From positions 273,079 through 337,078 of the forward strand of contig NZ_HF954537.1 in NCBI RefSeq assembly GCF_000455225.1: 64,000 nucleotides of DNA. The letters run 5' to 3'. Numbering within the stretch: the stretch's first letter is position 1; every line of letters begins with the position of its first letter. Positions 1 to 64,000 of the stretch are shown here, one piece after another. The stretch comes from Megasphaera massiliensis. Its GTDB lineage: Bacteria; Bacillota; Negativicutes; Veillonellales; Megasphaeraceae. The translations under genes and the position numbers were made by a program. Below the pieces are notes generated by a model. It saw only the letters and a list, made by a program, of their open reading frames with translations. It had not been told where the DNA came from and made no database searches.

Positions 1-35
1 TCTACACCGGTAGGGAGGGTATTTCTATGCTCGAA

Positions 36-1607
36 TCAGTCTTTGAAGTAAGGCTTAAACACGGAACGATTCGGTTCTTTATGTTGTTTTTTTTCGGAGC
101 GCTGGTTGTTACGGAAGGTGCCGTGGTTATTGGAGTCGCGATTTTTCGGAGCGAAGTGACGACGGCGTTCGCCTCGTTCTTGGCCGTCTTCTTTTCCGTT
201 GCGGCGGTCTTTCCGATTGCGGTCGTTGCGGCGATAGTTGCGGTCGCGATTATTTTTCCCTTGGCGGCTGCGATGGACGCGGAGAGGGGCTTCTTCGGTA
301 ATCTTGACGGGCGTCGTGTCCGGTTCTTTCGTGAGCAGCTTGATAGCGGCTGCAACGAGGGACGCCGAGTCGTAGTTTGCCAGGAGTTCTTCGGCATTTT
401 CTTTATAGCTTCCGAAGTTGCCTTCTTCTGCGGTAGCGGCCAGGTTGCGGATGGCTGCCTGCTGGGCGCCTTCTAAGGCTTCGGAGAAGGTCGGTGCTTT
501 GCGGCGGGCGATGCTGCGCTTAATGAGGCGTTCGATAGTGCGCAGGTGTTCCATTTCACGGGGAATGACGAAGGTCGTAGCTTCGCCGCTCTGGCCGGCA
601 CGACCGGTACGGCCGACGCGATGAACGTAGCTTTCCGGGTCCTGGGGCAGGTCGTAGTTGAAGACGTGGGTGACACCGCTGATATCGAGGCCGCGGGCGG
701 CGACGTCGGTAGCGACCAAGATATCGATGGTCTTTTCACGGAACTGGCGGATGACGGTGTCGCGCTTAGCCTGGGTCAGGTCGCCGTGGATGCCTTCTGA
801 CGAGTAGCCGCGTTTCTTTAAGGCTTCTGAGACTTCGTCGACGCGGCGTTTGGTGCGGACGAAGATGATGGCCAAATCCGGTTCCTGCAGGTCGAGGAGA
901 CGGCAGAGGATGTCGAACTTCTGGCGATCCGGTACTTCGATGTAAGACTGTTCGATGAGGTCCATGGTGACTTCTTTGGTCTTCATGCGAATCATGAGGG
1001 GATCGTGAAGGAAGGTTTCGGCCAATTGTCGGATCGGTTTCGGCATGGTAGCCGAGAAGAGCAGGGTCTGGCGCGTGTTGGGCGTAGCTGCCATGATGAG
1101 GTTGATGTCATCGATAAAGCCCATGTCCAGCATTTCATCGGCTTCGTCGAGGACGATGGTCGCAATGTGGCTCAAGTCGATGGTGCCGCGTTTCATGTGG
1201 TCGATGAGGCGGCCCGGGGTGGCGACGATGATCTGCGGGCTTTTCCGCAGGCGGCGCAGCTGGCGTTCCATATCTTGACCGCCGTAAATAGGCAGGGCCT
1301 GAATGTTGGTGAATTGAGCCAAGTGGTTCAGTTCTTCGGCGACCTGCATGGCAAGTTCACGGGTCGGGGATAAGACGACGGTCTGAATTTCTTTGGAAGG
1401 TTCGGCCTTCAATATTTTTTCCAGGACAGGAATGCCGTAGGCAGCGGTCTTACCGGTACCGGTCTGGGCCTGGCCAATCATGTCGGAGCCGCTCATGGCG
1501 ACGGGAATCGATTCGGACTGGATCGGCGTCGGTTCTTCAAAACCCATTTCGTTCAGGGCACGGATAATGACTTCGCTGATATTTAAATTTTGGAATTTCT
1601 CTAACAT
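36..1607 (-). CDS. cshA: DEAD-box ATP-dependent RNA helicase (CshA/DeaD type)
   Basis: 523 aa cytoplasmic RNA helicase that uses ATP to remodel RNA duplexes; the family acts in RNA decay, ribosome assembly and cold adaptation. Visible motifs are the Q motif (GFEEPTPIQ, about residues 22-30), Walker A AQTGTGKT (47-54), PTRELA (81-86), DEAD (154-157), SAT (185-187) and the motif VI stretch HRVGRTGRAG. The C-terminal ~85 residues are a low-complexity Arg/Lys/Asn tail, probably for nonspecific RNA binding. The start ATG has AAGGAGG just upstream on the minus strand. It is transcribed divergently from the leu operon; a minus-strand -10 (TATAAT, at 1637-1642 on the plus strand) precedes it. The family is clear; the CshA label against other DEAD-box subtypes is inferred from length and the basic tail. 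Confidence 0.93.
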   Translation of the reverse strand: MLEKFQNLNISEVIIRALNEMGFEEPTPIQSESIPVAMSGSDMIGQAQTGTGKTAAYGIPVLEKILKAEPSKEIQTVVLSPTRELAMQVAEELNHLAQFTNIQALPIYGGQDMERQLRRLRKSPQIIVATPGRLIDHMKRGTIDLSHIATIVLDEADEMLDMGFIDDINLIMAATPNTRQTLLFSATMPKPIRQLAETFLHDPLMIRMKTKEVTMDLIEQSYIEVPDRQKFDILCRLLDLQEPDLAIIFVRTKRRVDEVSEALKKRGYSSEGIHGDLTQAKRDTVIRQFREKTIDILVATDVAARGLDISGVTHVFNYDLPQDPESYVHRVGRTGRAGQSGEATTFVIPREMEHLRTIERLIKRSIARRKAPTFSEALEGAQQAAIRNLAATAEEGNFGSYKENAEELLANYDSASLVAAAIKLLTKEPDTTPVKITEEAPLRVHRSRQGKNNRDRNYRRNDRNRKDRRNGKEDGQERGERRRHFAPKNRDSNNHGTFRNNQRSEKKQHKEPNRSVFKPYFKD

Positions 1608-1796
1608 GTACTTCCTCCTTGTTGTGTAACTTATTTATTATAGCATTAATGATTGAAAAAAGATAGGGCCGGTCTTGTTTCCGGGCGGGAAGGTACCTTT
1701 TAAGCAACTTGTTTCAAGATAAACGTTAAACTAGAATCATTTAGAAATTATTAACATAAGTTTGACGTTTAACTTTAAAATATTTTGAAAAAAGCC

Positions 1797-1825
1797 TTGC
1801 CAAACAGACATGATGGTGGTAAGAT
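1797..1825 (+). promoter_or_regulatory. Promoter of the leu operon leader
   Basis: TTGCCA (1797-1802) and TAAGAT (1820-1825) are separated by 17 bp, a reasonable sigma-70 match. It would start transcription near 1832, just upstream of the T-box leader. The call rests on consensus and position only. Confidence 0.5.
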
Positions 1826-1861
1826 ACGAACCATCAACAAAACAATCCAAAATAAAAATGC

Positions 1862-2118
1862 GTTGAAGAGAACTAGTAGGTTCCAGAAAGCTTACAGAGA
1901 GCTGTCGGCAGGTGCGAGGCAGCAGCGGCATGGAACGGAACTCCTCTCTAAGCAGCTCGCTGAAACAAAAGGAGTAGGTGGAGCCGGGGCCTGGCCGTTA
2001 ACAGACAGGAGGGTATCGACCTAAAGTCCGTACCTGTAGAGTGCCTATGGAAGCATAGGAATTAGAGTGGTAACGCGCAAGTGAAATCTTTCGTCTCTTT
2101 GGAGGTGGAAGATTTTTT
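1862..2118 (+). promoter_or_regulatory. T-box riboswitch (leucine) upstream of leuA
   Basis: This leader has T-box hallmarks: a stem I start with GAACTAGTAGGTTC (1870-1883), an AGAGAGCTG segment near 1896, a candidate specifier CTC (Leu) at 1941-1943 in the context GGAACTCC, and the T-box core AGAGTGGTAACGCG (2064-2077), which pairs with the uncharged tRNA acceptor end. A terminator stem (AAATCTT/AAGATTT) with a T-run follows (about 2083-2118). In known T-boxes, uncharged tRNA stabilises the antiterminator, so leucine starvation should switch the operon on. The specifier is inferred from context and from the leucine genes downstream. Confidence 0.88.
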
Positions 2119-2178
2119 TTATTTTGATTGTGTAATGAGTTGTTTTTAATTTATTTCATAATCATAGGAGTGATGACC

Positions 2179-3921
2179 ATGGAACACGTAGAACATTATC
2201 AAAAAGGTTATTTTATGCCGCCCGTCGTCGATATGTCTTGGACGCAGCGGGAGTATCCGGAACAGGCACCGGTCTGGTGCAGCGTCGACTTGCGCGACGG
2301 TAATCAGGCCCTTATCATCCCTATGAGTTTAGAAGAAAAAGTTGAATTTTACAAGGTCTTGGTCGCCATGGGCTTTAAGGAAATCGAAGTCGGCTTCCCG
2401 GCAGCATCGGAAACGGAATTCGAATTCCTGCGCTACTTAGTCGATCATAATTTGATTCCCGACGACGTCACCGTCCAGGTCCTGACCCAGGCGCGGGAGC
2501 ACATCATCCGCCGGACCTTTGAAGCCTTGAAGGGCGTTAAGCATGCCATCGTCCACGTCTATAACTCGACGTCCTTTGCCCAGCGCCAGCAGGTCTTCCA
2601 TAAATCGAAGGAAGAAATCAAGCAGATTGCCGTCGAAGGGGCGGCCTTGCTGAAAAAACTGACGGAAGAAGCCGGGGCCGACTACCGCTTTGAATATTCG
2701 CCGGAAAGCTTTACCGGGACGGAACCGGAATACGCCCTCGACGTTTGCAACGCCGTCCTCGACGTTTGGCAGCCGACGGCCGACTGCAAGGCCATCATCA
2801 ATTTGCCCTCGACGGTGCAGATGTCCATGCCTCACGTCTTTGCCTCGCAAATCGCCTATATCTCGCAGAACCTGAAATACCGCGACAACGTCGTCTTGTC
2901 GGTCCATCCCCATAACGATCGGGGGACCGGCGTGGCCGATGCCGAAATGGCCATCCTGGCCGGGGCTGACCGCGTGGAAGGAACTTTATTTGGCAACGGC
3001 GAACGGACGGGCAACGCCGATATCGTGACCATCGGCATGAACATGTATGCTCTCGGCGTCGATCCGGGCCTCGATTTTTCTCACATGACCGACCTCGTCG
3101 ATACGTATGAACGGGTGACACGCATGGAAGTCCATCCTCGTCAGCCTTACGCCGGAAAGCTGGTCTTTGCCGCCTTCTCGGGATCTCATCAGGATGCCAT
3201 TGCTAAAGGCATGCATTATCGGGCCGAACAGCATCAGCCATACTGGAACTGCCCCTACCTCTACATCGATCCCCACGATATTGGCCGGACCTATGATGCC
3301 GACGTCATCCGCATCAACAGCCAGTCCGGCAAGGGCGGCATCGGCTTTATCATGGAGCAGCATTATGGCATTGCCATGCCGAAGAAAATGCGCGAAGACT
3401 TCAGTTACTTCGTAAAAGAAGTGTCCGACCATGCTCATCAGGAATTGAAGCCTCATGAAATTTATGACGTATTCCAGAAACATTACCTCAATACGGAAAG
3501 CCCGCTGAAAGTCGAAGATTTTTCTCTGCAGAAGAAGGGCAATCGCTGGATCGGCACGGTCCTGGTCCGGGCCAATGGCGAAGAAATCGTCCTCCAAGGC
3601 GACGGCAACGGTCAATTAAATGCCGTCAGCAACGCCATCTGTAAGGCCTACGGCATCGAGTTTGAAAACCTCGTCTACAGCGAACATGACCTCGATGGTG
3701 ATTCCGATTCTCGGGGCATTGCCTACTTCGGCTTGACTGATAAAAAAGGGCAGACGACGTGGGGCGCCGGTATCGATACCGATACGATGACGGCCTCCAT
3801 TCGGGCCTTCGTGACGGCTGTCAATCGCATGGAAGGCATGGATCAGCGCGTTCGCTTTCGTCACTTCGCCTCGGCCCCAACAGAAGTAGCTGCCTTTAAG
3901 GCGGCTGCCAGCCAGCATTGA
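2179..3921 (+). CDS. leuA: 2-isopropylmalate synthase (LeuA type 2)
   Basis: 580 aa. It condenses acetyl-CoA with 2-oxoisovalerate, the first committed step of leucine synthesis. The N-terminal HMGL-like TIM barrel carries WCSVDLRDGNQALI (about residues 33-46) and the metal-binding segment HPHNDRG. The C-terminal ~130 residues fit the leucine-responsive allosteric domain. PVWCSVDLRDGNQ and the overall length place it in the type 2 (actinobacterial/yeast-like) subfamily. ATG 2179 is preferred because AGGAG (2166-2170) lies 8 bp upstream; the in-frame ATG at 2173 is too close to it. It is the first gene of leuACDB and lies behind the leucine T-box, so it is expected to respond to Leu-tRNA charging. 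Confidence 0.95.
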   Translation: MEHVEHYQKGYFMPPVVDMSWTQREYPEQAPVWCSVDLRDGNQALIIPMSLEEKVEFYKVLVAMGFKEIEVGFPAASETEFEFLRYLVDHNLIPDDVTVQVLTQAREHIIRRTFEALKGVKHAIVHVYNSTSFAQRQQVFHKSKEEIKQIAVEGAALLKKLTEEAGADYRFEYSPESFTGTEPEYALDVCNAVLDVWQPTADCKAIINLPSTVQMSMPHVFASQIAYISQNLKYRDNVVLSVHPHNDRGTGVADAEMAILAGADRVEGTLFGNGERTGNADIVTIGMNMYALGVDPGLDFSHMTDLVDTYERVTRMEVHPRQPYAGKLVFAAFSGSHQDAIAKGMHYRAEQHQPYWNCPYLYIDPHDIGRTYDADVIRINSQSGKGGIGFIMEQHYGIAMPKKMREDFSYFVKEVSDHAHQELKPHEIYDVFQKHYLNTESPLKVEDFSLQKKGNRWIGTVLVRANGEEIVLQGDGNGQLNAVSNAICKAYGIEFENLVYSEHDLDGDSDSRGIAYFGLTDKKGQTTWGAGIDTDTMTASIRAFVTAVNRMEGMDQRVRFRHFASAPTEVAAFKAAASQH

Positions 3922-4014
3922 TCCTATTTTAGAATTCCGCGTTTTTTTGAATATTCATCTGTTTCGAGAAATGACAGCGTTTCCCGAAAAACAGGATTTT
4001 TAAGGAGTGTATAG

Positions 4015-5277
4015 ATGATGGGAATGACTATGACCCAAAAGATTTTAGCCAAGCATGCCGGAGTGCCCTCTGTAGAGCCTGGCGACTTAATTGTTTGTAA
4101 CGTCGATATGGTGCTGGCCAATGATATTACGGCGCCGCCGGCCATTGCCGAATTTAAGAAAATCGGCCGTCCTGTCTTTGATAAGACGAAAATCGCCTTG
4201 GTGCCCGACCATTTTACGCCCAATAAGGACATCAAATCGGCGGAATTGGCTAAGATTGTCCGCGACTTTGCCAAAGAAAACGGCATCGTCCATTACTTTG
4301 AAGTCGGTCGCGTCGGTATCGAACACGTCCTCCTGCCGGAACAAGGCATCGTAGGCCCCGGTATGGTGACTGTCGGCGCCGATTCGCACACCTGTACCTA
4401 TGGGGCTCTGGGCGGCTTTTCGACGGGCGTCGGCTCGACGGACCTCGGCGTCGCCATGGCCACCGGCAAGGCTTGGTTTAAGGTCCCCGATGCCATTCAG
4501 GTCCGCCTGACCGGCGAAAAACCGGAAGACATCACCGGGAAAGACGTCATGCTGACCCTCATCGGCATGATCGGCGTCGACGGGGCACTGTATAAGTCCT
4601 TGGAATTTACGGGACCCGGTGTAGCTTCTCTCGACATGACCGACCGCTTTACCATCGCTAATATGGCCATTGAAGGGGGCGCCAAAAACGGCATTTTCCC
4701 CGTCGATGAACAGACCATGGCCTATGAAAAAGGGCGCTTTGCCGACGTTTACGAAGTCGTTACGGCCGACGATGACGCCAAGTACTGCCGGACTGTAGAC
4801 ATCGACTTGTCGAAACTACAGCCTGTCGTCGCCTTTCCGCATCTGCCGGAAAATACCAAGGTCGTCGGTACCTTTGGTGACATCAAAATCGATCAAGTCG
4901 TCATCGGCTCCTGCACCAACGGCCGCTTAGAAGACCTGCGCATTGCCGCCGAGATCTTTAAAGGCCGCAGCGTTCATCCCGACGTCCGCTGCATCGTCAT
5001 TCCCGGCAGCCAGTCGGTCTACATGGAGGCCATGAAAAAAGGCTATATTGAAACGTTCATTACGGCAGGCTGCGCCGTATCGACGCCGACATGCGGCCCA
5101 TGTCTTGGCGGTTACATGGGCATCCTCGCCGCCGGTGAACGCTGCGTTTCGACGACGAACCGGAATTTCCGCGGCCGCATGGGCCACGTCGACAGTGAAG
5201 TCTATCTGGCAGGTCCGCAGGTTGCGGCAGCCAGTGCTATTCTCGGCAGGATTGCCGCTCCCAAGGAGGTACGATAA
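4015..5277 (+). CDS. leuC: 3-isopropylmalate dehydratase large subunit
   Basis: 420 aa. With LeuD it isomerises 2-isopropylmalate to 3-isopropylmalate using a [4Fe-4S] cluster. Aconitase-family features are visible: [13 protein letters not shown], and the cluster cysteines in [12 protein letters not shown] and in [10 protein letters not shown]. At about 420 aa it is the short LeuC2/HacA (archaeal-type) class rather than the ~465 aa enterobacterial class, and LeuD is correspondingly short. The start has AAGGAG (4002-4007) 7 bp upstream. leuD follows with almost no gap, which fits subunit co-expression. Confidence 0.96.
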
Positions 5278-5278
5278 G

Positions 5279-5776
5279 ATGGTGTTAGAAGGAAAAGTAT
5301 GGCGCTACGGCGATAATATTGATACGGATGTCATTATTCCGGCCCGTTATTTAAATAGTTTTGATCCGAAAGAATTGGCGTCCCACTGCATGGTCGACAT
5401 CGACGAAACCTTTGCCGGAAAGGTGCAGCAAGGCGACATCATGGTCGGCGGCCACAACTTTGGCTGCGGCTCGTCGCGAGAACACGCTCCCATTGCCATT
5501 AAAGCTTCGGGCATTCCGGTCATCATCGCCGCCAGCTTTGCCCGCATCTTTTACCGCAACGCCATCAACGTCGGCCTGCCGGTCCTTGAAATCGGCGATG
5601 CCGTAAAGGCCATCAAGGCCGGCGACGTCGTCGAAGTCGATATTGCCAAGGGATCAATCGTCGATGTGACGACGGGAGATACCTTTCAGGCACGGCCCCT
5701 GCCGGGCTTCATTCAGGACATTGCCGCTGCCGGAGGCTTAATCAATTATATCAAGGGGGCAGAGGCTCATGAGTAA
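5279..5776 (+). CDS. leuD: 3-isopropylmalate dehydratase small subunit
   Basis: 165 aa swivel-domain partner of LeuC. It carries the family segments DNIDTDVIIPARYL near the N-terminus and GHNFGCGSSREHAP, which contributes to substrate binding. ATG 5279 is chosen because AAGGAGGT (5263-5270) lies 8 bp upstream and because homologues start with a short stretch before the GDNIDTDVI motif; an upstream reading-frame extension overlaps leuC and is not needed. It starts one base after the leuC stop codon and its end overlaps leuB by 8 bp, so translation of the three genes is probably coupled. Confidence 0.95.
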   Translation: MVLEGKVWRYGDNIDTDVIIPARYLNSFDPKELASHCMVDIDETFAGKVQQGDIMVGGHNFGCGSSREHAPIAIKASGIPVIIAASFARIFYRNAINVGLPVLEIGDAVKAIKAGDVVEVDIAKGSIVDVTTGDTFQARPLPGFIQDIAAAGGLINYIKGAEAHE

Positions 5777-6851
5777 ACACATCGTCGTCATCCCCGGCGA
5801 CGGCATCGGGGAAGAAATCACGGCCAGCGCCGTGCGGGTACTGAAAAAAGTAGACGAGGTCTGCCGGTTGGGCCTGACCTTTGAACGACAGAGGGCCGGC
5901 GGTACGGCTTACGACGCCTGCGGCACTCCCCTTCCTAAGGAAACGGTAGAAGCGGCTAAAAAGGCTGATGCCATCCTCTTTGGCGCCGTCGGCGGCGATC
6001 AATGGGACGACGTCGAACCGACCCTGCGGCCGGAACAGGCTGTCCTGGGCCTTCGGAAAGCCCTCGGTCTCTACGTCAATCTGCGTCCCGTCAAGGTTCC
6101 CCCGGTCTTAGCGGAATATTCGCCCTTAAAGGCCGATATCGTCACCGGCACGGACGTCCTCATCGTTCGTGAACTCGTGGGCGGCATCTACTTTGGTGAC
6201 CGCTGCGAATCGGAAATCCATAACGGTGTCGAACGGGCCTGGGACCTTGAAAATTACAGCGTCCCTGAAGTTAGGCGCATCGGCACCTTTGCTATGAAGG
6301 CCGCCCAAAAACGGCGGGGTAAGGTGACCTCCGTCGATAAGGCCAACGTCCTGGCTACGTCCCGCCTGTGGCGGCGCACCATGATCGACGTGGCTAAAGA
6401 TTATCCGTCGGTCGCCTTGAATCATTTTTACGTCGACAACTGCGCCATGCAGCTGGCTCTCAATCCGAAACAGTTCGACGTCATCGTTACGGGCAACCTC
6501 TTCGGTGACATCTTGAGTGACGAAGCGGCCGTCCTCGGCGGTTCCATTGGCATGATGCCGTCAGCCTCTATCGGTGAACTTACCAGTCTCTACGAACCGA
6601 TCCACGGTTCGGCGCCGGACATTGCAGGTAAGGGTATTGCCAATCCCTGCGCCACCATCTTGTCGGCGGCCATGCTGCTGCGCTACTCCTTTGGTGAAGA
6701 AGAAGGGGCAGCCCTTATCGAAGATGCTGTCGACGCTACTCTCGAAGAGGGCTGGCGCACGGCCGACCTCTATAAAGAGGGCTTCAAAAAAGCCGATACG
6801 AAGACCATGACCGATGCCGTCCTCGGACACATCGGAACCACAAGAAAATAA
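5769..6851 (+). CDS. leuB: 3-isopropylmalate dehydrogenase
   Basis: 360 aa. NAD+-dependent oxidative decarboxylation of 3-isopropylmalate to 2-oxoisocaproate. Family signatures include IPGDGIGEEI at the N-terminus, the substrate-binding region LRPVKV, the metal-binding stretch TGNLFGDILSDEAAVLGGSIGMMPSA (residues split here for description: NLFGDILSDE then GSIGMMPSAS) and EPIHGSAPDIAGKGIANP. The length matches the family. It overlaps leuD by 8 bp and a terminator-like hairpin follows it, so it is the last gene of the leucine operon. Confidence 0.96.
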   Translation: MSKHIVVIPGDGIGEEITASAVRVLKKVDEVCRLGLTFERQRAGGTAYDACGTPLPKETVEAAKKADAILFGAVGGDQWDDVEPTLRPEQAVLGLRKALGLYVNLRPVKVPPVLAEYSPLKADIVTGTDVLIVRELVGGIYFGDRCESEIHNGVERAWDLENYSVPEVRRIGTFAMKAAQKRRGKVTSVDKANVLATSRLWRRTMIDVAKDYPSVALNHFYVDNCAMQLALNPKQFDVIVTGNLFGDILSDEAAVLGGSIGMMPSASIGELTSLYEPIHGSAPDIAGKGIANPCATILSAAMLLRYSFGEEEGAALIEDAVDATLEEGWRTADLYKEGFKKADTKTMTDAVLGHIGTTRK

Positions 6852-6897
6852 TTTTTCCTTCCATCCTCTCCGTATCATACCATAGGAAGGAACAGAA

Positions 6898-6936
6898 AGG
6901 CAGTCTTGGTGAGTTTCTCTCCGGACTGTCTTTTTT
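6898..6936 (+). terminator. Rho-independent terminator after leuB
   Basis: AGGCAGTC (6898-6905) pairs with GACTGTCT (6924-6931, one G-T pair), followed by a run of T to 6936. It closes the leuACDB operon. Confidence 0.7.
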
Positions 6937-6992
6937 GCGTGTTGGCGAAAGGGGTGGAAAAGAGGGGGATTCGGCCTGAAGCGGCGGATTTC

Positions 6993-7067
6993 TTTACAAA
7001 GACATTACGCCATTATAATGTATATAAGGGGCCGGTGCTTGAAAGGTCGCGGCGAATAGTGTATTAT
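6993..7067 (+). promoter_or_regulatory. Tandem promoters upstream of topA
   Basis: The stronger candidate is TTGAAA (7039-7044), 17 bp, TATTAT (7062-7067). A second candidate upstream is TTTACA (6993-6998), 15 bp, TATAAT (7014-7019). Both lie in the 280-bp gap between the leuB terminator and topA, so the topA operon appears to be transcribed independently. Confidence 0.6.
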
Positions 7068-7130
7068 GAGAAATAGTTTAAATAGATTTTTCACAATTTC
7101 GTGTACAGCGAGAGGCAGGATTAAAGATAG

Positions 7131-9398
7131 ATGTTAGAATTTCCCATTAAACGCACGATTATCATAGACGATTCAAAAAAGAAGAAAGGCCGTAAAAAGA
7201 AGGGCGACGGTGAAAAGACCGTCATCCGGGGCACGGTCAACCTTCCCAAGAAAGAGCCTCTGAAGAAGCTCGACAAGCTTCCTAAGAATGCTAAGAACCT
7301 GGTCATCGTGGAATCGCCGGCCAAGGCCAAGACGATCGAACGGTTCCTCGGCAGCGGCTATAAGGTCATGGCCAGCCGCGGGCACCTGCGCGACTTGCCG
7401 CGCAACCAGTTCGGCGTCAATATCGAAGAAGGTTTCGTGCCGACCTATACCAATATGTGGGATAAGCGCAAACTCATCGACGACTTGCAGGAAGAATACG
7501 TCCGGTCGAAAAAAGTCTTTCTGGCAACTGACCCGGACCGCGAAGGCGAAGCCATTTCCTGGCATTTGGCCCATTTGTTGGACATCGATCCCAAGGACAA
7601 ATGCCGCATCATGTTCCACGAAATCACGAAAAAAGCGATTCTTGAAGCCATCAAGAAGCCGGAAGCCATCGACATTAAGAAGGTCGACGCCCAGCAGGCC
7701 CGCCGCATCTTGGACCGCATCGTGGGCTATAAATTAAGCCCGTTGCTCTGGAAAAAGGTCTGTAAAGGCCTCAGTGCCGGCCGCGTTCAGTCCGTTGCCG
7801 TCCGTTTAATTTGCGAACGAGAAGAAGCCATCAAAGCCTTCGTACCGGAAGAATATTGGACCGTCAGCGGGACGTATCAGACGGAAGACGGCTTGACCCT
7901 TCCGACGGAACTGACGAAAATCGACGGCAAGAAGGCTGAAATACAACATGAAGACGAGGCCAAGACCATTGCTCACGACCTTAGTTGGGAAAGCCGCGGC
8001 GAAACGCAGGACCCCGATAAGATTGTAAAAGTCGAAAAACGCAAGCGTAAACGTCAGCCGCAAGCGCCGTTTACGACGTCGACGATGCAGCAGGAATGCG
8101 TCGGCAAGCTCAATTTCGGCGCCAAGAAGACGATGATGCTGGCCCAGCAGCTCTATGAAGGCCTCGATATGGGCGACCAGGGCCACGTCGGCCTCATCAC
8201 CTACATGCGTACCGACTCGGTCCGCATCAACGACGACATGGTCCAGGCGGCGCGGGACTTTATTACGGCTAACTACGGTGCTGAATACGTCCCTGAAAAG
8301 CCGCGGGTCTATAAGACCAAGCAGTCGAGTCAGGATGCTCACGAAGCCATTCGCCCGACGTCCTTGGAATTGACGCCCTATAAGGTTTCCGACTTCCTGT
8401 CGCGGGACCAATTGCGTCTTTATACCTTGATTTGGAATCGCTTTTTGGCCAGCCAAATGGAATCGGTCGAAACGGAACACATGGCCATCGTCATTGAAAG
8501 CGGCAAGTACGAACTGCGGGCCGCCGGCTATAAGGTCCTCTTCAAGGGCTTTACGGAGCTCTATGAAGATGCCAAGAAGGATAAGACCTTGGCCGAACTG
8601 CCCCATATTTCGGCCAATACCGTGGTCCATAACAAGGCCGTTACGCCCCAGCAGCACTTTACGCAGCCGCCGGCACGCTACACCGAAGCCAGCCTGATCA
8701 AGACCCTCGAAGAAAAAGGCATCGGCCGGCCGAGTACGTACGCGCCCATTATGGATACGATCCAGAACCGCAATTACGTCGAAAAGAAGGATAAGCAGTT
8801 CATCCCGACGGAGCTCGGCGTCATCATCGTCGACCTCCTCAAGAAATACTTTGCCCGCATCATCAACGTCAGCTTTACGGCTCACATGGAAGAATCCCTC
8901 GACGCCATAGAACAAGGCGACGATACGTATCCCCACGTCCTTCAGGAATTTTATGACATCTTTAAGCCTGAAATGGACGAGGCCGAAACGAAGATGGAAA
9001 AGGTCACCATTTCCGGTCAGGAATCGGGCCAGATCTGCGAAGTCTGCGGATCACCTATGGTCTATAAATTCGGCCGCTTCGGCAAATTCCTGGCCTGCTC
9101 CAACTTCCCGGAATGCCGCAACACCAAGGCCATCGTCGAAGATTTGGGCATTACCTGCCCGAAATGCGGCAAGGGGACGCTCATCAAGCGCAAGTCGAAG
9201 CGTGGCCGCGTCTTTTATGGATGCAGCCAGTATCCGGACTGCGACTTCGTCCTCTGGAACCAGCCTGTCGACAAGAAATGTGACTTGTGCGGCAGCATCA
9301 TGATTGTCAAACATTATAAAAAAGGCCCCGACAAGCTATTTTGCAGCAACGGGGACTGTGAAAACCATAAAAAAGGTGAGGTAGTGAATGAAGAATAG
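7131..9398 (+). CDS. topA: DNA topoisomerase I
   Basis: 755 aa type IA topoisomerase that relaxes negative supercoils. The Toprim domain begins at [20 protein letters not shown] (about residue 56), and the catalytic tyrosine is Y358 in [10 protein letters not shown]. Three C-terminal zinc ribbons are visible, beginning at [16 protein letters not shown] and CDLCGSIM. Unusually, about 55 lysine-rich residues precede the Toprim domain; there is no good alternative start between 7131 and the domain, so the extension is probably real. The ribosome site is weak (AGG about 11 bp upstream). trmFO overlaps its end by 11 bp, the common Firmicutes topA-trmFO arrangement. Confidence 0.95.
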
Positions 9399-10710
9399 TG
9401 TCTTAATCATCGGCGCCGGCCTGGCCGGATCGGAAGCGGCTTGGCAGCTCGTCAGCCGCGGTATTCCCGTCGAACTGGTCGAAATGCGGCCGGTCAAATC
9501 GTCGCCGGCCCATCATACGGAATATTTTGCCGAACTGGTCTGCAGCAACTCTCTGCGGGCAGCCAATATCGAAAACGCCGTCGGTCTCTTGAAGGAAGAA
9601 ATGCGCCGCCTGGGCTCGCTGATCATGGAATCGGCCGATATCAACCGCGTCCCTGCCGGCGGGGCCCTGGCCGTCGATCGCCTGCCCTTTAGTCAGTATG
9701 TGACGGAAAAACTGGCCGCCCATCCCTTGGTTAGCCTTCGCCACGAAGAAGTGACCGAGTTCCCGACGGATCAGATCTGCATCGTCGCCAGCGGTCCCTT
9801 GACCAGCGACGCCTTGTCCGACACCATCGCCAAATTGACCGGGGAAGGGTACTTCCATTTCCATGACGCCGCAGCGCCCATTGTCACCGTCGAATCCCTC
9901 GATATGAACAAGGTCTATCGGGCGGCTCGTTACGGCAAGGGCGGCGCCGATTACTTGAACTGCCCCTTTACGCAGGAAGAATATGAAGCCTTCTGGCAGG
10001 CTTTGACGACGGCCGAATGTGCTAAGCTCCACGACTTTGAAAAAGACGACAGCGTCTTTGAAGGCTGCATGCCCATCGAAGTCATGGCTGGCCGCGGCAT
10101 CGATACCATGCGTTTCGGTCCCATGAAACCCGTCGGTCTCGAACTGCCCGATACAGGGGAACTCCCGTACGCCGTCGTTCAGCTGCGCCAGGATAACGGC
10201 AGTGCGACCTTGTACAACATCGTCGGCTTCCAGACCCATCTTAAATTCCCGGAACAGAAACGGGTCTTCTCCATGATTCCCGGCCTGGAAAACGCCGAAT
10301 TCGTGCGCTACGGCGTCATGCACCGTAATTCCTACATCAATTCGCCGGAACTCCTCCTGCCGACGCTGCAGCTGCGCAAACAACCCAATCTTCTCTTTGC
10401 CGGACAGCTCACCGGTGTCGAAGGCTATTTGGAATCGGCGGCCATGGGCCTCTTAGCCGGCATCAACGCCGCACGCCTCCTCGCTGAGAAAGATCCCTTG
10501 ACCTTCTCCAAGCGGACGGCCATGGGCGGTCTCAGCCAGTATATCTCCAGCGGCCCCAATAAGCATTTCCAGCCCATGAACATCAACTTCGGCATTATGG
10601 AGCCCCTGGGCATCAAGAAACGCATGAAGAAAAAAGAAAAAAACGCCCTCTTAGCACAGCGGGCGCTCGATGAAATTGAACAAATGAAGGGGGACATGAC
10701 TCATGTCTAA
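9388..10710 (+). CDS. trmFO: Folate/FAD-dependent tRNA (uracil-5-)-methyltransferase TrmFO
   Basis: 440 aa flavoprotein that makes ribothymidine at position 54 of the tRNA T-loop, using methylenetetrahydrofolate and FAD. The N-terminal dinucleotide fold is clear ([14 protein letters not shown], then VELVEMRP). Family segments include [10 protein letters not shown] and, near the C-terminus, [10 protein letters not shown] and [10 protein letters not shown]. Length is typical (435-440 aa). Its start overlaps topA and it overlaps hslV by 8 bp, so it sits within a translationally coupled operon. No xerC lies between trmFO and hslV, unlike in Bacillus. Confidence 0.95.
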
Positions 10711-11254
10711 CGGAATGTCTACAGAATTTCACGCCACGACGATCTGCGCCGTTCAGCGCGATGGCAAGACGGCTATCGCCGGCGACGGCCAGGTCACCAT
10801 GGGCAATGCCGTCATCATGAAAGGGACGGCTCAAAAAGTTCGCCGCCTCTATCACGGCAAGATCATCAGCGGTTTTGCCGGCTCCGTGGCCGACGCTTTT
10901 ACGCTCTTTGATCACTTTGAAGAAAAATTGAACGAACACAACGGTAACCTGGTCCGCAGCGCCGTCGAACTGGCTAAAGAATGGCGGTCTGATAAGGTTC
11001 TCCATAAACTGGAAGCCCTGCTCCTCGTCGCCGACAGCCAGCGCATCCTGCTCATTTCCGGTAACGGCGAAGTCATCGAACCGGACGACGGCGTCTTGGC
11101 CATCGGTTCCGGCGGCAACTACGCCCTGTCTTCGGCGCGGGCCCTCATGCAGAATACGGATCTTTCGGCTCGTGAAATCGCTGAAAAATCCCTGCATATC
11201 GCAGCTGACATCTGCGTCTATACCAACCACAACGTCATTGTCGAAGAAATTTAA
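10703..11254 (+). CDS. hslV: ATP-dependent protease proteolytic subunit HslV
   Basis: 183 aa. Peptidase of the HslUV (ClpQY) protease, a double hexameric ring related to proteasome beta subunits. The short propeptide is followed by TTICAV, so the mature N-terminal nucleophile should be Thr12 with this start. GDGQVTMG and the Gly/Ser-rich core ([16 protein letters not shown]) are typical. A GGGGGA site lies 8 bp upstream of ATG 10703; an in-frame ATG at 10715 would give a propeptide closer to the usual length and cannot be excluded. It overlaps trmFO and is followed 14 bp later by its unfoldase partner hslU. Confidence 0.95.
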
Positions 11255-11268
11255 GAAAGAGGTACTTT

Positions 11269-12666
11269 ATGGAACAAGCATCATGGACGCCAAAACAAAT
11301 CGTGGCGGAACTGAACAAATATATCGTAGGCCAAGGGGAAGCCAAGAAATCCGTGGCCATTGCCCTGCGCAACCGCTGGCGCCGCAAACGCCTGAGTGAA
11401 GCCATGCAGGATGAAATCATCCCTAAGAATATCCTCCTCATCGGCCCGACGGGCGTCGGCAAAACGGAAATCGCCCGCCGCCTGGCTAAACTCGTTGGCG
11501 CGCCTTTCATCAAGGTCGAAGCGACGAAGTACACCGAAGTCGGTTACGTCGGCCGCGACGTCGAACAGATGATCCGCGACCTCGTGGCCAACGCCATTCG
11601 CATGGTCCAGGAACAGGAAAGCCAGCGCTATGAAGAAAAGGCCGAAGCCGAAGCCAACAAACGGATCCTGCAGGTTTTCTGGCCGAAAAAATCGGTGGCC
11701 GAAAAGGTCAAAAATCCGATGGACGTCTTCTTCGGCAGCGATGACGACGAAGCTAAGGAAGAACCGAAACAGCTTGAAGAAGGCAACTCCGACCGCCGTC
11801 AAAAGATGCTCGAAGACATTTGCGCTCATAAGATGGACGAACGGGAAATCGAAGTCGAAGTGGCCGAACAGAGCCCGGGCTTTCAAGGCATCCTGACGGG
11901 GAATTCGACGGAAGAACTGACCAATAACTTCCAGGAAATGCTGGGCAGCATCATGCCGAAAAAGAAAAAGAAGAAGAAAATGACCGTTGCCAAGGCTCGG
12001 GAAATCTTCAAAGAAGAAGAACTCGAAAAATGCCTCGACATGGACACCATCGTCGATAAGGCCGTGGCTGCGACAGAAGAATCGGGCATCGTCTTCATCG
12101 ACGAATTCGATAAGATTGCCGAAAAAGGCCGCACCAACGGCCCCGACGTATCCCGCGAAGGGGTCCAGCGCGACATCCTGCCCATCGTCGAAGGGGCTAC
12201 GGTCAATACCAAATACGGTCCGGTCAAGACCGACCATATCCTCTTTATCGCTGCCGGTGCCTTCCACGTATCGAAGCCGAGCGACCTCATTCCCGAACTC
12301 CAGGGCCGTTTCCCGATCCGCGTCGAACTCCAGTCGCTGACCGTCGAAGACTTCCGCCGCATCCTGACCGAACCGAGCCAGTCCTTGGTCAAACAGTATA
12401 CGGCCCTCCTCGAAACGGAAGGCCTGACCCTGGAATTTACCGACGACGGCATCAATGCCATTGCCGAATACGCCTACCGCGTCAACCGCGAAACGGAAAA
12501 CATCGGCGCCCGCCGGCTGCACACGATTTTGGAAAAGATCCTCGAAGATGTAGCCTATGAAGCGCCCGATATCGATGAAAAACACATCGTCATCAACCAA
12601 GACTTCGTTGCCGGCAAACTCCACGACGTCGTCCAGAACGTCGACCTCAGCCATTACATTTTATAA
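11269..12666 (+). CDS. hslU: ATP-dependent protease ATPase subunit HslU
   Basis: 465 aa AAA+ unfoldase that feeds substrates to HslV. Walker A is GPTGVGKT (about 59-66) and Walker B is VFIDEFDKIA (about 274-283). The intermediate (I) domain lies between them, roughly residues 110-250, and contains an acidic stretch and a poly-lysine run near residue 229. The C-terminus ends in HYIL, close to the conserved tail that docks into HslV. RBS AAGAGG precedes the start. It sits directly after hslV. Confidence 0.96.
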   Translation: MEQASWTPKQIVAELNKYIVGQGEAKKSVAIALRNRWRRKRLSEAMQDEIIPKNILLIGPTGVGKTEIARRLAKLVGAPFIKVEATKYTEVGYVGRDVEQMIRDLVANAIRMVQEQESQRYEEKAEAEANKRILQVFWPKKSVAEKVKNPMDVFFGSDDDEAKEEPKQLEEGNSDRRQKMLEDICAHKMDEREIEVEVAEQSPGFQGILTGNSTEELTNNFQEMLGSIMPKKKKKKKMTVAKAREIFKEEELEKCLDMDTIVDKAVAATEESGIVFIDEFDKIAEKGRTNGPDVSREGVQRDILPIVEGATVNTKYGPVKTDHILFIAAGAFHVSKPSDLIPELQGRFPIRVELQSLTVEDFRRILTEPSQSLVKQYTALLETEGLTLEFTDDGINAIAEYAYRVNRETENIGARRLHTILEKILEDVAYEAPDIDEKHIVINQDFVAGKLHDVVQNVDLSHYIL

Positions 12667-12678
12667 AGGACGCGACTG

Positions 12679-13902
12679 ATGAGACCTTACGCAAAATTAT
12701 ATCTGACCAAAAAAGGGGAACGGGCTGCCAAAACGGGCCATCCCTGGGTCTATGGTGAAGAAGTGACCCGCGTCGACGGGACCTATAAGACGGGCGACAT
12801 CGTCGACGTCTACAGCGACAAAGACCGCTACCTCGGCACGGGCTTTGCCAACGATATCTCTAAAATCCGCGTGCGCATCGTATCGCGCAATGCCAACGAT
12901 CGCTTCGACGACGCTTTTTGGCAGCGCCGGGTAAAATACGCCCTTGACTATCGCCGGACGGTCATGGGCGAAACGGACTTTGCCTGCTGCCGCCTCATTT
13001 TCGGCGATGCCGATGAAATGCCGGGCCTTACCGTTGACCGCTACTCCGACGTCCTCGTGGCCCAGACCTTATGCTACGGCATGGACCAGGTGAAGCCCAT
13101 CATCTTCAAGGCCCTGGTCGATGAATTGAAGGCCATGGGCGTCACCATCCGCGGCATTTACGAACGAAACGACGTCAAAGTCCGCGAACTGGACGGCATG
13201 GAGCAGTACAAAGGCTGGTACGAAGCCGATTACCTGCCTCAGCCGGGAAGCGTCATAACGACCATCGAAGAAAATGGCATTCGCTACGACATCGACGTCG
13301 AAAACGGTCAGAAGACGGGGTTCTTCCTGGACCAGAAATACAACCGTCTGGCCGTGGCTAAAATCGCTGCCGGCAAGCACGTCCTCGACTGCTTTACCCA
13401 TACCGGGGCCTTTGCCCTCAATGCCGCCAAGGGAGGCGCTGCCAGCGTCACCGCCGTCGACGTGTCTCAAGAAGCCGTCGACATGACGACGACCAATATT
13501 CATCGCAACGGCTTAGAATCGATCGTAACGGCCAAACAGGCCAACGTCTTCGACCTCTTGACCGAGATGGCTGAACAAAAGAATCGCGACTACGATTTCA
13601 TCATCCTCGACCCGCCGGCCTTTACCAAGTCCGGTCATACCGTGCACAACGCCATTCGAGGCTATAAGGAAATCAACTTGAAAGCCATGAAGCTCTTGCC
13701 CCGAGGCGGCTATTTAGCTACCTGCTCGTGCTCCCACTTCATGCGCGACGACCTCTTCCGCCAGATGCTCCACGATGCCGCGAAAGATGCCGGCGTTCAC
13801 CTTCGTCAAATCGAAGGCCGCCAGCAGTCGCCGGACCATCCCATTCTTTGGAACGTCCCGGAAACGAATTACTTAAAATTCTACCTATTCCAAGTCGTAT
13901 AA
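12679..13902 (+). CDS. Class I SAM-dependent rRNA methyltransferase (RlmI-like)
   Basis: 407 aa. It has an N-terminal PUA-like RNA-binding region (about residues 1-80, with HPWVYGEEV) and a C-terminal Rossmann methyltransferase domain with VLDCFTHTGAFALNAA (SAM site), the catalytic-type DPPAFTKS motif and CSCSHFM. This arrangement matches RlmI, which makes 5-methylcytosine in 23S rRNA; the exact target here is inferred. It starts 12 bp after hslU, so it is probably the last gene of the topA operon, and a strong terminator follows. Confidence 0.88.
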   Translation: MRPYAKLYLTKKGERAAKTGHPWVYGEEVTRVDGTYKTGDIVDVYSDKDRYLGTGFANDISKIRVRIVSRNANDRFDDAFWQRRVKYALDYRRTVMGETDFACCRLIFGDADEMPGLTVDRYSDVLVAQTLCYGMDQVKPIIFKALVDELKAMGVTIRGIYERNDVKVRELDGMEQYKGWYEADYLPQPGSVITTIEENGIRYDIDVENGQKTGFFLDQKYNRLAVAKIAAGKHVLDCFTHTGAFALNAAKGGAASVTAVDVSQEAVDMTTTNIHRNGLESIVTAKQANVFDLLTEMAEQKNRDYDFIILDPPAFTKSGHTVHNAIRGYKEINLKAMKLLPRGGYLATCSCSHFMRDDLFRQMLHDAAKDAGVHLRQIEGRQQSPDHPILWNVPETNYLKFYLFQVV

Positions 13903-13907
13903 AGGGG

Positions 13908-13951
13908 AACGCCGCTGTTTCAGTGCTGATGCTGAGACGGCGGCGTTTTTG
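13908..13951 (+). terminator. Rho-independent terminator
   Basis: AACGCCGCTG pairs across a short loop with the segment ending in GGCGGCGTT, followed by TTTT. It ends the topA-to-rlmI-like operon. Confidence 0.85.
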
Positions 13952-14045
13952 CATAACCGGCCTTGTAGCCAAGCGTCGGGGAGGCAGGGGTGCTTTTTCG
14001 GCATGGAGAAAACATAACGTAATGATTAATTGATATGGCCGTCTG

Positions 14046-14074
14046 TTGAAATTATGGAGGCGGCGATATATAAT
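14046..14074 (+). promoter_or_regulatory. Promoter of the DsbA/FrnE-like gene
   Basis: TTGAAA (14046-14051) and a perfect TATAAT (14069-14074) are 17 bp apart. Transcription would start about 105 bases upstream of the gene at 14186. Nothing else was recognised in 13952-14185. Confidence 0.65.
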
Positions 14075-14185
14075 CGGCCTAAGAAGAGAATCTATACGAT
14101 TTTTATCATCCTTGTCAGCAGGCGAATAGAGGTACTTATCCTGCTTGATGGAAATGGATGAGTAACAAGATGAAAGGAGTACGCT

Positions 14186-15052
14186 ATGAAACCTATTGTG
14201 ATTACCAATTACAGCGACCCGGTTTGTGTCTGGTGCTGGGGCACAGAGCCAGTCTTTCGGGCCATGGAAACCCATTATCCCAATCTCTTTTCCATTCGCT
14301 ATGTCATGGGCGGCATGGTCCGCGATTTGAGTGACTTTAATGATGAAGAAAACGGTATCGGCGGCGGAGATGCCGACGTCATCAACGCCCAGCTTCGCGA
14401 GCATCTGGCCGAATCGACGGCGGTCCATCATATGCCCGTTGCCGTCGACAAGTATCATTTGTTTTCAGAACGCTTCAACTCGTCCTTCCCCCAGAACATC
14501 GCCTACAAAGCGGCCCAGATAGCAGCACCGGACCAGGCCGATTATTTCCTGCGCCGCATCCGCGAGGCGACCATGACCGAAGGTGCCGTTACCGGCGACT
14601 ATGCCGTCTTAGAGACACTGGCAGAAGACTTCGGCTTACCCATGGATGCCTATCGTGAAGCTCTCAAGAGCGGCGAAGCGGAAAAGGCCTTTTGGAGCGA
14701 TGTCGACGAAGCCATTGCAGCCAAGGTCCAGGTTTTCCCGACGGTGACCCTGTCCGTTTCCGGTAAGGAAGAGACCTTTGGCGGATACTATACCTTTGCC
14801 GACTATGTATCCCGCATTCGCAAGTTGAGCGGGGGAACGATAGAACCTGTAAAGCCCGATGCTTCTATTGAACACCTGTACCGGATGCTGACCGATTACC
14901 GAAGGCTGGCGGCGGAAGAGATTCGCTGTGCTTTTTCTTTTGAATCGAAGGCGGTTTTAGAGTCGTGGTTAACGCCTTATCTTTCGGAAGGAAAATTGAA
15001 GAAAGAACCGTGCGGAACGGATGATTATATGATTTCCCTGGCTTCCGTATAA
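14186..15052 (+). CDS. DsbA-family thioredoxin-fold protein (FrnE-like)
   Basis: 288 aa. The N-terminus (IVITNYSDPVCVWCWGTEPVF) carries a thioredoxin-fold active site, C14-V-W-C17, in the context used by the FrnE/DsbA-like oxidoreductase family (DUF-type relatives include 2-hydroxychromene-2-carboxylate isomerase-like proteins). There is no signal peptide, so it is probably cytoplasmic; the substrate is unknown. The C-terminal ~60 residues extend beyond the thioredoxin fold. An AAAGGAG site precedes the start. It has its own promoter and terminator, so it is monocistronic. Confidence 0.8.
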   Translation: MKPIVITNYSDPVCVWCWGTEPVFRAMETHYPNLFSIRYVMGGMVRDLSDFNDEENGIGGGDADVINAQLREHLAESTAVHHMPVAVDKYHLFSERFNSSFPQNIAYKAAQIAAPDQADYFLRRIREATMTEGAVTGDYAVLETLAEDFGLPMDAYREALKSGEAEKAFWSDVDEAIAAKVQVFPTVTLSVSGKEETFGGYYTFADYVSRIRKLSGGTIEPVKPDASIEHLYRMLTDYRRLAAEEIRCAFSFESKAVLESWLTPYLSEGKLKKEPCGTDDYMISLASV

Positions 15053-15106
15053 TCCCTTCATATTTTTTTGAATCGTGAATAAGCCGAGTTGACCGGCTTT
15101 GCAGCC

Positions 15107-15158
15107 GAAAACCTCTGTCAGCTCGCATTTGAAACGGAGCTGATGGAGGTTTTCTTTT
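15107..15158 (+). terminator. Rho-independent terminator
   Basis: GAAAACCTCTGTCAGCTC pairs with GGAGCTGATGGAGGTTTTC (one T-T mismatch) across an 11-nt loop, then a T-rich tail. It terminates the DsbA/FrnE-like gene. Confidence 0.85.
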
Positions 15159-15201
15159 GGGAATCTGTCTGTCTGAAGAGAAGGGGAAGACCATATTTAG
15201 A

Positions 15202-15260
15202 ACTGAACTAAAGTCAATGAATATATTTCACTGAATTAAATTCATTGACTTTAGTTCAGT
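15202..15260 (+). promoter_or_regulatory. 21-bp perfect inverted repeat over the tetR promoter
   Basis: The arms 15202-15222 (beginning ACTGAACTAAAG) and 15240-15260 (ending CTTTAGTTCAGT) are perfect reverse complements, separated by 17 bp that itself contains an imperfect dyad around TGAATTAAATTCA. The right arm includes the -35 TTGACT (15245-15250), with -10 TACAAT at 15269-15274 (18-bp spacer). This is the expected geometry for autorepression by the TetR protein encoded directly downstream. Confidence 0.85.
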
Positions 15261-15306
15261 GTATATGATACAATGAGTTCATCCCAAAAAGCTTGAGGTG
15301 ATATGT

Positions 15307-15906
15307 ATGACTAATCGACAGATGGCGGCTCTTGAGACACGGCGAAAACTCCTCGATGCGGCCAAGAAAATCATCTGTGAAAAAGGGATGGTCAACACGT
15401 CAGTGGCTGAAATTACCAAGGCCTGCGGCGTGGCCAGCGGTACCTTTTACACCCATTTTAAACGAAAAGAAGATATCATCTATGCCTTGAGCCGTGAGAT
15501 GTATCAAGAAATTTTAGACAAGGCCAAGGCCTTTGACGGACCTTTCATGGCCCGGTTGGTATTTTTTATGACTAATTTTTCAGGCTATATTGAAAAGAGC
15601 AGCCTGAAGCTCTGCCAGGAATGGGTGCGCAATACGGTCGATCCCGATTTGGTCGACGACGGAGAGGATAAACCCAAGGTCTACGTCGATATCGATGCCG
15701 TAACCGGTCTCATTCTGGATGGAATCGAACGAGGCGAGGTCAAAGCCGACGCACCGGTCGCTGTCCTGGCACACACCCTGGTCGACGTCCTCTACGGTCA
15801 AATGCTCTGCTGGGATATGTCCGGCGGTGCGTACAGCCTCGAATGGCGGACCAAAGAGTTTTGCCGCATCTTCCTGCCTGGGTTGATGGCGCCGTACTTG
15901 GCGTAA
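15307..15906 (+). CDS. TetR/AcrR family transcriptional regulator
   Basis: 199 aa. The N-terminal helix-turn-helix is typical (RRKLLDAAKKII, then TSVAEITKACGVASGTFYTHF, about residues 12-50); the C-terminal ~140 residues form the ligand-binding region, whose inducer cannot be read from sequence. ATG 15307 is preferred over the GTG at 15298 because GAGGTGAT (15295-15302) sits in ribosome-binding position. Its promoter lies inside a long inverted repeat, so it very likely represses itself. The aldo/keto reductase at 16003 is the nearest possible target, but no copy of the operator was seen in front of it. Confidence 0.92.
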   Translation: MTNRQMAALETRRKLLDAAKKIICEKGMVNTSVAEITKACGVASGTFYTHFKRKEDIIYALSREMYQEILDKAKAFDGPFMARLVFFMTNFSGYIEKSSLKLCQEWVRNTVDPDLVDDGEDKPKVYVDIDAVTGLILDGIERGEVKADAPVAVLAHTLVDVLYGQMLCWDMSGGAYSLEWRTKEFCRIFLPGLMAPYLA

Positions 15907-15918
15907 TGTTATAAGAAA

Positions 15919-15972
15919 AACGGAAAGTTTCCTTGTCTGTTAACGGCAGGCTGAGTGGGAGCTTTTCCTTTA
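15919..15972 (+). terminator. Possible terminator after tetR
   Basis: GGAAAG near 15922 pairs with CTTTTCC near 15962 around an imperfect inner stem, followed by a T-rich stretch. Pairing is imperfect. Confidence 0.4.
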
Positions 15973-16002
15973 CTGTAGATATTTTTTTAGAAAGGATGGA
16001 TC

Positions 16003-16875
16003 ATGATGACCACAAAGATTGAAAGCGTAACCTTAAATGATGGCGTAAAAATTCCGGCCTTTGGTTTCGGTACTTTCCAGATTCCGGCTGACGGCAGCAC
16101 CTATCAGGCCGTAAAGGAAGCCCTTAACTTGGGACTGTACCACATCGATACGGCAGCGGCCTATTTCAATGAAGCCGAAGTCGGCAAGGCCGTTCGCGAC
16201 AGTGGGATTCCCCGGGAAGACATCTTCGTGACCAGTAAACTCTGGCTCCAGGACTATGGCTATGAAGCCGCTAAGAAGGGAATCGACACGTCCCTTCGCA
16301 AACTCGGTTTGGACTATATCGACTTATACCTCATCCACCAGCCCTACGGCGACGTCCCCGGTGCCTGGAAGGCCATGGAAGAAGCGAAAAAGGCCGGTAA
16401 GATCCGCTCCATTGGGGTCAGCAACATGACGCCGAAGATCTGGAACTCCTTCGTACCCCAGTTCGATACGGTACCTTCGGTCAACCAGGTCGAATTTCAT
16501 CCCTACTTCCAGCAGAAAGAAATCAGAGCCATCATGGCCAAAGATAAGGTCTATCTCGAAGCCTGGGCGCCCCTCGGACAGGGCAACCCGCAGCTCTTTA
16601 GCGAACCAATCATTACTAAGATTGCTGAAGCTCACGGCAAAGATGCCGGCCAAGTCATTCTGCGCTTTGAATACCAGGACGGAGCCATCATCTTCCCGAA
16701 GACGACCAAACCGGCCCGCATGAAGAGCAACATGGACATCTTTGATTTTGCCCTTACGGATGAAGAAATGAAGGCCATGCGCGCCCTCGACACGGGTAAA
16801 GGCCGTCACGATCCCGATGCCCCCGGCGTTGCCGAAAGGCTTCTCGGTGCCTTTGACGTTCATGCGAACGATTAA
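16003..16875 (+). CDS. Aldo/keto reductase
   Basis: 290 aa NADPH-dependent oxidoreductase of the AKR superfamily ((beta/alpha)8 barrel). The catalytic tetrad can be placed: Asp and Tyr in HIDTAAAYFNE, Lys in VTSKLW, His in YLIHQPYG. The segment IGVSNM and the C-terminal cofactor region (IFPKTTKPARMKSN) are typical of the 2,5-diketo-gluconate-reductase-like group. The RBS AAAGGAT precedes ATG 16003. Substrate is unknown. A disrupted tautomerase gene follows 24 bp downstream and was probably co-transcribed with it. Confidence 0.92.
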   Translation: MMTTKIESVTLNDGVKIPAFGFGTFQIPADGSTYQAVKEALNLGLYHIDTAAAYFNEAEVGKAVRDSGIPREDIFVTSKLWLQDYGYEAAKKGIDTSLRKLGLDYIDLYLIHQPYGDVPGAWKAMEEAKKAGKIRSIGVSNMTPKIWNSFVPQFDTVPSVNQVEFHPYFQQKEIRAIMAKDKVYLEAWAPLGQGNPQLFSEPIITKIAEAHGKDAGQVILRFEYQDGAIIFPKTTKPARMKSNMDIFDFALTDEEMKAMRALDTGKGRHDPDAPGVAERLLGAFDVHAND

Positions 16876-16899
16876 AATAACTGTAGAATCGAGGAAAAA

Positions 16900-17122
16900 A
16901 TGCCTTACATCGCTATCAAAGCCTATCCCAAAGACGAAGAAACGAGTCGTCGAACAGATCCGAGACGTCCTGTTAAAAACCTGGGGCTGCCCGGAAGAAG
17001 CCATCACCATCTCCGTGGAAGAATTCCCGCCGGAAGACTTCGATAAAAAAGTCCGGGAACTGGAAATCCTCCCGAAACTGGACAACATGATGATCCTCGA
17101 CGGAAAGAAACAGTATAAGTAG
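16900..17122 (+). pseudogene. 4-oxalocrotonate tautomerase-like protein, frameshifted
   Basis: Reading from ATG 16900 (GAGGA just upstream) gives MPYIAIKAYPKDEET, a typical tautomerase N-terminus with the catalytic Pro after the initiator Met, but this frame soon turns into unrelated sequence. The continuation VVEQIRDVLLKTWG, then CPEEAITISVEEF, lies in the +1 frame from about 16945 to the stop at 17122. One extra base (or two missing) near 16945-16955 (ACGAGTCGTCGA) would explain it. The intact product would be about 73 aa. Either the gene is inactivated, or the sequence carries an error; programmed frameshifting is possible but there is no recognised slippery site. Confidence 0.75.
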
Positions 17123-17128
17123 CAACGA

Positions 17129-17166
17129 GAAAGGACCGATACCTGACATGGTGTCGGCCCTTTTGC
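17129..17166 (+). terminator. Rho-independent terminator
   Basis: AAAGGACCGATACC pairs with GGTGTCGGCCCTTT (two mismatches) across a six-base loop, then T. It follows the tautomerase pseudogene. Confidence 0.75.
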
Positions 17167-17247
17167 CTTTCCTTGTGCGTAAGCGAATTATAGAAATTTC
17201 CATTCATATCTGATATTAGAAGGCTTATGAAAGCGCAGGGCTATTTA

Positions 17248-17279
17248 TTGACAAATTAAGTCCACTATTTTAAAATAGT
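17248..17279 (+). promoter_or_regulatory. Consensus promoter with a 16-bp palindrome on the -10
   Basis: TTGACA (17248-17253) and TAAAAT (17271-17276) are separated by exactly 17 bp. The palindrome ACTATTTTAAAATAGT (17264-17279) covers the -10, which suggests control by a dimeric repressor. It would drive the metallophosphoesterase gene at 17661 through a leader of about 375 nt. Confidence 0.65.
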
Positions 17280-17282
17280 ACG

Positions 17283-17660
17283 AAAATTACTAATCTTTTC
17301 GCACTTTACGGAATCGAAAGCTGTATTCCAAAGATGTTCTGCGAGCCGTGCTTTCTTCTCATTCAAACCGTCAATGCGGCTGTAACGGCCTGTTATAAAA
17401 GGGCTGGATTCGGGTGTGGGAGATGCCGGGAAATCGGCGGAATAAGACATCCACTTTACCGACGAGGGGCGGCGTGAGGCGCAGCGCATACTCCTAAGGT
17501 GCGGGACAGCGAGCGCTAAGCGATGAAGGACTTAAGTAAAGTAACTTTTATCCCTGACCGAGCGCTATGTGACGGTCTGCGCGACGGCCATGAAGGACCT
17601 GGAAAGGGCCCTTCTATTACATTCAGTGATATCTGAGAGTGACCTGTGAAGGAGTGATGA
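17283..17660 (+). other. Long leader or decayed sequence, nothing recognised
   Basis: About 380 bp between a strong promoter and the metallophosphoesterase gene. No convincing gene was seen on either strand; short open stretches on both strands lack ribosome sites and recognisable motifs. Small hairpins are present (for example GGAAT...ATTCC around 17310-17332). It may be a structured 5' leader or the remains of a gene. Confidence 0.4.
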
Positions 17661-18791
17661 TTGACTGTGCTTTGGGGACTTCTGTTCGGCGGGCTGTTTT
17701 TGCTGTGTCTCGCCGGGATATACTTTCTGATCTACAGTGTACATAAACTTCGATTCGTATCAGCCCTGTCCCGTGGGAACAAGGCCGTAGGCTGGCTGAT
17801 CAGCACGGCTGTGATTTTGGTGCCCTCGGCCCTCCTTTGGGAAGTCTGGGGTTATATGAATACCGTCATTGTGCTGCTGCACCTGGCCGTGTTCTGGGGC
17901 GTTGCGGCCCTGATTCAATGGGGTCTTCAAAAACGTCGAAAGAAATCCTTTCAGGGACATTATGCGGGCCCGGCTGCCGTCCTTGTTACCGTCCTTTATC
18001 TGGCAGTCGGCTTTGTCCAGGCCAATCATGTCTGGCAGACGGACTACACCGTGACCACGACAAAACCTGTCGGATCCCTCCGCGTGGCACTGCTGGCCGA
18101 TTCTCATGTGGGAACGACCTTTGACGGCGAAGGGCTGGTAGCGCATATCGCTCGGATTCAAGAACAGAAACCGGATGTCGTTGTCATTGCCGGTGACTTC
18201 GTAGATGAGGGGACCCGTAAGGAAGACATGATTGCTGCCAGCCGTGCGTTGGGCCAAATTGATGTACCCTACGGTGTTTATTACGTCTTTGGTAACCATG
18301 ACAAGGGACGCTACGCCAAAGGGCAGCGCGGATACGACGGCGATGACCTCATTGCCGAACTGCAAAAGAACGGCGTGACCGTATTGCAGGACCAAAGCGT
18401 CTTGATCGACGACCGCTTTTATCTGGTCGGGCGGCAGGATGCGTCCGAGGAAAAAGATTTCGGCGGCGGTCGTGCTGCTATTTCCGATTTGACAAAGAAC
18501 CTGGACAAAGATAAATATACCATCGTCCTCGACCATCAGCCCAGTGACTATGAGGCCGAGGCCGCAGCCGGCGTAGACCTAGTGCTGTCCGGCCATACCC
18601 ACGGCGGACAACTGATCCCCATGGGGCAGCTCATGCGCTGGTTCCATATCGGAGGAGAGGATAATGTCTATGGCTTTGAGCAGCGAGGAAACACGAATTT
18701 TATCGTGACCTCCGGCATTTCCGATTGGGCCATCCAATTCAAGACCGGAACCCGGTCAGAATATGTGATCATCGACATTCAAGGAAAATGA
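17661..18791 (+). CDS. Membrane-anchored metallophosphoesterase (YkuE/YaeI-like)
   Basis: 376 aa. Four hydrophobic segments occupy roughly residues 3-26, 43-62, 67-86 and 103-121, followed by a calcineurin-type phosphoesterase domain: VALLADSHVG, then VVVIAGDFVDEG, YVFGNHD, and LSGHTHGGQLIP, supplying the two-metal site. Relatives include UDP-sugar or lipid A pathway pyrophosphatases and YkuE-like enzymes; the substrate here is unknown. The start is a TTG with AAGGAG (17649-17654) 6 bp upstream; GTG 17667 is the alternative. Confidence 0.88.
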   Translation: MTVLWGLLFGGLFLLCLAGIYFLIYSVHKLRFVSALSRGNKAVGWLISTAVILVPSALLWEVWGYMNTVIVLLHLAVFWGVAALIQWGLQKRRKKSFQGHYAGPAAVLVTVLYLAVGFVQANHVWQTDYTVTTTKPVGSLRVALLADSHVGTTFDGEGLVAHIARIQEQKPDVVVIAGDFVDEGTRKEDMIAASRALGQIDVPYGVYYVFGNHDKGRYAKGQRGYDGDDLIAELQKNGVTVLQDQSVLIDDRFYLVGRQDASEEKDFGGGRAAISDLTKNLDKDKYTIVLDHQPSDYEAEAAAGVDLVLSGHTHGGQLIPMGQLMRWFHIGGEDNVYGFEQRGNTNFIVTSGISDWAIQFKTGTRSEYVIIDIQGK

Positions 18792-18865
18792 TGTAAAAGA
18801 GAACAATACATCGACCCGATTACGGGCAGTAAGACATATAGACAAAACAAGAGCCCCGTGTTGAT

Positions 18866-18922
18866 GTGATCCCAAAAAGTTAGACCTACCACCGTAACAG
18901 CAATGTTGCGGTGGTAGGTCTA
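18866..18922 (+). repeat. Possible IS3/IS150-type end with a long hairpin
   Basis: TGTGATCCCAAAAAGTTAG (18865-18883) resembles the terminal repeat of IS150-group insertion sequences (typically TGACCCCAAAAAGTT). It runs into a hairpin whose 19-bp arms (18881-18899 and 18904-18922, one G-T pair) flank a GCAA tetraloop. No transposase gene is present, so this would be a remnant. The insertion-sequence assignment rests on motif similarity only; a simple terminator for the phosphoesterase gene is an alternative, although no T-run follows. Confidence 0.4.
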
Positions 18923-19010
18923 TCTAGCAGAATGGCGAAGTCGGTATTCTACCGGCTGCACAGGTGGTTATGATGTATCAATAATGTTCTATATTTATTA
19001 TTAATATTTT

Positions 19011-19048
19011 TTCATTAATGAACATAGCATGGATTTTTATAGTATACT
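19011..19048 (+). promoter_or_regulatory. Candidate promoter and palindrome before the Cys-rich cluster
   Basis: TATACT (19043-19048) is a good -10, with a weak -35 (TGAACA, 19019-19024) 18 bp upstream. The -35 overlaps the palindrome TTCATTAATGAA (19011-19022) in a very A+T-rich stretch, a possible operator. Confidence 0.4.
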
Positions 19049-19076
19049 TAAGGTAATTCAAAAGGAGATGTTGCCT

Positions 19077-19270
19077 ATGCCGGGAGAAATGTAACCGGTC
19101 CCTTTATGTGTGGCTGTACGCCACCGGATTATAAGTACTGCCCGACTTGTGTATTTGCAGAAGGGAAGCCTTTGTTGAGTACTTGCATGATGTATCCGGG
19201 AGGGATGATGCTCAAGCCGAATCATGTGTATAACGGTAAGCCTTGCGAATGGTATCAGAAGATAGAATGA
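19077..19270 (+). pseudogene. Cys-rich micro-protein, copy 1 (frameshifted)
   Basis: This is the first of three tandem paralogues. The start ATGCCGGGA at 19077 has AAAGGAG upstream like its siblings, but relative to copies 2 and 3 there is a 2-bp insertion (GA) directly after it, and the frame ends at TAA after five codons. The conserved body continues in another frame from ATG 19106 as MCGCTPPDYKYCPTC, then FAEGKPLLSTC, ending at 19270; that internal ATG has no ribosome site. All six cysteines are retained, so inactivation may be recent. The middle part (GGMMLKPNHVYNGK) differs from copy 2. Confidence 0.7.
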
Positions 19271-19322
19271 AAGCATTTGCCATGAATAGAGCGTATTCTG
19301 ACGTTAGACGTAGTGCTTTCGC

Positions 19323-19351
19323 TTTTGGAGACCGTTCAGAGTGGCTATACT
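19323..19351 (+). promoter_or_regulatory. Possible promoter for copies 2 and 3
   Basis: TTTTGG (19323-19328), 17 bp, TATACT (19346-19351). It lies in a ~107-bp segment that is present between copies 1 and 2 but absent between copies 2 and 3. The -35 is poor. Confidence 0.3.
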
Positions 19352-19402
19352 GCCTTTGTTTTGTGAACGGGACGGGCTTATGGACAGAAAGGAGTGGTGC
19401 CT

Positions 19403-19591
19403 ATGCCGGGAAATGTGACGGGACCTTTTATGTGCGGCTGTACGCCACCGGATTATAAGTACTGCCCGACTTGTGTATTTGCAGAAGGTAAGCCTTTGTT
19501 GAGCACTTGCATGATGTATCCGGGTACGTCTATAAAGTCGAAAGTAGTGGACGAAGGCGGGCCCTGCGAATGGTACATGAAGATAGACTAG
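19403..19591 (+). CDS. Small six-cysteine protein, copy 2, function unknown
   Basis: 62 aa. It begins MPGNVTGPFMCGCTPPDYKY and continues CPTC, GKPLLSTC, and a C-terminal GGPCEWYMKID. Six cysteines (CGC, CPTC, STC, GPC) in a protein this small suggest metal binding or disulfide cross-linking; there is no signal peptide or membrane segment. AAAGGAG (19388-19394) lies 8 bp before the ATG. The tandem arrangement, strong ribosome site and conservation of all cysteines between copies support a real gene. I do not recognise the family. Confidence 0.75.
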   Translation: MPGNVTGPFMCGCTPPDYKYCPTCVFAEGKPLLSTCMMYPGTSIKSKVVDEGGPCEWYMKID

Positions 19592-19621
19592 AAGAATTTA
19601 TCATGAATGGAGATGCTGCTT

Positions 19622-19810
19622 ATGCCGGGAAATGTGACCGGACCCTTTATGTGCGGCTGTACGCAGCCGGATTATAAGTACTGTCCTACCTGTTTGCTTT
19701 CAGAAGGGAAGCCATTGATTAGTACTTGCATCATCTACCCAGATCCTTATGGGAAGCCAAAAGAGGTTGATGAAGGCGGACCCTGCCAATGGTATATGAA
19801 AATAGAATAA
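19622..19810 (+). CDS. Small six-cysteine protein, copy 3, function unknown
   Basis: 62 aa paralogue of copy 2, placed 219 bp downstream start to start. The N-terminal half is nearly identical (MPGNVTGPFMCGCTQPDYKY, then CPTC); the linker between the fifth and sixth cysteines differs (IIYPDPYGKPKEVDEGG), and the end is PCQWYMKIE. The spacer before it repeats the spacer before copy 2 (CATGAATGGAG-like). Ribosome site GGAG is 9 bp upstream. The pattern of constant cysteines with a variable linker suggests a conserved fold with divergent surface. Function unknown. Confidence 0.75.
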   Translation: MPGNVTGPFMCGCTQPDYKYCPTCLLSEGKPLISTCIIYPDPYGKPKEVDEGGPCQWYMKIE

Positions 19811-19967
19811 AGCACGCATAACATAAAACGCTTTCTTCATGCTGGAAATGCTGTCGTGAAAGGCGTTTTCTCAGAATGAAAAGGGCATTCGTTGTTTGTT
19901 GAATCGATAATAAGCTTATCCCGAATCGTGAGCGTGTTTTTCACGACGATTAAAATGAGGTGATGAT

Positions 19968-20222
19968 ATGTCGTTAGATCGTGTAAATGCATATGTAAAA
20001 GAAATAGGATTTGATGTAGCTGAAAAAACAGGGACGTGGAAGGACTATACGGTATACACGCCTCTCTTTGAAAACAAGCATGGAAAGCGAATACCAACCG
20101 GATTACCTGTCTTGGTATTGGAGAAGAAGGGAATTTTAAAAGAAGTAACGGGACGAAAAGTTTTTCTGATTTGTGATGAAATTTTTCGTCAGGCTAAGCA
20201 GCCTAAAAAGCGTTATGCATAA
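19968..20222 (+). CDS. Hypothetical small basic protein
   Basis: 84 aa, no recognised domain. The start is well supported by GAGGTGAT (19957-19964) before the ATG. The sequence looks soluble, rich in Lys, with YTVYTPLFENKHGKRIPTG in the middle and a basic tail (AKQPKKRYA). Codon use is more A+T-rich than in the core genes, consistent with recent transfer. A terminator follows at 20288. It lies in the island-like region between the Cys-rich cluster and tRNA-Leu. No function can be assigned. Confidence 0.65.
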   Translation: MSLDRVNAYVKEIGFDVAEKTGTWKDYTVYTPLFENKHGKRIPTGLPVLVLEKKGILKEVTGRKVFLICDEIFRQAKQPKKRYA

Positions 20223-20287
20223 TTCTGATTAAAATGGGTCGATATATAATATGGTAATATAAAGGGTGGGTACCCGTCTTAGGATGC

Positions 20288-20309
20288 AGCAGATGGGTTC
20301 TGCTTTTTT
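20288..20309 (+). terminator. Rho-independent terminator
   Basis: AGCAGA (20288-20293) pairs with TCTGCT (20299-20304), followed by a T-run. It fits the end of the small gene at 19968. Confidence 0.65.
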
Positions 20310-20326
20310 GCGTAACCATGGGGCGA

Positions 20327-20499
20327 CAAAAAGTACAACCACGCTTAACCGGCGGGTTGTACTAGTAAAAAAATAAACCTTATAACAGCAATAATCCAGC
20401 TAGCAACCGCGATTATATTACTGATACAAGGTTTAGAGAAATAAGCTAACGGCTTCGCCCTTCTCGTGAAGGGTGGGCCTTCTGCTTAATATCAGTATA
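20327..20499 (-). ncRNA. Structured minus-strand element, type I toxin-antitoxin-like
   Basis: On the minus strand, TTGCTT (20518-20523) and TATACT (20494-20499) form a promoter with an 18-bp spacer, and a terminator hairpin (GTACAACC/GGTTGTAC with a T-run) ends near 20327. The ~160-nt transcript contains a hairpin (CCCTTC/GAAGGG) and a second long imperfect inverted repeat from AAACCTTATAACAGC to CTGATACAAGGTTT (about 20378-20434). One frame encodes a hydrophobic stretch, SNIIAVASWIIAVIRFIFLL, then a stop, but no ATG, GTG or TTG opens it. This resembles type I toxin loci of Firmicutes but is not a match I can name. Confidence 0.35.
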
Positions 20500-20593
20500 G
20501 CACATCTGATAAAATGAAAGCAACGAAATATATCAGTATAATAGCCTTAGTGATTTCAATAATAGCGTTTTTTAAAGTTGTGGGGGTATTTTG

Positions 20594-20791
20594 ATGAATC
20601 CATTAGATGAGGTTATGACGGCGGCAGAAGCGGCAGAAAGATGGGGAAAAGCTCCCATTACCATACAACAAGCCTGCTCTGGATACAAGAAAGCTCTTCC
20701 GCGATTTAATTCAAATGAAGCAAGGAAAGCAGGATGAATATGGCTTGTGACCCGTGACGGTATGGAACGACTGTACGGACCTGAACCGTAA
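20594..20791 (+). pseudogene. Small HTH (excisionase-like) protein with an in-frame TGA
   Basis: From ATG 20594 the product reads MNPLDEVMTAAEAAERWGK, then APITIQQACSGYKKALPRF, and stops at TGA 20735-20737 after 47 codons. The same frame continues as IWLVTRDGMERLYGPEP to TAA at 20789-20791. Together they match the layout of small helix-turn-helix proteins of mobile elements, whose ends commonly read WLVTREGMERVYG. A single substitution (for example GGA or AGA to TGA) explains the break. GGGGG precedes the start by 8 bp. Selenocysteine is unlikely in this family. Confidence 0.6.
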
Positions 20792-20796
20792 AGGGT

Positions 20797-20827
20797 AGCT
20801 CTTGTGGGCAGATCGTTCACAAGAGCT
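20797..20827 (+). terminator. Hairpin terminator after the HTH pseudogene
   Basis: AGCTCTTGTG (20797-20806) and CACAAGAGCT (20818-20827) are perfect arms; the T-tail is weak (ATTCATTT). Confidence 0.6.
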
Positions 20828-20985
20828 ATTCATTTCAAAGTATACTTTTTGTTCGTCATGAATAGACTCTATTATCTTATATATGATTGTATATATAAGA
20901 TATAAAAACTAAATGAGTTAAACTGATTTAGCCATATTTAGCTGTGAGGATTGTGTGAGGATTTTGCCTATTTTTGCGTTCGAAC
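20828..20985 (+). other. A+T-rich tail of the island with a direct repeat
   Basis: No gene seen. It contains TATATATAAGATA-type sequence and a direct repeat TGTGAGGATT (20943-20952 and 20954-20963, 11-bp period), lying just beyond the 3' end of tRNA-Leu. Such a position is common for attachment-site remnants; this is inference. Confidence 0.35.
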
Positions 20986-21021
20986 AAAAAAAGACAACCA
21001 CGCTAAAGCCGCATGGTTGTC
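20986..21021 (-). terminator. Terminator of tRNA-Leu
   Basis: On the minus strand GACAACCA pairs with TGGTTGTC, followed by seven T residues (20992-20986). It shares the core ACAACCACGCT with the hairpin at 20332-20363. Confidence 0.8.
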
Positions 21022-21025
21022 CTAT

Positions 21026-21109
21026 TGGTGCGAGTGAAGGGACTTGAACCCTTACGTCGTAAGACGCCAGATCCTAAGTCTGGTGCGTCTGCCATTCCGC
21101 CACACTCGC
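21026..21109 (-). tRNA. tRNA-Leu (anticodon UAG)
   Basis: The minus strand gives an 84-nt tRNA beginning GCGAGTGTGGCGGAATGGCA and ending in a T-arm GGGTTCAAGTCCC, the acceptor complement CACTCGC, and an encoded CCA at 21026-21028. The anticodon loop CTTAGGA contains TAG, reading CUA (and CUN by wobble) leucine codons. The long variable arm (TTACGACGTAAG region) is the type II arm of leucine tRNAs. A minus-strand promoter (TTGACC, 18 bp, TAAAAT; plus-strand positions 21146-21151 and 21122-21127) precedes it and a terminator follows. Confidence 0.96.
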
Positions 21110-21121
21110 AAGTACCCGTCC

Positions 21122-21151
21122 ATTTTATCACGTTTTTTGGCTGTCGGTCAA
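21122..21151 (-). promoter_or_regulatory. Promoter of tRNA-Leu
   Basis: Minus strand TTGACC (plus 21146-21151), 18 bp, TAAAAT (plus 21122-21127), about 12 bp upstream of the mature tRNA 5' end. Confidence 0.65.
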
Positions 21152-21210
21152 CTGGAAATTGTCTCTTCCGGAGATATTCGTGCAAAAATTCACAATATTT
21201 GAAAAACCTA

Positions 21211-21239
21211 TTGTCAAGGCCTTCCCAGTGTGCTATACT
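21211..21239 (+). promoter_or_regulatory. Promoter of the ECF S-component gene
   Basis: TTGTCA (21211-21216), 17 bp, TATACT (21234-21239). The start would be near 21246, leaving a leader of about 125 nt that is G+C-rich and may be structured. Confidence 0.65.
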
Positions 21240-21372
21240 ACGCATGACACAAAGGCAGGTCCTTCTTTAACGTCGGATGGGTACCGGAATCGGACTGATA
21301 CTGGCGGAGGCCGGCCGTGTTTTTATATGCGCGACTTGTATCTTGGAGAAAGAACGAGAACGGGGGAGTATC

Positions 21373-21987
21373 ATGGTACATCAAAAGGCACCGGGCCAGC
21401 AGACATTTCTGTCGATTCGTCAGCTGACCATTGCCGCTTTTTTATCGGCTATTACGATTTTTTTGGGAATTACCGGGTACGGATTCATTCCGCTGGTCAT
21501 CATGAATGCGACGATTCTTCATATTCCTACGATTATCGGCAGTCTGTCGGCAGGCCGCAAGGTCGGGATGATCGTCGGTTTTATGTTTGGGATTTTTTCC
21601 TTTATCCGTTCCTTGCAGGCACCGAGTGCGCTGCTCTTGTTTGCCGTGCAGTACAACGTCATTGCCGACGCCTTTATTTGTATTGTACCGCGAATTCTTA
21701 TCGGCCTCATTGCTTATGAATTGTACCGTCATTTGAAGACGCGCGAAGTGGTGCGCGTAGCTGTGACGGCTGTCGTGACGACGGTGATTCATACGGTTCT
21801 CTTCCTGGGTTCCTTTACGGCCCTCGTCGGTGTTCCTTATGCCGAAGCCCAAGGGATTCCCTTCATGAACGTCATTAACATCATGCTCGGCATTACGGCT
21901 GTCAACGGAATTCCCGAAGCCGTCGTTTCCGGCCTGATTGTTACGCCCATTGTCATGGCCCTCCAGCGTGCCGGGTTAAAGGCGTAG
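21373..21987 (+). CDS. ECF transporter S component, substrate unknown
   Basis: 204 aa integral membrane protein with about six hydrophobic segments. The N-terminal region (LSIRQLTIAAFLSAITIFLG, then ATILHIPTIIGSLSAGRKVG) matches the ECF_trnsprt group of vitamin-binding S components. Such proteins bind one vitamin or metabolite and share a common EcfA/A'/T energy module, which is not in this window. ATG 21373 is chosen because GGGGGAG precedes it and the S-component fold begins soon after; a longer reading frame upstream overlaps the leader. Substrate candidates in this group include pantothenate, folate and others; none can be chosen from sequence. Confidence 0.85.
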   Translation: MVHQKAPGQQTFLSIRQLTIAAFLSAITIFLGITGYGFIPLVIMNATILHIPTIIGSLSAGRKVGMIVGFMFGIFSFIRSLQAPSALLLFAVQYNVIADAFICIVPRILIGLIAYELYRHLKTREVVRVAVTAVVTTVIHTVLFLGSFTALVGVPYAEAQGIPFMNVINIMLGITAVNGIPEAVVSGLIVTPIVMALQRAGLKA

Positions 21988-22015
21988 TAACAGCAAAATA
22001 TAAGGGTTATGAATC

Positions 22016-22053
22016 AAACGGGGCTGTCCCCCAAAGGGCGGTCCCGTTTCTCT
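22016..22053 (+). terminator. Rho-independent terminator
   Basis: AAACGGGGCTGTCC pairs with GGGCGGTCCCGTTT (several G-T pairs) around a short loop, followed by a T-rich tail. It ends the S-component transcript. Confidence 0.7.
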
Positions 22054-22164
22054 ATTCTATGGAAATTTGCTAATGCGAAAGTTTGCGCTATGTGGTAAAA
22101 TAAGCAATGAATGGCTGTTTACGTATGACAGCATATATGAAAGGAATAGAAGGGATTATTTGTT

Positions 22165-23205
22165 ATGGCTTCGATTTTTTCTCCATTAACTAAAAATATA
22201 GGCATCGATTTAGGGACGTCTACGGTTCAGGTCTATGTGGAAGGCCGGGGCGTCGTCTTGTCTGAGCCGTCGGTCATGGCAACGGACGAGCGAAACAGCA
22301 AGATGATTGCCGTCGGAAGGTCGGCAGAGGACCTCTTGTCTCGGTCGCCGGAGACGGTTAAGCTCCATCGGCCGCTCGTACACGGCGTCATTGCCGATTA
22401 CAGTGTAACGCGGACGATGCTGGGCTATATCCTCAGTAAGTGTGTCCGCAGCGTTCAGCGTCTGCGCATTATGATCGGCGTGCCGTCGGCGGCTTCAAAC
22501 GTCGAAAAAAGAGCCGTCATGGAAGCGGTGTATCAGGCCGGTGCCAAAGAAGCCTTCGTCATTGAAACGGCGGCAGCAGCGGCGCTTGGCGTCAATTTGC
22601 CGGTCTATGATCCGGTTGGCAATATGGTCATCGATATCGGCGGCGGTACGACCAATGTGGCCATGCTGTCTCTCGGCGGCATCGTCGTCTCCAAGTCACT
22701 TCACTTGGGAAGCCTTGATTTCAATGCGGCTATCCGTGACTATCTTCGCTATCAGTATGACGTCGTCACTGATGATACGACCATTGAAGAGATGAAGGTC
22801 ACCAACGGTTCGGCCGTCCTGCCCCTTGAAGATAGGGGCTATTATTTCCTGGCCCGCGGTCTCGACGACGGGCTTCAGCGTGAAGTGGCCGTCAAGTCGA
22901 GTGAACTCTATCATGTCATCGGCAAGCCTTTAGTGAAGATTCTCGACGTCGTCAAAGACGTCCTTCGCGAGACCCCGCCCGAGCTTGCTGCCGACATTAT
23001 GGAACACGGCATCGTCCTCACCGGCGGCGGCGCCAAGCTCAAAGGGATGGATCAGTTCTTTACGCAGGAATTGGGCGTTCCCGTCCTGATGGCAGCCGAT
23101 CCGGAACTGGCCGTTGCCAGGGGCACGGGGATTGCCATCAACGATCGTGATAAGTTATCGGCCCTCATTGAAGGGGCGCAGCGCATATATAGGAGGAGAT
23201 TTTAA
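22165..23205 (+). CDS. mreB: Rod shape-determining actin homologue MreB
   Basis: 346 aa. Membrane-associated actin-like ATPase that organises lateral cell-wall synthesis. The phosphate-binding motifs IGIDLGTSTVQVY (near residue 12) and VIDIGGGTTNVAMLSLGG, and the adenosine motif IVLTGGGAKLKGMD, are visible. It is first in the order mreB-mreC-mreD-mrdA-minD-rodA, so MreB rather than Mbl is the better name. mreC follows 2 bp after its stop. Confidence 0.95.
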   Translation: MASIFSPLTKNIGIDLGTSTVQVYVEGRGVVLSEPSVMATDERNSKMIAVGRSAEDLLSRSPETVKLHRPLVHGVIADYSVTRTMLGYILSKCVRSVQRLRIMIGVPSAASNVEKRAVMEAVYQAGAKEAFVIETAAAAALGVNLPVYDPVGNMVIDIGGGTTNVAMLSLGGIVVSKSLHLGSLDFNAAIRDYLRYQYDVVTDDTTIEEMKVTNGSAVLPLEDRGYYFLARGLDDGLQREVAVKSSELYHVIGKPLVKILDVVKDVLRETPPELAADIMEHGIVLTGGGAKLKGMDQFFTQELGVPVLMAADPELAVARGTGIAINDRDKLSALIEGAQRIYRRRF

Positions 23206-23207
23206 AA

Positions 23208-24128
23208 TTGTTTTCGTTCGGTAAAAGAAGCGTCGTCTTCGTACTCGTCTTATTCATCATCATTGCTGTCGTAGGCTGGGCTTGGCGCCAGCGCGATTCC
23301 CTGCCTTTTATTACGAAGCCTCTGATGACGATCATGTCGCCTTTTGAATATGGGGCCAGCAGCATCATGAATGTCCTCGCTTCCAATATTCACATCGTCG
23401 ACGTCAGTTTGAAGAACCGCATTGAATGGGAATCGCTGGAAAAAGAAAATGCCGACCTGAAAAGCCGGACCGTCGACTACGATGAAGTCGTCGCTGAAAA
23501 TGACCGCCTGCGGGCGCTCCTCGACTTTAAATCGAGCCATAACCAGTATCAACTGTTGGCAGGCTCGGTCATTTCCCGTGATTACGGTACTTGGACCAAT
23601 ACCATGATCATCGACGTCGGCAGCGGCGAAGGCGTTGAAAAGAATATGCCCGTCATTACGCCGGCCGGTGTCGTCGGCTTCATCAGTGACGTCTACCCCC
23701 ATTCGTCTCGGGTACAGCTCATGACCGACCCCCGGACCAGTATCGGGGCCATCGTTCAGCGGCCGGAATCGCGGGTATCGTCAGTCGTCCGCGGTAACGG
23801 CAATGTGCCGACGGAACCGCAGTTCGTCAATATCGCCAAAGATGCCGATATCCTTGAAGGGGATACCTTGGTCACGTCGGGCTTCGGCTCCATTTATCCG
23901 AAGGGACTCTATATCGGCACCATCGTATCGATCCATCAGAATGAAAATGATTTCGTAAAATATGCCGTCATTCGTCCCGGCGTCGATTTCTCGAAATTAG
24001 AAGAAGTCTTCGTCATCTTGAAATCGGCCGATACCGGCTCTTATGAAAAACCGGACGTCACGCCGAAACTCGTTCCGCAGACGAATCGCGACAAGGTGGA
24101 AGGCATTAAAGGAGCCGCTGCGTTATGA
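23208..24128 (+). CDS. mreC: Rod shape-determining protein MreC
   Basis: 306 aa. Single N-terminal membrane segment (about residues 8-26, VVFVLVLFIIIAVVGWAW), then a coiled coil (about 65-105, ESLEKENADLKSR) and the beta-rich periplasmic MreC core. It links the cytoplasmic MreB filament to PBP2 and RodA. The start is a TTG with AGGAGGAGAT 7 bp upstream, immediately after mreB; no ATG fits. It overlaps mreD by 4 bp (ATGA). Confidence 0.94.
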   Translation: MFSFGKRSVVFVLVLFIIIAVVGWAWRQRDSLPFITKPLMTIMSPFEYGASSIMNVLASNIHIVDVSLKNRIEWESLEKENADLKSRTVDYDEVVAENDRLRALLDFKSSHNQYQLLAGSVISRDYGTWTNTMIIDVGSGEGVEKNMPVITPAGVVGFISDVYPHSSRVQLMTDPRTSIGAIVQRPESRVSSVVRGNGNVPTEPQFVNIAKDADILEGDTLVTSGFGSIYPKGLYIGTIVSIHQNENDFVKYAVIRPGVDFSKLEEVFVILKSADTGSYEKPDVTPKLVPQTNRDKVEGIKGAAAL

Positions 24129-24634
24129 AGAAATTGAACTGCATCATCACAGCCTTCATCGTCTTTATCCTGCAGGCTGCGGTCTTGCCTTTTATCTTTA
24201 ACGGTGTAAGCCAGCCCAATCTGATTTTCGTCTTCGTCGTCCTCATGGGCCTCCATCACGGCCAGCGCGTCGGCATTGCAACGGCTCTCTTGGGCGGTTT
24301 TTGCCAGGACGTCATCATCGGCAATTTCTTTGGCCTGCACCTCTTGGTGTATCTCATTGTCACCCTTGTTTGCAGCTATCTCGGCCGCAACATCGATAAG
24401 GATCAGTGGATCTTGACCCTGCTCATCGTCCTCGGGGCGACGGAAGCCGGTCTCATCCTGACCTGCGGCTTCCTGTTTCTGGCCGGCCAGTACATCAATG
24501 TGGCGGCGTACTTATTGGAATTCAGTATACCCGTACTCGTTTATCACGGAATCTTGGCCTTGCCCGTTGACCATGTCGTTTGGCGCCTGCGCCGGTCCGA
24601 CACCTTTTATGGCTTTCCGGGTTATCGCTGGTAA
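24125..24634 (+). CDS. mreD: Rod shape-determining membrane protein MreD
   Basis: 169 aa polytopic protein with about five hydrophobic segments; contains the family-like stretch QPNLIFVFVVLMGLHHG near residue 35 and GFCQDVIIGNFFGLHLL. It is a partner of MreC in the elongasome. The ATG overlaps the mreC stop. Sequence similarity in this family is low, so the call rests partly on the mreC-mreD-mrdA order. Confidence 0.92.
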   Translation: MKKLNCIITAFIVFILQAAVLPFIFNGVSQPNLIFVFVVLMGLHHGQRVGIATALLGGFCQDVIIGNFFGLHLLVYLIVTLVCSYLGRNIDKDQWILTLLIVLGATEAGLILTCGFLFLAGQYINVAAYLLEFSIPVLVYHGILALPVDHVVWRLRRSDTFYGFPGYRW

Positions 24635-24653
24635 CTAAAGGAGACACAGATAC

Positions 24654-26531
24654 ATGCTTGAAGCGTTATTAAAAAAGAAAAATCAAGACGGCCGCTTCCG
24701 GTATCTTTACTGGGTGGTCATTGCGATTTTTGTGATTCTCGTCAGCCGGCTTATCTATTTACAGCTTTTTGCCGGTGAATATTATCATTCCCTGGCCGAA
24801 GGGAACCGCCTGCGGGCCATCCCCATTGCCGCCATGCGCGGCATCATGTATGACCGCAACGGCCAGATTCTGGTCGGGTCCCGGCCCAGTTTCATGGCGA
24901 CCTATGTACCGCCGAAGGGCGGCATGAGCGACGAAGAACTGGCCAAGTTAGCCGGTATCCTCAACGTACCGGAAGACAAGCTGCGCGATAAGATTCAAAA
25001 GGTAAAGAGTTCTTACGTGCCGACAGTCCTGGCCAATGATTTGACGCAGGATATTGTCACGAAAATCGAAGAACAGCGCAACGACTTGCCCGGCGTTTCT
25101 GTCGAAGTCCAGCCGATTCGCTATTATCCCTATAAAACGATGGCGGCGCAGGTTTTCGGCTACGTCGGTCAAATCGACGAAGAAGATGCCAAACGGCTCG
25201 AAGGGGTGGAAGGCGTCTCCAATATTACCCAAATCGGGCGGGCCGGCCTTGAAGCCTATTACGACGATCTCCTGCGAGGTCAGGACGGCGGCCGTCAGGT
25301 CGAAGTCGATGCGGCCGGCAGTCCGGTCACGGAAATGGAACGAAAAGAACCGGTGGCCGGTCACAATATGCACCTGACCTTGGACCTTAATTTACAAGAA
25401 GCGACGGAACAGGCTATGGACCGCCAGATTGCCAACGGCGTCGGTACTCACGGCATAGCCGCCGTTGCCATTGACCCCAATACGGGTGCCGTTCTGGCCA
25501 TGGCCAGCCGCCCGGCCTATGACCCCAACTGGTTTACGCGGGGCATTACGGAAAAAGAATGGGCCATGATCAACGATAATCCTAACCATCCTATGGAAAA
25601 CAGGGTCATTGCCGGTGAATATCCGCCGGGCTCTACCTTTAAGCTCATTATCGGTTCGGCCGCCTTGGAACTCAAAAAAGTCACGCCTGATGAAATGATC
25701 TTCGACAGCGGGCGCCACTGGCTCGTCGACATGCGTAACGCCGGCGGCGAAGCCTTGGGCTGGATCAATTTCGTCGAAGCCTTGGCCAAGTCCGATAACG
25801 TCTATTTCTATGAAATGGGCCGCCGCGTCGGCATCGATGAATTGGCAAAATACGCCAGCATGTTCGGCATGGGCAAGAAGACCGGCATCGCCCTTCGCGG
25901 CGAAGCGACGGGTCTTGTCGCCAGTGAAGAATATAAAATGAAGACCTTCCACGAAGACTGGTACTTAGGGGATACATTTAACTCCGCTATCGGCCAGGGC
26001 TTCCAGTTGGTTACGCCCCTTCAGGCGGCGATGATCGTCAGTGAAGTGGCTAACGGCGGGATTCAGTACCGGCCGTTTATCGTCAGCCGTATCGATAATC
26101 TCGACGGGACACCGTATAAGATCTTTGCGCCGGAACAGATAGGGACCTTGTCGGTTTCCAAATCGACGCTGGACCTTGTCCGCGAAGGGATGCGCAACGT
26201 TACGGAAGAATCAGGGACCGCCGATTCGTTGTTTGCCGGTTTCCCCATCCAGGTCGCCGGTAAAACGGGGACGGCAGAAAACTTCGGCGGTACGGACCAC
26301 GGTTGGTTCGTCGCCTATGCGCCGTATGAACATCCGCGTATCGTCATTGCCGTATTGGTAGAACAAGGCGGGTTCGGGTCCGTTTCGGCAGGCCCGATTG
26401 TCCGTTCCATGCTGGAAGAATTCTTCCACATCGGTACTTATGCCGACGGAGCGAAGAATACAAGCGGTATGCCGGCAGCGTCGAATCAGGCCAACAGCAG
26501 CGGCCAGACGGCTGACCCAAACAATAACTAA
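24654..26531 (+). CDS. mrdA: Penicillin-binding protein 2 (elongasome transpeptidase)
   Basis: 625 aa class B PBP that cross-links peptidoglycan during elongation. A single N-terminal membrane anchor (about residues 17-38) precedes the pedestal domain and the transpeptidase domain. Catalytic motifs are S327 in GSTFK, SDN in AKSDNVYF and KTG in AGKTGTAE. The C-terminal ~35 residues are a Ser/Asn/Gln-rich low-complexity tail. It lies between mreD and minD and forms a working pair with RodA, encoded two genes downstream. Confidence 0.95.
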   Translation: MLEALLKKKNQDGRFRYLYWVVIAIFVILVSRLIYLQLFAGEYYHSLAEGNRLRAIPIAAMRGIMYDRNGQILVGSRPSFMATYVPPKGGMSDEELAKLAGILNVPEDKLRDKIQKVKSSYVPTVLANDLTQDIVTKIEEQRNDLPGVSVEVQPIRYYPYKTMAAQVFGYVGQIDEEDAKRLEGVEGVSNITQIGRAGLEAYYDDLLRGQDGGRQVEVDAAGSPVTEMERKEPVAGHNMHLTLDLNLQEATEQAMDRQIANGVGTHGIAAVAIDPNTGAVLAMASRPAYDPNWFTRGITEKEWAMINDNPNHPMENRVIAGEYPPGSTFKLIIGSAALELKKVTPDEMIFDSGRHWLVDMRNAGGEALGWINFVEALAKSDNVYFYEMGRRVGIDELAKYASMFGMGKKTGIALRGEATGLVASEEYKMKTFHEDWYLGDTFNSAIGQGFQLVTPLQAAMIVSEVANGGIQYRPFIVSRIDNLDGTPYKIFAPEQIGTLSVSKSTLDLVREGMRNVTEESGTADSLFAGFPIQVAGKTGTAENFGGTDHGWFVAYAPYEHPRIVIAVLVEQGGFGSVSAGPIVRSMLEEFFHIGTYADGAKNTSGMPAASNQANSSGQTADPNNN

Positions 26532-26558
26532 GGATACTTTTAGAAGGGTGGTAATTCC

Positions 26559-27389
26559 ATGTCTCGACTCATCGCGATTGCTTCTGGTAAGGGAGGCGTC
26601 GGCAAAACTTTGATTACAGCTTCTCTTTCCGTACTGCTCCAGCGCCGCGGCTATCGGGTGCTGGCTGCCGATGCGGACATGGGACTGCGCAACCTCGATT
26701 TGCTTTTTGGCGTAGGCGATGCCGTCCGTTACGACGCCAGTCAGGCTGCCCGGGGAAAATGCCTGCCCAGGCAAGCCCTGGTATCGGTCTGTCCCGGCCT
26801 CGACGTCCTGCCGGCCAGTCAGAAGCGGACTTGGGAAAAGGTCGATGTGCCGTCTTTTCACTACGTCTTGGAATCCTTGGCCGGTGAATACGACTACGCC
26901 TTCGTCGACTGCCCGCCGGGCCGCGATGAGGCCTATCGGGCGGCGACGGCCCTGGCCGACCAGATTCTGTTCGTCGTCGAACCGTCGCCGTCGTCACTCC
27001 ACGATGCCGGACGGGTCATGCAGTATTGCACGAAACAGAAACGTTTTCACTACGACGTCATTCTCAATAATTTTTACGCCGACGGTGTCATTTCGGCAGC
27101 CTCGGCGAAATCGACGCTTGGCGTAAAGACCGTCGCCGGGATCCTGCCTCACGACGAGGGCATCGATCAGGCGGCCAGTCAGGGCCTGATTCACGAAGCC
27201 TCAGACAGCCTGCCTTTCATGAAGGCCTTGTCGGCTACGGCAGACTGGCTTGAACAGGGGACGGCTATTGATGAAGCCGGGCTGACAAGCCTATTGCCGC
27301 GGCGCTCTGTCGGAGACGCTGACGAATCAGGCTTATCGGTGCGGCGCCGCCGGCAGGAATGCCGGAATTGGCGCCATCATCGTCGATAG
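26559..27389 (+). CDS. minD: MinD-like ParA-family ATPase
   Basis: 276 aa. Deviant Walker A is KGGVGKT (about residues 10-16), followed by DADMGLRNLDLLFGV, the classical MinD switch segment, and DCPPGRDEAYRAA. MinD positions the division site by recruiting MinC to the membrane. Neither minC nor minE lies next to it. The last ~35 residues (LPRRSVGDADESGL, then an Arg-rich tail) do not look like the usual membrane-binding amphipathic helix, and the +1 frame there has more typical codon use, so the C-terminus may be frameshifted. It lies between mrdA and rodA. Confidence 0.85.
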   Translation: MSRLIAIASGKGGVGKTLITASLSVLLQRRGYRVLAADADMGLRNLDLLFGVGDAVRYDASQAARGKCLPRQALVSVCPGLDVLPASQKRTWEKVDVPSFHYVLESLAGEYDYAFVDCPPGRDEAYRAATALADQILFVVEPSPSSLHDAGRVMQYCTKQKRFHYDVILNNFYADGVISAASAKSTLGVKTVAGILPHDEGIDQAASQGLIHEASDSLPFMKALSATADWLEQGTAIDEAGLTSLLPRRSVGDADESGLSVRRRRQECRNWRHHRR

Positions 27390-27398
27390 GAGAGGGAA

Positions 27399-28502
27399 AT
27401 GTTTATTAAACGTGAATGGAAGAATTTAGATAAAGTTATGCTCCTGGTGAGCTTTTTCATCGTCTGCATCAGCCTGGCTATTATCGGCAGTGCGACGCAT
27501 ATCAATAAAGGGGCGATCAACTATGATTTCGTCATTAAACAAGGCGTAGCCTTCGTCGTCGATTTCATGATCGTCATCTTTTTCAGCCGCTTTGACTATA
27601 CCAAGTTAAAGAAGTACGGCAAACCCTTATATGTCATTAATTTACTGATGCTGGTGGCGGTCATGTTCGTCGGCACGTCGGCTCTCGGGGCCCAGCGCTG
27701 GATCCAGTTAGGGCCGATTACCCTGCAGCCGTCAGAATTTTCGAAACTCATCATGATCATCTGCACGGCGGCTATTCTCAGCGACCGCGTCGGCCAGCTT
27801 AATAAGTGGCGGCAGGTGCTTCCCATCGGCCTTTACGTCGGGATTCCCTTCCTCTTGGTCTTGAAACAGCCTGACCTGGGGACCAGTCTCGTCTTTTTGG
27901 CCATTACTTTAGGCATGCTCTTTGTTGGCCGCATCAAGATGTCCCTGTTGCGCAACGTCTTTTTGGCCGGCATCGTCCTGGCACCGGTGGGCTGGCACTT
28001 TCTGAAGGACTACCAAAAGTCTCGTATTACGGTATTTCTCAACCCTAACGCCGATCCTTTCGGGGCCGGCTACCACATCATCCAGTCCAAGATTGCCATC
28101 GGTTCGGGCATGCTCTTTGGTAAGGGCTTGTTCCAGGGGACGCAGAGCCAATTGAACTTTTTGCCGGAAAATCACACAGACTTCATCTTTTCCGTTATCG
28201 GGGAAGAACTGGGATTTTTAGGCTGTATTTTTCTCTTGTTCCTCTATTTTATCCTCATCTACCGAGGTATCATGATTGCCAAGGAATGTAAGGACACCTT
28301 CGGCATGATGCTGGCCACCGGCGTCGTATCCATGTGGGCCTTCCAGATCCTGGTCAATGTCGGCATGACCTGCGGCATTATGCCGGTCACGGGGATTCCG
28401 CTGCCCTTCATGAGTTACGGCGTCAGCGCCTTGACGACGAATATGATGGGCATGGGTATTTTATTGAGTATTTACATGCGTCAGCAGACGATGATCTTTT
28501 AG
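27399..28502 (+). CDS. rodA: RodA glycosyltransferase of the elongasome (FtsW/RodA/SpoVE family)
   Basis: 367 aa SEDS-family membrane protein with about ten transmembrane segments; it polymerises lipid II during cell elongation together with PBP2. SEDS signatures are visible: RWIQLGPITLQPSEFSKL, GAGYHIIQSKIAIGSG, LPENHTDFIFSVIGEELGF and GIPLPFMSYG. The start has AGAGGGA 5-6 bp upstream. It is the last gene of the mreB-to-rodA cluster. Confidence 0.95.
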   Translation: MFIKREWKNLDKVMLLVSFFIVCISLAIIGSATHINKGAINYDFVIKQGVAFVVDFMIVIFFSRFDYTKLKKYGKPLYVINLLMLVAVMFVGTSALGAQRWIQLGPITLQPSEFSKLIMIICTAAILSDRVGQLNKWRQVLPIGLYVGIPFLLVLKQPDLGTSLVFLAITLGMLFVGRIKMSLLRNVFLAGIVLAPVGWHFLKDYQKSRITVFLNPNADPFGAGYHIIQSKIAIGSGMLFGKGLFQGTQSQLNFLPENHTDFIFSVIGEELGFLGCIFLLFLYFILIYRGIMIAKECKDTFGMMLATGVVSMWAFQILVNVGMTCGIMPVTGIPLPFMSYGVSALTTNMMGMGILLSIYMRQQTMIF

Positions 28503-28525
28503 CGATTCCTGAAGGAGGAAATGAA

Positions 28526-30415
28526 TTGTCACATCCTGTGGAGATAGATCCGATTTTATTGAGCAAAGTCAGTAAACCGGCCCGCTACGTCGGCGGGGAA
28601 TGGAACAGCGTCGTAAAAGACCACGACCGGGTCAAACTGACCGTTGCTTACTGTTTTCCCGACGTCTATGAAGTGGCCATGAGCCACTTAGGCCTGCGCA
28701 TCCTCTATGCCCTGCTCAACGAACGGCCTGATGTGGCTGCCGAGAGGGTCTATGCGCCTTGGCCGGATATGGAAGACCTCATGCGGACCAAAGGCTACCC
28801 GCTTTTTTCGTTGGAAACGAAGACGCCCGTCCGCGATTTCGACATGGTCGGCTTTACCCTGCAATATGAAATGAGTTTTACCAACATCTTAAATATGCTC
28901 GATCTGGCCGGAATGCCGATTTTTTCCAAAGACCGCGGCGACGATATGCCCTTAGTGGCCGCCGGCGGTCCTTGTGCGTATAATGCAGAACCCTTGGCCG
29001 ATTACATCGATATCTTCTTCCTCGGCGAATCGGAAGAATCGACACAGCTCTTGGCCGATACGATCATCGCCTGGAAAGAAGGCGGAAAGCCCGGCGGCAA
29101 GAAGGGCCTCTTGAAAGAACTGGCTCAGCAGCCGGGAAACTACGTTCCGTCCTTCTATGACGCCGAGTACGACGAAGAGGGGAACTTCAAAGCCCTGGTG
29201 CCGACGGAACCGGAAGCCAAGGCCGAAATCGAAAAATGCGTCGTCGCCGACGTGGAACACGTCTTTTTCCCGACCAAACCGATCGTGCCCAACATCGACA
29301 TCGTCCATAACCGGGCCGTTCTCGAATTGTTCCGCGGCTGCAGCCGGGGCTGCCGTTTCTGTCAGGCCGGCATGCTCTACCGTCCCATTCGGGAAAAGAC
29401 GCCGGAACAGTTGGTAAAACTGGCCAAAGACATCGTGGCCAACTCGGGCTACGATGAAATTTCTCTCATGAGCCTGAGTTCGGCCGACTATTCCTGTTTG
29501 CCGGAACTGGTCGATCAGCTCCTCGACGCCTTTAAGGGCCAGAAGGTCAGCGTCAGCCTGCCGTCGCTCCGCGTCGACAGCTTTTCCGTCGACATCGCCA
29601 AGAAAGTCCAGCAGGTCCGTAAGAGCGGCCTGACCTTTGCCCCTGAAGCGGGGACGCAGCGCCTGCGCGACGTCATCAATAAGGGCGTCACTGAAGAAGA
29701 TCTCCTCTCGGCCTGTGAGAATGCCTTCCAAAACGGCTGGTCGACGGTAAAGCTCTACTTCATGATGGGCCTTCCGACGGAAACGGATGAAGACTTGGCC
29801 GGCATTTCCGATCTCGCCTATAAAGTCCTGAACTTATACCGGTCTGTGACCCATAAGAATAACGGCAAGGTGACGGTCTCCGTCTCGAGTTTCGTACCCA
29901 AATCGCACACGTCCTTCCAGTGGTTCGGACAGCTGCCCATTGAGGAAATCGAACGCAAGCAGCAGTACATCAAGGGACTCATTCGCGATAAGCACATTTC
30001 TTACCACTACCACGACGCCAAGACGGGCCGCCTGGAAGCGACCTTTGCCCGCGGCGACCGCCGCATGGGGAAGGTCCTCTACGAAGCTTGGAAACTGGGC
30101 TGTAAATTCGATGGCTGGACGGAAATGTTCGACTATGACCGCTGGATGAAGGCCTTTGAATTGGCCGGCATCGATCCAGATTACTATGCGGCCAGAAACC
30201 GCAGCCTCGATGAGGCCTTGCCCTGGGATCACCTGACCAGCGGAGCTGCGAAAAATTATTTGAAGCAGGAATGGAGAAGGGCCGAACGAGCCGAACTGAC
30301 CCATGACTGCCGCCGTCTGTCCTGTACGGGCTGCGGTGTCTGCCCCAATTTGGGCGTTTCGATTATCGATAGAAAGGCAGGGGACGCTCATGGCAAGAAT
30401 ACGTTTAGCTGTTAA
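28526..30415 (+). CDS. TIGR03960-family radical SAM protein
   Basis: 629 aa. The N-terminal half is a B12-binding-like region (VAYCFPDVYEVAMSHLGLRI), and the radical SAM motif is C272-SRG-C276-RF-C279 in LFRGCSRGCRFCQAG. A C-terminal segment LSCTGCGVCPN adds further cysteines. The reaction is unknown. The family is encoded in Firmicutes next to the TIGR03936 protein and rng, as here. The start is TTG 28526, 7 bp after AAGGAGG (28512-28518); a longer frame overlapping rodA is rejected. It overlaps the next gene by 26 bp. Confidence 0.88.
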   Translation: MSHPVEIDPILLSKVSKPARYVGGEWNSVVKDHDRVKLTVAYCFPDVYEVAMSHLGLRILYALLNERPDVAAERVYAPWPDMEDLMRTKGYPLFSLETKTPVRDFDMVGFTLQYEMSFTNILNMLDLAGMPIFSKDRGDDMPLVAAGGPCAYNAEPLADYIDIFFLGESEESTQLLADTIIAWKEGGKPGGKKGLLKELAQQPGNYVPSFYDAEYDEEGNFKALVPTEPEAKAEIEKCVVADVEHVFFPTKPIVPNIDIVHNRAVLELFRGCSRGCRFCQAGMLYRPIREKTPEQLVKLAKDIVANSGYDEISLMSLSSADYSCLPELVDQLLDAFKGQKVSVSLPSLRVDSFSVDIAKKVQQVRKSGLTFAPEAGTQRLRDVINKGVTEEDLLSACENAFQNGWSTVKLYFMMGLPTETDEDLAGISDLAYKVLNLYRSVTHKNNGKVTVSVSSFVPKSHTSFQWFGQLPIEEIERKQQYIKGLIRDKHISYHYHDAKTGRLEATFARGDRRMGKVLYEAWKLGCKFDGWTEMFDYDRWMKAFELAGIDPDYYAARNRSLDEALPWDHLTSGAAKNYLKQEWRRAERAELTHDCRRLSCTGCGVCPNLGVSIIDRKAGDAHGKNTFSC

Positions 30416-31112
30416 GAAAGACGGGGCCCTGCAGTTTTTGTCGCACCTCGATTTTGCCCGGGCCGTGCGCTACGTCATCATCAGGGCTAAGCTTCCCATT
30501 TGTTATTCCGAAGGCTTCAACCCCCATATGAAACTCAGTTTTGCCTCGGCCCTCGGCGTCGGTGTGTCGGCCGATATTGAATATCTCGACATGGAACTTG
30601 CCGAAAAGATTCCCGTTCCCGACGTCATGGAACGGATGAACGCCATGTCGCCCCAAGGTTTTGCCGTCCTCGACGGCCGCTATGTCGACCCTAAGGCGCC
30701 GAAGTTGATGGCCATTGCCAATTACGCTGTCTATACCCTGCGGGGGCCTTTGAAGGAAGACCTCAGCCAAGACGGGCTGAATGCGATTTTGCAGCGCTTC
30801 AACGAGGCCCCATCGGTCCTCTATGAAAAGGTGTCCCATAAGGGAAAGCATCGCGTGCGGACCATCGAAGTCAAAAATCACGTCATCGATGCCATTCATG
30901 GGAATGTCAAAGACGGCGACGTCTATCTGACCGTCGGCATCTATCAGACCAGTGAAGGGGCTATCAAACCCGTTCAGGTTTGGGAAGTCCTTGAAAAGGA
31001 CTTTAATCTTCCCGTTCATGCCGATATGATGCTGGCCCGGCGGACGGGAATCTTCGTTCGTAAAGACGACGGCAAGACGGCGTCTCTTTTTGAGGGCTAT
31101 GATGAAAGGTAA
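30390..31112 (+). CDS. TIGR03936-family radical-SAM-linked protein (DUF2344)
   Basis: 240 aa. The N-terminal signature RLAVKKDGALQFLSHLDFAR and PICYSEGFNPHMKLSFASAL identify the DUF2344 family, always found fused to or beside the TIGR03960 radical SAM protein. Function is not established; a role in RNA modification or processing is suggested by the RNase G neighbour but remains inference. ATG 30390 has GGCAGGGGA upstream and lies inside the end of the preceding gene, so translation is coupled. Confidence 0.88.
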   Translation: MARIRLAVKKDGALQFLSHLDFARAVRYVIIRAKLPICYSEGFNPHMKLSFASALGVGVSADIEYLDMELAEKIPVPDVMERMNAMSPQGFAVLDGRYVDPKAPKLMAIANYAVYTLRGPLKEDLSQDGLNAILQRFNEAPSVLYEKVSHKGKHRVRTIEVKNHVIDAIHGNVKDGDVYLTVGIYQTSEGAIKPVQVWEVLEKDFNLPVHADMMLARRTGIFVRKDDGKTASLFEGYDER

Positions 31113-31797
31113 ACTGTACTGCGTCGGCATCGGCCCGGGGGACCCGGAGTTGTTGACCTTAAAGGCGCTGAAAACGATCGGGTCCTGTCCCGTCTTGGCC
31201 GTTCCCAAGAGTGGCAGCGGCCCTTTGACGGCCAAAGATATCTTGCTTAAAGCCTTGGACGGCAGCGATCTCAGCCTGTCCGAGAAAAAAGTCATCACCT
31301 TAGATTTTCCCATGACCCGTAAGGATGAAGTCCTGGCCGGGGCCCATGAAAAAGCGGCTCAATCGATTCAATCTGAACTCGATGAAGGCCGGGACGTGGC
31401 CCTCATTACCCTCGGCTGCCCGACGGTCTATGCGACCAGCATTTACGTTCACCGCCTCGTTCGGGACGCCGGCTATGAAACGGCCATCGTCCCCGGTGTG
31501 CCCAGCTTCTGTGCCGTGGCCGCTAAATTGCAGCAGCCGTTGTGCGAAAAAGACGAGGCCTTGCTGATCATTCCCGGCAACCATAAAAACCGCCGGCAGC
31601 TGCTGGCTCTCCCGGGCAGTAAGGTCATCATGAAACCGTCGGGAAAATTGGGACCCATCCAGGATGAACTGAAAGAATTGGGCCTCCTCGAGCGGACGGC
31701 GATGATCGAGCGCTGCGGACTTTCCGGCGAGAAAATATATGAACAGGCTGCCGATGCAGAAGCGACCGGGTATTTCGCCGTCTTATTGGTGAAATAA
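31102..31797 (+). CDS. cobI: Precorrin-2 / cobalt-precorrin-2 C(20)-methyltransferase
   Basis: 231 aa SAM-dependent tetrapyrrole methylase that adds the C20 methyl group in cobalamin synthesis. The family start GKLYCVGIGPGDPELLTLKAL and the motifs LITLGCPTVYATS and IVPGVPSFCAVAA are clear. The organism's other corrin genes in this window use the anaerobic naming (CbiG, CbiC), so CbiL is an equivalent name. ATG 31102 (GAGGG upstream) is chosen; ATG 31099 is also possible. It lies 20 kb from the cobalamin operon, between the radical-SAM-linked gene and rng, and overlaps the former by 11 bp. Confidence 0.9.
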   Translation: MKGKLYCVGIGPGDPELLTLKALKTIGSCPVLAVPKSGSGPLTAKDILLKALDGSDLSLSEKKVITLDFPMTRKDEVLAGAHEKAAQSIQSELDEGRDVALITLGCPTVYATSIYVHRLVRDAGYETAIVPGVPSFCAVAAKLQQPLCEKDEALLIIPGNHKNRRQLLALPGSKVIMKPSGKLGPIQDELKELGLLERTAMIERCGLSGEKIYEQAADAEATGYFAVLLVK

Positions 31798-31847
31798 TCG
31801 GCCTTAGAAGGACGTTTCGGCAGTCATTTACAAGGAGGAGTGACACG

Positions 31848-33287
31848 ATGAAAACGATCGTTGGCAATGTCATGCCCGAAGAAACGCGCATGGCTATCCT
31901 CGAAGATGGTCGTCTTCGCGATTTCGCGGTGGAACGCGACGATGACATGCATATCGTCAATCATATCTATAAAGGCACAATCCAAAATATTCTGCCGTCC
32001 CTTCAGGCTGCCTTCGTCAATATCGGCCGCCGTAAAAATGCATTTATTTATATGGGGGATATGTTTCCTCGAGCGGCGACGAAAGAAGAAATCCAGCAGA
32101 TGCATCTGTCTGTCGGCCAGTCGGTCTTAGTCCAGGTCATCAAGGACGAACAGGGATCTAAGGGACCGAAGGCGACGGCCAATGTCAGTTTGGCCGGCCG
32201 CTATGCTGTACTGATGCCGACCGTCGACTACATCGGCGTATCGAAAAAAATCCGCGATGAACAGGAGCGGGACCGCCTGCGCGACATCGTGTCTGAAATA
32301 AAGCCGGACGGCATGGGCCTTATCATTCGCACCGTCGCCAAGGGCGTATCACGGGAAGAACTCTTAGGCGACCTTCAGTATTTGCTGCGGACGTGGGACA
32401 GTATCCGCCAGCGTTACGCCCTGGCTAAGAAGCCGACTCTCTTGTACCGCGAAGCCGATTTGGTCATGCGCATGGTCCGCGACCATTTTACGGCCGACGT
32501 CAAACAAGTCGTCGTCGACAGCCGTGAAGCCTATGAACGCATCTGTCAGGTCTTTCCCGGTTCGCAGTGGCAAAGCCGTATCCGCCTCTACGAAGGGGAC
32601 GAGCCGGTTTTTGAACACTATGGCATCGAAGAAGGTCTCAAAGGCCTGATGTCACGCATCGTACCCCTGCCGTCGGGTGGCAACTTGGTCATCGATCATA
32701 CGGAAGCCTTGACCGTCATCGACGTCAACAGCAGCAAGTATACGGGCAACGGGACGACTCTTCAGGATACGATTTTTCACGTCAATAAAGAAGCGGCCAT
32801 CGAAATCGCCCGCCAATTGCGCCTGCGCGATATCGGCGGCATCATCATCATCGACTTCATCGACATGGCCCAGCCTTTGAAACGCGATGAGATTTTGCAG
32901 ATTTTGATCCGTGAAACGGCTATGGACTGCACCAAGACTCGGGTTCTCGGCATGACGGCTTTGAACCTCGTCGAAATCACCCGCAAAAAAGCTCGCCAAA
33001 GCTTGTACCAAGTACAGTTCGATCCCTGCGACGTCTGCGGCGGATCGGGATACCTCTATTCGGCTGAAACGGTGGTCCTCCAGATCATCCGCCGCCTGCG
33101 TCATATGGCGGCGAATCACCAGCTTCGCGGCGACGTCCTCATCGAAGCCCATCCGGACGTCTTGGCCCTCTTAAAGGATAAGAAGCGCAAGGCCGAATGG
33201 GAGCGGGAATTGAAGCGGACCCTCTATTTTGAAGCCTCAGATCATCCCAATCGGGAAGTATTCTCTATTTTATCGTATGCACCGTGA
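31848..33287 (+). CDS. rng: Ribonuclease G/E
   Basis: 479 aa endoribonuclease of the RNase E/G family, acting in rRNA maturation and mRNA decay. The S1 domain (about residues 35-125) starts with NHIYKGTIQNILPSLQAAFVN; the catalytic Mg2+-binding motif is VIDVNSSKYTG and a second acidic segment is IIIIDFIDM. The Zn-link CDVCGGSG near residue 395 is present, as in RNase E/G dimers or tetramers. There is no long RNase E-type tail, so RNase G. RBS AAGGAGG is 10 bp upstream. In related Firmicutes rplU-rpmA usually follow; they do not here. Confidence 0.94.
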   Translation: MKTIVGNVMPEETRMAILEDGRLRDFAVERDDDMHIVNHIYKGTIQNILPSLQAAFVNIGRRKNAFIYMGDMFPRAATKEEIQQMHLSVGQSVLVQVIKDEQGSKGPKATANVSLAGRYAVLMPTVDYIGVSKKIRDEQERDRLRDIVSEIKPDGMGLIIRTVAKGVSREELLGDLQYLLRTWDSIRQRYALAKKPTLLYREADLVMRMVRDHFTADVKQVVVDSREAYERICQVFPGSQWQSRIRLYEGDEPVFEHYGIEEGLKGLMSRIVPLPSGGNLVIDHTEALTVIDVNSSKYTGNGTTLQDTIFHVNKEAAIEIARQLRLRDIGGIIIIDFIDMAQPLKRDEILQILIRETAMDCTKTRVLGMTALNLVEITRKKARQSLYQVQFDPCDVCGGSGYLYSAETVVLQIIRRLRHMAANHQLRGDVLIEAHPDVLALLKDKKRKAEWERELKRTLYFEASDHPNREVFSILSYAP

Positions 33288-33326
33288 TAAAAAGCGGGCT
33301 TAGGCGACCTAAAAGGAGGGAAGGCC

Positions 33327-34550
33327 ATGTTTGGGAAAAAAGTATTCATCCTATCGCTTTGCTTCGTGCTGACGGCCTTGTCGGTTCTGGCGTCGTCGCC
33401 GCAGGAAGGATATGAACAGGCACGCCGAGAAGTCCTGTCAGCCTGGCTGTCTATGGCCTCTTATGACGATAAGCCCGGTGAAGCTGCCCGTCAGGAATTG
33501 ATCCGCCGCGGTTGGGATATTGACTCTCGGATACAAAAAGACGATAAGTCCGAGTCGAAATTTAGCCTGGCTCGTAAGGGCCGGGACACGTTCGTCGCCG
33601 TCACCGGGACGGAAAGTTTGGCTGACGTCAAATCCGACTTGAATCTCCACTCGATTCCTTATAAAGAGGGGGATACGGGCGATTTGCGGAAAGTCCATGC
33701 CGGATTTTCCTATTATACGACGAGCCTCCTCGATACCCCGTATAAGGGGACGACGCTGAAACAGGCTTTAAAAGCCGACGCGGCATCGCAAAACGTGACT
33801 TTGACCGGCCACAGCCTCGGCGGGGCAGCGGCCCTCTTGGCGGCAGCCCGCCTCTATGATGAAGGCCTGCCGCAGATTCAGGTTGTCACTTTCGGTGCGC
33901 CGGCAGTGGGCAATTCAGCCTTTAATGAGACGTATGAACCCCTCCTTCACGTGGACCGCATCGTCATGGCCGGTGATCCCGTGAAGGGCATTTTACAGAC
34001 CGTCGATGGGACATACAGCCAATTTTCCAAGGAAACGGTATGGGACAGTGCGCCGTCGGTGCAGCGCTTTGCCCATGACATTGTCGGCTATGCCGATGCG
34101 GCTTTGCGCCATTATTACGATGCTAAAGGGGCCTATGAAGCCTCTTTGGGGCATCCCTTGGCGGCCGATGAGGCCCGGGCGGCGACTCCTTCTGCGTGGG
34201 TCCTGCCACTGGCCGTGACCGTCGATACCGCTCTTTCCGGCGATGTGCCGTATATGAGGCAGGCTGCCGACGATCAGTTGACCTATCGCATCCATCCCTT
34301 ATACGGGTCTTCTGGAAAATCCTTGGCAGAGAATTTGAAATCGGCTCGGGATAAGGGCTGTGAAGCTGTTTTAGTCCGCCGCCTTACGGGAAAACGAGCG
34401 AAGGACAAGGATTATGATTTTGTCATGACCTATGAAGAAGTGTGGTACGACGTACAGAGCGGCGCCGTCCGTTCGGCCTTTTCCATGACCATGAATACCG
34501 AAAAGATGACGCCCATCTTGGCGCTTCTGGCCATGGCCGGTACAGCCTAG
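33327..34550 (+). CDS. Exported class 3 lipase
   Basis: 407 aa. Signal peptide (MFGKKVFILSLCFVLTALSVL, cleavage near LASS), so probably periplasmic or secreted. The alpha/beta hydrolase core has the nucleophile S163 in LTGHSLGGAAALL, preceded by VAVTGTESLADVKSDL, an oxyanion-region motif of fungal-type Lipase_3 enzymes; Asp in VMAGDPVKG and a His in RFAHDIVGY or ALRHYY could complete the triad. The C-terminal ~130 residues (after SAWVLPLAV) are an unrecognised extension. Substrate unknown. It has its own AAAGGAGG site; the trkA gene 96 bp downstream is probably separate. Confidence 0.82.
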   Translation: MFGKKVFILSLCFVLTALSVLASSPQEGYEQARREVLSAWLSMASYDDKPGEAARQELIRRGWDIDSRIQKDDKSESKFSLARKGRDTFVAVTGTESLADVKSDLNLHSIPYKEGDTGDLRKVHAGFSYYTTSLLDTPYKGTTLKQALKADAASQNVTLTGHSLGGAAALLAAARLYDEGLPQIQVVTFGAPAVGNSAFNETYEPLLHVDRIVMAGDPVKGILQTVDGTYSQFSKETVWDSAPSVQRFAHDIVGYADAALRHYYDAKGAYEASLGHPLAADEARAATPSAWVLPLAVTVDTALSGDVPYMRQAADDQLTYRIHPLYGSSGKSLAENLKSARDKGCEAVLVRRLTGKRAKDKDYDFVMTYEEVWYDVQSGAVRSAFSMTMNTEKMTPILALLAMAGTA

Positions 34551-34646
34551 GCTGAAGGGAAAGAGGGCAGATATAGCAACTGTCCCTTTCCGACGTTTCG
34601 TCTTTCGCCGGGCTGTTAATGTGATTCTTAGGAGGAGGTTTTTCCT

Positions 34647-35990
34647 TTGCGCATAGTTGTCGTAGGGGCCGGCAAGCTGGGCTACAGCATTGCCGAGCTG
34701 TTATCGCATGAACAATTTGATATCGTCGTCGTCGACCATGATGAAGAACGACTGGAGGTCGTCCGCAACACCCTCGACGTATTGACCATTCTGGCCAACG
34801 GTGCCAGTCCGGTTACGATGGATGATCCCGATATTCACGGATCGGACCTCCTCGTCGCTTGCACGGCGACGGATGAAGTCAATCTGGTAACCTGTATTTT
34901 AGCCAAGAAACACGGCATTAAATACACGGCCGTCCGCATCCGCGACATGCAGTTCCTGACCGGGGCCAAGGATTATCTGAAAAAGAATTTTGATATCGAC
35001 CTGGTCATCAATCCGGAAATGATTACGGCCCGTGAAATCAACCGGATTCTCCTGACGCCGGCAGCCCTCAATGTCGAAGATTTTGCCAACGGCAAGGTCC
35101 GTCTGTTTGAAACCAAGATCACCCGCCATTCGCCGCTGGTCAACGTGCCTTTTAAGAATATGAATATGCCGCCGTCAGTCCTGGTCGGCATGATTTTCCG
35201 CGACCAGCGCATGATCATTCCTCACGGGGACGACCGCCTCTATCCGCACGATAATGCCTATTTTATCGGCGATGCCAAGGCCATTGAAAAATTCAGTGAA
35301 AATTTTGTGCCCAGCAATATCGAGACCATCGAGCGAGTTATCATCATCGGGGCCGGCCGGTCGGGCCGTTTTTTGGCGCCCATGCTGGATAAAGAAGGCT
35401 TCCAGGTCAAGATTTTCGATAAGGATCATGAACGGTGTCTGCAAGTGGCTGAACTGATGGATGACGGCCTGGCTATCCACGGCGACGGGACCGATATCGA
35501 CCTCTTAGAGCAGGAAGGGATTGCCGATGCCGATGTCGTCATCTGCCTGACCGACGACGATCGCCTCAATTTGATGCTGGCCCTCATTGCCAAGCACTTG
35601 GGAGCTAAGAAGACCATCGTCCGCGTATCCCGTATCGAATACGGCGGACTTATGGAAAAAGTCGGCGTCGATATCGTCTTATCGACGCGGCTCTTGTCGG
35701 CTGGTGAAGTCCTGGCCTTTGCCCGGGGCGGCGTCGTATCAGTCTCTCTCCTCGAAGGAGCCAAGGCTGAAGCTGTCGAAGTCATCGTCCAGGAAGGGGC
35801 ACCGGTCATCGGCAAACGACTGATGGATCTCAACCTGCCCAAGGAATGCCTGATCTGCGCCTATGTCCGCGACGGGGAAGCGTACATTCCGAACGGCCAG
35901 TCGGTCCTCTTGGAAGGCGACCGCATCATCCTCTTCAGTCAGACAGAACATTCGCAAAAGGTCATGCAGTACTTTAAAGGCAGGGAGTAG
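34647..35990 (+). CDS. trkA: Trk potassium uptake regulator TrkA
   Basis: 447 aa peripheral membrane protein that gates the TrkH K+ channel in response to NAD(H) or ATP. Two RCK units are visible, each with a Rossmann motif: RIVVVGAGKLGYSIAELL at the N-terminus and RVIIIGAGRSGRFLAPML at about residue 230, each followed by an RCK_C half. The start is TTG 34647 with AGGAGGAGG 8 bp upstream; no ATG is available near the Rossmann motif. trkH begins 1 bp after its stop. Confidence 0.93.
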   Translation: MRIVVVGAGKLGYSIAELLSHEQFDIVVVDHDEERLEVVRNTLDVLTILANGASPVTMDDPDIHGSDLLVACTATDEVNLVTCILAKKHGIKYTAVRIRDMQFLTGAKDYLKKNFDIDLVINPEMITAREINRILLTPAALNVEDFANGKVRLFETKITRHSPLVNVPFKNMNMPPSVLVGMIFRDQRMIIPHGDDRLYPHDNAYFIGDAKAIEKFSENFVPSNIETIERVIIIGAGRSGRFLAPMLDKEGFQVKIFDKDHERCLQVAELMDDGLAIHGDGTDIDLLEQEGIADADVVICLTDDDRLNLMLALIAKHLGAKKTIVRVSRIEYGGLMEKVGVDIVLSTRLLSAGEVLAFARGGVVSVSLLEGAKAEAVEVIVQEGAPVIGKRLMDLNLPKECLICAYVRDGEAYIPNGQSVLLEGDRIILFSQTEHSQKVMQYFKGRE

Positions 35991-35991
35991 C

Positions 35992-37446
35992 ATGGACAGA
36001 CATATCTTGTTCTATCTCGTCGGCAGGATCATCCTGGTCAACGGACTGAGCCTGATCATTCCTTTGACAGCCGGCCTTCTTTGGGGCGAAAGGGGACTCT
36101 TATACTTCGGGCCTTCCCTCATCGCCGCCGTGGCCTTAGCGTTTTTTTGCCTCTATCGCGGCCGCCATCATAAGCGCCAGGTCGGGGCCGGCGAGGGTGC
36201 CTGGTATATGGTCCTCGTCTGGCTGGCATTGAGCCTGTTGGGGATGGTGCCGTACCTTATTGCCGGGGTCTTTACCTCGCCGGCCGATGCTTTCTTTGAA
36301 AGTGCAGCAGCCTTTACGACGACGGGGACGTCCGTTCTTGCCGACGGCGGTGCCGCCCTTCCGTCGTCGCTCCTCTTATGGCACAGTCTCATGGGTTGGC
36401 TGGGGGGCTTAAACTTTATCCTCATGCTGGTTTCGGTCATGCCCTTGGTGAGCGGCTGTTTCGGCCTGACCTTATCGGTCCATCAAAGCGTGTCTTTCAG
36501 TCCTATGGTGGCCAGTATGCAGGACGCAGCCCGAAAGGTAGGATGCATCTATTTGGCCATTACGATGTTTTCTATCTTTCTCTATTGGCTGGCCGGCCTT
36601 TCGCCGACGGCAGCTGTCAATCAAGCCCTTCTGACCTTGTCGACGAGCGGCGGCGACTCGCTCTTCGATTTTTTCCGCTATGACAGTCGGGCCCTCGAAG
36701 GGGCAGCGGCCCTTTCCATGCTCCTGGCCAGCGGCAACTTCCTCTTGTACTGGAAGGGCTGGGAACGGCGCAGTTTGAAAATCTTTCTGCACGACGCCGA
36801 ACTGCGGTATTTTTTGATGATGTTCCTCGGCGTCAGTGCCGTCGTATCCTTTCACCTCTGGCACTACGGCGTCTATGATGGCTGGGATAACCTGCGCTAC
36901 GGCTTTTTTCAGGTCTTATCCTTTATCAGTACCAGTGGTTTTGCGTCGACGTCGATGGAGTCCTGGCCGGAATTTGATAAGTATGTCCTGTTTTTACTGG
37001 CCTTTATCGGCGGCTGTATCGGATCGTCCACAGGGGGGCTCAAGGTCATGCGCTTTATGGTGCTGTTTAAAATGACCTCCCGGGAATTGCAGCGGACCCT
37101 TCACCCGCATATGGTCGTTTCTTTGAAAATAGACGGCGTTCCCGTCGATATGAAAATTGTCAGCCGCGTCCTCAGTTACTTTTTTTTAGTCATCATGACC
37201 TTTTTTGCATCGATGCTGATCATTTCCTTAGCCGGCGTCACCCCGATTCAGGCCATGGCCATGGCCGTCGGCTGTCTCTCCAGTGTCGGTTCGACGATGG
37301 CCCTCTTTGGTGTCACCGATGTGGCATCGCTACCGGCGTGGACGAAGGTATACTGCGGGTTTTTAATGATTTTAGGCCGCATTGAAATATTTCCCGCCCT
37401 GCTGGTCATTCAGCACAGTGTCAGTTATGTCTGGCGCCGCTGGTAA
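35992..37446 (+). CDS. trkH: Trk potassium uptake channel subunit TrkH
   Basis: 484 aa membrane protein with about ten or more hydrophobic segments. The four pore loops of the TrkH/KtrB family can be placed: TTTGTSVLADGG, LTLSTSGGDSLFD, FISTSGFASTSM and CLSSVGSTMALFG. It forms the K+ pathway gated by TrkA. ATG 35992 is 1 bp after trkA with GGGAG upstream; a longer frame lies inside trkA and is rejected. No terminator was seen before the pilus operon 110 bp downstream, which has its own possible promoter (TTAGAC, 16 bp, TATGCT near 37506-37533). Confidence 0.94.
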   Translation: MDRHILFYLVGRIILVNGLSLIIPLTAGLLWGERGLLYFGPSLIAAVALAFFCLYRGRHHKRQVGAGEGAWYMVLVWLALSLLGMVPYLIAGVFTSPADAFFESAAAFTTTGTSVLADGGAALPSSLLLWHSLMGWLGGLNFILMLVSVMPLVSGCFGLTLSVHQSVSFSPMVASMQDAARKVGCIYLAITMFSIFLYWLAGLSPTAAVNQALLTLSTSGGDSLFDFFRYDSRALEGAAALSMLLASGNFLLYWKGWERRSLKIFLHDAELRYFLMMFLGVSAVVSFHLWHYGVYDGWDNLRYGFFQVLSFISTSGFASTSMESWPEFDKYVLFLLAFIGGCIGSSTGGLKVMRFMVLFKMTSRELQRTLHPHMVVSLKIDGVPVDMKIVSRVLSYFFLVIMTFFASMLIISLAGVTPIQAMAMAVGCLSSVGSTMALFGVTDVASLPAWTKVYCGFLMILGRIEIFPALLVIQHSVSYVWRRW

Positions 37447-37555
37447 GCCTTGGTAAGAATGTGCTGTGGACGGAAACCTTTCCGTTAAAAAACAATTAAA
37501 TCACCTTAGACCATCTCCTTTTCATGCTATGCTGGCAGGGAAAGGAGATTTTTTT

Positions 37556-38605
37556 ATGGATGTGAACGCCTTATTTCAACAAGCCGTCGCGGCCGGTGCC
37601 AGTGACATTCATATCGAACCTTTGGATGAATTCGTCCGCATCCGCTGGCGAAAAGACGGGGTCCTCCATGCGGCAGGGCAATTGCCTCGCCAGCGCCTTG
37701 ACAGCCTCGTCAGCCGCATCAAGGTCTTAGCCGGTCTCGACATTGCCAATCGGCGCCTGCCTCAGGACGGGCGCATCGTTTGGCATGAGGGAAGTCGGCG
37801 TCTCGACCTTCGCATCAGCACCTTGCCGACGGTTCGCGGGGAGAAAATCGTCGTCCGCATCCTCGACGGCAAGCGGATGCCCTTGGAGTTGTCAGCTCTT
37901 GGCATGGACGGCGAAGCCCGGGCCTGTTTAGAGAAACTGGTCTGCCGCCGGCAGGGACTGATCCTGATTTGCGGACCGACGGGGAGCGGCAAGACGACGA
38001 CCCTCTACGCCGCCCTTCGCCATATTCACGATGAGCATCTCAGCATTGCTACCTTAGAAGACCCGGTAGAAATATTGATCGACGGCCTGTCTCAGAGCCA
38101 GGTGCAGCCAAAAGGCGGTATGGTCTTTCAAAACGGGCTGCGGGCCCTCTTGCGTCAGGACCCGGACGTCCTCGTCGTCGGCGAGATCCGCGACGGGGAA
38201 ACGGCGCAGATTGCCGTCCGGGCGGCCCTTACGGGACATGTCGTGTTCACTACCCTTCATGCGCCGAGTGCCGTCGAAGCGGCCGTCCGCTTGAGCGATA
38301 TGGGCGTTCCGGCCTACTTAGCTGCCGATGCCTTGACGGGCATCGTATCTCAGCGCCTCGTTCGCCGTAAGACAGCTTCCGGGGATTATGAAGGGCGCTT
38401 TTGCCTCTGTGAAGTCGTGCCGGCCGGGCCCTGTTTTAAAGACGCTCTTCGGCGGCGTGTCGATCTTCCCTCCTTGACGGCAGCGGCAGAAGGTGACGGC
38501 GCCGTCTTGTTACCGGCAGTCATACAGCGGGCCCTTGACAGCGGGTTGACTGACGAAGCAGAACTTCGCCGTGTCTGCGAGGGAGGACGAGGCCTATGGA
38601 CATGA
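37556..38605 (+). CDS. pilB: Type IV pilus/secretion assembly ATPase (PilB/GspE-like), short form
   Basis: 349 aa AAA-type motor. Conserved boxes: SDIHIEPLDEFVRIRWRKDG at the N-terminus, Walker A GPTGSGKT (140-147), Asp box ATLEDPVE, Walker B LRQDPDVLVVGEIRD and His box GHVVFTTLHAPSA. Typical PilB/GspE proteins are 500-570 aa; this one lacks the N-terminal T2SSE_N region and the tetracysteine zinc motif, as do ComGA-type ATPases. ATG 37556 has AAAGGAGA 7 bp upstream. First gene of the pilus operon; pilT overlaps its end by 10 bp. PilB against ComGA naming is uncertain. Confidence 0.85.
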   Translation: MDVNALFQQAVAAGASDIHIEPLDEFVRIRWRKDGVLHAAGQLPRQRLDSLVSRIKVLAGLDIANRRLPQDGRIVWHEGSRRLDLRISTLPTVRGEKIVVRILDGKRMPLELSALGMDGEARACLEKLVCRRQGLILICGPTGSGKTTTLYAALRHIHDEHLSIATLEDPVEILIDGLSQSQVQPKGGMVFQNGLRALLRQDPDVLVVGEIRDGETAQIAVRAALTGHVVFTTLHAPSAVEAAVRLSDMGVPAYLAADALTGIVSQRLVRRKTASGDYEGRFCLCEVVPAGPCFKDALRRRVDLPSLTAAAEGDGAVLLPAVIQRALDSGLTDEAELRRVCEGGRGLWT

Positions 38606-39552
38606 CCGCCCTTATGGAACGGGCCATTGCCGGTCGGGCTTCGGACCTCCATCTCCAAGAGGGACGGCCGCCTATGATGCGGGTAGCTGCAGGGCTTTCC
38701 TCGGTTTCTATGGAATCCGTAGACCGCTTCGGGATGGACCGAGCCCTTCACACCATCGGCTGGTCGTCTGAACGCGACGGTGACGGGGCTTTTTCCTGGA
38801 ATTCGTCCCTTCGCTGCCGCCTCCACGTCTGTCGGGAAGAGGCCGGGCTGCACCTCGCGATTCGCTTCCTCTATCCTTTGGCAGACCTCCCGGAAGATCG
38901 GGATCAGCTTTTGTTGACCCGTCTCGGAACGTTGTCGAGCGGGCTGGTCTTGGTCTCAGGGCCGACGGGCAGCGGTAAGACGACAGCCTTGTGGCGGATT
39001 TTACACGGCATTAATGAGCGGCGACGCTGTCACATCGTCACCTTGGAGGACCCTATTGAATACGTGGAAAGAGGGGACAAAGCACTCATTACCCAGCGCG
39101 AATTGGGCCGCCATTTTCCGTCCTTTCAGGAAGGCATCCGTCAGGCCCTGCGGCAAGATCCGGACGTCATCCTCATCGGGGAAATGCGCGATCGGGAAAC
39201 GATGGATGCGGCCTTGACGGCAGCTGAAACGGGGCACCTCGTCTTTTCGACACTCCATACGCCGTCGGCTGTCCATACGGTAAGCCGCATTGCCAGTGCC
39301 TACGGGTCCGACGGGCAGGAAGAAGTCCGCCATCGCCTGTCCATGGTCCTTCAGGCCGTCCTTTCCCAGCGCTTGGTTGCCTGCGGGGAAACCTTGGGTG
39401 TGGCTCGGGAAATCCTGGTTCGTACACCGGCGGTTTCCCAGCTCATTCGCAGCGGGAAAGAGCATCAGCTGCCGACGGTCATGCAGACCGGAGCGGCCCT
39501 TGGCATGAGGACCATGGATCAGGCCTTGGTCCGTTTGACGAAAGGAGGGTGA
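38596..39552 (+). CDS. pilT: Pilus retraction ATPase PilT-like
   Basis: 318 aa. PilT-type motor: ASDLHLQEGRPPMMRV at the N-terminus, Walker A GPTGSGKT (122-129), VTLEDPIEYVERG, Walker B LRQDPDVILIGEMRDRETM and STLHTPSAVHTV. PilT drives pilus retraction and twitching. The N-terminal PAS-like half looks shortened and the canonical length is about 345-360 aa. ATG 38596 overlaps pilB; ATG 38602 is an alternative. Presence of both an extension and a retraction motor argues for a true type IV pilus. Confidence 0.86.
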   Translation: MDMTALMERAIAGRASDLHLQEGRPPMMRVAAGLSSVSMESVDRFGMDRALHTIGWSSERDGDGAFSWNSSLRCRLHVCREEAGLHLAIRFLYPLADLPEDRDQLLLTRLGTLSSGLVLVSGPTGSGKTTALWRILHGINERRRCHIVTLEDPIEYVERGDKALITQRELGRHFPSFQEGIRQALRQDPDVILIGEMRDRETMDAALTAAETGHLVFSTLHTPSAVHTVSRIASAYGSDGQEEVRHRLSMVLQAVLSQRLVACGETLGVAREILVRTPAVSQLIRSGKEHQLPTVMQTGAALGMRTMDQALVRLTKGG

Positions 39553-39554
39553 CG

Positions 39555-40607
39555 ATGTTTTCACCATCGCCGCGCCTCGACGGGAAAAGCCTGGCTTTTT
39601 TCTTTCGCCAATTGGGGATGCTCTTGACCAGCGGCGTCCCTTTAGTCCAAGCTTGGAAACTATTGACGTCGGATATGAAGAAAAAGCGCCGACAAGCCCT
39701 GCATACGGCGGCTCTTCACATGGAGCAGGGCATCCGTCCATCGCTGGCCATGCGCCGTTGCCAGGCTTTTCCCACCTTGGCCTGCCGACTCATCGAAGCA
39801 GGGGAACAGACGGGGAATCTCGATACCATCTGTCAGGTCCTGGCTGATTTTTATACCCGGGCCGAGAAAGACCGTCGCGTCCTCTTTGGAGCCCTAGCCT
39901 ATCCGGCCTTCTTATTGGCCTGTCTCTTGCTTTTGATGACAGGTGCCGTATTCTTCATCATCCCCGTCTTCGTCGACATGATGGCGCAGATGAACGTAGC
40001 TGTCCCCAAGGGGACGCAGTACCTCCTTTCGGTTTGCGGCTGGCTCCGCCGGCATGGCATCTATATCCCTTTGGGAATAAGCCTGATGAGTTTCTTCCTG
40101 GTGCGGGCCTGGCGGGACGATACGTATCGGTTGGCGATGGAAAAAGCCGTCCTTCGTGTTCCCGGTGTTCAGTCTTTATTTTTGGCGTGGGCCTGGCAGC
40201 GCTTCAGCCGCATCTTAGCCGTCCAGTTGTCCGGTGGAATTCCCTTATTGGAATGTCTGTCCGGCGCCGGCTCCGTCGTACCGTCGCTCTCGTTTCAGAA
40301 CTACGTCCGCTGCCTCCGTTTTCGGTTGGAACGGGGACAGACCTTCAGCCAGGCTGTTCACGACAGTCCTTATGGCACGGCCTATATCGAGACCATGCTC
40401 ACCGTCGGTGAAATGACCGGGAAATATGACGATGCCTTAACGGCCATCGCCGTTTATTATGACAGCCGCCTTCGTCGGTGGGCGGCCGGCCTGCAGCGCT
40501 GGCTGGGGCCCTTTGTCCTGATCATTGTCGGCGTCTTTATGGGATTTTTGATGTTTTCGCTGCTCTTGCCGCTGCTCGATATGGCATCTTCCGTCGTTAC
40601 TTCTTGA
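39555..40607 (+). CDS. pilC: Type IV pilus inner-membrane platform protein (PilC/GspF)
   Basis: 350 aa. Two T2SSF domains each ending in membrane segments: LAFFFRQLGMLLTSGVPLVQAW with hydrophobic ALAYPAFLLACLLLLMTGAV (about residues 115-135), and the second RFSRILAVQLSGGIPLLECL with the C-terminal segment LIIVGVFMGFLMFSLLLPLL. It anchors the ATPases and the assembling pilus. The start ATG 39555 has AAAGGAGG 6 bp upstream; the GTG at 39549 is too close to the ribosome site. It begins 2 bp after the pilT stop. Confidence 0.9.
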   Translation: MFSPSPRLDGKSLAFFFRQLGMLLTSGVPLVQAWKLLTSDMKKKRRQALHTAALHMEQGIRPSLAMRRCQAFPTLACRLIEAGEQTGNLDTICQVLADFYTRAEKDRRVLFGALAYPAFLLACLLLLMTGAVFFIIPVFVDMMAQMNVAVPKGTQYLLSVCGWLRRHGIYIPLGISLMSFFLVRAWRDDTYRLAMEKAVLRVPGVQSLFLAWAWQRFSRILAVQLSGGIPLLECLSGAGSVVPSLSFQNYVRCLRFRLERGQTFSQAVHDSPYGTAYIETMLTVGEMTGKYDDALTAIAVYYDSRLRRWAAGLQRWLGPFVLIIVGVFMGFLMFSLLLPLLDMASSVVTS

Positions 40608-40620
40608 AAGGAGTCTTATC

Positions 40621-40986
40621 ATGACTATGCGAAATGGTTTTTCTATGTTAGAAATGTTAATCTGTGTCTCTATCATCCTGGTCTTTGCATCCTTTGCCGT
40701 ACCGAAGTTCACGTCGGCAACGAAGACGGCACAGGAAGCCAAGGTACAGGCCGATATCCGCACTATCAGCAATGCTGCCGCCCTTTATGAAATCGACCAC
40801 GGTGAATTCCCGACGACTGTCGACGAGCTGGTCAAGGTGGACGGCCAAGGACGGCAGTACCTGCAATTTAAGCCGCTGACGCCGGATAAAGAAGAGTACC
40901 GCATCGAAAATGGCGTCGTTTCTGCTGATTATAACGATAAGCATTATTCCTCTGATTCCGATGCAGGCGTGCCGGCCGGAACCTAA
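40621..40986 (+). CDS. Major type IV pilin-like protein
   Basis: 121 aa. Class III leader of seven residues: MTMRNG before the cleavage site, then FSMLEMLICVSIILVFASFA, with Glu at +5 of the mature protein as prepilin peptidase and assembly require. The C-terminal part (ADIRTISNAAALYEIDHGEF) resembles GspG/PilE-type pseudopilins. There is one hydrophobic helix and no cysteine pair beyond that in the helix. AAAGGAG precedes the ATG. Being the only pilin of the operon with Glu5, it is the best candidate for the main pilus subunit. Confidence 0.85.
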   Translation: MTMRNGFSMLEMLICVSIILVFASFAVPKFTSATKTAQEAKVQADIRTISNAAALYEIDHGEFPTTVDELVKVDGQGRQYLQFKPLTPDKEEYRIENGVVSADYNDKHYSSDSDAGVPAGT

Positions 40987-40989
40987 GCC

Positions 40990-41436
40990 ATGGAGCTCTT
41001 TGGACTTTGGTACGGCTTGGCTTTTGGGGCTACGGCCGCCATTACCTATACCGACGTCAAAGCCTATTGGATTCCCGATGCTCCCGTTGTCGTCCTGGCA
41101 GTCGGCAATATCCTGTCCTTGGCCCTTGGCCTCGTCCGACCATCGGTCATGGCCGTCAGTGCGACGATTTTCTTTTTTCTCCTCCTCTACGTCCTCTGGC
41201 CGAACAGTATCGGCAGCGGTGACATTAAACTGGCCTTAGCCCTCTCTATCGGCTGTCCGGCGGGAGGGGCCTGGCTGATGACCGTGACGGCTTTCTTGTC
41301 CGCGACGGTCATCTCCCTTCTCTGTTGGAGCCTAAAGGGGAAGACCATCCTTCCCTTTGGGCCCTTCCTCCTCTTTGGCTGGTGGCTTTCACAGGAGATT
41401 CACTTTCAGTGGCTCCGTATCGGTCTCGGCTTATGA
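40990..41436 (+). CDS. pilD: Prepilin peptidase (A24 family), catalytic domain only
   Basis: 148 aa polytopic membrane aspartyl protease that cleaves prepilin leaders. The two catalytic Asp residues are in ITYTDVKAYWIPD and in the GxGD motif NSIGSGDIKLALAL. The N-terminal methyltransferase domain of full-length PilD (about 260-290 aa) is absent, as in TadV or archaeal-type enzymes, so N-methylation of pilins by this protein is not expected. It lies 3 bp after the pilin and overlaps the next gene by 4 bp. Confidence 0.83.
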   Translation: MELFGLWYGLAFGATAAITYTDVKAYWIPDAPVVVLAVGNILSLALGLVRPSVMAVSATIFFFLLLYVLWPNSIGSGDIKLALALSIGCPAGGAWLMTVTAFLSATVISLLCWSLKGKTILPFGPFLLFGWWLSQEIHFQWLRIGLGL

Positions 41437-41858
41437 AACGACGCAATGGATTTATTCAACTGACAGGCCTGTTGACGGCTGTGTTCCTCCTCGGCCTTTA
41501 TTTGGCCTTGGCTCTGAGCAGCAGCCAGTCCCTCAGCCGTCATCAAGCCCTTGACGGCCTCGTGCGGGAGTTGGTCTTTGATATGGAAATCGCCCGCCAG
41601 CACAGCCTTGGCAACAACGTCGGTAAAGATTACTGTAAGTTGATGCTGCAAGAGGATCGGTATGTCTTGCAGCATCGCTATCGAGTGAAGAAAAAAAGGC
41701 CTTACCCGCCGGGGATACGGGTGACGAAAGGAGTGGTGCAGTTTGATGTTTACGGCCGTCCGAAGTATAAAATGGTGGTCGTCGTTTCGGCAGACGATGA
41801 GCGCTATGAGCGGCGCATCGTCGTGGCGGCTCAGACCGGGCGCATCCGCATCGAGTAG
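41433..41858 (+). CDS. Pseudopilin-like protein (GspH/ComGD type)
   Basis: 141 aa. Leader MKRRNG, then FIQLTGLLTAVFLLGLYLAL; the +5 residue is Thr rather than Glu, seen in divergent minor pseudopilins. The remainder (LVFDMEIARQHSLGNN, later FDVYGRPKY) resembles GspH-type minor pilins that cap or initiate the filament. ATG 41433 overlaps pilD by 4 bp, which decides the start. Minor pilin role is inferred from leader and context. Confidence 0.72.
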   Translation: MKRRNGFIQLTGLLTAVFLLGLYLALALSSSQSLSRHQALDGLVRELVFDMEIARQHSLGNNVGKDYCKLMLQEDRYVLQHRYRVKKKRPYPPGIRVTKGVVQFDVYGRPKYKMVVVVSADDERYERRIVVAAQTGRIRIE

Positions 41859-42291
41859 GAAGAACGGCTTTTTCTTCCTGGCTGACGGCATGGCAGCCTT
41901 TTTTATCGGAGCCGTCCTGCTGCTTGCCGCCGGAGCCCTTGCCGTCCAAGCCCTGGAGCTGCACCGGCGGGCTGCCTCTCGCTATCAGGCGGTCATGGTC
42001 GGCCGTCAGGCCATGGAACGGTGGAAGGCCGGACTGCCTTTGCCGGATGAGATAGAAGTGGCCGGACATCGTTATGGAATCCGGCATCGGCAGTATGGCG
42101 AGCAACGAGGGTATACGGTATGGGAAGTCGAGGTGGACGATGAAGGTGGCAAACCGTTTTTCTGTCGGCGCCTGGGGCCGATTCCGCCGAAGGAACGGCT
42201 GGATGATGATGGATATGCTGCTGGCCATGACCTTCGTCGTATTGGCTGTGACAGCCTTCCTGCCCCTGATGAGTCAGACCGTGAGCTTTGA
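41806..42291 (+). CDS. Pseudopilin-like protein (GspI/ComGE type), start uncertain
   Basis: 161 aa if it starts at ATG 41806; ATG 41797 is also in frame. Leader ends SSRKNG, then FFFLADGMAAFFIGAVLLLA; the +5 residue is Ala. The first ~50 bp overlap the preceding gene and the last ~150 bp overlap the next, in different frames, more overlap than usual. The C-terminal ~35 residues (after KPFFCRRLG) look like out-of-frame sequence and may be read-through. No ribosome site was recognised, suggesting translational coupling. Real but poorly bounded. Confidence 0.55.
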   Translation: MSGASSWRLRPGASASSRKNGFFFLADGMAAFFIGAVLLLAAGALAVQALELHRRAASRYQAVMVGRQAMERWKAGLPLPDEIEVAGHRYGIRHRQYGEQRGYTVWEVEVDDEGGKPFFCRRLGPIPPKERLDDDGYAAGHDLRRIGCDSLPAPDESDREL

Positions 42292-42676
42292 TAGAAGGGC
42301 CCATATTCAAGAGGCCTTACTGCGTCAGGCCGTGAGCATTGAAGCGACCTTGTTCCAAGAATTGGTCTACGGTCAGGAATGGGACGTGTCTTTCGACAGT
42401 ATTCGCTTTACAACACCGCAGGGGAGGCGCAAAGGCTTTCTGGTGCACGGGGACGTCCTCTTTGTCCGCCTCAATGACGGGACGTATCAGCCACTGACCG
42501 GCGGTGTCGGTACGGTCAAGGGCTGTCGGATTCTGATTTACCCTTACGACAAAAGGCCCTTCTTTTCTCAAGAAGGGCAGGCCGTTGCCGTATCCCTTCT
42601 TCTCGTAGAGGAAGAAAGCGGGCTGTCCCTGCCGATTACGCTTATGGTAACGTCGTTGAATGAAGGAAGGCGATGA
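42140..42676 (+). CDS. Pseudopilin-like protein (GspJ type)
   Basis: 178 aa. Leader of about 20 residues ending RFRRRNG, then WMMMDMLLAMTFVVLAVTAF; the +5 residue is Asp, a conservative replacement for Glu. The body (RQAVSIEATLFQELVYGQEW) resembles GspJ minor pseudopilins. It overlaps the preceding gene by about 150 bp and the next by 4 bp. The start ATG 42140 follows GAGGTGG. Assignment as a minor pilin rests on the leader and operon position. Confidence 0.65.
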   Translation: MKVANRFSVGAWGRFRRRNGWMMMDMLLAMTFVVLAVTAFLPLMSQTVSFDRRAHIQEALLRQAVSIEATLFQELVYGQEWDVSFDSIRFTTPQGRRKGFLVHGDVLFVRLNDGTYQPLTGGVGTVKGCRILIYPYDKRPFFSQEGQAVAVSLLLVEEESGLSLPITLMVTSLNEGRR

Positions 42677-43089
42677 AGATGCGAAACGGATTCTTTTCTT
42701 TTTCGATGACGGCCATGGCCGTCCTGACCTTGTCCCTGGCCATGACGACGGCTTTGTTGGCCGTGAGCAGCCTGCAGATGGTTGCCATATATGAAAAGAA
42801 AGTCCGCCTGCACTACTTGGCGGACAGTGCCGTCCGAGAAGGATGGCAGGAGGTACAACAAAATCCACTTCCTTATTTTCAACGTCACGCCGTGGCCGTG
42901 CCTCAATCGGCGCAGCTGGCCGAAAAGGGAGAAGCCGTCACTGTCGAAGTTCAGGGCGACCGCGGGTATTTGCGGGCCCTTGCCGTCGATGAAGCGGCAT
43001 CGTTAGAACAAACGAGCAGCCTTTTCTTTGAAGTAGTACGGCATGAAGACGGTCAGTATGAATTGCAGCCGATTCATTATCGGGATTGA
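42673..43089 (+). CDS. Pilin-like protein (PilX/GspK-like)
   Basis: 138 aa. Leader MKMRNG, then FFSFSMTAMAVLTLSLAMTT, with Ser at +5. The long N-terminal helix continues into LHYLADSAVREGWQEVQQNP, a pattern typical of PilX/GspK N-domains (ADSAVREG-like AESG motif). It is shorter than PilX or GspK. The ATG overlaps the previous stop by 4 bp and the stop is followed closely by the PilM-like gene. Confidence 0.65.
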   Translation: MKMRNGFFSFSMTAMAVLTLSLAMTTALLAVSSLQMVAIYEKKVRLHYLADSAVREGWQEVQQNPLPYFQRHAVAVPQSAQLAEKGEAVTVEVQGDRGYLRALAVDEAASLEQTSSLFFEVVRHEDGQYELQPIHYRD

Positions 43090-43100
43090 GAGGTGAGGGT

Positions 43101-43847
43101 ATGCGGCAGTACAGAAATGCCTGTCTGTGGCTGATGGGGCAGACGATTCGCGTTTTAAAACAAACACGCAAATGGTATGGTCCCGTCGCCTTTTGTCAAG
43201 GGCATACGGAGTGTGAGCGGCAATGGAAGAAGGATTGGCTTGATTCTCCCGATGAAATTCGGGCCAAAATGCCGCTGTTACTGGATCGCTACGGCCTGTC
43301 CGGCTGGCGTATCCATATCGTCGTCGGCGGACCGAATATGATATGGAAGCCTATTCCTTTAGCGACAGCAGATGCGGCCGAAGCCCGGGAACTCATTCGG
43401 GGTGCCGGCTTGCTCGACGAAGATGGGAAGCCCTATGGCTTTGACCTTGCTTGTCCTGAAAAAAATCGAGACGGGCTCTATGACTGGATCGTCGGCGCCT
43501 ATCCGGCCGACTGTATCGAGGCTTTGTGTCAATCCGTCGTCGATGCCGATGCCGTCCTTGCTTCCTTGGACCTGCTGCCTGCTTTTTTGGGACGGATCCA
43601 ACCGGAGGGGCAAGGCCTCCTATCGTTTCGGGATGAAAGGGTCCTCCATACGGTACATCTGCAAAACGGCCGGCCCCTGGCCTATGAGCTGCAAGAAGGT
43701 GCGCCTCTTTCAGAAGGGGCTTCACCTTTTATGTGGCAGGAAGACGGGGAGACGGAAGGCCGCCCCTTGTCGCCGTCGAAGGCCGTTGCTCAGGTCATGG
43801 AACAGTATGGACTGTCTCAGGCGACGGCGTCCTTGATTCTGCTGTAA
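43101..43847 (+). CDS. PilM-like or operon-specific cytoplasmic protein, function unclear
   Basis: 248 aa, soluble, no membrane segment. It occupies the position of pilM directly before PilN- and PilO-like genes, and pieces such as SVVDADAVLASLDLLPAFL are compatible with a degenerate actin-fold PilM, but the nucleotide-binding motifs are not evident. ATG 43101 has GAGGTGAGG upstream. If it is PilM it would connect the PilN cytoplasmic tail to the motor. The identity is an inference from context only. Confidence 0.5.
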   Translation: MRQYRNACLWLMGQTIRVLKQTRKWYGPVAFCQGHTECERQWKKDWLDSPDEIRAKMPLLLDRYGLSGWRIHIVVGGPNMIWKPIPLATADAAEARELIRGAGLLDEDGKPYGFDLACPEKNRDGLYDWIVGAYPADCIEALCQSVVDADAVLASLDLLPAFLGRIQPEGQGLLSFRDERVLHTVHLQNGRPLAYELQEGAPLSEGASPFMWQEDGETEGRPLSPSKAVAQVMEQYGLSQATASLILL

Positions 43848-43856
43848 GGGAGCGTG

Positions 43857-44372
43857 GTGAGCGTGAAATGCAACTTGATACCGCCGGCATACCGGCAGCC
43901 TCGATGCCTTTGGGGAAAGCCCCTTACGCTGGGACTCTTGGGATTGGCCGGACTCTTTTTGGCAGGCGGAACTTTTTTTCAATACCAAATCGCCCAAGAG
44001 AAAATGTATTATGAAAGGGTACTTTATCCGATCCAAGAGAGAATCAAAGGCCATAACGACCGGATCCGAGAGGGGCAGGCCTTGGCCGAACGACAGGCCA
44101 AAGAACGGCAGGAGACGTCTTTTTCCTGGCCTGTCTTGTTCGTGGATCTGGCCCTTTCCAAACCGGATACGGTCGTTGTCACCAAGGTCAGCGGCCGAGA
44201 CAGGGGAGCCGTCATCGAAGGCTTGACAGCGACTCCCGACGGGGCCCGAAAATGGCAGAGCTATTTACAGGCCGGCGGGCGGTATCAAGCGGCTGTGACC
44301 CGTATGCAGCCTAAAGGCGGCGAAGCCGTCCCTTTTTCCTTAGAAGTGAGTTGTCATGAAAAAAATTCTTAA
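43857..44372 (+). CDS. PilN-like pilus assembly protein
   Basis: About 171 aa. Short cytoplasmic N-terminus with CNLIPPAYR (PilN proteins carry an INLLPWR-type motif that binds PilM), one membrane segment (about residues 24-42, LTLGLLGLAGLFLAG), then a coiled region (ERIKGHNDRIREGQAL) and a small periplasmic domain. Start codon is one of three in-frame GTG codons (43854, 43857, 43863) after AAGGGAG; 43857 is given but not certain. It overlaps the PilO-like gene by 17 bp. Confidence 0.68.
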   Translation: MSVKCNLIPPAYRQPRCLWGKPLTLGLLGLAGLFLAGGTFFQYQIAQEKMYYERVLYPIQERIKGHNDRIREGQALAERQAKERQETSFSWPVLFVDLALSKPDTVVVTKVSGRDRGAVIEGLTATPDGARKWQSYLQAGGRYQAAVTRMQPKGGEAVPFSLEVSCHEKNS

Positions 44373-44832
44373 AGGGCGGGTGTGGTCACCGTCGTGGATC
44401 CTGGCGGCCTTACTATTGGCGGGGCTCTCTCTGGGGTATGCTTGGATGTCGTATCAATCTTTTACAGCATGGAAAAGTCTTCGCAGCCAGCTTCAAGTCT
44501 ATGCCCATAAAGATTTTTCGGCTTCCGCAGCGGTGCTGGACGGGAGTGCTGTCGATATGGAAGGGGCTGTTTCAAATCTGATCGACAGTCATGGACTGAC
44601 CCTCTTGTCGTGGCACCAGGCCCGACAGGGCGACGGCCAGACCCTGATGATGGAAGGTCCTTTTGCCTCGATCCTGTCATGGCTCAATGACTGGCAGAAA
44701 GAAGTTCCCAACGGGTCCGTAAAGGTCATCGAGTGGGTGCCGACAGGCGAATCGACGGTTATTACCGTCGAAGTGTCGGGCCCTCCGGGACATACTGTCA
44801 AACAGAGAAAAATGGCTGAGCCCGGCCCCTAG
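44356..44832 (+). CDS. PilO-like pilus assembly protein
   Basis: 158 aa. One membrane segment (about residues 14-32, WILAALLLAGLSLGYAWM), then a periplasmic region with LDGSAVDMEGAVSNLI and FASILSWLNDWQKEV, compatible with the ferredoxin-like PilO domain. It is expected to pair with the PilN-like protein to align the inner-membrane complex. It is last in the operon; no PilP or secretin PilQ follows, and a terminator lies at 44941. Confidence 0.65.
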   Translation: MKKILKGRVWSPSWILAALLLAGLSLGYAWMSYQSFTAWKSLRSQLQVYAHKDFSASAAVLDGSAVDMEGAVSNLIDSHGLTLLSWHQARQGDGQTLMMEGPFASILSWLNDWQKEVPNGSVKVIEWVPTGESTVITVEVSGPPGHTVKQRKMAEPGP

Positions 44833-44940
44833 ATAAGCGGGAACGCTTTCTGTCACCGTCATGGAGACTGAGTCAGGGGGAATCGGTGAAACATCCTTTT
44901 CCACAGATAGAGTTCTTGGTCCGTTGGTTACGGGCATCTG

Positions 44941-44974
44941 AAAAAGCCACTGATGACTAAATCAGTGGCTTTTT
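44941..44974. terminator. Bidirectional Rho-independent terminator
   Basis: AAAAAGCCACTGAT and ATCAGTGGCTTTTT are perfect 14-bp arms around GACTAA. It has A-run and T-run on either side, so it can end both the pilus operon (plus) and, further on, the minus-strand gene at 45050. Nothing else was recognised in 44833-45049. Confidence 0.9.
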
Positions 44975-45049
44975 GTCGTAAAAAATCAGAAGGCGGATTT
45001 CGGATACATAAATCAGTATCTATCCGGTACGAATCGATACGCCGATTTG

Positions 45050-45487
45050 TCAGTCGCCCCAGTCCATCATATGGTCGATAAAGGTGTCGATCCGGTCGCG
45101 TTGGCGCTCTTCCGGAGTTTTTTCCCGCGGGGCAGCATAGCACGGGCCGTGGTGATGGTAGGTTCCGCGACGGCCGGCTTGGCGGTAATGGGGATAGTAA
45201 GGCAGGGTATCCTGATGGAAGAAGGTTTCCGTATTGTACGTGTGGACGGCCTTATTGTACTGGTCGACGGCGTCTCTTCGCCGGGCCAGGAGTTCGTCAA
45301 TCTGTTTATCGACGTCGCGGACATAGGTGTCCAAATCTTTCCGATAGGCGTCCATTTCGGATCGGCTGGCCATCTCTGCTGAGAAGGGTTCATGGCTGCT
45401 GGAAAAACGTTCTTTGGCATCTGCGCCGATGGGCAGGGCCATTGCCAGGGAGGCTAGGATGGCAATAGACATCATTTTTTTTGACAT
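45050..45487 (-). CDS. Exported hypothetical protein
   Basis: 145 aa. Signal peptide (MSKKMMSIAILASLAMALPI, cleavage after GADA), then an alpha-helical charged region (RKDLDTYVRDVDKQIDELLARR, about residues 49-70) likely to form a coiled coil, and a His-rich segment YHHHGPCYAAP with a single cysteine. No known domain was recognised; periplasmic location is predicted. An AAAGGAG site precedes the start on the minus strand. It is monocistronic and faces the pilus operon across the shared terminator. Confidence 0.75.
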   Translation of the reverse strand: MSKKMMSIAILASLAMALPIGADAKERFSSSHEPFSAEMASRSEMDAYRKDLDTYVRDVDKQIDELLARRRDAVDQYNKAVHTYNTETFFHQDTLPYYPHYRQAGRRGTYHHHGPCYAAPREKTPEERQRDRIDTFIDHMMDWGD

Positions 45488-45900
45488 AGCGTGTAGTCTC
45501 CTTTTTTTACATAAAATACATAATTATTATACCTTATTTTTACACCGAACCTCAAGTTCTATTCGGAAGTCATGACCATAAGGAAAATCTTTCCGTTTCT
45601 CCCAAATCATCTGCCGTCCCTGTTTCGGGAGAGGGCGTTCAAAGCCGCTCCGACTGACAAGAGAATAGGAACGGCTGCCAGAGGTTTCAACTGGCTTTTC
45701 GGCCGAAGGCATGTTTTTAGAAAAAGTTTTCAAAAAAGACTTGACCGGTAGTTAATACCGAATGATAAGATAAATTTGTACCTGAGGTGAAGGCCGGGAC
45801 AGCCCCGTTTGTAAGCCCTTTTGGAAGGTTCGATACTTTTTGTTGCTTTTACACAGCCTCTTGGCTGTTTATAGATAGATATTGGATAGGAGACGATGAA
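45488..45900 (+). other. Intergenic region with a promoter for the alcohol dehydrogenase gene
   Basis: A candidate promoter is TTGACC (45741-45746) with GATAAG/TAAGAT (45764-45771). A 68-codon minus-strand frame (45527-45733) lacks a ribosome site and has only a TTG start; I could not support it as a gene. The rest is leader. Confidence 0.45.
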
Positions 45901-47076
45901 ATGGAAAACTTTGTTTTTGAAAATAGTACAAAAGCCTATTTTGGAAAAGGCTGCGTCGGTCAATACTTGCCGGAACTCTTGTCCCATTACGGGAAGACGG
46001 TCATGGTGGCCTATGGCGGCGGCTCCATTAAGCGGACCGGCATTTACGATGAAATCATGGCGATTTTGACCAAGGCCGAAAAGGCCGTCGTCGAATTTTC
46101 GGGCATCATGGCCAATCCGACCTATGCCAAGGTCCTCGAAGGGGCGAAAATCGCCAAAGAACAGGACGTGGACCTCATCTTGGCTGTCGGCGGCGGTTCG
46201 GTCATGGACTGCTGCAAAGCCGTGTCCCTGGCTGCCGTCTATGACGGTGACGTGTGGACTGATTTTTGGGCTAAGGCCGGCACCATCGACGTCAAACCTA
46301 TTCCGTTAGGCATCGTCATGACCGTATCGGGGACGGGCAGTGAGATGAACGGCGGCGCCGTCATTACCAACGAAGACGTAAAGATTAAGACCGGCCGCGA
46401 TTACCCGGCCCTCAACGCTCAATTTGCCCTCCTCGACCCGCTTTATACCTACACCGTTCCCAAGCTGCAGATGATTTCCGGCGCCTTTGATTCCTTTACG
46501 CACATGATGGAAACCTATTTCAGCGCCCCCGATGTTGATAATGTGTCGGACAGCATTAATGAAGCCCTCATGAAGAGCGTCGTCCGCAACCTTCGTAAGG
46601 CCATTGAAAATCCTGAAGACTACGAAGCCCGCAGCAACCTGGTCTGGCTCTCGACGATGGCTGAAAACCGTATCCTCAAATTGGGGAAGAAAGGCGATTT
46701 CCAAGGCCATATCTTAGAGCACTCCCTGGGAGCCTTTACGGACTGCAACCACGGCTGCGGCCTGGCCGTCCTCTTGCCGGTCTATTACCGCCACATTAAA
46801 GTTGAAGGGGCGGAAAAATTCGCCCGCTTTGCCAGCGAAGTTTGGGGCATTTCCCCGGAAGGGAAGACAACAGCTGAACTTGCTAACGACGGCGTCGAAG
46901 CCTTAGCCTATTTTGTAAAGGAAATCGGCCTGCCGACGACCTTGCGGGAACTGGGCATGACGGACGACCAAAAAGATTGGCTGCCCCGTATAGCTTCCGG
47001 TTGTGTCGCTTCGCCGGGAAGCTACAAGCACCTCGATGGCGATGAAATCTTGGCCATCTTTGAAGAAGCCTGGTAG
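45901..47076 (+). CDS. Iron-containing alcohol dehydrogenase (butanol dehydrogenase-like)
   Basis: 391 aa group III alcohol dehydrogenase, NAD(P)H-dependent. The nucleotide-binding GGGSVMDCCKAVSLAA, the TVSGTGSEMNGGAVIT segment and the metal-site region GAFDSFTHMMETYF (Asp and His ligands), with later His in HILEHSLGAF and DCNHGCGLAVL, identify the YqhD/BDH-like branch. It reduces aldehydes such as butanal or other short-chain compounds; the exact substrate is unknown. ATG 45901 has ATAGGAGA 7 bp upstream; a longer frame includes leader sequence and is rejected. The AEC transporter gene follows 19 bp later. Confidence 0.93.
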   Translation: MENFVFENSTKAYFGKGCVGQYLPELLSHYGKTVMVAYGGGSIKRTGIYDEIMAILTKAEKAVVEFSGIMANPTYAKVLEGAKIAKEQDVDLILAVGGGSVMDCCKAVSLAAVYDGDVWTDFWAKAGTIDVKPIPLGIVMTVSGTGSEMNGGAVITNEDVKIKTGRDYPALNAQFALLDPLYTYTVPKLQMISGAFDSFTHMMETYFSAPDVDNVSDSINEALMKSVVRNLRKAIENPEDYEARSNLVWLSTMAENRILKLGKKGDFQGHILEHSLGAFTDCNHGCGLAVLLPVYYRHIKVEGAEKFARFASEVWGISPEGKTTAELANDGVEALAYFVKEIGLPTTLRELGMTDDQKDWLPRIASGCVASPGSYKHLDGDEILAIFEEAW

Positions 47077-47095
47077 GAAGGATAATGAGGAACCG

Positions 47096-48016
47096 ATGCT
47101 TATTTTACAACAAATGATTATTTTCGTCCTGCTCATGGCCGTTGGCGCCTTGGCCCGTCGTTATGAAATCCTGACGCCGGCCAATCAGCCGCAGATTACG
47201 AAATTGGTGGTCAACATCGCTTATCCGGCCATTATCTTATCGGGCGTTACCGGCAAGGGCCCCCGCATTGAAGGGGCGGAACTGGCCTATGCCTTCGGCG
47301 TCATCCTGACCATGCTGGTTTTGCTCATGGCCTGTGCCTGGATCCTGCCGCGGATCCTTCGCTATCCCAAGAAACACTACGGCATCGTCAATGTCATGGT
47401 CATCTTCACCAATATCGGTTTCATGGGCGTTCCCATGATCGACGGCATTTACGGGAAGGATGCCCTCATTTATATGACCGTCCTCTTGATTCCTTTTAAT
47501 ATTCTCTTTTTCTCTTATGTTATTCAGACCATCAAAGGCAGTTCTGACAAGAAAGAACCCTTTCGTTGGCAGAGTTTGGCCAATACCGGCATGGGCGCCT
47601 GCATCCTGGCCATCATCCTTTACCTGAGCGGCATCGAGCTGCCGTATATACTGGCCCAGTCGATTATCATGCTCGGCAGTATGACGGCGCCTTTGGCCAT
47701 GATGCTCCTCGGTTCTTTCCTGACCGATACGGCGTGGAAGTGCATGATAAACGGCCGCATCATCGCCTTTACGATCCTCAAGATGGTCGTCATTCCCATC
47801 GTCCTGACCCTAATTCTCGGCCGCTTCGTGGATAATACGTATTTACTGGCCATCTGCATGGCGGCACTGGCGACGCCGTCAGGGAACATCATTCCCCTCT
47901 TGGCAGCCGTTTATAATAAAGACGCCTATCCTGTCTCCGTAGAGGGCATTGCCTTGACGACGGCTGCTGCCGTGGTTACCATGCCAATCGTCGCTGTCGT
48001 CACCGGCCTTGGTTGA
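47096..48016 (+). CDS. AEC family (auxin efflux carrier-type) transporter
   Basis: 306 aa, about ten membrane segments. Characteristic segments: MAVGALARRYEILTP, NIAYPAIILSGVTG, FTNIGFMGVPMIDGIYG, and the C-terminal half with LGSMTAPLAMMLLGSFL and ATPSGNIIPLLAAVYN. Bacterial AEC members export or import malate, malonate and other carboxylates. ATG 47096 (GAGG 5-8 bp upstream) is chosen over an upstream frame inside the dehydrogenase gene. Its position right after an alcohol dehydrogenase suggests a fermentation-product carrier, which is inference. Confidence 0.88.
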   Translation: MLILQQMIIFVLLMAVGALARRYEILTPANQPQITKLVVNIAYPAIILSGVTGKGPRIEGAELAYAFGVILTMLVLLMACAWILPRILRYPKKHYGIVNVMVIFTNIGFMGVPMIDGIYGKDALIYMTVLLIPFNILFFSYVIQTIKGSSDKKEPFRWQSLANTGMGACILAIILYLSGIELPYILAQSIIMLGSMTAPLAMMLLGSFLTDTAWKCMINGRIIAFTILKMVVIPIVLTLILGRFVDNTYLLAICMAALATPSGNIIPLLAAVYNKDAYPVSVEGIALTTAAAVVTMPIVAVVTGLG

Positions 48017-48085
48017 GATCAGGGGAAACCTTAGCTTATATCGATTTCATGACACTTCGTTTTTATTTGGAAAGGAAGGATTTTT

Positions 48086-49084
48086 ATGAAAACTCGCACC
48101 TTAGGAAAAGATTTTACCGTATCGGCCGTCGGCTTAGGCTGCATGGGCATGAGTCACGGTTATGGCAAGCCCAAGGATCGCCATGAAATGACAGAATTAT
48201 TGGCCAAGGCCGTCGATGCCGGCTATACCTTCTTCGATACGGCCGAAGTCTATGGGACACCGGACGATCCCCACGCCAACGAAACCTTGTTGGGAGAAGC
48301 CTTGAAGCCTTTCCGCGACCGCATCCAGATCGGCACCAAATTCGGCATCCACTTCGATATGACGTCGCCCGAGCCCAATAAGCCCATCGTCCCCGATGCC
48401 CGTCCGGAACTTATCCGCAAGTCCGTCGAAGACTCTTTGAAACGCCTTCAGACCGACCATATCGACATCTACTACCAGCATCGCCAGGACACCAAGGTTC
48501 CCGTCGAAGACGTAGCTGCCGTCATGGCTGACCTCATGAAGGAAGGGAAGATCCTTCATTGGGGCCTGTCCGAAGTCGACGCAGACACCCTGCGCCGGGC
48601 CCATGCCGTCTGCCCGGTCACGGCCGTACAGAACCGCTATTCCATGATGGCCCGCTGGTATGAAAAGATGTTCCCGGTCCTCGAAGAACTGCAGGTCGGC
48701 TTAGTTGCCTTTTCGCCTATGGCTAACGGTTTCCTGACGGCTCGGTACGATGCGAATTCTCAATTTGATCCCGATACGGACTACCGCCGGAATATGCCCC
48801 AGTTCCAGGCCGATGCTATCGAAGAAAACAAGGCCCTTTTGCAGTGGATCCAGGACCTGGCTGCCTCCAAGAATGCTACGCCGGCACAATTGTCCCTTGC
48901 CTGGATGATTTCTAAAAAGCCGTGGATCGTACCTATTCCGGGAACGACCAACCCGAATCGTCTCTTAGAAAACGGGGCAGCCGCGGACATCGAACTGACG
49001 GCTGATGAAGTACGCCAAATTGATGAAGCCCTGGATAAGATACAGATGTCGTCCGTCTTTGGCGGTACGGTCGTTCGGGGCTGA
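48086..49084 (+). CDS. Aldo/keto reductase
   Basis: 332 aa. AKR superfamily, the YakC/AKR13-like group by its N-terminus MKTRTLGKDFTVSAVGLGCMGMSHGY. Catalytic residues: Asp and Tyr in FDTAEVYGTP, Lys in IGTKFG, His in IYYQHRQD. The C-terminal cofactor region is IVPIPGTTNPNRLLENGAA. It is preceded by GGAAAGGAAGG. A strong hairpin (CTTTCCGACG/CGTCGGAAAG) follows. Unrelated in sequence subgroup to the AKR at 16003. Confidence 0.93.
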   Translation: MKTRTLGKDFTVSAVGLGCMGMSHGYGKPKDRHEMTELLAKAVDAGYTFFDTAEVYGTPDDPHANETLLGEALKPFRDRIQIGTKFGIHFDMTSPEPNKPIVPDARPELIRKSVEDSLKRLQTDHIDIYYQHRQDTKVPVEDVAAVMADLMKEGKILHWGLSEVDADTLRRAHAVCPVTAVQNRYSMMARWYEKMFPVLEELQVGLVAFSPMANGFLTARYDANSQFDPDTDYRRNMPQFQADAIEENKALLQWIQDLAASKNATPAQLSLAWMISKKPWIVPIPGTTNPNRLLENGAAADIELTADEVRQIDEALDKIQMSSVFGGTVVRG

Positions 49085-49087
49085 TCG

Positions 49088-49121
49088 CTTTCCGACGGTT
49101 CGTCGGAAAGACCGAATTTTT
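49088..49121 (+). terminator. Hairpin after the aldo/keto reductase
   Basis: CTTTCCGACG (49088-49097) and CGTCGGAAAG (49101-49110) are perfect arms; the T-run (TTTTT) begins 7 bases later, so termination efficiency is uncertain. Confidence 0.5.
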
Positions 49122-49149
49122 CAATTTATAATAAAAAAGACATATGTTC

Positions 49150-49182
49150 CCTTGACTTGGACTCGACACCAAGGTTTATAGT
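49150..49182 (+). promoter_or_regulatory. MerR-type promoter (19-bp spacer with dyad)
   Basis: TTGACT (49152-49157) and TATAGT (49177-49182) are separated by 19 bp, the elongated spacer used by MerR-family activators. The spacer contains the imperfect dyad CTTGACTTGG...CACCAAGG, close to sites bound by the AdhR/YyaN group that respond to aldehydes. The regulator gene is not in this window. It would drive the FMN reductase gene and possibly the hydrolase and flavodoxin genes after it. Confidence 0.7.
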
Positions 49183-49226
49183 ATAATAATGGAGTCAGGT
49201 TGAGGTGATGGAAAGAGGATATGACC

Positions 49227-49862
49227 ATGAAAGTATTATTGGTAAACGGCTCGCCTCATAAAGAAGGCTGTACCTATACGGCCCTTCAGGAAGTGGCCCG
49301 GACTTTGGAAACCCTCGGCATTGAAACGGAATTCTTTTGGATCGGTGTCAAACCGATTGGCGGCTGCATGGCCTGTCATAAGTGCCGGGAAATCGGGCGC
49401 TGCGTCATTCCCGACATCGTCAATGAATTTCGGGAAAAGGCCTTGTCGGCCGACGGCTTCGTCTTCGGCTCACCCGTCCATTATGCGGCTCTGGCCGGCA
49501 ATATGACGTCCTTCATGGACCGCGTCTTTTATGCCGAAGCCAACGGAAACGGCAATAAGGCCTTTTATTTGAAACCGGCAGCAGCCGTCATTTCGGCACG
49601 CCGGGCCGGGACGACCGTCTCTTTTGACCAGATGAATAAATACTTCACCCTGCAGGAAATGCCTATCGTCTCGTCGCGCTACTGGAATGAAGTCCACGGC
49701 GCGGCGCCGGAAGAAGTCTTGGAGGATAAGGAAGGCCTGTATACCATGCGGGTCTTAGGCCGTAATATGGCCTATATGCTGCGCTGTCAGGAAGCGGCCC
49801 GCCAGGCCGGTGTAGCCCTTCCGGAACGGGAAGAACCGATTTTCACGAATTTTATTCACTAA
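49227..49862 (+). CDS. NADPH-dependent FMN reductase / flavodoxin-fold oxidoreductase
   Basis: 211 aa from ATG 49227 (213 aa from ATG 49221). It starts KVLLVNGSPHKEGCTYTALQ, the flavin phosphate loop of the NAD(P)H-dependent FMN reductase family, followed by CMACHKCREIGRCVI, a four-cysteine segment common in the iron-sulfur flavoprotein-like branch, and GFVFGSPVHYAALAGNM. AGAGGA (49214-49219) lies 7 bp before 49227 and only 1 bp before 49221, so 49227 is preferred. It likely acts as a cytoplasmic quinone or nitro-reductase-like enzyme; the substrate is unknown. A MerR-type promoter precedes it. Confidence 0.88.
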   Translation: MKVLLVNGSPHKEGCTYTALQEVARTLETLGIETEFFWIGVKPIGGCMACHKCREIGRCVIPDIVNEFREKALSADGFVFGSPVHYAALAGNMTSFMDRVFYAEANGNGNKAFYLKPAAAVISARRAGTTVSFDQMNKYFTLQEMPIVSSRYWNEVHGAAPEEVLEDKEGLYTMRVLGRNMAYMLRCQEAARQAGVALPEREEPIFTNFIH

Positions 49863-49875
49863 AAGGAGGTACCTC

Positions 49876-50949
49876 ATGAAGATGAGAATGACTGCGGCAG
49901 CTATCTTGGCTGCGACACTGATTACCGGTTCGGCTTTTGCCATGAAGCCTGTGACTATCGTCGACCAGGGAAGTTTTTTGGCCGGAGGGACCGTGGTTAC
50001 GGCACCGGGCGAGTATAAGGGGACGACGGAACCGACCAACAACGCCGGCGAAACCCTGCACGGTGACCATGCCTACGTCTTTTATCAGGAACCGAAGAAT
50101 GCCCGCCGTACGGCCCTCGTCTTCCTTCACGGTTACGGTCAGTCGGCCAAGACCTGGGAAACGACACCCGACGGCCGCGACGGCTTCCAGAATATCTTTT
50201 TGGAAAAACGGTACAAGACCTATCTCGTCGACGAACCGCGGCGGGGACGGGCCGGCCGTTCTACCGTCCCGACTTCAATCAGCGCCCGTCCGGACGACCA
50301 ACTTTGGTTCAACAACTTCCGCATCGGCCAGTGGCCTGATTATAACGATAACGTAGCCTTCCCCAAAGACGCCGCTTCACAGGACCAGTTCTTCCGGGCT
50401 ATGACACCGGACACGGGGGCTTTTGACAGCCATGTCATCGCCACCGCCATGACGGCTGTCTTTGATAAGGTCGGCGACGGCGTCTTGATGACTCATTCGG
50501 CCGGCGGCGGTCCCGGCTGGGAAACGGCCATGGCCTCGTCTCATGTCAAGGGCGTCATCGCCTTGGAACCGGGAACCTTCCCCTTCCCGGAAGGGATGGT
50601 TCCGCCTGTGGAAGAAACGACCAGTCCTTTCCCTGCTAGAGGCACGGCTGTTTCTATGGATGAGTTCATGAAGCTGACCAAGATTCCCATCGTCGTCTAC
50701 TTTGGCGACAACATCCCGAAAGGCGATACCACGGTTGCCAATTGGGGCGAAGACAATTGGCGCGTCCGCTGGAATCTGGCCAAAAAATGGGAAGCCCTGG
50801 TCAATCAGTACGGTGGCCATGTGGAAGTCGTCAGCCTGCCCGACATCGGCATTAAGGGTAACACCCATTTCATGATGGCCGACCTCAATAACGAGGAAGT
50901 GGCCGACGCCATTGCAGCCTGGCTCCATAAACAAGGTTTAGATAAATAA
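49876..50949 (+). CDS. Exported alpha/beta hydrolase
   Basis: 357 aa. Signal peptide (MKMRMTAAAILAATLITGSA, cleavage near AFA-MK). Alpha/beta hydrolase motifs: LVFLHGYGQSAKTWE (oxyanion region), nucleophile Ser in MTHSAGGGPGW, Asp in VVYFGDNIP and His in GNTHFMMAD. The substrate is unknown; similar proteins are annotated as esterases. AAAAGGAGG precedes the start and the gene follows the FMN reductase by 13 bp, so they are probably co-transcribed. Confidence 0.85.
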   Translation: MKMRMTAAAILAATLITGSAFAMKPVTIVDQGSFLAGGTVVTAPGEYKGTTEPTNNAGETLHGDHAYVFYQEPKNARRTALVFLHGYGQSAKTWETTPDGRDGFQNIFLEKRYKTYLVDEPRRGRAGRSTVPTSISARPDDQLWFNNFRIGQWPDYNDNVAFPKDAASQDQFFRAMTPDTGAFDSHVIATAMTAVFDKVGDGVLMTHSAGGGPGWETAMASSHVKGVIALEPGTFPFPEGMVPPVEETTSPFPARGTAVSMDEFMKLTKIPIVVYFGDNIPKGDTTVANWGEDNWRVRWNLAKKWEALVNQYGGHVEVVSLPDIGIKGNTHFMMADLNNEEVADAIAAWLHKQGLDK

Positions 50950-50978
50950 TTTTATTATCGGACAAGGGGGATTTTGGT

Positions 50979-51575
50979 ATGTGGAAAAAAATCATGAGCG
51001 GTTTATTGATGGCTGTCGCCTTAGTGACCCTTACGGCCTGCGGCAGTACGGGGACGACGGCGGCACAGCCGGCATCGGACGGGGCTAAGGCTGCCGCTTC
51101 TCAAGGAAAGGTCTTAGTCGTCTACTTCTCGGCAACGGGCAATACGAAACGCGTAGCCGAAACGATTGCCAACCATGAAAATGCGACGGTCTTTGAAATC
51201 AAGCCGACCGAGCCGTATTCCGACAGCGACCTCAACTACCGCGACGACAACAGCCGCGTCGTTCGCGAACACGCCCAGCCTCAGCTGCGGCCGACCTATG
51301 AAGGCGACGTCGCCGACTGGGATTCCTACGATACGGTCTACATCGGTTACCCCCTGTGGTGGCAGCAGGCGCCGCATGTCGTCTACACCTTCGTGGAAGG
51401 TCATAACTTCAGCGGCAAAAAGGTCATTCCTTTCTGCACGTCAGCGGCAAGCTCCCTCGGTGACAGCGGTCAGAACCTGGCCAAGGCAGCAGGCACCGGC
51501 GATTGGCAGACCGGTGTCCGCTTCAATGGCGGGGCCAGCGACAACGACGTCTTGAACTGGCTGCAGCAGCAGTAA
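50979..51575 (+). CDS. Flavodoxin-like lipoprotein
   Basis: 198 aa. N-terminal signal with lipobox LTAC (Cys21), so it is predicted to be anchored in a membrane on the periplasmic side, then an Ala-rich linker and a flavodoxin domain: KVLVVYFSATGNTKRVAETI (FMN phosphate loop), YDTVYIGYPLWWQQAP and CTSAASSLGDSG. Flavodoxins of this exported type occur beside periplasmic oxidoreductases and hydrolases, as here. AAGGGGG is 7-8 bp before the ATG. It is the last gene of this run. Confidence 0.9.
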   Translation: MWKKIMSGLLMAVALVTLTACGSTGTTAAQPASDGAKAAASQGKVLVVYFSATGNTKRVAETIANHENATVFEIKPTEPYSDSDLNYRDDNSRVVREHAQPQLRPTYEGDVADWDSYDTVYIGYPLWWQQAPHVVYTFVEGHNFSGKKVIPFCTSAASSLGDSGQNLAKAAGTGDWQTGVRFNGGASDNDVLNWLQQQ

Positions 51576-51639
51576 GAAAAAATCCGGCAGGAATAAATCG
51601 ATTCCTTAGGGAAAAGATAATAAAAAAAGAGATTTTTTG

Positions 51640-51674
51640 TTCCGAGCAACCTCGACGGGCTGCTCGGAATTTTT
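51640..51674 (+). terminator. Rho-independent terminator
   Basis: TTCCGAGCA (51640-51648) pairs with TGCTCGGAA (51661-51669), followed by a T-run to 51674. It separates the flavodoxin transcript from the cobalamin operon. Confidence 0.85.
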
Positions 51675-51743
51675 TGTTGCCAAAACATAGAATCTCAGGC
51701 TTTTCGTTGGTGGAAAGGATGTGCCGGGAAAGAGGGGGTGCGA

Positions 51744-51795
51744 TACCGATATCGGTACACACCATACACCGATATCGGTATAAATATGGTATAAT
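51744..51795 (+). promoter_or_regulatory. Tandem palindromic operators and promoter of the cobalamin operon
   Basis: TACCGATATCGGTA (51744-51757) is a perfect 14-bp palindrome; a second copy, CACCGATATCGGTA (51767-51780), has its centre 23 bp downstream. The -10 TATAAT is at 51790-51795; the -35 position falls within the second palindrome and is not a good TTGACA match. The expected leader (about 50 nt) is too short for a cobalamin riboswitch, so control by a dimeric DNA-binding protein is likely. Confidence 0.75.
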
Positions 51796-51855
51796 ATCTT
51801 TGGTTTATATTAACGGATTGCAGAGGCACCGATTTTTTTAGAAGGGGGACAGGTC

Positions 51856-52899
51856 GTGAACGCAGTTGTTTTTTCCTTTACCAAAGCCGGAACGGCCCTT
51901 GGCGGCAGAGCAGCAGCCTTCCTTCAGCAAAATGGCTGGCAGGTCCGTCAGGCGACGCTCGCGAAGTTTGCCATACCGCCGGCCGTCTCCTTCGACCCGT
52001 CTCTGCGGGAAGAAACGGGCCGGGCTTTTCAATCGGCACGGCTCCTCCTTTTCGTCGGGGCAGCGGCCATCGCCGTGCGGTCTATTGCGCCTTTTATCCG
52101 TAAAAAGGATCAGGACCCGGCGGTTATCGTCATCGACGAAAAAGGGCAGTTCGTCATTCCCATCTTGTCCGGTCATATTGGCAGAGCCAATGAATGGGCC
52201 CGGCAAGTGGCTGAGGCCATAGGGGGACAGGCCGTCATTACGACGGCAACCGACGTCAATGCCTTATTTGCCGTCGATGAATGGGCCGCAAAGGCCGGTC
52301 TGCGCCTGTCTTCTCTGACGGAGGCCAAGGCCTTTGCTGCGGGTCTTCTGGAAAGGGGAAGGGCTGGCTTGTACAGTGAGTTTCCCATTGAAGGTCCTTT
52401 GCCGCCGGGCTTGGTCATGACGACGGATTGTGAAACGGGGTTGATTGTGACGACGAAAGAGAACCTGTCCCTTTTTCAAACTTCCGTCATGGTAAGACCG
52501 GCTATTCTCCATGTCGGCATCGGCTGCCGCCGCGGAACCTCATCCTCGGCTATTGAAAATGCCGTCTCATCGGCCCTTAAAGAGGCCAACCTCTCGAAAG
52601 AGGCCGTGGCGGACGTCAGCAGCCTCGACGTCAAGCGGGATGAAACGGGGCTCTTGGCCTTTGCTAAAGAGCGGTCATGGCCTATCCGCTTCTTTACGGC
52701 CGACGAGCTCAACGCTGTGCCGGGCACGTTTACGGCTTCGGATTTTGTCCGACAGGCCGTCGGGACGGACAATGTCTGTGAACGATCGGCCGTCAAGGCA
52801 AGTGGCGGCGGCAAGCTCGTCGTTTCCAAAAAGGCCGGTCAGGGTATCACCGTGGCCGTTGCCTGTGAATCGTATATACTCCGATTTTTAAATGTTTAG
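51856..52899 (+). CDS. cbiG: Cobalt-precorrin-5A hydrolase CbiG
   Basis: 347 aa. In the anaerobic pathway CbiG opens the delta-lactone ring and releases acetaldehyde. The N-terminal domain contains LLFVGAAAIAVRSIAPFI and IVIDEKGQFVIPILSGHIG, ending with ANEWARQVAEAIGG; the C-terminal domain starts at LHVGIGCRRGTSSSAIENAV. The start is GTG 51856 with AAGGGGGA about 8 bp upstream. First gene of the cobalamin operon. Confidence 0.9.
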   Translation: MNAVVFSFTKAGTALGGRAAAFLQQNGWQVRQATLAKFAIPPAVSFDPSLREETGRAFQSARLLLFVGAAAIAVRSIAPFIRKKDQDPAVIVIDEKGQFVIPILSGHIGRANEWARQVAEAIGGQAVITTATDVNALFAVDEWAAKAGLRLSSLTEAKAFAAGLLERGRAGLYSEFPIEGPLPPGLVMTTDCETGLIVTTKENLSLFQTSVMVRPAILHVGIGCRRGTSSSAIENAVSSALKEANLSKEAVADVSSLDVKRDETGLLAFAKERSWPIRFFTADELNAVPGTFTASDFVRQAVGTDNVCERSAVKASGGGKLVVSKKAGQGITVAVACESYILRFLNV

Positions 52900-52913
52900 A
52901 AGGATGTGATTTC

Positions 52914-53645
52914 ATGAAACCACATATTTACGTCGTCGGCATCGGTCCCGGCTCTGAACAGGGCATGACCTTGGAGGCCAAGGCTGTCCTCGAAGGCTGC
53001 GACTGCATCGTCGGCTACCATACATACATCGATTTGATTCGCAGCTATTTTCCTGACAAGGAATTTGTCGTCACCGGCATGACTCAGGAAGTGGCTCGCT
53101 GCCGCTTGGTCTTGGAACGAGCCCTTGAGGGGCAGAAGGTGGCCATCGTTTCCAGCGGTGACGCCGGCATCTACGGCATGGCCGGCATCATGCACGAAGT
53201 GGCTGCCGATACGCCGGACGTTGACATCGAAGTCATTCCCGGCGTCACCGCTGCCAGTGCCGGTGCCGCTCTTTTGGGGGCGCCCCTCATTGCCGACGCC
53301 TGCCTCATTTCCTTGAGCGATCTTCTGACGCCGTGGGATAAGATTGAAAACCGCCTCGACTGCGCTGCAGCCGGGGACTTTGTCATCTGCCTCTATAACC
53401 CGGCCAGCAAGAAGCGGTCTGACTACCTCGAAAAGGCTTGTGACATCATCCTGCGCCATCAGTCGGCCCATACGCCGGCAGGCATCGTCCGCAACATCGG
53501 CCGTGACGGTCAAGACGTCAAAATTCTTACCTTAGGCGAATTGCGGACGCAGCACCTCGACATGTTCTGCACGGTCTTTATCGGCAACAGCCAGACGAAA
53601 ATCCTGAACGGCAAGTTGGTTACGCCGCGAGGCTATCGGTTATGA
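52914..53645 (+). CDS. cobJ: Precorrin-3B C(17)-methyltransferase
   Basis: 243 aa SAM-dependent tetrapyrrole methylase (CobJ/CbiH) that adds the C17 methyl during ring contraction. Family landmarks: IYVVGIGPGSEQGMTLEA at the start, IVSSGDAGIYGMAG, VIPGVTAASAGAALLGAPL, and DFVICLYNPASKKR. It starts 14 bp after cbiG with AGAAGGA upstream and overlaps the next gene by 4 bp. Confidence 0.94.
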   Translation: MKPHIYVVGIGPGSEQGMTLEAKAVLEGCDCIVGYHTYIDLIRSYFPDKEFVVTGMTQEVARCRLVLERALEGQKVAIVSSGDAGIYGMAGIMHEVAADTPDVDIEVIPGVTAASAGAALLGAPLIADACLISLSDLLTPWDKIENRLDCAAAGDFVICLYNPASKKRSDYLEKACDIILRHQSAHTPAGIVRNIGRDGQDVKILTLGELRTQHLDMFCTVFIGNSQTKILNGKLVTPRGYRL

Positions 53646-54343
53646 TCGGTCCGGTGTGGATTGCCGGCGGGACGACGGAAGGGCGGAAACTGGCCGGTTA
53701 CGCCGCACGCTTTCAGGTCAAAGCCTTCGTCTCCGTAGCGACGGCCTACGGCGCGTCCTTATTGCCGAAAAGTCCTTATGTGACCGTCCTGGAAGGCCGA
53801 ATGGATGAGGGACAGATGGAAGGATTTTTGAAGGACAAAGGGATACGCCTTGCCATCGACGCCACCCATCCCTATGCCACGGTCGTCACCGACAACATCA
53901 AGGCAGCCTGCCAAAAGGCCGGTGTCCCTTATCGCCGCATCAACCGCCGGGCCGGAACGTACCGGACGGATGGCCGCACCATTGCCGTTCGCACCGTCGA
54001 CGAAGCCGTCGAAGTCCTGAGTCATACGGAAGGGAACGTATTTTTGACGACGGGCAGTAAGAACCTCGATGCCTTTGCCAAGATCCCGGGCTATGAAAAT
54101 CGAGTCTATGCCCGTATTTTACCGGTCAAGGCCTCCCTCGAACGGGCCTTGGATTTGGGCTACCCGCCGGCGCGCCTGATCTGCATGCAGGGGCCTTTCT
54201 CGGCGGACCTCAATGCGGCCATGTTTAAAGAGACCGGGGCCCGCTACGTCGTCACTAAAAATTCAGGGCACACCGGCGGCTTCCAAGAAAAACTGAAAGG
54301 GGCCGAACGAACGGGGGCGACGGTCATCATCATCGAACGCTGA
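53642..54343 (+). CDS. cobK: Precorrin-6A reductase
   Basis: 233 aa. NADPH-dependent reduction of (cobalt-)precorrin-6A (CobK/CbiJ). Motifs: VWIAGGTTEGRKLAGY at the N-terminus, AIDATHPYATVVTDNIKAAC, and KNSGHTGGFQEKL near the C-terminus. The ATG overlaps the cobJ stop (ATGA). It lies 34 bp before cobL. Confidence 0.92.
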   Translation: MIGPVWIAGGTTEGRKLAGYAARFQVKAFVSVATAYGASLLPKSPYVTVLEGRMDEGQMEGFLKDKGIRLAIDATHPYATVVTDNIKAACQKAGVPYRRINRRAGTYRTDGRTIAVRTVDEAVEVLSHTEGNVFLTTGSKNLDAFAKIPGYENRVYARILPVKASLERALDLGYPPARLICMQGPFSADLNAAMFKETGARYVVTKNSGHTGGFQEKLKGAERTGATVIIIER

Positions 54344-54377
54344 CAGGGAGATTATTTCGTCAGGGAAAGGACGCTAT

Positions 54378-55595
54378 ATGCATATCTATGTTATCGGCAC
54401 CGGTCCGGGGAATCCGGATCTTTTGACCGTACAAGCCAAACGTGCCATCGAAGCCTCGACCCTTCTCGTCGGCGACAAGCGGATGCTGGAACCCTTTGAG
54501 GGGACGGGAAAAGAATTGGTCCGGACTTATCGGCGCGATGAAATCTGCCGCCTGGCGGCGTCGCGGACGGAGGAGGACGGTCCTATGGCCGTCTTGGTAT
54601 CGGGGGATGTCGGCTTTTTCAGCCTGGCAGCCTTATTGAAGAACATCCCGGACTGCACCGTGACCCGTATCGCCGGCATCAGCAGTCTGGTCTACTTTGC
54701 CGCGGCCTTGGAGACATCTTGGAATGACGTCTTCATCGTCAGCCGCCATGGCAGGCAGGAACCGCTTATTCCGGCTGTACGCCAGCATGCCAAGGTCTTC
54801 GTCCTCACCGGCGGCAGCGAATCACCGGCTGCCCTCTGCCGCAGTCTCTGTGACAGAGGGCTTGGAGCCGTGCGGGTTGCCATCGGCTGTAATCTCTCTT
54901 ATGACGACGAAGTCATCCTTCGCGGTACGGCTGCTGACTTTACGGAAAGAGGGGACGACGCCTTAGCCGTCATGATGATTGAAAATGACGACGCCCGTCC
55001 TTGGCAGCGCCCTGTACACGGTCTTGCCGACGAGGCTTTTTTGCGGGGTAAGGCGCCCATGACCAAACAGGAAATCCGCAGCGTGGCCTTGTCGAAACTG
55101 GCACCGGCTGCCGATGCCGTCGTCTACGATATCGGTGCCGGTACCGGGTCCTGTACGGTGGAACTGGCCCTGCAGGCGCCCTTTGGAAGGGTTTATGCCT
55201 TTGAAATAAACGACGATGCCCTGCGGGTCTTGAAGCAAAATATTGCCCACTTCGACCTGTCCAATGTCACCGTCGTCGCCGGCGATGCCCGTGAGCGCCT
55301 GAAAGATATCGAGACGCCGCCTAATTACGCCTTTATCGGCGGTACCAAGGGGCGGTTGGCGGCTATCCTTGACGAATTGTACGGCAAAAATGAAGCCTGT
55401 GCCGTCGTCGTCACGGCCATTACCATCGAGACCTTGGCGGCCCTTACGACCTACTACGGATCTCATCCCGGGTATGATTTCGATATTACTCAGGTCAGTG
55501 CGGCCCGCAGTCAAAAAGTCGGCGCCAGCCATCTCATGATGGCCCAGAATCCGATTTTTATTGTAACCATTGTCCGCCGTTCCGATGTTTCCTGA
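54378..55595 (+). CDS. cobL: Precorrin-6Y C5,15-methyltransferase (CbiE-CbiT fusion)
   Basis: 405 aa. N-terminal CbiE-type methylase (about 1-200: IYVIGTGPGNPDLLTVQA, SGDVGFFSLAALL) fused to a C-terminal CbiT domain (about 215-405) with the Rossmann SAM site VVYDIGAGTGSCTVELAL and later FIGGTKGRL. The fusion methylates C5 and C15 and decarboxylates the acetate at C12. It is the single-polypeptide arrangement, equivalent to CobL of aerobic organisms. RBS GGAAAGGA precedes the ATG. Confidence 0.93.
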   Translation: MHIYVIGTGPGNPDLLTVQAKRAIEASTLLVGDKRMLEPFEGTGKELVRTYRRDEICRLAASRTEEDGPMAVLVSGDVGFFSLAALLKNIPDCTVTRIAGISSLVYFAAALETSWNDVFIVSRHGRQEPLIPAVRQHAKVFVLTGGSESPAALCRSLCDRGLGAVRVAIGCNLSYDDEVILRGTAADFTERGDDALAVMMIENDDARPWQRPVHGLADEAFLRGKAPMTKQEIRSVALSKLAPAADAVVYDIGAGTGSCTVELALQAPFGRVYAFEINDDALRVLKQNIAHFDLSNVTVVAGDARERLKDIETPPNYAFIGGTKGRLAAILDELYGKNEACAVVVTAITIETLAALTTYYGSHPGYDFDITQVSAARSQKVGASHLMMAQNPIFIVTIVRRSDVS

Positions 55596-55617
55596 CGGTC
55601 TTATAAAGGAGGTTCCT

Positions 55618-57030
55618 ATGGCGCATCGATCCACGATTCCGCGGCTGTTAATCGCGGCTCCCAAAAGCGGCAGCGGCAAGACGACCGTCGTCTGTGCCCT
55701 GCTGCAGGCTTTAAAAAAGCGCGGATTGTCCATGACAGCCTTTAAGTCCGGCCCGGACTATATCGATCCCATGTTCCACCGCCGCGTCCTTCACACTCCG
55801 TCGTATAACCTCGATCTCTTTCTCTTCGGCCGCGGCGAAAAAGGAGCCCAAGCGGCCCGGCAGCTTCTTTGCCGTCATGGAGAAAAGTCTGACCTGGTTC
55901 TCATCGAAGGGGCCATGGGCTATTACGACGGTGTCGGAAGGGGTCACGAAGCCAGTGCTTATGACGTTGCCGCCGTTACCGATACACCGGTCGTAATTGT
56001 CGTCGACGGCCGTGGGGCAGGGCTCTCCTTAGGTGCCGTCTTAAAGGGAATGGCCGATTTTTATCCGGACAGCCATATCGTCGGCTTTATCGTAAACCGC
56101 ATAAAACCCATGGTATACGCCCATTTTAAGGACGCTTGGGAAAAGGCCTCGGGCCTTACGGCTTTAGGCGCCCTTCCGGATCTTCCGGACTGCGCCTTTT
56201 CCAGTCGCCACCTGGGATTAGTGACGGCCGGAGAAATACAGAACCTTCAGGCTATTATGGAGCGCCTGACGGACGCGGCTGAAATGCATATCGACCTCGA
56301 CGGCCTGTTAACCCTGGCCCGGGCAGCCTCGCCCCTTGCCGAAGGAGACGCGCTGGAAGCGGGGAAAGAAGGGGAGATGGAACGACAGGCTGTCATTGCC
56401 GTGGCCCGTGACGAGGCTTTTTGCTTTTACTACGAAGACAGCCTGGACATCCTTCGCCGCTGCGGGGCCGAATTGATCTTTTTCAGCCCCCTTCACGACA
56501 GCAATCTGCCGCCTTGCGACGGTCTTTATGTGGGCGGCGGCTATCCCGAACTTTACGCTCGAGAACTTGAAGTTAACGAAAGCCTGCGCGGCCAGATCAG
56601 ACAGGCCTTGATAGGCGGACTGCCTTGCTTTGCCGAATGCGGCGGCTTCATGTATCTCCATCAGTATTTTCGCGGCGACGACGGGAAGCTTTGGGCCTGG
56701 GTCGGTGCCGTTCCCGGTGAGACCTTTATGACGACGTCCCTTCAGCACTTCGGTTACGTGACCTTACAGGCAGAAGAAGACAACCTCCTCTGTAAGGCCG
56801 GTGACACCATACCGGCTCATGAATTCCATTATTCCAAGAGTTCTCTGGAAGGGGAGGCCTTTACGGCCTATAAGGCCGGGAGTCGGCGTTCCTGGCCCGG
56901 CGGCGTGGCCGGTGAAACCTTAGCCGCCAGTTATCTCCACCTCCATTTCCTCGGAAATCCGGATTGGGCGGCTAACTTCGTCAAAGCCTGCCGGGATCGA
57001 GGTCGTTTCAGAAAGGATGAATCTGTATGA
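55618..57030 (+). CDS. cbiA: Cobyrinate a,c-diamide synthase
   Basis: 470 aa. ATP- and glutamine-dependent amidation of the a and c side chains (CbiA/CobB). N-terminal dethiobiotin-synthase-like domain with LLIAAPKSGSGKTTVVCAL (P-loop) and FKSGPDYIDPMFH; C-terminal class I glutamine amidotransferase-type domain with LYVGGGYPELYA and nucleophile Cys in CFAECGGFMYL, and HEFHYS near the end. ATG 55618 is 4 bp after AAAGGAGG (55606-55613); a longer frame in the previous gene is not needed. It overlaps cbiC by 4 bp. Confidence 0.94.
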   Translation: MAHRSTIPRLLIAAPKSGSGKTTVVCALLQALKKRGLSMTAFKSGPDYIDPMFHRRVLHTPSYNLDLFLFGRGEKGAQAARQLLCRHGEKSDLVLIEGAMGYYDGVGRGHEASAYDVAAVTDTPVVIVVDGRGAGLSLGAVLKGMADFYPDSHIVGFIVNRIKPMVYAHFKDAWEKASGLTALGALPDLPDCAFSSRHLGLVTAGEIQNLQAIMERLTDAAEMHIDLDGLLTLARAASPLAEGDALEAGKEGEMERQAVIAVARDEAFCFYYEDSLDILRRCGAELIFFSPLHDSNLPPCDGLYVGGGYPELYARELEVNESLRGQIRQALIGGLPCFAECGGFMYLHQYFRGDDGKLWAWVGAVPGETFMTTSLQHFGYVTLQAEEDNLLCKAGDTIPAHEFHYSKSSLEGEAFTAYKAGSRRSWPGGVAGETLAASYLHLHFLGNPDWAANFVKACRDRGRFRKDESV

Positions 57031-57656
57031 AGATAGAACATATTTTACCGGCCGACATCGAACGCCGCAGCATGGAAATTATTGAAAGCGAACTGGGGCC
57101 GATTGAGCTTCCGCCCGATGAAAAGGACATCATCAAGCGCGTCGTTCACACCAGCGCCGACTTCGATTACGTCCGCAACCTGCGCTTCAGCGAGGGTGCC
57201 GTAACGAAGGCCCTAGAAGCCTTGAAAGGCGGCTGCACCATCGTGACCGATACCAATATGGCCTGTATGGGCATCAGTAAGCCCGGTCTTACGAAACTGG
57301 GCTGCCAAAAGGTCTGCTTCATGGCTGATGACGACGTAGCCGCTGCGGCCCGGGAACAGGGGACGACGCGGGCTCAGGCCTCGATGGATAAGGCCGCCGG
57401 TCTTACGGGACCGCTCATCATCGCCGTCGGCAATGCGCCGACAGCCCTTCTGCGCCTGAAAGAACTCATCGATGAAGGACGCATCGCGCCGGCCCTCATC
57501 ATCGGCGTTCCCGTCGGCTTCGTCAATGTCGAATACGCCAAAGACGTCATCATGGAAGCCGGCGTCCCTTATATCGTCGCTAAAGGACGAAAAGGGGGCA
57601 GCACCATTGCCGCTGCTATCTGCAACGCCCTCATTTATAAACTGACTCGCGGATAA
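57027..57656 (+). CDS. cbiC: Precorrin-8X / cobalt-precorrin-8 methylmutase
   Basis: 209 aa (CobH/CbiC), moves a methyl from C11 to C12 to give (hydrogeno- or cobalt-)cobyrinate. Motifs: VVHTSADFDYVRNLRFSEGA with the catalytic His, TIVTDTNMACMGISK, and GVPVGFVNVEYAKD, with KGRKGGSTIAAA near the C-terminus. Last gene of the operon. The window lacks cbiD, cbiF and a chelatase, so the pathway is completed elsewhere. Confidence 0.94.
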   Translation: MKIEHILPADIERRSMEIIESELGPIELPPDEKDIIKRVVHTSADFDYVRNLRFSEGAVTKALEALKGGCTIVTDTNMACMGISKPGLTKLGCQKVCFMADDDVAAAAREQGTTRAQASMDKAAGLTGPLIIAVGNAPTALLRLKELIDEGRIAPALIIGVPVGFVNVEYAKDVIMEAGVPYIVAKGRKGGSTIAAAICNALIYKLTRG

Positions 57657-57743
57657 GCCCATATCTTACTTACTTCTTACTGGCACGGCGCCGTCATGCG
57701 TAGTATAATAAGGGCGACATTTAAATGAGAGGGAGTGTAGAGT

Positions 57744-58649
57744 ATGGAAACATGGCTTGATTTGCACATGCATACAAAATACAGCATGGACGGTCAGTTT
57801 GAACCGGCCGACTTGATACGTCAGTGCGCTGACGCGAAGGTACAGGCCGTGGCCGTCACCGACCACGATTCCACCCGGGCCATTCCCGAAGCACGGGAAG
57901 AAGCGTCCCGGCTGGGACTGCGCCTCATACCGGGCATTGAAATCAGTTGTCAGCATGAGGGGAAGAACTTTCACCTCTTAGGCTATGGGATTCATCCCGA
58001 TGCCGCCGTATTTGAAGCGATTGAAAAGGATGTGTACGGCCAACGAAAAGTCGTGTCCGACAAAGTGCTCGACGCCGTCGAAGCCTTAGGCATCGTCCTC
58101 GACCGCGACGCCATTTGGAAACTTTGTACCAGTGGTGTCGTCGCGTCGGTTCACATCGCTCGCGTTGCCCTTTCGGACCCGCGCAATGCCGACTGCCCCG
58201 TCCTGGCACCCTATCGGCCGGGCGGCAGCCGCAGTGCTGCGCCCTATGTCAACTTCGGCTGGGATATCTGCGGTCAGGGGGGACCGGCCTTCATCCCCAT
58301 GACCTTCATGGATTTTTCAAAGGCTGTCGATATCATTCACAATCAGGGCGGCGCCGCCGTATTGGCCCATCCCGGAGCCAATATGAAGCAGAACCGTCCT
58401 TTGACGGAAACCCTCATCGCTCTCGGTCTGGACGGCATCGAAGCTTACTGCAGCTATCACGATGATGATACGGCTGCCTTTTACCGCCGGATTGCCGATG
58501 AACACGGCCTGATGGCGACCATTGGCAGCGACTACCACGGCCGGGCTAAGCCGCATATTGCCCTCGGCACGTACGGTCATCCTGAGCCGCAGGCTTTGTG
58601 GGACCGCCTGGTCGCACACATTCAAAATCATCATGGGGAAGTGTACTAA
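57744..58649 (+). CDS. PHP-domain phosphoesterase (TrpH/RNase AM-like)
   Basis: 301 aa. PHP fold metal ligands: DLHMHTKYSMDG at the N-terminus, AVAVTDHDSTRAI, IPGIEISCQHEG, LAHPGAN and SDYHGRAKPH near the end, forming a trinuclear site. TrpH/YciV-type members hydrolyse 3',5'-nucleoside bisphosphates or short 5'-RNA ends. A -10-like TATAAT is at 57704-57709 and GGGAG precedes the ATG. The start is unambiguous. Confidence 0.88.
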   Translation: METWLDLHMHTKYSMDGQFEPADLIRQCADAKVQAVAVTDHDSTRAIPEAREEASRLGLRLIPGIEISCQHEGKNFHLLGYGIHPDAAVFEAIEKDVYGQRKVVSDKVLDAVEALGIVLDRDAIWKLCTSGVVASVHIARVALSDPRNADCPVLAPYRPGGSRSAAPYVNFGWDICGQGGPAFIPMTFMDFSKAVDIIHNQGGAAVLAHPGANMKQNRPLTETLIALGLDGIEAYCSYHDDDTAAFYRRIADEHGLMATIGSDYHGRAKPHIALGTYGHPEPQALWDRLVAHIQNHHGEVY

Positions 58650-58652
58650 ATC

Positions 58653-59619
58653 ATGAAACAAAGCAAGACCCTGTCAGCCCTGGCCGTTGCGCTGTGGCTG
58701 GCTTTTGGTTTTTCAAGCCTGTCGTTGGCGGCATCGCCGTCGGACATCGAAGCGGCCTATACGGTCGGTGCCGTTTCCGATTCGAATCAGTCCGTAACGA
58801 AGGCGGCTACTGAAAAAGGAAAGGCGACGGTAAAGAAAAAGGGCGTCGATAAAAAAATCGTCGTCCGAAAAGAAGGGGACGAAAGGGGATACCCCTGCCC
58901 AATCTTTGACAGACGGCGAATCCTCAGAACTTCAGCCCGTCGCCGTGAGCAGTGTACCCCGGGATGCGAAGCCTGCCGGAGCCCGCGGCGTCCTGCGGAC
59001 CTATCATCCGGCAACGGATGCAGCCCCGGCCGAACCGATGGCTATTAAGGAAACGAATTTCCGCTTCAATGAACCCTTATTGCTGCGGCCCAAGACGGAC
59101 ATGATCGTCATCCACCACGTCGGCATTCCCGACGGCGATACGTCGGCGGCTGCCATTCACCGAGCCCATTTAGCGAACGGCTGGGCCGGCATCGGCTACC
59201 ATTACGTTATCCGCAAAGACGGGACCATCGAACGGGGACGCCCCTTAGCGACGGTCGGAGCCCATGCCCAAGGGCAAAACTATCACACTGTCGGCATCAA
59301 CGTCACGGGGAACTTCGATAAAGAAATTCCCACGCCGGCTCAGCTCCATGCCCTAGAAGGCCTCGTTGCCTGGTTGTGCAAGATTTATGAAATCACGCCG
59401 AGTGCAGCGACCATCGTCGGTCACCGTGACGTCAATAGTACGGACTGCCCGGGTCAGCACCTCTACGACATGCTGCCTCAGATCCGCCGCGATGTGGAAA
59501 AGCGGATGGAAGGCGATGCTGCTCCGTCTTATGAAGATACCCTGAAAGAAAAGAGCCTCCTCAAGATGAGTCGTAAGGAACGGGAAGCCTTTATCATGCA
59601 GGGCGCGGCGGGACGATAA
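58653..59619 (+). pseudogene. Exported N-acetylmuramoyl-L-alanine amidase (Amidase_2), frameshifted
   Basis: From ATG 58653 the first ~75 residues are a signal peptide (LSALAVALWLAFGFSSLSLA) and a Lys-rich linker in frame 3. The rest, an Amidase_2/PGRP domain, lies in frame 1 and runs to 59619: MIVIHHVGIPDGD (Zn His), GWAGIGYHYVIRKDG, and VGHRDVNSTDCPGQH (His and Cys ligands). The switch is in the purine-rich stretch AAAAGAAGGGGACGAAAGGG (58868-58887), where one inserted or two missing bases suffice. Without it the enzyme would be about 320 aa and periplasmic. Homopolymer slippage or a sequencing error are both possible. Confidence 0.75.
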
Positions 59620-59731
59620 TGTGCCTAGTCGGGACGAATGAACTATGATATAATAAAAAACACGCAAGTATGATGATAATTATCGAGGGCTTTGGGAAAC
59701 TAAAGCCCCCTTTGTCATGAGGTAAAAAAGC

Positions 59732-62700
59732 ATGAAGCAATTCTTTCAATGGATGAATCAAGATGAAAATATCCGGTCCGCCGGGGAGGCCTTTTTAAAG
59801 CCCGGCTGTCACAGCATCTACGGCCTCAGCGGCTCTGTCAAGAGCGCTCTGGTCGCTAAGGTGCTGCACGAAGGCCCCCGTCAGGTCGTCCTCGTCGTCC
59901 CGTCGCGGGAGCAGGCTGCGGCCTGGCAGGCGGACCTGGCCTTTTTGGCGCCTGACGTAAAGGTTCTCGACTTTCCCGTCGTCGATAAGGCTGTCTTTAC
60001 GACGACGGCTAAAAGTCTCGACCGGATGGCTCGGCAGATGGAAGCCCTGGGCCGTCTGCGCCAAGGGGATCCGGTTCTCGTCTTGGCTGCGCCGGAAGAA
60101 GCGGCACAGTACGTCATGGCTCCCCAGCGCATCGACGATGCGGCCATCGACGTCGAAATCCAAGGAGAATACGACCGCGATGACTTGTTGCAGAACCTCG
60201 TAGACGCCGGCTATGAACGGGTTGACATGGTTGAACGGCGAGGCCATTTTTCCGTCCGCGGCGACATTGTCGACGTCTTTGCCGTCAATGAACCGCAGCC
60301 CCTGCGCCTGGCCTTCTTTGGCGATGAACTGGAAAGCATCCGCGCCTTCGACGTCGACAGCCAAAAGTCGCTGTATGATGCCGAACGGGCGCGGATTTTG
60401 CCCGTGTCCCTGACGACGGCGGACGATGAGGAATATACCCTCCTCGATTACGTCGAAGAAGGGACCATCATCTGGGACGAACCGAACCGGGTCCGTGACG
60501 GTCTCAAAAAGGTTCTCAAAGAATCGGACGATTACAAGGGCGTCCTGGCGTCATGGAAAAACATGGTCTCGCCGGAACGAAAAGTTCCTCAAATCGTCTT
60601 GTCCCTCATGGCCCAATCCGTGCCGGACATGTTCATCGACGAGTCTTTCAGCTTTGCTGCCAAGATGATGGCCAGCTTCCAAAAGCAGTTCAACCTCCTC
60701 GAAGAAGAAGTCGGCCATTGGCAAAGCTTAGGCAATACTATCGTCTTCGTCATCAACAGCAGAGAGCGCATTGCCTCCCTCAAAGCCTGGATGAAGCAGC
60801 ATGACCTTTCGATTGCTGATTATGACGACGAAAAAAGCGCCGCCGGCGGCATGTATATCGTTGAAGGGGAAATCCACGACGGCTTTGAACTGCCTTATGC
60901 CAAGGTCGTCGCCGTCGCCGAACGAGACGTCTTCGGCACTCAGAAACGACGGTTGCGCCACCGCGTTGCCAAAGGCCAGGAAATCAGCGTCTTTACCAGC
61001 CTGAAAGCCGGCGACTACGTCGTCCATGAAGTCCACGGCATCGGCCGCTACATGGGCATCAAGACCATTGAAATGGATGGGGTCCACAAGGATTACCTCG
61101 AAATCCACTATGCCGGGAAAGACATCCTCTACGTGCCGACGGACCAGTTATCCCTCCTCCAGCGCTACATCGGCAACGAAGGCGATACGCCGAAATTACA
61201 GAAGATGGGCGGCTCGGATTGGCAGAAGATACGCTCTAAGGCTCAGAAGTCGATTACCGATTTGGCTGAAAAACTCGTCGCCCTCTACGCAAAAAGGGAG
61301 GTCGTCTCCGGCTATGCCTTCCCGCCGGATACGCCCTTTCAGAAAGAATTTGAAGAAGCCTTTCCCTATGAAGAAACGGAAGATCAGTTTAAAGCCGTCC
61401 GTGAAATCAAGGACAGCATGGAAAAACCGACGCCTATGGACCGCTTGGTCTGCGGCGATGTCGGCTTTGGCAAGACGGAAGTGGCCATGAGGGCTATTTT
61501 TAAGGCCGTCACAGCCGGTAAGCAGGTTGCCGTCTTGGTACCGACGACGGTCTTGTCTCAGCAGCACTTCCAGACCTTTATGGAACGGTTCGGCCCCTTC
61601 GGTGTCCACGTCGAAGTCCTCAACCGTTTCCGTTCCTACAAAGAAAAGAAATCGATCCTGGCCCGGACCTTGACCGGCGATATCGACATCCTCATCGGGA
61701 CTCACAGCCTGCTCAACAAGAACGTTAAATTCAAGTCCCTGGGCCTTCTCGTCGTCGACGAAGAACAGCGTTTCGGCGTCGCCCAAAAAGAAAAATGGAA
61801 GGCCTGGGCCGCCCATATCGACGTCTTGTCCCTCAGTGCTACGCCGATTCCGCGGACCCTCCACATGTCTTTGGTCAACCTGCGGGAAATGTCGGTCATC
61901 GAATCGCCGCCGACGGACCGCTTCCCGGTCCAGACTTACGTTGCTGAATACGACGCCCGCATCGTCAGTGACGCTATCATGCGCGAAAAGAGGCGGGGCG
62001 GCCAGGTCTTTTTCGTCTATAATCGTGTCGCTTCCATCGAACGCATGAAGGACGAACTGCAGGCCCTCCTGCCTGACGTAACCATCGGCATCGCCCACGG
62101 TCAGATGGCCGGCAGCATGCTCGAGTCGATGATGTTCGATTTCTATGAAGGAAAGTACGACGTACTCCTCTGCTCGAGCCTCGTCGAAAACGGCCTTGAC
62201 GTAGCCAATGCCAATACGATCATCATTTACGACGCCGACCACTTCGGCCTGTCTCAGCTCTATCAGATGCGGGGCCGCGTCGGTCGGAGCCACCGCATGG
62301 CCTATGCATACTTCTTGTACCGCAGGGACAAGGTTTTGTCTGAAGTCGCTGAAAAACGGCTCCAAGCCATCAAAGAATTTACCGAACTCGGTTCCGGTTT
62401 TAAAATCGCCATGCGCGACCTTGAAATCCGCGGTGCCGGCAACCTCCTCGGTCGGGAACAGCACGGCAACATCGCCAGCGTCGGCTTTGCCATGTACTGC
62501 CATATGCTGGAAGAAGCCATTGCTAAGGCCCAGACCGGGAAAGAAGTGGAACCGCCGCCGCCGGAAACGGTCATGGAAATCCACGTCGACGCCTTTATCG
62601 ACAACGAATACATTCAAAACGGCGGTCAGAAAATCGACATGTACCAGCGCTTGGCTGTCGTCTCTTCGAAAGAAGAGCTGGACGAACTGCGCCGCGAACT

Positions 62701-63016
62701 GGAAGACCGCTATGGCCGACCCAGTTCGTACGTCGAAAAGCTCCTTCAGGTGACGGAAACCCGTCTCGAAGCCAAGGCTCAGGGAATGGTCCTCATCGCC
62801 CAGAAGAAGGACGTCCTCGAAATCAAGTGGCGCCGCGTCTCGGACATGCCCGATTTGACGAAACTCGAAAAGCCCCTGCGCAGCCGCTTCCGCCTCGTTC
62901 CCAGTATACCGGTCATGGTCCGCGTGTCCCTTTCCGGTATCGCCGATATCCTCGACTTTATCCAGACCTTGCTGACGGCTTTTTCCTCCCTTCGAAAGGA
63001 GGATTCCCGTGACTAG
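59732..63016 (+). CDS. mfd: Transcription-repair coupling factor Mfd
   Basis: 1094 aa. Removes RNA polymerase stalled at lesions and recruits UvrA. UvrB-like N-terminal domains (YGLSGSVKSALVAKVL near residue 30), the RNA polymerase interaction region (GDYVVHEVHGIGRYMGI, about residue 430), and the RecG-like translocase: Walker A GDVGFGKTEVAMRA (about 574-587), DEEQ (DEEQRFGVAQK), SATPIPRTLHMS, then RGRVGRSHRMAYAYFL. A TRCF C-terminal domain ends the protein. Length is slightly below the usual ~1150 aa. A hairpin-like segment (GGGCTTT/AAAGCCC, 59687-59708) and a TATAAT (59649-59654) precede it. Confidence 0.96.
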   Translation: MKQFFQWMNQDENIRSAGEAFLKPGCHSIYGLSGSVKSALVAKVLHEGPRQVVLVVPSREQAAAWQADLAFLAPDVKVLDFPVVDKAVFTTTAKSLDRMARQMEALGRLRQGDPVLVLAAPEEAAQYVMAPQRIDDAAIDVEIQGEYDRDDLLQNLVDAGYERVDMVERRGHFSVRGDIVDVFAVNEPQPLRLAFFGDELESIRAFDVDSQKSLYDAERARILPVSLTTADDEEYTLLDYVEEGTIIWDEPNRVRDGLKKVLKESDDYKGVLASWKNMVSPERKVPQIVLSLMAQSVPDMFIDESFSFAAKMMASFQKQFNLLEEEVGHWQSLGNTIVFVINSRERIASLKAWMKQHDLSIADYDDEKSAAGGMYIVEGEIHDGFELPYAKVVAVAERDVFGTQKRRLRHRVAKGQEISVFTSLKAGDYVVHEVHGIGRYMGIKTIEMDGVHKDYLEIHYAGKDILYVPTDQLSLLQRYIGNEGDTPKLQKMGGSDWQKIRSKAQKSITDLAEKLVALYAKREVVSGYAFPPDTPFQKEFEEAFPYEETEDQFKAVREIKDSMEKPTPMDRLVCGDVGFGKTEVAMRAIFKAVTAGKQVAVLVPTTVLSQQHFQTFMERFGPFGVHVEVLNRFRSYKEKKSILARTLTGDIDILIGTHSLLNKNVKFKSLGLLVVDEEQRFGVAQKEKWKAWAAHIDVLSLSATPIPRTLHMSLVNLREMSVIESPPTDRFPVQTYVAEYDARIVSDAIMREKRRGGQVFFVYNRVASIERMKDELQALLPDVTIGIAHGQMAGSMLESMMFDFYEGKYDVLLCSSLVENGLDVANANTIIIYDADHFGLSQLYQMRGRVGRSHRMAYAYFLYRRDKVLSEVAEKRLQAIKEFTELGSGFKIAMRDLEIRGAGNLLGREQHGNIASVGFAMYCHMLEEAIAKAQTGKEVEPPPPETVMEIHVDAFIDNEYIQNGGQKIDMYQRLAVVSSKEELDELRRELEDRYGRPSSYVEKLLQVTETRLEAKAQGMVLIAQKKDVLEIKWRRVSDMPDLTKLEKPLRSRFRLVPSIPVMVRVSLSGIADILDFIQTLLTAFSSLRKEDSRD

Positions 63017-64000
63017 CTTTTTACGCGGCGCTATGGTCCTCACCGTAGCCGGCATCGTCGTCAAGATCTTAGGCGGGTTGAACCGCATTTTCTTATCGCG
63101 TCTCTTAGGCGGCGAGGGAATCGGCCTCTATCAGATGGCCTATCCGGTCTACATCCTGCTCCTCAGCATCATCGGCGCCGGTATTCCCATTGCCGTGTCG
63201 ATCATGATTGCCGAACAAGCGGCCCGAGGCCATTACAGCGGCGTCCGCCGCATCTTTCACGTGACCTTGGCCTTTATGACCGTCGTCGCCGTCCTCTGCG
63301 GCCTGGCCCTGCCTTTTGGAGCCCAGGCTATGATCGAGTTCGGCATCGTCCGCGACAGTCGTGCTCTGCCGGCACTGGCCGTGTTAGGGCCGGCCTTAAG
63401 CTTATCGGTCATCGTCTGCTGCTTCCGCGGCTATTTCCAAGGTCTGCAGCTCATGACGCCGACGGCTCTGTCCCAGATGGCCGATCAATTCGTTCGCGTC
63501 TGCACGATGCTCGTTCTCGCCTGGATTTTCCTGCCCAGAGGTCTTGAGTGGGCGGCGGCCGGTGCTTCTTTCGGTGCCGTTCCCGGGGCAGCTGCAGGGG
63601 TCATCCTCATCGCCTTCTTATACTATCGGCACCAACGGACGCCGCTGCCCGATGACGACGGCGTCTTCGTCATCCAGTCGGCGCGGCACATCATCCGCCG
63701 CCTCGTCGTCTTAGCCGTTCCCGTAGCGGCAGCCAACATGCTCCTTCCGGCCGTAGCCAGCATCGATCTCTTTATCGTGCCTCTGCGGCTGGAAGCGGCC
63801 GGTTACAGTACCCATGAGGCGACGGCCCTCTATGGCTACCTGACGGGCATGGCCAACGGCCTCGTCCAATTGCCGGCAATCTTGACGATTTCCTTGGCGA
63901 CCAGCTTAGTACCGGCCGTTTCAGCGGCCTTTTCCCAGGGGAGAAGGGACGTCGTCCTGTCCCGGACCCATACGGCGATGCGCATTGCCAACGTCATTAC
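63009..64000 (+). CDS. MurJ/SpoVB-like polysaccharide flippase, truncated by window end
   Basis: First 330 codons of a polytopic membrane protein of the MATE/MurJ/SpoVB superfamily; the frame is open to the last base. N-terminal family signature: GIVVKILGGLNRIFLSRLLG, then GEGIGLYQMAYPVYILLL and IPIAVSIMIAEQAARG. About ten hydrophobic segments are visible. SpoVB-type proteins are lipid-linked oligosaccharide flippases in peptidoglycan or spore wall synthesis; in non-sporulating Negativicutes a lipid II flippase or polysaccharide export role is inferred. The start is GTG 63009 with AAAGGAGG 5 bp upstream, overlapping mfd by 8 bp. Confidence 0.88.
   Translation, partial: MTSFLRGAMVLTVAGIVVKILGGLNRIFLSRLLGGEGIGLYQMAYPVYILLLSIIGAGIPIAVSIMIAEQAARGHYSGVRRIFHVTLAFMTVVAVLCGLALPFGAQAMIEFGIVRDSRALPALAVLGPALSLSVIVCCFRGYFQGLQLMTPTALSQMADQFVRVCTMLVLAWIFLPRGLEWAAAGASFGAVPGAAAGVILIAFLYYRHQRTPLPDDDGVFVIQSARHIIRRLVVLAVPVAAANMLLPAVASIDLFIVPLRLEAAGYSTHEATALYGYLTGMANGLVQLPAILTISLATSLVPAVSAAFSQGRRDVVLSRTHTAMRIANVI

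What the first reader, a model, noticed from the sequence alone, without database searches (positions are those of the whole stretch)
19077..19810. Tandem family of tiny six-cysteine proteins, first copy broken
Three copies of a ~190-bp unit lie in tandem (219 bp start to start for copies 2 and 3). Each encodes a 62-residue protein with CGC, CPTC, STC and GPC cysteines and a variable linker before the last cysteine. Copy 1 has a 2-bp insertion right after the start codon, while its body keeps all the cysteines. The N-terminal halves of copies 2 and 3 are nearly identical and the linkers diverge, suggesting duplication followed by diversification. I do not recognise the family. Metal binding, redox sensing, or secretion as a bacteriocin or interaction peptide are open possibilities.
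Basis: seen in the sequence. Interest (0 to 1): 0.75.

Follow-up and report, generated by a model that had tools for sequence, protein, structure and literature searches.

The report
Orphan immunity genes against phage toxins
The three tiny cysteine-rich genes are most likely antidotes to a toxin that related viruses of this bacterium build into their heads, kept on the chromosome without the toxin; a fourth gene beside them matches the antidote slot of a second kind of viral toxin.

Summary
In detail: three tandem units (19077-19270 frameshifted; 19403-19591 and 19622-19810 intact), each with CGC, CPTC, STC and GPC. The family is real and under strong purifying selection (dN/dS 0.03-0.07 between orthologues). 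Nothing supports a redox sensor or bacteriocin. In a related phage (L012) the same gene (82% identical) lies 12 bp behind a 743-aa minor head protein, Phage_Mu_F plus an ADP-ribosyltransferase (ART) toxin domain. That slot is swapped in step with the toxin domain in sibling phages and is empty where MuF has no toxin. In another Veillonellales genome a 49%-identical ART is followed by two tandem distant relatives. The window's genome has no MuF gene, so this is a toxin-free ('orphan') immunity cluster of at least two specificities. A sibling species carries an AbiD defence gene at the same site. The immunity families and this phage-facing use look undescribed; MuF toxins, their immunity genes and polyimmunity loci are known. 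Neutralisation itself is inferred, not shown.

The parts
19019..19048 (+). possible promoter of the cluster (TGAACA-18-TATACT)
   Evidence: consensus scan, 9 of 12; number of such sites not above shuffles, so weak
19077..19270 (+). copy 1 of the Cys-rich immunity family, frameshifted after codon 3; body open from internal ATG 19106
   Evidence: intact orthologues in MJR8396C
19403..19591 (+). copy 2, intact, 62 aa (P0001)
   Evidence: orthologues with dN/dS 0.05-0.07
19622..19810 (+). copy 3, intact, 62 aa (P0002); the type that groups with the phage gene
19968..20222 (+). fourth gene, 84 aa; homologue of the gene behind a MuF papain-fold (Gln_amidase) toxin: predicted second immunity protein
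   Evidence: AlphaFold pLDDT 84, helix-five strands-helix
20288..20312 (+). terminator-like hairpin with T run closing the cluster
   Evidence: similar sequence at the same place in MJR8396C

Best explanation
The tandem Cys-rich genes encode small cytoplasmic immunity proteins that bind and block the ADP-ribosyltransferase domain which related temperate phages carry at the C-terminus of their MuF minor head protein. The 84-aa gene behind them is an immunity protein for a second MuF toxin type, with a papain-fold (glutamine deamidase-like) domain. Together they form a chromosomal cluster of immunity genes without toxins (a polyimmunity or orphan-immunity locus). It would protect the cell from toxins delivered by incoming phage heads, or made by lysogenic competitors, and duplication with divergence of the linker would track toxin variants. 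Shown: sequence homology, gene order, toxin-linked swapping of the slot, absence of a MuF gene in the host genome, purifying selection. Inferred: that the proteins neutralise the toxins, that they do so by binding through a Cys4 (probably zinc) core, and that the toxins are injected with the phage.
For: Phage contig L012: 82%-identical gene 12 bp behind a protein with Phage_Mu_F (1.5e-22) and ADPrib_exo_Tox (1.3e-17). Homologous MuF N-termini in 16 other contigs; where they carry other C-terminal domains, other small genes stand in the same slot. The six-Cys profile scores 140 bits on the L012 slot gene and at most 0.5 on nine others; the 84-aa profile scores 33 bits on the L040 slot gene (toxin Gln_amidase, 1.4e-16) and at most 3.1 on the others. 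Two MuF genes without toxin (G001, G015) have no slot gene. Second genome of the order (G731): ART 49% identical, followed by two tandem 90-aa relatives (95% DNA identity) that score 15.5 and 13.6 bits against the six-Cys profile, best of 5000 shuffles 8.8. In G006 an 84-aa relative lies behind the end of a papain-fold toxin (E 0.0028, below the family cut-off). No MuF in the window's genome, none like L012's in MJR8396C. dN/dS 0.03-0.07. A sibling species carries AbiD at the same site. Precedent: MuF-ART Bxa neutralised by the small neighbour Bsi (PMC11699363); [quoted passage not shown]
Against: No biochemical evidence. The closely related gene is known behind a toxin in only one phage contig; the second association rests on a distant match. 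A third relative (G462) shows no MuF toxin within its 5 kb stretch. The six-Cys model has pLDDT 41, so neither fold nor interface could be judged. Copy 1 is frameshifted, so not every copy is needed.
Confidence: 0.77

Rival explanations
1. The Cys-rich protein is a phage morphogenesis or head-tail assembly factor (a small zinc protein) and the chromosomal copies are leftovers of a prophage.
For: The phage copy lies in the head gene module; an excisionase-like fragment and a tRNA-Leu lie just downstream in the window.
Against: Sibling phages with the same head module lack it and have unrelated genes in that slot, or none where MuF has no toxin. The chromosomal copies are tandem and strongly conserved where no MuF gene exists, which dead prophage remains would not be.
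Confidence: 0.09
2. The proteins are counter-toxins of another kind: they act as decoy substrates or reverse the modification instead of binding the toxin.
For: Several conserved cysteines; enzymatic immunity (BAH, an ADP-ribosyl hydrolase) is known for Bxa (PMC11699363).
Against: Too small for a hydrolase and no match to one; the ART has an E-x-E motif, typical of arginine modification, so cysteine decoys are less likely (established knowledge of ARTs).
Confidence: 0.06
3. Metal-binding, redox-sensing or secreted bacteriocin-like peptides unrelated to toxins.
For: CxxC...C...C pattern compatible with a zinc site.
Against: No signal peptide or leader seen, no export or modification genes recognised nearby; the gene context in phages is a toxin gene.
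Confidence: 0.06

Closest known systems
MuF polymorphic toxins of temperate phages with a downstream small ORF (PMC5576092)
   Same: MuF N-terminus, swappable C-terminal toxin domain, small gene directly downstream when a toxin is present
   Different: Here the small gene also occurs as a tandem array on chromosomes without any MuF gene; I found no mention of this immunity family there
Bxa with immunity proteins Bsi and BAH, Bacteroides stercoris prophage (PMC11699363)
   Same: MuF-ART toxin neutralised by a small neighbouring protein; relatives of Bxa carry glutamine deaminase domains, like the second toxin type seen here
   Different: No sequence relationship to Bsi was tested (its sequence was not at hand); no ADP-ribosyl hydrolase seen here; orphan tandem array
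Polyimmunity loci (PMC3482391)
   Same: Tandem immunity genes without toxins: a homogeneous part (three paralogues) plus a different immunity gene
   Different: Small cluster of four; the matched toxins are borne by phage heads
Orphan immunity genes and acquired interbacterial defence clusters against T6SS (e.g. PMC12247911, PMC10470768)
   Same: Immunity genes kept without the cognate toxin, with diversification
   Different: The toxin carrier is a phage
Cys_rich_CPCC (PF14206)
   Same: A small Cys-rich protein of this family occupies the same MuF slot in phage contig L036 (2.2e-17)
   Different: No match between that family and the window's proteins

Membership tests
MuF-toxin immunity protein | small gene directly downstream of a MuF gene with C-terminal toxin domain | tested here: met
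   L012, 12 bp behind MuF-ART; distant relatives behind MuF-ART in G731; for the 84-aa gene, L040
MuF-toxin immunity protein | slot gene present only with a toxin and swapped with it | tested here: met
   small sample (about 10 slot genes, 2 toxin-free loci of the same gene order)
MuF-toxin immunity protein | neutralises the cognate toxin | not testable with these tools
   needs co-expression
Polyimmunity / orphan immunity locus | tandem immunity genes without associated toxin gene | tested here: met
   no MuF (PF04233, with positive controls) and no related ART in the window's genome; three paralogues plus one unrelated gene, all on one strand
Polyimmunity / orphan immunity locus | expressed and protective | not testable with these tools
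   needs RNA-seq and challenge assay
Imm35 (immunity to papain-fold Tox-PL1), considered for the 84-aa gene | match to the family profile | tested here: inconclusive
   no Pfam match at E up to 1 except a weak unrelated one; fold searches gave no clear relative; same toxin type and small alpha+beta fold only
Bacteriocin / secreted peptide | leader or signal peptide, export or modification genes nearby | tested here: not met
   sequence begins MPGNVTGPFMCGC, no hydrophobic leader; neighbouring ORFs show no such genes by reading

The most novel reading that the evidence does not exclude
Bacteria keep chromosomal arrays of captured immunity genes, at a defence-gene site, as a phage defence or anti-lysogen defence that disarms toxins carried in phage heads, and they diversify these arrays by tandem duplication to follow toxin variants.
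Probability: 0.45. Interest if true: 0.8.

Novelty: new variant of a known kind. Interest (0 to 1): 0.62.

Why it matters
It gives a testable function to an unrecognised protein family and names the cognate toxin partner. If the proteins neutralise MuF toxins, the locus would be evidence that phage-head toxins exert selection on host genomes strong enough to maintain dedicated antidotes, which bears on the open question of whether MuF toxins are really delivered into bacteria.

Tried and rejected
Pfam, NCBIfam, PHROGs and PADLOC profiles: no family for the six-Cys or 84-aa proteins; weak ComS and Peptidase_G2 matches (E 0.03-0.07) dismissed. tblastn in phage and plasmid records: nothing. Solved structures by sequence: nothing. 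Phylum-wide search of 398 genomes: beyond the two Megasphaera, five weak hits (E 0.001-0.009) that on reading lack the Cys pattern. AlphaFold of the six-Cys protein: pLDDT 41, not used further. Fold searches with the 84-aa model: best PDB Z 5.3 (PipX) with rmsd 4.4 over 69 residues, within the range of common arrangements; best viral Foldseek match an uncharacterised 77-aa phage protein, E 0.005. L047 and L048 (MuF without toxin) have a different gene order, so they were not counted as empty-slot controls. Relatives of L012's ART in Bacteroides and Microbacterium phages were looked at; their neighbouring small genes were not compared formally.

Full report
Observation. The window holds three tandem units of about 196 nt. 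Copies 2 (19403-19591) and 3 (19622-19810) are intact 62-aa genes, with ribosome-binding-like GGAG sequences in front. Copy 1 (19077-19270) carries two extra bases after codon 3 and stops at codon 6; its body remains open from an internal ATG. The finding is confirmed, with a small correction to the place of the insertion.

Family. No curated library knows the protein. In the genus, only Megasphaera sp. MJR8396C (genome handle G009; named) has it: three copies on one contig, two on another. Copies fall into three types by position, shared between the species, and the phage gene groups with type 3 (bootstrap 82-94, small data). Orthologue dN/dS is 0.03-0.07 with dS mostly around or above 1. The body of copy 1 shows no decay, so its frameshift is probably recent (inference). 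In the widest alignment the invariant residues are C21, C24, C36, Y39, P40, K45, G52 and C55: a four-cysteine core; the CGC pair is dispensable.

What it works with. One phage contig of 41.7 kb (L012) carries the gene, 82% identical, between a 743-aa head protein and a head-tail connector-like gene. That head protein is Phage_Mu_F (1.5e-22) plus ADPrib_exo_Tox (1.3e-17). MuF proteins with swappable toxin domains and a following small ORF are a known class (PMC5576092), and a MuF-ART of Bacteroides, Bxa, is neutralised by a small neighbour, Bsi (PMC11699363).

Test by natural swaps. Seventeen contigs share the MuF N-terminus, L012's own included. Where their C-termini differ, the gene between MuF and the next conserved gene differs too. 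Two MuF genes without toxin, in G001 and G015, are followed within 5 bp by the connector-like gene. Against ten slot genes, the six-Cys profile matches only L012 (140 bits; next 0.5), and the 84-aa profile only L040 (33 bits; next 3.1), whose MuF carries a Gln_amidase papain-fold toxin (1.4e-16). An 84-aa relative in G006 also lies behind the end of a papain-fold domain (E 0.0028, below cut-off). So the two gene kinds in the window each match the slot gene of a MuF toxin, of different types.

Second case. Of 380 Negativicutes genomes, one other, G731, in a different family of the order, has a close ART relative (49% identity), again behind Phage_Mu_F. It is followed by two tandem 90-aa genes, 95% identical in DNA with a 272-bp period, and the start of a third. 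They share the C-x2-C, C-x-MYP and C-x-F pattern and score 15.5 and 13.6 bits against the six-Cys profile, while the best of 5000 shuffles of the higher-scoring one reached 8.8. Tandem duplication beside the cognate toxin is thus seen directly. A third relative in G462 (E 1.2e-4) has no MuF toxin in the 5 kb examined.

Orphan status and place. The window's genome, 99.96% complete, has no Phage_Mu_F match (with positive controls) and no relative of the L012 ART; MJR8396C has no MuF like L012's, while five other genomes of the family do. The flanks, a phosphoesterase and a tRNA-Leu region, are 89-97% identical in a sibling (G010), but there the interval holds three other genes, one of them AbiD/Abi_2 (4.3e-37, 8.5e-28), and none of the window's cluster. 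The cluster therefore lies at a variable site where a relative keeps a phage-defence gene.

Mechanism. Most likely the Cys-rich proteins bind the ART domain and block it, as Bsi does with Bxa, with the Cys4 core as a zinc-held scaffold and the variable linker tuning specificity. The binding, the zinc and the neutralisation are inferred. Structure prediction did not help for the six-Cys protein (pLDDT 41); the 84-aa protein gives a confident helix-five strands-helix model (pLDDT 84) without a clear relative.

Novelty. MuF toxins, their immunity genes, polyimmunity loci and orphan immunity genes against T6SS toxins are known (PMC5576092, PMC11699363, PMC3482391, PMC12247911). I found no description of these two protein families, or of a chromosomal orphan cluster aimed at phage-head toxins (the library lacks most subscription journals). 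I file it as a new variant of a known kind.

Noticed in passing
20591-20737 and 21026-21109: A 48-aa HTH_59 / excisionase-like fragment (1.1e-16; phrog_2655 2.9e-8) lies between the cluster and a tRNA-Leu on the minus strand, suggesting a former integration site.
   Followed up: partly
L096 2315-4512 (G010): At the same chromosomal site a sibling species has AbiD/Abi_2 and two genes without Pfam or PADLOC match, on the opposite strand.
   Followed up: partly
L067 2075-2284 (G343): A 69-aa relative of the 84-aa gene seems to sit inside a type I methyltransferase gene, splitting it into two ORFs.
   Followed up: no
L036 4476-4709: The MuF slot gene there is a Cys_rich_CPCC protein (2.2e-17): a second, unrelated Cys-rich family in an immunity position.
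   Followed up: partly
L071 2281-4512 (G731): The ART relative reads WLQSG where L012 has WLQRG, so its presumed catalytic arginine may be lost or placed elsewhere.
   Followed up: no
18878-18925: Inverted repeat (22-nt arms, 91% complementary, 4-nt loop) just upstream of the cluster, close to the point where similarity to G010 ends.
   Followed up: no
L072 3605-4707 (G462): Upstream of the distant relative are two further genes of unknown function with PHROG matches (phrog_35328, phrog_30788); type I restriction-like genes lie downstream.
   Followed up: no
1854-2101: T-box leader (RF00230, 2.3e-26).
   Followed up: no
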